NCBI GenBank assembly: GCA_025786725.1
Contig: JAHLTZ010000092.1
Location: 1-29,107 of the forward strand
Direction of reading: 5' to 3'
Source of the DNA: Syncephalis fuscata
Lineage: Eukaryota > Zoopagomycota > Zoopagomycetes > Zoopagales > Piptocephalidaceae
DNA length: 29,107 nt
Below, one piece after another: positions 1-29,107 of this stretch (positions within the stretch are counted from its first letter, which is position 1; every line of letters starts with the position of its first letter). The notes under the pieces are model-generated. The model made no database searches. It saw only the letters and a program-made list of their open reading frames with translations, and was not told the origin of the DNA. Position numbers and translations under genes: made by a program.

Positions 1-897
1 CACTATGCTTGAGGACAATATGAAATAAATCAATAAAGTATTTTTAAATATAAAAGATAACTTGATAACTGGATGTAATATGATGTTTATTTGGTTAATA
101 CAATCTAATGGTTCGTATATTAGTTGTTCACTTAGTTATAATAATAATCGTGTCGATGTTTTAATAAATAATAACAGTTTACATTTTATTGTCCTAAAAG
201 TGCCTTTATTATAATTTATAGCATCATTTGTATAATGAATGATTTAAGGGACGTGATGTTGAATATTAAATATTTTTACTAGTTGAATATATGATGAAAA
301 TATCAGTTGAACAAAATTTTAAAATCGGCAACACTGTTAGTATAATTGGACTCTGGCTGCCCGTGCATCCGATTCGTATACGAGCGATATTACAGCTATT
401 CCGCAGATAATTTTCTAGAATACTCGGCAAAACCAATACACAACCTACTAATGAATAGCTTATTGTTTATGCCGAATAGTATTTCCAATTATAGTATTTT
501 ATATTGTAATGTGACATGTAAATTGTGGAGATCAACTTAAACATTTACTACTATTTTTGGAAACCAATTAAGAAAATAACAAAAATAAATTAATTTATAA
601 CTATAAACAGCATAATTACTAGTTTAAACAATGACATCTCGTGTTGATTTACATAATAATACTAGTAATTAAACCCAGAACATGTGTTTATAATATATTA
701 GCAAGTTTGAAACATCCGAAATAAGTAACGATCTTTTTGACGCGTGCCATATTAGTATTTTTTTATCGTCATTTAAGTCGACTATAACTATAAAAACGCA
801 GTATAATCTAGACAGTTAGTTTGACAAACATTATTTCCCATTTATTTTTTAAACCAACAATATTTAGACTTTATTTTACTATCAATTAGATTTTATT
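1..897. other. Intergenic region upstream of the secreted kinase-like gene
   Basis: AT-rich sequence without a convincing gene. An open stretch near 346-540 on the plus strand lacks an ATG at its start and matches no family I know. The last 110 bases probably hold the core promoter of the gene starting at 898. Confidence 0.6.
789..796 (+). promoter_or_regulatory. TATA-box-like element
   Basis: The sequence TATAAAAA lies about 100 bp upstream of the ATG at 898, a plausible distance for a core promoter. The assignment rests on motif and position only. Confidence 0.35.
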
Positions 898-2198
898 ATG
901 CTATTTAACATTAGATCCACGTTTACTGCGATTTCCGCGCTTCTTTTATTATTAAATGTACGAGATGTTGACTCAAGTCCAACTGCAATAGACACCAACG
1001 AAAGTACGTATTAGTAAGACTAGGTCTATCTTGCTGTATTGATATTTATTTTAATTTTGTATAGATGTATTCCTTGGCTCTCGTTTATATCTGCTTGGTG
1101 CCCTTGGACAGTCTCGCCTTATTCTACTCAAGAGACACGAACCAGTCAATGGCGTCCATTACGCAGATGGTGAATTCAACGACAAGCCAGTCCATGTCGT
1201 ATGCAATGTCAATCCGGATATAAAAAACCATTCAATTATGGAAATATACAAGGTAAATATGCGTAACCTTACTGTTTAATTATTAACACCTATGGTTGCA
1301 AACATTAGAAACTTTCTGAAACCACTGTTAAAGACCCTTCATTAATTGCTGGAAAGCAATTTCTTCCTTCCGTCAAGCACACGTTTCCGTTTTTAAAAGG
1401 CTCTTGTGCTATTGTTGAATACAGGTGCGATGAAAGCCTTCAAATATTCCGTTATGCTACAGCTTTACAACCCGACTTCATGAGAAACTCAGAAATGAAA
1501 AGACTCTATGGACAGATAAAAAAGGGTATGTAACAACACTTATACATGGGTTAGCTTAAACTTATCATTGAAATAGGTGTAGACTATTTGGCTGAACTTG
1601 GGTTTTTATATAATGATGAGACCATTGGTAAGTTGCCTGCCATTTATTATTTGAATATTTGATTAACTGTTATTTAGATATTTGTCTTAATGCTGATATG
1701 AACGTTATGCTTAAAGACTTTGGTAAAGCACTTAGGCTCGAAATGCCTAAAAATTTGGGTGGCATACTAACAGCCGAACAAGCCGCGAAAAACAAGAATG
1801 CCATCTCAAATTACCACTCCAAGGTTAAAGGGTTTTTATCCAAACCGCCAACAGAAACAGAAAAAGCTAAAGCTGAATCTGATATGGCGGAGATCAGATC
1901 TCAAATTCAAATGGATAGAGCCAGCTCTCGACGCCGTAGACCCGAAAATCTTAGAGTATTGACAAGAACTGGGTCTGGAGCTAGTATATCTTCTTCTTCT
2001 TCTTCTTCTTCTTCTTCTTCTTCTCCTTCTTCTTCTCCTTCTTCTCCTTCTTCTCCTTCTTCTCCAAGTATTGAGCCACTTCCACTATATGGACTATTAC
2101 CTCCACCGTACACCTCAAAACCTTCATCGCCTAATTCACCATCTTCACAGCGTGGTGAACCACCTTCGTATGAATCATCTCGCCTTAATCACCAATAA
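898..2198 (+). CDS. Secreted protein-kinase-like (probable pseudokinase) protein with Ser-rich, PPxY-containing tail
   Basis: Exons read as 898-1003, 1065-1252, 1309-1525, 1577-1627 and 1678-2198, giving 360 aa. All junctions have GT..AG ends and keep frame. Residues 1-27 look like a signal peptide: Arg near the start, then a run of Leu. Residues 36-215 resemble a diverged protein kinase fold, with a Gly-rich start (FLGSRLYLLGALGQSR), a GVDYLAELGF helix, YND182-184 at the HRD position and an intact DFG at 201-203. The beta-3 Lys (VHVVCNVN) and the catalytic-loop Lys/Asn are not evident, so catalysis is doubtful. The tail has a long Ser/Pro tract (about 290-320) and two PPxY motifs, PPPY 329-332 and PPSY 349-352, which bind WW domains in other proteins. 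The stop codon overlaps AATAAA at 2194-2199. Secretion and an effector role are inferred. Confidence 0.75.
1988..2064 (+). repeat. (TCT/TTC)n trinucleotide tract inside CDS
   Basis: A microsatellite of TTC/TCT triplets with interspersed CCT encodes a run of serines followed by SSP repeats in the tail of the kinase-like protein. It is pure enough to expand or contract in frame. Confidence 0.9.
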
Positions 2199-2739
2199 AA
2201 AACTATCGTTTGATGGACATCTTATTTCAAAGTCTTATCAATCAAATACGTTGACTTTGTAGCATTTTAAAATGTAAATAATGTCGTTAGATTTATTAAT
2301 TTACGCTATAATCTAGTGTATCTAAACTTTAACTATATTGTGCTGTGCTTATCGATATTGTTAAAATTTTGATATTATGGCCATATTGTTATGATAACGA
2401 GGCCAAAAAACACATTAAATAATTGGAAAACATATTACATATAAACGAGCACAGGAATAATAGATATGTTGAATATTAGCACTAATAAATAGTAATATTA
2501 ATCAACACGCTGTATTCTAAGTTTTAAGGTAAATATTAGCAAATACTAAAAGTTAGCATTATAGAATAACAGTAAAATGTAGTATTACTTAATCATTTAA
2601 AATATGGCCTCTGAAATTAGAATTGTAACAATTTAGCAATTATTAATATAACAAAACAGTGTTTCATTTCAGAAACTTGTTTCTCATTATTTGATCTATT
2701 TGTTTTGTTACAGTCACCAATTCATATTGCTCCTATTGG

Positions 2740-2770
<31 letters not shown>

Positions 2771-2780
2771 CTTATTCCAA
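2199..2780. other. Intergenic/5' leader region
   Basis: AT-rich spacer between two tandem plus-strand genes. No gene is seen. Its last part (2741-2768) is an ACT triplet repeat just upstream of the DNAJC12-like start codon. A TTGTTACAG at about 2704-2712 could be a 5'UTR intron acceptor. Confidence 0.55.
2741..2768. repeat. (ACT)n microsatellite
   Basis: Nine to ten near-perfect ACT triplets end about 12 bp before the ATG at 2781, presumably in the 5' leader. Confidence 0.85.
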
Positions 2781-3518
2781 ATGAATATCGACGAAATACT
2801 TGAACAAGTACGTCGTGAACCCGACATTTACGATAACTTGTACGATGTTCTTGGGTGCACGTCGTCAAGTACGGTAGGTAGAGTTGTTATTACCGCTGCA
2901 TTTCTACTTATTGTTATGGTAATTTGAATGTAACAACAAACAAAGCAAGAACAAATTACAACAGAATACCGTCAACGTGTATTAACTTGTCATCCTGACC
3001 GAAACCCGCCAGACGCTGATACAGGTAATTATTGGATAAGCGTGTATATACATATATACATATACATATATAGAGAGGAAAAAGACAATACTGTGTGCAA
3101 GTAAAGCAATACAATTAAACATTAATTAAACAATTCTATTATATCGTGTATAACTATTACTTTATTAATAAATTGATAGCCCGTAGAGAATTTGCCCGGT
3201 TAACAACTGCTTATGAAATATTAAAGGATAATGCTGAGCGTATCCGATATGATCGATGGTATGGAAGTGGTTTGCGCATATCATTTATTCGTTGGCGCAC
3301 TATGAGTGAACAGGCTCAGGTAAGTACATTTATATGTATTAATCAATACACTATAATCTTTTATCTAGTCGGTACATTGGCATCAAGCACCTACACAACC
3401 AGTATTGGATAACCGAGCACATGAAGAGATAGTGGTCACATCTAATATACCACCATCATCATCATCAACATCTGAATCTGATCGGTTATTGGAACAATTT
3501 CGACGTTATGAAATATAA
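2781..3518 (+). CDS. DnaJ (HSP40) protein, DNAJC12-type
   Basis: Exons 2781-2873, 2946-3024, 3180-3319 and 3369-3518 give a 153-aa protein; all splices keep frame. The N-terminal J domain starts YDNLYDVLGC and carries the HPD motif at 47-49 (CHPDRNPP), followed by the helix-III/IV region AYEILKDNAERIRYD. After the J domain comes RWYGSGLRISFIRW, then SVHWH, and the extreme C-terminus LLEQFRRYEI. The short length, the conserved post-J segment and the C-terminal RxYEI end match the DNAJC12 family, whose animal members end in a very similar FRNYEI. DNAJC12 acts as a cytosolic HSC70 co-chaperone, in animals for aromatic amino acid hydroxylases. The client here is unknown. The ATG at 2781 was chosen because it directly precedes the J domain; an open frame extends upstream without an ATG. 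Confidence 0.9.
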
Positions 3519-3704
3519 TATTTGTATTAAAATAATCATTATTATTGTTATTAAAACTGTTATCGTATTAAACAGCAATACTTTATTAACTTCAAAACCA
3601 AATGCTTCTTCTCTTATGTTCTCCACCCATTTACGATCATATGCTATAATGATTATGGCTATAATGCCGATCAATATTACTAATGGCTAAATGCTAAACA
3701 CGAT

Positions 3705-4619
3705 CTATCCCAATGACGAGGCGGCACCACCGACCATTTTACGAATTACAGCACTATTCATTTGATATAATAGCAATAATAATAATAATAATAATAATAA
3801 TAAAGCATTAAATATAATATTGACAATATTTGTGTTAAATGACTTACCGGCCATATGGAATGTAACTGGCACTAAAATCATTATTATTATTATACGAGTT
3901 AATAATGAGCCATCTATAATAACCATAATAATACATTTTTACACTTACCAATACCAGAAAAGAGCGCAGAATTGAACAATACACAAAATAATTGTCAATA
4001 CGACACTTTTCAACTACAAAAAATAGTTAATATAATCGTGTAACTTCCCCGTGTTCTCCGCGCCTTACCACAATAGCCACAAGTAATGTTCCAACTAATG
4101 CTACCAAGTAGATGATTGTAGCGACCACACGCACTATTGTAAAGTAGTTACAACTCGAATAAGCGCTCTTATCATTAGTCTATAACATTCACTATTTACC
4201 TTTAGCAAACATTGTCTTTAATTGACGTAGTGGACCGATAAGAAAGCCCGTACTAACAGATAATGCCATTATCTTATCATTAGCTAATTGATACACTATA
4301 AATAGATTATATTACTTACCTGGCTAGCGATAGAATATTGCCTAGTGTATAAAGAATGGCAAATCCTGTGAAATTCAATGTGGCTAGTGATAGTGTCGAC
4401 TATACAAACATAGGTTATTAGACTTTGTCATCTTATTCTACCGAATTGCTTGTACGTTACCAGGATAGTGATGATAAATCCTACAAAAAAGCATATACCC
4501 CAGCCATACAGTCGCTGCTTCTTTGTCAATGAGCAAAAGTTACAGGCATCGTCCATAATATCGGTCGGTCCGGTGGACGCACCTCTAGACGAGGATTGAG
4601 ATGAAAATGGTACTCTCAT
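3705..4619 (-). CDS. SFT2: SFT2-family Golgi/endosome transport membrane protein
   Basis: Seven minus-strand exons: 4619-4461, 4399-4320, 4252-4200, 4133-4069, 4013-3949, 3871-3848 and 3753-3705, giving 164 aa. All donors are GTA-type, all acceptors TAG, and phases agree throughout. Recognisable SFT2 landmarks in order: CNFCSLTKKQRLYGW with the first TM helix, GFAILYTLGNILSLAS, GFLIGPLRQLKTMFAK, two further hydrophobic helices, and ALFWYC-ASYIPYGR near the end. SFT2/Got1 proteins are four-TM proteins that help vesicle fusion at the Golgi. Exon 6 is only 24 nt and encodes the conserved ASYIPYG. The final intron holds an AAT microsatellite. The gene converges on the DNAJC12-like gene with a 186-bp gap. 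Confidence 0.93.
3775..3803. repeat. (AAT)n microsatellite in SFT2 intron 6
   Basis: About nine perfect AAT triplets lie inside the last intron of the SFT2 gene. Confidence 0.9.
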
Positions 4620-5005
4620 GGTGCTATTGAACCACTACAAATAGACTTGCGCACAGTCTGGGTTACTACTACTGAATGTATAAAGATGGAAAGGCTTAGA
4701 AAGTGTTGCGATGAGCCAAGAAATACGAAGGGCAAGAAGAAGAATAAGAAGAAATACGGTGAACACAACGGTCTCTAATTTCGATACACCAATCAAATAA
4801 ATTCACCTAACAACAATAGACCAATCGTTTTACCTACAAATAAAGAGAGAGATGATCTACTTGTTATCTACTCTATCTATAATAATCTATATTAATTAAT
4901 CAACCACTGGTCTCATCTTTATCTGTGTTCACTTCATCTTATTCTCCACTTCTCATTTCTTATATATTTTATTGGACTTATTCGCGTAGGAATTCCTTAA
5001 CCATC
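4620..5005. other. Divergent intergenic region (SFT2 / CHY gene)
   Basis: Shared upstream region of two divergent genes. A 30-codon Lys-rich ORF starts with ATG at 4686 on the plus strand. It has no recognisable domain and is probably leader or chance. Confidence 0.5.
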
Positions 5006-5590
5006 ATGTGTAAACATATACTTAATGCACAGGTAGATTGCTATTAATACTAATATACAAATAATGATGATAAGCGGCTACTGACTCGGTCAATATAGGT
5101 TTCGATTCGATCGCCTTGTTGCAAACGTTGGTTCGACTGTCCTCAGTGTCACGCGGAATCAAGCGATCATACATTACGTAAAACACTAGAAATGGTCTTT
5201 GCCTGTAAAAAGTGCCGTAAAGTATTTCGTAAAGATATGCAGTAAGTAGTTGATAAATAATATTGGCAATAGTGTACACTTATAACTGATAACGTGATTA
5301 ATATTAGAGAATTCGAGGAAGAAGATGAATATTGTCCGCATTGTGATAATCAGTATATTATTCCAGCACAAACAGCTGAAATGGCCAAGGCAGGAGCAAA
5401 TCTAGTTGAGATTGATCCACGGTAAGTAAAGTTAATACTGACTATATTAATATCAATTAATGGTGTCATTTGTTAACATATTATTATTATTATTATTAGA
5501 ACTATTCATGATGACCGTGTTAGACCACCCACTGAAGAGGAATTGCTAGATCTGCTTAATGATGGCGATGTTAGTTCAAAATTGGGATAG
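5006..5590 (+). CDS. CHY-type zinc-finger protein
   Basis: Exons 5006-5032, 5099-5241, 5308-5421 and 5500-5590 give 124 aa. The first coding exon is only nine codons (MCKHILNAQ) and splices in frame to VSIRSPCCKRWFDCPQCHAE. The chain then continues with DH, VFACKKCRKVFRKD and EYCPHCDN. The ordered C/H ligands (CxH, CC, CxxCH, H, CxxC, CxxC) are those of the CHY zinc-finger family found widely in fungi. The acidic tail (EEELLDLLNDGD) has no assigned role. The molecular function of this subgroup is not established; related CHY proteins include Hot13 and E3 ligases. The start is supported because C2 and H4 are the first ligands of the domain, though an additional upstream exon cannot be excluded. 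Confidence 0.85.
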
Positions 5591-5797
5591 ACATCAATGC
5601 ACTACATTTAAATGATAATATTTGATAAATTAATAAATAAAAATGAAATCAAATTGATTCGTAATAGTATTTTACTGTTTCTGTATAGTAATGATAGTGA
5701 CGATAATGTATTATCGATATCATTATTACTATTACTATTATCATAATGCTGTTATTGCTATTTGGAAATTATATTCATTTTTCTATAGAGAACTGGA

Positions 5798-8700
5798 TTA
5801 AGATTGACTCAATAGTGTAATTAGGCTATTTAAACGACTTAATATAGCACTAATCACCGCAGTTGCCGAATGGGATATGCCCAGGTCGATGATCCTTGTG
5901 TAATAAACAATTTTTACTCGTTCCTCGAGTTCCGGTAATAGTCGACGACAGTGGTCTTTTATAATTGGATCCTGGTTAAATAGCTGGATTAGTGATTGTA
6001 AAAGAGTAATTATAGCGAGTATTTACCTTTACATTAAGATGATTGAGTGCACTCTGAATCCATAGAATCTGTTGTTGATGTTGCGATGAATGTTGAATGT
6101 CCAATCCTATTTGGTGTAATAGTGCTAGTACGATTGGTTGAGATAATGTCGTTGGCTGGTGAGCGGGAAAGACGGCAGCTGGATTTAATCGTTGCATTAG
6201 TAATTCTAACATGGCAGGTTGTTTAGATTCCAATGTCTATTGTGTATTCATTACATGTTAATAGTTATATGTTAGTTGGATTCGTTATATACTGCACTAT
6301 TAATTACCTTTACAATGGCTTCCTCGAAATTATTTGCTGCAATGGCCGCTTCAACTCCGCCCAAGTAGACATCGTTGGTGAGGGGGGACGTGTAATGAGA
6401 GGGTGGATTGGTGGGAGTGGCTCGATTGGTCATTAAAGTTTGTTTTAAATCATTGGTCATAGCTTGTGTCTACACAAATATTTATGTTGATTGTAAAGCA
6501 ATGAGTATGGCTAGTATATGTGCTATTAATTACTACTTACTCTATTTACAGTATGAGGTTCCATAGTGGTGTTATTGCTGTGATTGCTGTTGTGAGAAGT
6601 GATCGGTGGAGTGTAGTGAGGAGTATGATGCACTGAAGCTAATTACATATAAATATAAATATAAATATAAATACAGATGTGTAAGTAACTATTAAAGGTA
6701 ATACGCCATGATACTTACGTCGACGAGAGTCAATAGGAGGAGCTGATCTTATAGAATCCATTGACTGTTGCCATACAGGTAACATAATATCGCGAATACA
6801 TGTTTGCATCGTATGTTCTATGACTGGCCGTATTGCAGCTGATGTCGCCTGTTGAATTGGCTCTTTAATTGCATTTGCCGATAGTGCTTGTTGTACTTGT
6901 TCGGCAACTGTACCATTGATGAGTGTAGTTACCGACTATATTTAATCATTAGTAAATATACAATATTTATAATAGCTAGTAACTAATTTACCTGTTCCAT
7001 TGTATTGGCCATAGAGCGCTCCAAAGCAGGTAGAATACGCTCGCTCATTTCTGCTTGAATAGTATCTACGACCATATGAGCTAGCGTGTCGTGTAATGTA
7101 TGGGCCAGATCCGATAATAAAGCTTCAAAGTGTGAAATTTCTGTTGCTAATTGAACCTGACGTTCTCGCTCCCATCGTTCCTCTAATTAATGGCTAGAAT
7201 TAGTACTGAATTCAAATAACATTGATATAACTTACCTCGTTTAGTTAGCTCTTTGTTAAGTAATTTGCCTACACGAGAAACAACATTATCTTCAAACGAG
7301 CGTAGTTGTGCCATTGTTACTGATGCTGCTTCCGCTTCAGATGCCTCAGAACGTGGCTTAAGTAGCGGTGATCGGAAGGCAGGATGATCACGTATCATCA
7401 TGTTGCTTTCCATAAGCTTTCCAGCAGCCTTTCCTAACCCAGCATGTGGAAGGCTATTACTAGGCGATGATACTGACTTGACACTGCCGCCATTGGCACT
7501 TTTTGGTCCTTTTCCTTTACCATGCGAATCTATCGATATGCTACGTGTAGGCTCAATTGCTGTCCGACGTGAATTAGCATCGTGATAACGGTTGCTTGTA
7601 TCGCTACCTCCTGCCTCGTTATATGGAGCTAGTTCGGGTGAACGAGCATCATTTATTGCTGAAGTAGCAGGTGCCATATCGGTTGCGCCAGAAGATGATG
7701 CTTGCGTTAAAAGCGAGTGTAATAATTCGGCTTCAGTAAGCTGGGTTGCTACTTTACTACGATCAAAAATCATTGATGATGTATCTTCGTATAGTTCACC
7801 GGCTACTTGGCAACGTTCCCAGCGACGTGGCAATACTGTACGGAAAGGAACGTGGAATTGCTGGACTGCACCCGTTTGAATGCAACACAGTGCAAATGTA
7901 TCGGCTTCTTCAGTACAATCAGGCGCCACTGCCAATGAAACGATAGGATATTCAAGAGGAAATTCGATCAAATATACAAATTGCGGTGAATCATCCAAAC
8001 GTACATGGGCACAGTAAAGTGATTCGCGATAACTGTTGCCTAGAGCAAGTGTTTTGGTCGATGCATCGTAGTTAATGACATTAAAAAAGTTGGCATGATT
8101 GCTAGGATCATTCGATACGAATTCCAGCTGTTGTATGCAATGACTGCCATCATGATTTAGTAGACGGACAAGTCTATTCTCGTCGGTAGCTACAAGAATA
8201 CAACGAAGTGCATCGCTAATCTGTCCATCAACCACATTCTCTACAAACTTGGCCGTAGTTACTGGACGGCCATCGCATGGTGTAAATACACCCACACAGC
8301 TGCCTTCCGTGTCTGATACATGCCATAGTCGTACTGTGCCATCTTCGCTAGCTGTGATAATCTCACTGCCATCAGCTGAGAAGCAAAGATCGATAATAGG
8401 CTAGATTATTACTTGTTAGCATTTGGTACAGGTTAATTGATCCTATATTACCTTGGTATGCCCTTTGAGTTGAATGGCGCCTACATTACGTTCACCTTCA
8501 ATGACATGGGCATCGTCTTTACCGGCCAGCATTACTCGAAGGTTAAATACAAGTAGATGTCCACGATCGGCAGCACAAGCAAGAATGTCCGGATTTGAGG
8601 GATGCCAAATGGCCCGTCTAAAGCGTGGTTCATTAATATTGGCTGGTGCACCGTCAAGTTCTAGAATTATACGTGAACTAGTACGTATCAATTAGTAATT

Positions 8701-10099
8701 ATCGTTAGATTAATGCTGGTTCAACCTACGGTATTTCACTATCTCGCTTTGTTGGCTGCGGTTCTGAGAACTGCCAGACGCATAGTCGATGGTCGATGCC
8801 TACAGTTACAAGTCGTTGTGGATCAGTGCCACCTTGTAGTGCATTAAAAAAGGCCAAGTCCAGGATTGTATGCTCATGACCGGCAATAAGAGCGCGTGTT
8901 CCAAATAGCTGGTGAATAACTCGAAATTTGCCTCCTTTAGTTGCATAGGCAATGAGCGTTTTAGTTGCGGCAATTGTATTGCCTACATAGAATTTTGGTT
9001 CAGTAGGCATAAGTGTAATAGTAGTGACCTCAAGATCTTGAGTAGCCATCATCGCTAGATTATCTGTCGTTACGTCAATGCATGTGTCGCCACTTGGTAA
9101 ACGAACACCATTGGGTACACCCTTGGCAAAGTTCTTTTCATTCTGTTCGCGTGTCCAACGCGCTGTATGCTCTGGTGAATCGTGCAGTGGACCAACCATC
9201 ATAGGCGAATGATGTCGCTGGACTTGCTGGTCATCGTCGGTAGTAAGTGACAAATTGGCAGCAGCTGGTGAAAACATAGCTGGAGAAGCGCCATAGCCTG
9301 ATTGCACTGAAGGTTCAGAGCAAGCATTGTTTGGATCTGGTGTACTTTGTGCCGTAGCACTTGTATTCGATAAAGATCGCTTTGCTTTAGGCAAAAGATC
9401 GAATGGATTAACGTAGGTAAACATCGTTGTTGGTGCTGCTTTTGTAGTCTCGGCAGCTGTCGTTAAGCTTGTCTCTTGCATCATGGTCGTCGTTATGATC
9501 GCTGGCGTTGTAGATGTTGTTGCTGATGTCGATAATGCAGATTGGCTGCCGATACTTAATGATCTTTCAAGCTGTTCGGCTGTTGTGGGTGTCGCTGGTT
9601 CTATTGCCATCTCGGGAGAAATTAATTGGAATGATCTATCCAAGACTGCGGTTGTTCTACACAGCAATATACACATATTTAATTAGTAAACTGATTTGTA
9701 CTATTTCTTTTATGACGTCACCCACCTGCTATCGGTACTTTGCGACTTGGTGGTTATATGCACTTCCGTGTCATTGGTGCTATTAATGCCATCTAGACCA
9801 AGTCCACCAAATAAAACGCTTTTTAACTCGGCCGTTGACGCCTCGTTGACTCTGGCCTCCGTAGACGCGTTTGCCACTTCGTTGGCTGGCAATTCAGTGC
9901 CATCTTCAACCGTAGATTGTCCAGTGCTTATGGATTGTTGTAGCACATTAAGAAGCGATGCTGCATGGATAGCACCATCTGACACTGCCGTATACGAGCT
10001 AGTATTAGTCGAGACTTCATTTTTTGGTGTGCCACGTAGTAGATCTAGTAACGAAACAGATGACGCTGTTGGTTGTCCTGCTGGTGCGTTAGGATCCAT
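5798..10099 (-). CDS. EDC4: Enhancer of mRNA-decapping protein 4 (EDC4/Ge-1/Varicose) homologue
   Basis: Ten minus-strand exons: 10099-9726, 9656-8730, 8677-8452, 8400-7236, 7182-6992, 6935-6719, 6638-6541, 6469-6308, 6236-6027 and 5983-5798. They encode about 1,251 aa with consistent phases. Residues 1-230 are low-complexity with Leu-rich short motifs. A WD40 region spans about 240-700 (TVGIDHRLCVW; GHTKPIIDLCFSADGS; ITASEDGTVRLWHV). A Ser-rich linker and coiled-coil (KREERWERERQ) follow. The C-terminus is an alpha-helical domain (LSQPIVLALLHQIGLDI; NQDPIIKDHCRRLLPEL) typical of EDC4/Varicose C-termini. EDC4 scaffolds DCP1-DCP2 in P-bodies. Exon 7 has two acceptors 6 nt apart in frame (start 6638 or 6632). 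It is divergent from RVB2. Confidence 0.92.
6647..6672. repeat. (TATAAA)n repeat in EDC4 intron 6
   Basis: Four near-perfect ATATAA/TATAAA hexamers lie just upstream of the exon 7 acceptors on the minus strand. Confidence 0.85.
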
Positions 10100-10784
10100 T
10101 TTACTTTATAAATCGTCTGGATAGTGATGTTAACGACGATAGTAGAAAAAAGTGAATAATGAAAGAGAGAGAGAAAGAGAGAAAGAGAGAGTTAAAGAGA
10201 GAAGGAAAGATACTGTATGCGCACAAGTAGGTACAGATCTCGTTGTTACTCTTACTGAGAGAGTATTCAAAGAGAAGGTTACAGGTAGACAATGACGAGA
10301 ACTGTTATTGCAACTACAATTACGATTACAACAACTACTGTGGATGTGCTACTGTTACTATTGTTGCTATTGCTACTACGACCACGACTACAACAACAAT
10401 ACTAGAAATGTAAAGGGAGAAAAGGATTGATGATGACATCAAATTGAACCATCCACCAATGATTTATTTAAAACTAATCTTTGGTAATAGATTGTAGTAT
10501 TTTAAAGGTCGGTATGCAATATTAAATCATTATTCTCAGTTGATAGCATAATCTACAAAATAGCTGATATGTTTCTACGTTGAATGCTTACTTGCTGGTT
10601 AATAACCAGTCAATAAATGATTGGCTAATATAAATAAATATAATGTTGAAATAAAAGAAAATATGACTTTTTACTTTTATTATTGTTTGATTCCTGCGAC
10701 ACTCTCGTAAATAGTCTGTTTCTTACTATTTGCACCTGTTGTAGCCACAAAGTGCTATCTAGTAACGCGTAGATCTTTATTGTT
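10100..10784. other. Divergent promoter region between EDC4 and RVB2
   Basis: No gene is seen. A GA-rich tract (about 10158-10207) lies close to the EDC4 start, followed by interrupted ACT/CAA triplet repeats (10310-10400). Such purine tracts are common in promoters. The remainder is AT-rich. Confidence 0.6.
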
Positions 10785-12863
<2,079 letters not shown>

Positions 12864-13447
12864 ATATTCAATTCTTTAACACTATGACTCATCATAGGTA
12901 GATAGTTTCATTTCTATGTGGTGCGTGAACTGATATATCAAAAGTTAAATGGAATAAACCACTGTAGCTTATGTTACAAAGATGACATTATACACATACA
13001 AATATACTATGGCTATAAAAATTATTCCATAATATATAACACCGTTCTAGAGACATTACACTATAATAGATTTATTACCCTATATGTATATATCATTTAT
13101 TGTAAACACTACCACTATTTATATGATTCTACTTTATACTAGGCACGTTATATTTATTATATGCCTTAATTTACTTTATTTATTTCACTATTATGTTAAT
13201 GGCAATATGATATCACTCTGATTATGTGATGGTAGTGATTTAGACATTATTCATGGCACAGCTGCAAATAAATACAATCAATTATATTGTCAACACTTAT
13301 AGACATAATGTTATATATTGAGCTGTTACTTGAATGGCAATATTACTAAACTTACGATAATGCATGTTGGCGACAAGAAAACATATTTATGTGTGTCTGT
13401 TTTCAATATTTTTATTTGGCTGAGATTTGCTATTTGTTAAATATAAA
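12864..13447. other. Convergent 3' region between RVB2 and the microexon gene
   Basis: AT-rich, with no convincing coding sequence. A 74-codon open stretch at 12918-13142 is Tyr/His/Ile-rich and looks like chance. The region should contain both genes' 3' ends. Confidence 0.55.
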
Positions 13448-13744
13448 TCATAAATAATTATAGACATAACAATTTGATTGCATATAATTAAAATAAAGCC
13501 ATGTGTTTATTACTTCAAATTTGCATAGCTGAATAGACATAGATGAATGCAAGCTTGCTAGTAATACAATAGGATCAATGGCTAAATATGAATAAACCAA
13601 GCATTGGTTGGGACTTGCGATATAAATAGACTGAACGGCAGTTGTCAAATGGTCTTGTCCTTTACCAAACATATACCTAAAGTGCATTAAACTAGCAAAT
13701 GTAGTTGTAGTACCAATGCTGATGTCTTGAAAGTGCCGGTTATT
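13448..13744 (-). other. Open frame that would be the C-terminal exon if the microexon gene is read in phase 0
   Basis: Starting at the last acceptor (13744) and reading NNRHFQDISIG..., a frame stays open for 98 codons to a TGA at 13448-13450. It is long for this AT-rich DNA and it begins exactly at the splice acceptor, so it may be real coding sequence. It is not in frame with the favoured canonical donor of exon 1. It contains no recognised domain. It may be an alternative C-terminus, or just 3'UTR. Confidence 0.3.
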
Positions 13745-14886
13745 CTATGTTCATAAATGTACATATTATGTCATATAATTAGCGTATAGCAAATTATGTG
13801 CAATATTACTCACTTTCTATTAGTATAAATTATTAAACATGCACAGTTCATAACATATATTGAATAAGTAGTCAAGTATTTTATAATGCCACTTACTATC
13901 TATTAACGCAAATTATTAAGCGCACCAAGCATGGCATATGTTTAATAAATGGCTAGTTAATATACAATGCTACGTACACTCTATTCACATTATTAGTAAA
14001 CACGCACAGTGCATATTGTATGTTTAGCATATTGTTAACCAATATACAATGCCACTTACTCCCTATTAATGCAAGTCATTAAACAGACACAGTGTATGGC
14101 ATATGTTTAGTGCACATTTAATTGATATACAATCCGACTTACATCCTATTAGTACAAGTACATTAAATAGGCAGTGTATATCATGTTTTAGTGCATATGC
14201 AATTAATATACAATGCCACTTACTCGCTATTGATGCAGAGTATTAGTTAGACACAGCATATATTGGATGGTTAGCGTATTTCGACTGCTATACAATGGCA
14301 CTTACATGCTATCAATAGAATTATCAGTTACACACAGTACATGGCATATATTTAGTGTGTATTCATTTAATCTACAATCCTACTTACCTTCTATTAATAC
14401 AAGTCATTAAACACGTACAGTGTGTGCTATAACTTAGCCTTTAATTAATTAATATACGCCGCTAATTACCTTCTATTAACATACATTGTTGAGCACATAC
14501 AATGAATGGCATATGATTAGTAAATAGTTGATTGATATAAAATGGCACTTACTAGATATAGTACAAATTGTTCAAACCACACAATACACAATACATAATT
14601 AATATGTAGTTAATTTAGTTAAAATGCCACTTACCCTCTATTAATACAAGTTGTTAAACATCCACGGTGCATTTCGTATGTTTAATATGGATTCGGTTAA
14701 TATACAGCATTACTTACCACCTAATAAAATCAAATTAATAGCAAAAGTATATTTAGTTGGCTAAATAAATAAATATTATAATTGTAACATACGCCTATAA
14801 ACCCTATTTGGGCTGGCATCCACCATGGCTGTACTGGCTACAAAAGCCACAAGAATGGTGCAAACGACGGCAATAGAAAGCTTCAT
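13740..14886 (-). CDS. Secreted small peptide encoded by a signal-peptide exon plus eleven 3-nt microexons
   Basis: Exon 1 (14886-14793) encodes 31 codons: a signal peptide (MKLSIAVV..., hydrophobic core) with likely cleavage after VDA, then SPNRVYR. The GTATGT donor leaves phase 1. Eleven exact 3-nt exons follow, each flanked by a TAG acceptor and a GTAAGT-type donor: 14718-14720 gtg, 14635-14637 agg, 14470-14472 aag, 14388-14390 aag, 14306-14308 cat, 14224-14226 cga, 14143-14145 gat, 14060-14062 gga, 13978-13980 agt, 13897-13899 ata, 13814-13816 aaa. The terminal exon starts at 13744 and gives a stop at 13742-13740. In this phase the tail reads R-EEEASRWKYKK-stop, 43 aa in all. Intron lengths are 72, 80, 162, then 78-80, and finally 69 nt. 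A twelfth triplet (14553-14555) has lost its acceptor AG. An alternative phase-0 model, using the weaker donor GTTTAT at 14801, instead reads V R K K H R D G S I K into a 98-codon ORF. No homologue is recognised. Confidence 0.65.
13745..14720 (-). repeat. Tandem array of about 12 diverged 81-83 bp intron/microexon units
   Basis: The triplet starts are spaced 83, 82, 83, 82, 82, 82, 81, 83, 82, 81 and 83 bp apart, then 70 bp to the terminal exon. On the plus strand each unit reads ACTTAC, three variable bases, CTATTAAT, then a body with TACAAGTCATTAAACA, CACAGTG, GGCATATGTTTAGTG and ATTAATATACAATGCC. Bodies are clearly homologous but carry many substitutions and small indels. The donor (ACTTAC on plus) and acceptor CT are kept in all intact copies; donor variants are AATTAC, ACGTAC and ACTCAC, all still valid donors. 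The first intron (14721-14792) is not part of the family. The repeat structure is directly visible; its use as exons is inferred. Confidence 0.93.
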
Positions 14887-15020
14887 GGTGATATTGAATT
14901 GTTGAGACAAACAAGTGAATAGGCGATATAGCACGGCTAGTAGAAAGTAGATGATAGTGAGTGTTCGACGAGTAGAATGTGATGATAATGCCACTAGTCA
15001 GTTGCATGTATTGTATGGAC

Positions 15021-15030
15021 TATTTAAATA
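15021..15030 (-). promoter_or_regulatory. TATA-like element for the microexon gene
   Basis: The palindromic TATTTAAATA sits 135 bp upstream of the ATG at 14886. Position and motif are plausible for a core promoter. There is no other support. Confidence 0.3.
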
Positions 15031-16251
15031 CACGACTATGCTGGTATTTCAGCACGGTGTATGTATGAGCTATACCATTAATGTGCAGTGTGAACCAATA
15101 ACGGTGCATCCACATGGTAGCTTCAGGCATATGTATACCAATATATCAATAATGTGCTAACATGCAGCATAGTTTTGTTTTATTTTCTGGGCATTTATAC
15201 ATATGAAATGACAATTTAATCAACTAACCCATATGCGATAAAAATGCACCTATCAATGTGTATTATATTGTTACACAATTCGCCTATGCGATGTATACTA
15301 AATTTATTGGTTCTAGAAATAGCAACAACGCATTGCTATGCCTTTATTATTGCTTTCGCTGATAATATCAATCCTTAATATTTACAGGTATTCCAAACAG
15401 CGCACAACACCAATGTGACAGGAACACTAGTGCATTAAACGTGTATTGCTTTACAGGTATCCATCGTTTTGTATAAAACATTTGCAATGTATAAAGCCAT
15501 AAAGATATACTGATTAGTTTTCATGCGTTTAATTTAGTATTGTAGATTGGCTATAAAATAAACAGCCTATATATAACGCCGTACTATCGGCCATTAATAC
15601 AACTATATCGTTAATAGCCAGCTGCTAAAATTAATTATTGGTTGTTGCATAATGACATTTTTGATAATAAGATACTGGAGTTGTTTATTGCTTTCATCGC
15701 CTGTTTGAACATAAAGTAGTCCAGTGACGCCGTACTACGCCATCAAACCAGCTCAGTCAGATATAGTCACTATGCGTGCTGTTTTTTATTGATACTACAC
15801 AAATATTTGTTTTCATGCTAATTTCGGTATACAAGTAGCAGTTTAGTACTGCAATGCACCATACATACACTTCATATCACTGTAGTACTATCCGACAATA
15901 ATCTAGCTGTACGTAGTAATGTTGGCTGGCCGCTTTATAAATTGTGCAAGCTCTTTGGATGCATATCTATTACGCATCAGTTATTGTATCAGTGATTACA
16001 GCGTTTATTGTTTTGGATTTCATACTAAGTGTATATTGTTAATTGTAATCTGGAAATACAACCACTTTTCCCCTCTTGTTGTTAGTAATTTATTAGCACT
16101 AAAATGTACAATAACATAAAGCACTATGGCTAAGCAAGTGAAGAGTGTTGGAATATGTAATACATAAAATGAGTTTAGAATAACACGAAATGATACATAA
16201 TAGTATAGGCATAGATTGTTAATGATATAGGTGTACTGGATATCTATGTAT

Positions 16252-16311
16252 ACTGGATAATGAATCTACAATGATGAGTATTTTAATCATTGATATTACT
16301 CATTATCCAGT
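16252..16311. repeat. Nested perfect inverted repeat (hairpin)
   Basis: The outer arms ACTGGATAATGA (16252-16263) and TCATTATCCAGT (16300-16311) are exact reverse complements. An inner pair, CAATGAT (16269-16275) and ATCATTG (16286-16292), is also exact. A further TACTGGATA occurs just upstream at about 16235. It could be a structured 3'UTR element or a small mobile-element remnant. Confidence 0.85.
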
Positions 16312-16729
16312 TCTATGTTCAATAGAAAGAATATGTAGTTTAGATGTAACCATTTAACCACAAATCATAATAAATAGTTAATAGGTTGCATAATGATGTT
16401 AAATGACAAACAGTATGTTACATGATTAACGCTATACTAATTTTTGAATTAACTTTGAACAACTAATTGTAACTATAAATAATAGCTCTGGTACCAGTCA
16501 CTTCTGACTATTGATTAGTTGGTAAATAGGTGATACTGATCTATTACATAACACTATTATTAAATGACAGCTATGAATAAAATGTGAAATAAAAAACTCG
16601 CTCAATTTATTTGTAATTGTATATATTTAAATGCAGTGTTCAATGATGATAAATGAAATGAAGGAAGTACATAATGATAACCATAGTAAGTAATGTGTAA
16701 TGGTCGTAAGTGACAAAAGTAGCCATTGT

Positions 16730-17260
16730 CTAAAACACTTGTCCACATTTACGACATTTTAGCTGTTTTGTAACGCAGACTGGGAAGATCCAGCCACATA
16801 ACACAGCTAGACAAAGTGAGCCATTTGTATATTCCTCGCGAACATAATGTTCTCCTGCATCTTTGGGACAACGACCGTATTGTTCTATTGGGAAGCGAGG
16901 TGTTCTGGCCTGCGCCATACGTTGATAGTCCTCGACCGTATATTGGCCGTTTGGACCACTAGGTTGAATGTTATAAGGATCTACGCTGCCCTGCGGTGGT
17001 GGTGGCACAACCGTCAAGTTTTTATCCTTAGCATCAGGCGTTGCGCCATAGTTTTTGTATTTAAAAGCATCGTTTGCATCGGGCATTGCAACCGGCGCCA
17101 ATGGATAGCCATTAGCATCGACCGGTGGCTTTTCATCACCGACCTGCGGCATTGCAACTGGATAAGGAGCAGTTGGCTGTTGTGGCGGCACAGCCGGATA
17201 AGTAAACGGTGGTGGTGGTGGAGGACCACCGTTAGAGGCACCAGGATAACCAGACATCAC
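16730..17260 (-). CDS. Small proline-rich membrane protein, BRI3/LITAF-like C-terminus
   Basis: A single-exon 176-aa frame with two adjacent ATGs (17260 and 17257). Residues 1-50 are Gly/Pro/Tyr-rich (GGPPPPPPFTYP), and the middle is hydrophilic and Pro-rich. The C-terminal 50 residues run RCPKDAGEHYVREEY, then a single hydrophobic stretch LCLAVLCGWIFPVCV, then KQLKCRKCGQVF with a CxxC. Pro/Tyr-rich N-terminus, short membrane-inserted hairpin and terminal CxxCG resemble the BRI3 and LITAF families, which sit on the cytosolic face of endosomal/lysosomal membranes and bind zinc. Only one Cys is visible in the first half-site, so zinc binding is uncertain. The family call is by resemblance; the coding status is strong because of length, composition and coherent layout. 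Confidence 0.75.
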   Translation of the reverse strand: MMSGYPGASNGGPPPPPPFTYPAVPPQQPTAPYPVAMPQVGDEKPPVDANGYPLAPVAMPDANDAFKYKNYGATPDAKDKNLTVVPPPPQGSVDPYNIQPSGPNGQYTVEDYQRMAQARTPRFPIEQYGRCPKDAGEHYVREEYTNGSLCLAVLCGWIFPVCVTKQLKCRKCGQVF

Positions 17261-17579
17261 GAGAAAGAATCGAGAAAGAACGGTGGGTAAACAATGTTAT
17301 TGTATAAATACTAGATAGTAATGGTTCAAACCGTCAAATACTGGTGTACTATATAGTGGTTGTAATAAAAAGAATAGCAAGTAAGAAGAGATGGCAAGTG
17401 AAAGAGAAGGAGAAACGGATAGTGTAGTCAATGAAACAACTTTTATATTAAAGCGGCACTTTAATGCCAAGATTGTCAAAGGACACCGACTTTTGACTAT
17501 TTTACGGAAAGTGAATATTCTATAGAAAACTTACTTTTTTCTTTTGTCATGCAGCTCATCAGTCATTGATCATTTTACA
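17261..17579 (+). other. Leader of the Rpp25-like gene with upstream ORFs
   Basis: Between divergent genes. On the plus strand there is a 44-codon ATG ORF at 17391-17525 (MASEREGETDSVV...) and a six-codon ORF at 17549-17569. Both end before the proposed 5' splice donor at 17581. If transcription starts upstream of them, they are uORFs. If it starts after about 17530, only the short one is relevant. Confidence 0.35.
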
Positions 17580-18392
17580 AGTAAGCATTTACCAAAAGAC
17601 AACTTGCCACATGACATAACCATTTATACATTTGTGATATTGCGCAATAGTGCCTAAACGAAAGCAGGCAGTTTCGTTTCACGACGTGAATGCTATGGAA
17701 GAGGTGGAGGCACAACAGCCAAGGAAGCGATCGCATAAATACTCGGCCAATAATACTTTTGCAGCAGCGACTCAGGTAACTCATGAGCAACAACAACAGC
17801 AACAGTCGTCACCATCGTCACCACCATCGCCACCACCGGATCATTCTGTTGTAAATACAACTAATGTACATATAAAATCTGGTGGGCGTATACGTAACTA
17901 CGCCGAGTATTGTTTGAAGTGGCTAAAGGTAATTAGCATTAATCTGTGGAATAACAAATAAGCCTTACTGTTTTACATATATACAAACTTATTAATCTCA
18001 ACCTTAACAATAATGTTTATTAATTAATTAAACCGATTTCTTGGCATTAGGATGATGGCGATCGAGCTGTTACACTTCTTGGACAAGCAGCATGTGTTAC
18101 TAAGGCAGTTACCGTGGCTGAACTTGTCAAACGACTAAGCCATGCTGACAACGGTAATACGAATACACTGCAGCCAACTTTAGCCCAACAAACAGAAATT
18201 GGACGTGCATCGTCTTTGCCATATAATAGCCTTGAAAGAGCCGATATGACAAAACTTGCTAATACATCAGTAGTACTGTCATCATCAGCATCTCAAATGG
18301 CTATGAACAATAATAACCATAACACACGTAATCAGCCTGTCATACGTATTACTTTGACAAAGTTATCTTCAGTAATGACGGCGTCACCTTAA
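17580..18392 (+). CDS. Alba-domain RNase P/MRP subunit, Rpp25-like
   Basis: Coding exons: the single base 17580, then 17651-17928 and 18051-18392, giving 206 aa. The start codon is apparently split by an intron: A at 17580 before GTAAGC, and TG at 17651 after CAATAG, making MPKRKQAVSF. Residues 1-75 are basic with Gln, Ser and Pro runs. The Alba domain begins SGGRIRNYAEYCLKWLK and continues DDGDRAVTLLGQAACVTKAV, AELVKRLSH, then after a spacer VIRITLTKLSS. GxxIRN plus the G-x-A-x-x-K-A-V segment is typical of Rpp25/Pop6-type Alba proteins, which bind the P3 domain of RNase P and RNase MRP RNA with an Rpp20/Pop7 partner. If the first intron is wrong, translation would start at the ATG near 17695 (MEEVEAQQ) and the Alba domain would be unaffected. 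Confidence 0.82.
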
Positions 18393-20387
18393 GTAATACA
18401 GTGGTCTGACAACGAATCAATGTCTTAAAAGATATACTTTTGATTCACTTTTGTTATCGGCACATATACATTACAACGTATACATCTATATAGTACGTCA
18501 CAATGTTTTATTGCCTTCTTTTTAGCTTGTAATGTGCACGTATACATAAGTGGGTACTAGCACAGTGTTGCATCTGTTTTTCCTTGTCAAATAAATACAT
18601 AGTAAACTTTGTTATGACTCATTTGGATAGATTAATATACTTTCCCGATCCATTTCCTTTACATCGTCGATGGTATCTTGTGACTGTTAGGCGTGCGTAT
18701 TGTGCCACATCAACATACAAGTTTGTCATAGATAATTATCGAAAGAAACGAGAGAAAAGAAAAGAAAGTATGTCTAATGGTCTATTTAGTTGCGTATAAC
18801 GAATATATTAACATTAGTGGCTATTAGTTCCAAAATGACTATTAAATAGCTAAAGATCACTTTTCATTTTCGCAGTTTTTAATAATTTTCTGACTTTAAG
18901 TGTATAGCAACAATAGCTATGGATCTTAATTACACACAAATAGTACGGACATAGCAATCGATATCAATTATTTATTTATTTTTTTGTTTCTTTGTTTAAT
19001 TGCTTATTTACTTGTTTGTCCATTGATCTATTGGCGTGTTGTATGTGTTTATAAGCGAGTGAGTGTATGTGTGTGTGCGTGTGTGTGTGTGGATATGATA
19101 ATGGTAAAATCAAATTACAACTTTCTATCTTTCTATTTGATAGTTTATACAAGCGGACTTTGCCTCTTGTTCATTCACTTCGAGTTCTCTCTCTCTCGTT
19201 CTTTTCTTCACCTCACAGTTTATTTACATATCGCCAATTTCTTGTTGGTTATTGACGATAATTAGTCGGACCCGGGCACTGTACGCGTACATCCTAGTCA
19301 AGACATTGTGATTCCTCTTCTGCAGCCTGCATTCGTGGCGTTACGCCTTGGTTGCCACAAGTTGCAGTGGTTATTTCCTGACGCATAACTTGTTTACATA
19401 TTTGCATACATCGTGAATACCCAGTACACTTTTCTTTTTAGTAACGTTATACTTTTATCGCAGCATAAGGTAGGCTTAGCACCTGATGTGTCAATAGTAG
19501 CCATAGCGGGCTTATAAGCCAGTTATGACAATAATGAGCGCTGTGTGTGTATGTATGGGTGGGTGTGTATGTTTTTATGTGTCTATTTATGTATTATATG
19601 CGTATATGCACTGTATTGTGTGTGTGTGTGTAAGCAGTAGATGTATGAGCATATGGATGTGGATGTATTTGTGTGGGTACATACTATGTAGTTGTAGTTG
19701 ATGGGTACTAAGTGGATGACAGTTCTATTATTACTGTTTTCTTTCTTCTACTAATTCTACTTGTATTTGTTGATCTCATTATCAACATCATCACATCACC
19801 GCCACACTGCCACTGTCGCCACCAATCTGCACTCTCCAACTCTCACACTTTTGCCACTTTTTCACTTTCTCCCCCTTCACCTTGGTCGCTACCTTTCTAG
19901 CCACACCAATTACTCACCAGCACCACTACCCTTGCACTTTTACTACCCATATCACTGATTGTTACTGGGCTAGCTGCAAATTGCATCACTGTAATCGCTG
20001 CTGTCCATCTTATTCTGATCTATTCGTATTATCCTCGAGCTTACCCTTTTATGGTTAACGGATAGATTGGCATAATCGTGCATGATCGGTTCTTTATTTT
20101 GTCCTTGACCCATTATTCTTTTACGTTCGCTCGGCTCCAAGTGTATACGTAAGTGTACATGCGATAGCTGGCGTGATTGCGTGAAGCAATAGCTAGAAGT
20201 TTGGCAGCGCACACCGTTAGTATTGACGTGTATTTTGCCAGTAACCTGCACTGTTGCATGTTCCTTGTTTTGCTGAGTAAAAAGCATATGTACAACGCAC
20301 AATTATTTTGTTTTATGCGTGATTGGGACAGTTTATGTTAGATCCTTTTCTACTTTACTTATATATTGTCATTTGTAGGTTAATAGT
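18393..20387. other. Two-kb region upstream of the PUF gene
   Basis: Rich in TG and CT tracts (for example 19064-19092 and 19555-19632) and without a convincing plus-strand gene. A TTTGTAG at about 20372-20378 followed by GTTAATAGTATG suggests a 5'UTR intron acceptor just before the PUF start codon. A minus-strand ORF occupies 19970-20287 (listed separately). Confidence 0.5.
19970..20287 (-). CDS. Hypothetical ORF upstream of and opposite to PUF
   Basis: From the ATG at 20287 it gives 105 aa (MLFTQQNKEHATVQVTG...) ending in SSDYSDAICS. Composition is hydrophilic and protein-like, but no domain is recognised, and it overlaps the likely PUF promoter/leader. A GTAAGC donor-like site lies inside it. 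It could be an unrecognised exon or chance. Confidence 0.22.
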   Translation of the reverse strand: MLFTQQNKEHATVQVTGKIHVNTNGVRCQTSSYCFTQSRQLSHVHLRIHLEPSERKRIMGQGQNKEPIMHDYANLSVNHKRVSSRIIRIDQNKMDSSDYSDAICS

Positions 20388-23300
20388 ATGGGCAGACCAC
20401 TAGATACCAGTAGTAGTAGTAGTAGTTTAGTATTGCCTTCTTCACCAGGGGTGCATACAGCGCACCAGCATGCCATCGATGCAGCCAACCATCCACTAGG
20501 AACGCAGGCAAATTCGTCGGCACATGCCTCCACAGCTTCTTTACCAAGTTCTGCTACAGTTACCGGCAGTGGTGAAGACAATGGACTATGGCAGGCTCTA
20601 GGCAAGCTAAACATTGCTTCTGATGCGACACCAGGAGAGTTGAACGACAGTAACGAAGTGGCTGGCAATGATGGCTTGTCTACATCAGGCGTTGAGGCCG
20701 GTCTAACAATGCAATCATCGCTTAAAGCATCATTTAGCCAGTCTCGATTTACAGAAGAAGACACGCTTACGACGAATCCACGCTATCTCTCGCACTTTAA
20801 TGAACCATTCCTACTGGACGACGAACGAACGGTAGCGCCGTCGTCCGCTGATGCCGTCGGCCAAGAGCTTGGATCTTCTTTTGTTCGTCGCTACATTCAA
20901 ATGAACGCTAATAACGACCATTTTCCTATTTTGGTTCGACGTGATAGCCATCCTGAATTGCTTTCGGCATCGACTGCTGCATTTGATCTATCGCTAGGTA
21001 ACTTTGATGCCGATCACGATACAAAGACGGCAAATACTACCAATGCTGCCTGGCCATTAGCCAATGTAAATGGCGATGGTTCGTTTGCTTCACGGCCACA
21101 GTCAGCAGCCTCGACATCGCCATCATCGCAAAAATCGCAATTAGTAGGATCAACAACTACTCAGCAACAACGAAGTGGCGAACATTCAGATGAGCATGGA
21201 CTAGAGGCACGACGACTATCGCATCCACAGTCAACGCAGATGGACTTATTGCTGCAAAAGTCACAAATGCGTTCACCATTACCATCTTCTAATAATGCAT
21301 GGCTTTCATTTGGTGGCCCATCTTCAAGCAATGCATCTATTGTCAGTAATTTAAACGACACGACAGCTACTGTGGGCAATACACGCAGTATGTCTAATGG
21401 TGTTGACATCAATGCTGCATACGGTGTACATGCTCCACCTCTTGGCCGTACTAAATCGAGTGATATGATGAACGACTTTAATCGCGTTGGCTACAATCTA
21501 ATCGACCAGCAATCCAGCGATGGACTAAATGCTCAATCCAACGACGCATTTATGGTGTCTGGACTGCATACACCTTTTACGCCTACTGAAAATGAACTGG
21601 GCCTAACACCATTTACTAACGGATTTAATGGATTTGCTTCATCAGTTCAAGTAGAGCGTAACGGTGCCAACGCATCCCCAATGCTTACCAATTCAGGCCT
21701 TGAAGATGCAATGAGCAATGCTGCATCGACTGATCCACATGCAGACAATGCTCATGTTGTATGTCCTTTTTTCCAGCAAGGCTTTTGTCCACGAGGTGAA
21801 ATGTGCCCATTTAGCCATCAGCTATTGCCACCACACGCCAATGAGGCTAGTATGGCTGCAATGGCCGGTAATAGCATGCATGGTATCCATGGCAGATCCC
21901 ATTCGCAACAAATGTCCAATACTGGTACAGCACAAGTATCACCTTCACTTGGCCAATCAGATGCGGCAACAAGAGCATTGCAAAATGCTAGCCAACATGC
22001 CAATATGGCATCACGATCAGCCGATATGTTTTCATCTGGCTTGTCATCACAGTCAACTTCAACGGCAGCTGGTCGATCACATATCCAATCAACGCAAACC
22101 CAGCAACAGCAACAGCAGCAGCAAGTATCGCAACAGCAACAACAGCAACAAATGTATACTGCTGCCGCTAATATGTCTCGTCCTATAATGCCAGCAATGA
22201 ATCCTATTATGAACACACCTTATCCATTTGGTGCAATGCCAAACTTTGGTACTCCATTCTATCCAGCCTATCCATTTAATCCAATGTATGCTGCTGCTGC
22301 TGCTGCCGCTGCCGCTGCCAATACTGGATTTCCTTATGGTACAACGGCGTATCCACGCTCACCAGGTGCCAATGGACTAGGTATGCCTAACGGCCATCCA
22401 ATGCCGATCTCTCCTGCTTATCCTGGCTTTCCAATGGCCGGTCAAATGCCAATGAATGGCCGACCAGGCTCTAATCAGCCTAATGGTGCTGTGCCGCATG
22501 ATGGCATTCGTCCAAGTAGCAGCATGTCGAAAAGTGCCTCACACCATAACGGCAAACGACAAGGCAGTACATCACACGAGCAAGAAGCCAACCGTTATGC
22601 CGGATTGGTACTCGAAGAAATGACTGGTGAAATCTACAATCTATGCAAGGATCAACACGGCTGCCGATTCTTGCAACGCAAACTTGAAGAGCAGAAACGT
22701 AAAAACGTCAATTTAATATTTACTGAAGTATCGCCACATGTTGTCGAGCTGATGACCGATCCATTTGGCAACTATTTATGTCAGAAGCTGATTGAGTTTT
22801 GCGCTGATGACCAACGTACAGCCATTGTAGAAACGGTGGCTCCCGAGCTGCTTACGATTTCATTGAACATGCATGGCACACGTGCTGTTCAAAAGATGAT
22901 TGAGTTTTTATCCAGCCCGCAACAAATACGAGTAGTTGTTGCAGCACTTAAACCAAACGTAGTCACCTTAATCAAAGATTTAAATGGCAATCATGTTATT
23001 CAAAAATGTTTAAACCGACTACTATCTATCGACAATCAGTTTATTTATGATGCAGTGGCAGAGCATTGCGTAGAAGTATCAACGCATCGACATGGCTGCT
23101 GTGTATTACAGCGCTGTATCGACCATGCCTCTGATCACCAACGGGTTCAACTGGCCAATGAGATTACCCAACATGCTCATACTTTGGTTCAGGTAATTAT
23201 TTAAGACTAATTAATTGATTAATCGCTAGTATTAACCAACTATTTATTTTATTTTATAGGACCCATTTGGTAATTATGTTGTACAATATGTACTTGATTT

Positions 23301-24123
23301 GAACGACCAGCGCTTTACAGATGGTATGATTCGACGATTTATTGGCCATGTCAGTACACTTTCTGTACAAAAGTTCAGTTCCAATGTGATTGAAAAGTGC
23401 ATTCGAATGGCGCAATTGGATACACGCAAATATCTTATTAGCGAGCTATTGAATCGCGACCGTTTAGAAAAGTTGCTTCGCGATCCATATGCCAACTATG
23501 TTGTACAGACTGCACTCGATTATGCCGATCCATTGCAACGATCGCAGCTTGTTGACTGTATTCGCCCACTACTGCCTGCGGTCCGCAACACACCATACGG
23601 CAAACGTATCCAAAGCAAGCTGCAACGCGACCCACTTGCCTCTGGATCTATTACGCCGCCTAATAACGGAGATAGCGGCAACTCTAGTGCCGGTTCAAGT
23701 ATCATTGACTCGACACCTATGAACGGCCATAGTAAAAGCTCGTCTATCGGCAATGGCAATGTGGCCGGCCTCAACGATAACGGCAGTGGCAGTATTAGCG
23801 GCAATAATAGCACTACCAATCTGGCCAGCCTTGCCGTAGGCAGTGGTGTTATCGGCTCACGTCCCTCGGCCATTAATACCAACACTAATGGCAACAACGG
23901 TAGCGGTAATAATAATAATACTAGCAGCAGTACTATGTCTCCGCATCCATCGACGAGCAATAGCAGCGGTGCTGGTATTAATATGCCAATTACCTCTGCA
24001 CTAGGATTTGGATTTGCACCTGGTCCATTAACGCCAGGCGCGCATACTGCCAGCACATTTACCAACAGCAATGGCAGCAATCCAATTGGCACTGGTTCTA
24101 ACTTGTGGTGGCCAACTTCCTAA
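20388..24123 (+). CDS. PUF (Pumilio) RNA-binding protein with N-terminal CCCH zinc finger
   Basis: Exons 20388-23192 and 23260-24123 give 1,222 aa. The N-terminal 450 residues are Ser/Asn-rich. A CCCH finger at about 459-478 reads CPFFQQGFCPRGEMCPFSH (C-x7-C-x5-C-x3-H). Gln-rich (about 568-590) and Ala-rich (about 634-645) tracts follow. Eight PUF repeats span about 735-1045 with RNA-contact motifs CRFLQ, NYLCQ, TRAVQ, NHVIQ, CCVLQ, NYVVQ, SNVIE and NYVVQ. The tail is Gly/Asn/Ser-rich. TRAVQ and GCCVLQRC resemble the Puf4/Mpt5 clade. Such proteins bind 3'UTRs containing UGUA and repress or destabilise mRNAs through CCR4-NOT. The simple recognition code gives UGUAUAUA, but Puf4/Mpt5 relatives accept longer 9-10 nt sites. 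The in-frame TAG upstream of the ATG is itself part of a possible splice acceptor. Confidence 0.95.
22094..22152 (+). repeat. CAG/CAA-rich tract encoding poly-Gln
   Basis: Two runs of Gln codons separated by V-S encode the Q-rich segment in the disordered part of the PUF protein. Such regions often drive phase separation, which is an inference here. Confidence 0.85.
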
Positions 24124-24826
24124 GTGCTATTCTGCAATTCTGCAATTTATTTGTTTAATTACTATCTATGCTTTCTGCTCCTTTACCTTTTCTCTCCTTT
24201 CTCCATCTATCCATCTATCTATCTATCTTTCTTTCTCGCTTGAACATGTAAGATGTAATTGTGCCGATACCCAACCACTTTCTTTGCATCTTTTCTTGTC
24301 ACACTGTCTTTTAGTCCGTTTGATTTCTTGACTGTTCCACTATGCCACACATACGCACATGCTTTCCTATTACAACATTACACCTTGGTCCTTTCATTAT
24401 ATCATTATTGTTCGCATCTAAATTCACTTGTTTGCTATCACCATTCAACTAAAGACCCTCGCCTTTCCCTTTCTGTTTTCTTTTCATCTTTGTTTCCTAC
24501 GTGCTGTTGCATTTACAACAGCTGCTTTTTCTTTTTCAAACTGCTTCTCTCTTTCTTTATCAAACCAACCAACCACCATTACATCATTTGTGCTTTTCCA
24601 TTCAAAGGAACGATTTGCGTTTGTTAATAACGACGACGACAATGATAATGGTTGCGTACACGCCTGTATACACGTTAAAGTCATCGCTATTATTTGTTTG
24701 GGTATACACACACGGGTGAATTTCAGATTTATTGTGTTTTTGTTATGTTTCATTGGAAGTACCCACAAATCTATTTCATGTGTTTTAATATTGTTAAAAT
24801 GGTACTGGAATTTAACACAAATGTAA
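24124..24826. other. PUF 3' region, convergent with RRP15
   Basis: Pyrimidine-rich on the plus strand with TCTA tetranucleotide repeats (24203-24228). The open frames here are low-complexity artefacts of CT-rich DNA. Confidence 0.6.
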
Positions 24827-25790
24827 CTATACGTGTGCGATAGTTGTAGATTTGCCTTGTTTAAGTCGATCCAAAAAGCTTGCTTTAGATAATTTGGCCA
24901 ATTGTTCTAATGATAGCCATCATCATCATAGTCATATAACCAATGAATTATTATTAGCATGATTTTTACTGTACAAAAGTAGTCCACATGTCTATTCTAT
25001 TGCCTACCTTTCTCTTTGGCCTTTGTGGTAGCTACTACCAAGGGTGCCAGTGCATCATCTCCAGTCTTTTGATGAACACGTACTGCATTAAATAGCTGAA
25101 TAACTATAATTGGACTGTTAGTAACTAGTCTAAGCAATGATTAATAAATAGCAAATTACATACCACCTCGTGTAGCCACTTTCTTTAATCTTTTGTCATA
25201 GTCAAGAGTAAGTGCGACCTCGTCTGGGTCGGTTAAGCGTTGTCGACCTTGTTGTAGCTTTGCATTACGCTCGGCTATCAATACTTTACGTGCTTTACGC
25301 TCCAATCGTTCCTCTTCAAGTCGACGTTCTACAACACGGTTCTTGGCCATTACTGGCACCTATAAAGTATATTCATTAATCATTTCGCTTTGTTATTAAT
25401 AGTATAGCTACATACCATTGTCTCATGCTGATTAAGTGACATATTAAGCACACGATCAAGAGCAGCGGCAAAATCTGCCGAATTGTCAACAGCACGAGTA
25501 CGCTTACGCTCTATAACATCGACACATTAACTATTTCACTTCTATTGAATCTACATAGCTAACGACTTACTTTTCTCTACCATCTCTGCACCATTAATAT
25601 CATCACTTGAATCGCTATCATTTGACTCGTCAAAGCTATCGCTACCTGTATCCTCTTCCTCCTCTTGCTGCTGTAGCTGTTCCACATCCTGCTCTTCTTC
25701 TTGTTCGCTCATAGTGGAATCCTCCATAGCTTCGTCTGATGACACATGGCTTTCCTTCTTTTCCGGTATCTTATTCTTTCGGTTGGCCAT
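24827..25790 (-). CDS. RRP15: Ribosomal RNA-processing protein 15
   Basis: Minus-strand exons 25790-25571, 25510-25416, 25359-25164, 25103-25008 and 24906-24827 give 228 aa, all in phase. The N-terminus (MANRKNK) is followed by a long acidic Glu/Asp/Ser stretch. The Rrp15 domain then reads ADFAAALDRVLNMSL, a Lys/Arg/Glu-rich helix (ERRLEEERLERKARK), the hallmark LKKVATRGVIQLFNAVR, and TTKAKEKEQ leading to SKASFLDRLKQG. RRP15 is a nucleolar factor of pre-60S assembly needed for 27S/5.8S and 25S rRNA maturation. The ATG at 25790 is chosen because the upstream open frame has no ATG. Confidence 0.93.
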
Positions 25791-26257
25791 TATAGTCGAT
25801 GCTACGCGTATACTGTATAGATTATGTGCGTTACAAACAATAGCAATCAATCGACCTTAAAGCAAAAATGAGATCAATAGCAAGTAATAACTCTTTTTTC
25901 TTTTTTTAAATTTGTCTATTTTTATCTATAATAATTTTTGCGATTTCACAATCATCCATCAAAACTTAACAACAATGAGCGTCAAATATCAATGGGTGGG
26001 CTTAAAAAAGTTCACATTATTTTGTTGTGGCGTAGCGAAAACAATTACTTATTACTCAACGCTTATTAATGGAGTGTACGCTGTGTAAAAGTACTAATAT
26101 TGCTCGTCAAACTGCTCAAACACCACACAGATCCGTTTAGATGGTATTAAACATGATGGTTGTATTTTTAATCTATTTAAGAACATTTTTGTGGCAAATA
26201 AAGAATAACAACGGTATCAGTTATCAAGTTTAATTTGTATCTGGTCAGTTTTATCGT
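25791..26257. other. Intergenic region upstream of RRP15
   Basis: AT-rich. No gene seen. It probably holds the RRP15 promoter. Confidence 0.55.
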
Positions 26258-26683
26258 ATGTCGCAGCAACAATCCGCCAACGGTCATTATATTTTTGACA
26301 GCTTGTTCACACGTGACCCGCCCACCCACAATAACCACCCATGGACTCATAATGCGGACATACCAATTGAAGGCTATATACTATTGCTTTGTTTCTTTAC
26401 CTTTGGTTACTGCCATTCCTTTATTTTATTATTGCGACTGGCGATAGCCATTATTGTTATAGCTACGTCTTTTGCCCTACTACCGCCACCACCACTGCCA
26501 CCACTATTGTTTGACTTTAAGAGCAGCGTTACTGCACTTAGTATCGGGTGCGTGGTCCTCCTTATTTTGCTCCTGTCGCGCATTCGTTTCTCCTTAGTCT
26601 TTTGTGTGGTGTGTTGTGTGCGTGCACATGTGTACCTACACTTTATACCAGTTCAGTTTTGTTGCTTCTATTCATTATATTAA
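26258..26683 (+). CDS. Possible membrane protein or first exon of one
   Basis: A 141-codon ATG frame starts MSQQQSANGHYIFDSLFTRD and carries a hydrophilic segment (HPWTHNADIPIEGY), then three hydrophobic stretches (about 41-52, 54-75 and 93-110). The layout vaguely recalls the N-terminus of lysophospholipid acyltransferases, but no acyltransferase motif (NHxxxxD) follows in the frame. The last 30 residues look non-coding. It could be a genuine first exon whose downstream exons I cannot find, a decayed gene, or chance. Confidence 0.33.
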   Translation: MSQQQSANGHYIFDSLFTRDPPTHNNHPWTHNADIPIEGYILLLCFFTFGYCHSFILLLRLAIAIIVIATSFALLPPPPLPPLLFDFKSSVTALSIGCVVLLILLLSRIRFSLVFCVVCCVRAHVYLHFIPVQFCCFYSLY

Positions 26684-28526
26684 GCAGGAAGTCACGTACT
26701 TCTATTAACTTTGTCGTTACTAATCAGGGTCTGAATCTGTACGTATTCTACAATCTACAGTAAGTTGCGTAGCTACAGTGAACCACGCGTTCTCCAATGT
26801 GTTTAATGGTAATAATATAGCAGTGATAGCAACAATAATAGTGGTAGCAATATTGTATTTTATTATATTCTATTCATAATACTATCTGTTTTCCTGACTT
26901 GTAGTGTATTGATGCGTGTGAATGGCGAATCTGTATGTATATAGGCGTGTGTATCTGTGTATATATGGTGTGGGTGGATAAATAATGAGGCATGGATTGA
27001 ATGCCAAGTTAATATCAGTTTATTGACTTGCAAATGCTTGCCTTATTTTTTTCGTTTGTTTGAATGAAACAAAGCGCAATTGTTGATAGTCTCAATGGCT
27101 GTGGATTAATTAGCGCTATTTCTATATCAAAGGCGATTGTAGTCATGGAGTGTGATTATGACCGCCGATCTATCCATTGTTGTTTTATGCATTAAGCAGA
27201 GGGGATAGAGGTAAACGGAATTCAAAGGTATGAAGGCCCGCCAATGAAAGCTTGATATGGTAGTAGACATGCTGGGTGTTGTTACTATTATTACTTTCTG
27301 TGCCATTGATATGACTATTCATGTTGCTATTCTATTATTTTTGTACAGTTTAATAGACGTATAAATAGTGTTTAATAATATACCATGGATGAATTATAAA
27401 CTGTATAGCGAGAAAGCGAGAGACAGAGAAATAGTCCAGCCATGGCCATCTGCCCAATCAGTCGGCGTGCTATACCTGATACAGATTTATTTCCAAAGCA
27501 GATGTTGGTCACCCAAACTTCCTTTAAACTTGACCGCTGCCTTCTGTAACAGTAATACCCTACTCTTTTTCCTTACGACGCTAGTGCAGTAGCAATAGCA
27601 ATAGCAATAACCATAGCCATAGTTTAACAGTGGCCATAGCAATAGCATCGGTTATCCCTGCTACTTTATAGTATTTGCAATAGCAGTACTAATTGTTAGT
27701 AGTCGCGTTAGTTTACTATTCTTTACTCAGTCGTATTTCGTAGCTATTACTGTTATTTTGCTGCTTTTACTTTTCCCGTTTATTCTTTAAAAACACCGCG
27801 CATAATCTGTAAGTATTAAACACAACAGAACAGTTACGGCTTGTCCAGATACATAGGCTTGAACGAGGACAACACAATACCTACTCGTCTTCATCTCTGT
27901 ATGCCTAGCCCCTTTTGCATGCGTGCATGTGCTAGTGAATCTAGCAGGTATTGTGTTTTGTCGGCTACTCGGGCAAAGAAATTCAAGCTAGTGGTCAATT
28001 GTCGTTGACTGTTGCCTATACAATCGTGTGTGTTGGTGTGTAGTGTGTGTGAGTGTGAGTGGAGTATGCGTGTATGAGTGTGTATGCGTGTGGTACTAGG
28101 TGTATTTGCGTGTATGCGTATTCGCGTATTGTTTTACGTCGTTGCGCTGCAGCTATTTACCTATACGCTCTATCCAACATACTAGCTCTATTGTTATTAT
28201 TATCAACAGCGTTTTATTATTGTTATTGTTATTATTATCACTCCTACTGCTATTACTGTTGTGCTCGTCGTGGGTATACGCTTCTTTGGGTGGTGTGGGC
28301 GCCTCATCTGCGTCGCCTACCTACCGGCTTATTTCCCCGTGGACTTGCCCCTTTTTTCTCCTGTCTTGCAGAGTGTGCGTGCACTCCTTCCGCCTCAACG
28401 CACTTGCACATCTCGCTGCTTCACACTACTGGATCCTCGGCGGTTCTGCTTGTGTTGCTATTGCTATACATGAGCTTTTTATTACTACCAGTTCTAACAG
28501 AATTCGCAGGTAACGGTGTCGTATAG
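26684..28526. other. Low-complexity, gene-poor region
   Basis: Contains AATAGC/CAATAG hexamer repeats (about 27588-27612), TG-rich tracts (28027-28110) and Leu-coding TTA/TTG runs (28190-28260). Overlapping long open frames at 28059-28526 have Leu/Cys-rich low-complexity translations in two frames at once, so neither is trusted. Nothing else is recognised. Confidence 0.5.
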
Positions 28527-29107
28527 CCACCATCACCACCGCACCACCTTCTGCAACCAGTACACCCCTACACCAACTGCTGGGCCGTTGACCAAGCACT
28601 TGCGGCCGTCGTGATTACGGTGGCCTGGACGACAACAGGTGACAGAGCTGTAAGTATTCTCGACACCTTGTCGCTATCTTCCGATACTAACGACAGCAAT
28701 GTCATCTCGTCCGACTCGGTTGCCTTTGTGAACATTTGCTTTATACTGGCATACACCTCTTGGTTACTCTCTATTCTGTATAGTATACACTACAAAAGTA
28801 CGTTTCATACACGCAGCACCGCTTGTCCTTTTGAACTCTAAGAAAAGCAGGCTTGCACTTACACAGCTACATTACGTGTCTAACAAACGACTAACCCGTT
28901 GTTTTTGCCGCTACTTCTTACTTTCTACGTGTATGCACTATCTATTGTACATGTGGCGTGGCTGTTTTTCCTATTCTTTTTATTCTAAATCTAGTTAGTC
29001 TTCTGTGGATCCAATACTTTTATTGCGTATCTGTGCGCAGCCCACGCATCTATCGGTGCCACCGCGCCATTCTTTTAACGTCTTCGGTTGGTTTGCTGTC
29101 GATGACC
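28527..29107 (+). CDS. Possible 5'-unresolved exons of a multi-pass membrane protein, truncated by the window end
   Basis: The frame is open from 28527 to a GTACGT donor at 28798 and includes NCWAVDQALAAVVITVAWTT and VNICFILAYTSWLLSILYS, two likely TM helices. An acceptor CTAG at 28993-28994 rejoins in the same phase to ISLLWIQYFYCVSVRSPRIY, then about 18 more residues, still open at 29107. The RSPRxY segment after a hydrophobic stretch is reminiscent of fungal 7-TM receptors, but that is weak. No start codon could be placed, and additional small exons between 28798 and 28994 are possible. Confidence 0.33.

Follow-up and report, generated by a model that had tools for sequence, protein, structure and literature searches.

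Tandem arrays of one-codon exons very probably encode the mature part of a family of secreted peptides in the fungus Syncephalis fuscata, a member of the Zoopagales, and the gene described here is a short representative of that family. It lies on the minus strand of contig JAHLTZ010000092.1, within a stretch of 29,107 nucleotides (the window, in whose coordinates positions are given unless stated otherwise) taken from an assembly of 28.95 Mb in 299 contigs.

In the arrangement that we propose, exon 1 would supply a signal peptide and a pro-region ending in Arg-Arg (in the window the next exon completes this pair) and would leave one base over, while each following unit would comprise a spliceosomal intron complete in itself, about 77 nt long and reading from GTAAGT to AATAG, together with three exonic bases. 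Since the leader ends in phase 1 and the units contribute 3 nt each, every codon would be divided between neighbouring exons. Splicing intron by intron would join the triplets and the terminal exon would provide the stop; intron definition is the mode that we infer, because each intron is short and carries strong signals of its own. The product would be a prepropeptide, most likely spliced constitutively, then secreted and probably cut at its dibasic site by a Kex2-like protease, releasing a mature peptide of about 12-50 residues, in some types cysteine-rich. Arrays that gain or lose whole units would thereby shift the peptide by one residue at a time with the frame unbroken.

The gene in the window

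Read directly, the minus strand presents a signal-peptide exon, then twelve repeats of about 82 nt and then a terminal exon in which the stop comes at once. Exon 1 (14793..14886) carries the signal peptide, called by eye, and a short pro-region; it encodes MKLSIAVVCTILVAFVASTAMVDASPNRVYR plus base 1 of the second Arg, this one base being left over because the exon is 94 nt long, and ends in phase 1. Intron 1 (14721..14792, 72 nt, its donor starting at 14792) reads GTATGT...TTATTAG and is unlike the introns of the units. Thereafter come, all on the same strand, the 3-nt exons GTG (14718..14720) and AGG (14635..14637), a third repeat whose would-be triplet (14553..14555) has an intact donor and the acceptor TAT instead of TAG, and then the 3-nt exons AAG (14470..14472, donor GTAATT), AAG (14388..14390), CAT (14306..14308), CGA (14224..14226), GAT (14143..14145), GGA (14060..14062), AGT (13978..13980, donor GTACGT), ATA (13897..13899) and AAA (13814..13816, donor GTGAGT). 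The start of the terminal exon occupies 13740..13744, where AA completes the last codon and the stop TAA follows at 13742-13740; the same exon contains, at 13714..13731, the motif TTCAAGACATCAGCATTG that is found in the 3' UTR throughout the family.

In eleven of the twelve repeats, then, precisely three bases separate a TAG acceptor from a GTAAGT-like donor, and all the pieces joined form one open frame, so that the coordinates and the single open frame of eleven triplets reported in a first-pass annotation of this DNA are borne out. That annotation had also placed the eleven units in a row, which proves incorrect: the intact units run 2 + 9, because the third repeat has lost its acceptor. 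The GTAAGT donors that it ascribed to the units hold for most of them, the exceptions being the three variant donors listed above. On its sequence the third repeat is probably skipped with the frame kept; the corresponding acceptor reads TATAG in three paralogues (L018, L020 and L021) and TATAT in a fourth (L017) as well as in the window.

The peptide predicted to follow the Arg-Arg is short, charged and without cysteines, and twelve stop-free codons are by themselves not significant, the weight coming instead from the genome-wide family, of which the window copy is among the shortest members. In two of its close relatives (L020 and L021, on C57) exon 1 ends in phases 0 and 2, which do not fit, and these may be inactive copies. 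Since their exon-1 frames misfit, the subgroup to which the window copy belongs may be decaying, and the copy itself, which is short, contains a broken unit and has two close relatives that are damaged, is perhaps a weak or decaying member of a family whose best representatives would lie elsewhere in the genome. The expectation that ordinary gene prediction would miss an array of this kind finds support in the deposited model P0127, which appears misread: predicted intron 1 seems to be removed in it, after which the reading continues through the donor of the first microexon. Because present annotation seems to misread array genes, a part of the secretome of S. fuscata, and perhaps of its relatives, would be invisible.

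Size of the family and coding behaviour of the triplets

A genome-wide count of the exact site AATAG-N3-GTAAGT gives 3183 against 28 in the control, whereas spacers of two and four bases give 59 against 58 and 54 against 50 respectively, and only a spacer of six is slightly raised (38 against 19). Among 100 listed of the 3183 places, 97 are clustered and three solitary. Leader exons like that of the window number at least 150 including the window's own, all at E 3.6e-6 or better (312 candidates appeared at first look; 150 were scored and 150 of the 150 matched). Where the search beside signal-peptide exons proposed in the first-pass annotation was carried through, it therefore uncovered a large genome-wide family: 22 of 29 leader loci besides the window have at least five readable units, six (L022, L038, L039, L040, L042 and L043) are without an intron up to the stop, and one (L023) is neither. 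The leader exon of this last locus ends in a normal phase-1 GTATGT donor, yet zero readable units lie in the 1.5 kb downstream.

Allowing at most one mismatch, the 3'-UTR motif is present 106 times in the genome, and the control contains no copy. When the 150 leaders were paired with 100 of the 106 motif places, in order and within 8 kb, 46 pairs were obtained among the matches listed. Six are spaced by 117-149 nt, and all six were read and are intronless; 40 are spaced by 656-4939 nt, which leaves room for about 7-60 units, and the nine of these that were read in whole or part are all arrays. In the non-redundant arrays 234 of 409 readable units (57%) have the exact site, so that, with the background of 28 subtracted from 3183 and the remainder divided by this fraction, the genome is estimated to hold about 5500 one-codon exons.

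Arrays read to their end or near it have 11-47 readable units. The longest, L028x, has 47 readable 3-nt exons with a longest run of 45, and L036x has at least 46 with a longest run of 43, the DNA examined ending within the array; phase 1 is open throughout both. In ten of 13 arrays a stop is met no more than eight codons after the first acceptor-like site beyond the final unit, a weaker kind of evidence because stops are common in AT-rich DNA; the exceptions are L009 and L034x, which enter an inserted element, and L036x, where the array reaches the end of the DNA examined. At least one gap, that is, a unit one of whose sites is broken or departs from consensus, is present in ten of the 13.

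Whether the triplets behave as codons can be asked of the frame that exon 1 imposes, exon 1 ending in phase 1 in 26 of the 28 arrays that include it. In the 22 non-redundant arrays this frame has no stop in 390 codons, as against 32 of 390 in the next frame, and the expectation for it is 8.5 from positional composition or 17.1 from pooled composition. With the nine near-duplicates (L009, L012, L017, L018, L020, L021, L031, L045 and L046) restored, the 31 arrays give 0 of 442 and 40 of 442 for these two frames. Frame 0, in which the triplet itself is the codon, is also free of stops (0 of 508 in all readable triplets, 0 of 435 in the non-redundant ones), and stop counts alone consequently separate only two of the three frames. 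The absence of TAA, TAG and TGA from the 508 triplets, where positional composition predicts about ten, is an observation in its own right and may come from codon bias or from avoidance of a second splice signal. The three frames are distinguished by composition at the codon positions, whose divergence from that of four intronless paralogues is KL 0.09 in phase 1 and 0.82 and 1.05 in the others. Given the fixed length of 3 nt, the absence of stops from the exon-1 frame and the agreement with intronless paralogues, the units look like translated one-codon exons; it is likewise length, frame and paralogue agreement that support the earlier proposal of a secreted-peptide gene made of an array of 3-nt exons.

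Intronless paralogues and competing accounts of the arrays

Seven intronless genes that share the family leader and 3' UTR (L038, L050 and L056-L060) each specify at least six cysteines within mature peptides of about 32-42 residues, L060 reading on beyond the point where the stop usually lies, to a total of 107 aa. Six of the seven, L059 being the misfit, conform to the framework C-x2-C-x3-C-x7-16-C-x3-6-C-x3-C. Two arrays, L044x and L032x, contain no unreadable unit and have 30 exons each, among them one and two 6-nt exons respectively. Their phase-1 readings, SYEECKACMVVCKDRGELSKEQCQGKCYNQC for L044x and GLEECWACMDECTTIYTTAECRKNNYCAKQCR for L032x, accord with it, the other two frames do not, and no fit arises in 20000 shuffles of unit order for either array; the pattern is descriptive, because it was written after the intronless genes and both arrays had been seen. 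Alignment to L038 is independent of the cysteine pattern, and there the observed score was reached by 1 (L044x) and 13 (L032x) of 10000 shuffles, the two having stood out among 21 arrays beforehand. When the seven intronless peptides were compared with ten arrays, the best match was L044x or L032x for six of them (0-1 of 1000 shuffles), while for L057 it was L010 (23 of 1000).

The other 11 of 13 arrays do not fit the framework: six, the window copy included, lack cysteine, L016 has one and L009 three, and L010, L011 and L012 have six that do not conform, L009-L012 each containing one or two unreadable units. An intronless copy of the L011 peptide was sought and none found, an empty result that carries no weight. 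L022 and L039, which are intronless and of non-cysteine type, hardly resemble the arrays compared, if at all, once the leader is set aside (the best of 11 was reached by 20 of 2000 shuffles). Together with L040, L042 and L043 these two carry the same leader, without an intron up to the stop, before other mature parts, including the CKCRDDDGYCTSC type, and one leader thus serves several peptide classes. For six sequences Pfam gave no family above cut-off, and a protein search with L038, whose reach is relatives sharing short exact words, gave six matches at E up to 10, all from S. fuscata. An AlphaFold model of the mature peptides of six intronless genes, L060 being excluded, is helical and of low confidence (pLDDT 69.5, pTM 0.36).

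The cysteine framework bears on how the units would be used. The first-pass annotation saw in the array a splicing-based generator of diversity, in which differing subsets of the 3-nt exons would yield many peptides from each gene. Several properties of the arrays would suit such combinatorial use, since any skip of units of 3 nt (a few of 6) keeps the frame and since signal strength varies from unit to unit, with several donors other than GTAAGT and broken acceptors; alternative isoforms are also described, in the parts of the sources consulted, for the aphid KQY genes and schistosome microexon genes (PMC7495047, PMC10526429). Yet it is the full reading, in order, that produces the six-cysteine framework in the two gap-free arrays of cysteine type, omission of a single unit leaves it intact for no more than 11 units out of 30 in one array and 16 out of 30 in the other, and the splice signals of the units are near consensus. 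Diversity by splicing is accordingly without direct support and in our estimation unlikely, and the loss of the framework on skipping leans towards the constitutive inclusion proposed above.

Protection of the spacing and of the splice sites addresses a second account, in which the repeats would form a minisatellite within a single large intron, exon 1 being joined to the terminal exon and the triplets never becoming exonic. Exon lengths before an exact GTAAGT in the non-redundant arrays are two bases in four cases, three in 307, six in six and nine in one. Over the loci examined, the coding strand likewise has 335 spacings of three, eight of six, one of nine, six in total of 0-2 and none of four, five, seven or eight, and the opposite strand has no spacing of three. 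The introns of the arrays, by contrast with this fixed triplet length, range over 50-97 nt (mean 77.2, sd 4.7, n=344), which implies that indels are tolerated in introns and hardly at all in triplets. A base profile of 391 units shows AG and GTAAGT near-invariant and the triplet almost flat, the strength of AG and of most of GTAAGT arising partly by construction, because units were picked by those signals. Between paralogous arrays, splice-site substitutions run at 0.22-0.32 of the intron odds.

The units are detectable as tandem repeats, some units and some copies are broken, and introns inside one array are on average 69-80% alike, against a shuffled baseline of 60%, all of which a minisatellite would explain. 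It would explain neither the near absence from the triplets of indels that are common in the introns, nor splice sites conserved well beyond the introns, nor the lack of any stop among 390 codons read in the exon-1 frame, the sole frame in which the arrays resemble intronless paralogues. The unit does contain a protected region, and we regard the minisatellite as very improbable. The likeness of introns hardly declines with distance inside an array and exceeds that between arrays clearly in only some arrays; it fits unit duplication with homogenisation or insertion of copies, and does not decide between them.

Close paralogues differ by indels of 79 and 82 nt, the size of a unit, and by larger gaps of 321 and 377 nt, so that arrays change by units and, if spliced as read, their products would change by single residues. 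Triplets change at a rate at least equal to that of the introns. In a first count the odds of change at N1 and N3 were 4.6-5.2 times (set 1) and 3.6-4.8 times (set 2) those of introns, with 21 non-synonymous and 0 synonymous codon changes in set 1 and 16 and 1 in set 2. The L024, L028 and L029 arrays proved to be shifted in register, the same triplet series being displaced; with these removed the odds ratio over all three positions is 2.25 (p 9e-5), and with the most divergent pair removed too it is 1.58 (p 0.12). Because of this shift and of the lower odds, the claim is limited to triplets being not more conserved than introns. Positive selection on the triplets was considered and is not claimed, the pairs being few and partly chosen for similarity and the sites non-independent.

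A third account would make the arrays a silent store, exchanging sequence with expressed intronless paralogues. The two do have leader and 3' UTR in common (seven intronless copies were read), but array splice sites are constrained, which a silent store would not need, and the spaced leader/motif pairs, presumed arrays of which nine of 40 were read whole or in part, stand to the intronless ones as 40 to 6; we give this account very little credence. Classic stepping stones of recursive splicing are without exonic bases. Recursive splicing, known and enriched in long introns according to the part of the source consulted (PMC13149111), would have the triplets as short non-coding remnants or remove them, and, for all that the sites resemble acceptor-donor pairs almost back to back, it is scarcely credible here, three bases standing between the signals, the span from leader to motif being only 0.66-4.9 kb in the 40 spaced pairs and the triplets behaving as codons.

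The reading as spliced one-codon exons can be widened into a joint one, to which we give slightly better than even credence. A whole repertoire of secreted peptides would be split codon by codon over some 5500 one-codon exons in perhaps more than 100 genes, with runs of up to 45. The unit of intron plus codon would be the evolving module, gained or lost as one residue, exon content diverging no more slowly than the introns and the splice sites being kept; unit skipping could add combinatorial diversity, and the intronless paralogues would be genomic copies of spliced messages.

Comparison with known systems and further observations

Syncephalis is mycoparasitic, according to the part of the source consulted (PMC10386755), and, on the evidence of signal peptide, dibasic site and, in several members, cysteines, an effector role for the array peptides of such a parasite is plausible. 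In the excerpts of the literature used here, schistosome microexon genes have exons of 6-81 bp (also given as 3-81), mostly 15 bp, 10-20 exons per gene and introns that range from 100 bp to nearly 5000 bp, and resemble the S. fuscata arrays in small exons that are mostly multiples of three, a conserved signal peptide and secreted variable products (PMC10526429). The arrays differ in that their internal exons are nearly all of 3 nt (rarely 6), their introns of about 77 nt are mutually related and their runs extend to 45; sequence kinship to the schistosome proteins did not emerge from the protein search with L038, all matches of which were from S. fuscata.

Among aphids, the same kind of excerpts describe a pea aphid gene, KQY1a, whose 37 exons, 6-416 bp in length, are spread over about 45.7 kb (PMC7495047), and bicycle genes with many small exons, almost all of one phase (PMC9168663). 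These KQY/KHI and bicycle genes share with the arrays a conserved signal-peptide region, miniature exons and candidate effector status, while one-codon exons or a tandem repeat of intron plus codon are not described in the portions consulted (PMC7495047, PMC9168663). The exons of the arrays, too, keep to the same codon position, phase 1 prevailing in 26 of 28 and the 3-nt units maintaining it. Homology to the KQY or bicycle proteins did not appear either, our protein search, whose reach is relatives sharing short exact words, giving no relative outside S. fuscata and Pfam no family above cut-off for six sequences. A signal-peptide exon with many small exons of 3n is nonetheless what the arrays have, and on the genomic evidence they belong by kind, in an extreme form, with microexon-built secreted-peptide genes, though the sequence searches gave no kin beyond S. 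fuscata.

Fungal precedents concern individual exons. In the part consulted, CYP621A of Fusarium, a P450 gene, is reported to have a verified 1-nt exon with transcript support, for which an intronless relative served as guide, so that fungal spliceosomes can use an exon of less than 3 nt, in that instance a single exon in one gene (PMC12940212); a functional microexon is similarly reported from Trichoderma (PMC11121469, in part). SP7-like effectors of arbuscular mycorrhizal fungi are secreted repeat proteins with a signal peptide and a conserved intron, but their repeats are protein repeats of many residues and the portion of the source at hand makes no mention of the word microexon (PMC11333574). 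Tandem one-codon exons appear in none of the excerpts on schistosome, KQY, bicycle and CYP621A genes, and arrays of 3-nt exons were not found described in the titles and abstract openings among the matches listed from the open-licence PMC literature.

Introner elements are many near-identical introns in one genome, spread over many genes; the related introns of the S. fuscata arrays stand in tandem with three bases between them. If RNA confirms the reading, we know of no kind of gene that is more finely split. RNA reads of S. fuscata possibly exist already, a tombusvirus-like contig being assigned to the species in the part consulted of PMC7482067. Spliced as read, the arrays would be a limit case of gene splitting, with 30-45 consecutive one-codon exons, every codon interrupted and an intron of about 80 nt removed per residue. 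The spliceosome would then be able to join dozens of successive 3-nt exons, presumably recognising each short intron singly, so that the family could serve to test intron definition and the lower limit of exon size directly, and secreted peptides would be able to evolve residue by residue without risk to the frame.

Two arrays of the family, L009 (C1:475325) and L010 (C1:534310), lie about 59 kb apart in opposite orientation and are 96.6% identical over 2135 aligned bases, their differences including whole-unit gaps. The L009 array hosts an element of about 394 nt (coding strand 7533-7926 of that locus), which is tRNA-like by eye, has a B-box-like GGTTCAAACC on the opposite strand and is possibly a SINE; ARAGORN made zero tRNA calls in L009 or L054. 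A 15-nt core of the element recurs in L025 and L026, and a like element is the one met by L034x.

Rfam and tRNA scans across the window were empty. Searches with the PUF gene brought up distant fungi only, and those with EF-1alpha matched fungi and environmental sequences at up to 91% among the best 120 of 8000. Protein-coding matches flank the array gene on both sides: EDC4/Ge-1-like WD40 pieces (7183-9676, minus strand) and a weak BRI3-like match (16730-17260, minus strand), both below cut-off, an exon of TIP49, a RuvB-like protein (11265-11522, plus strand), and open reading frames with PUF repeats and a CCCH zinc finger (20388-24123, plus strand).
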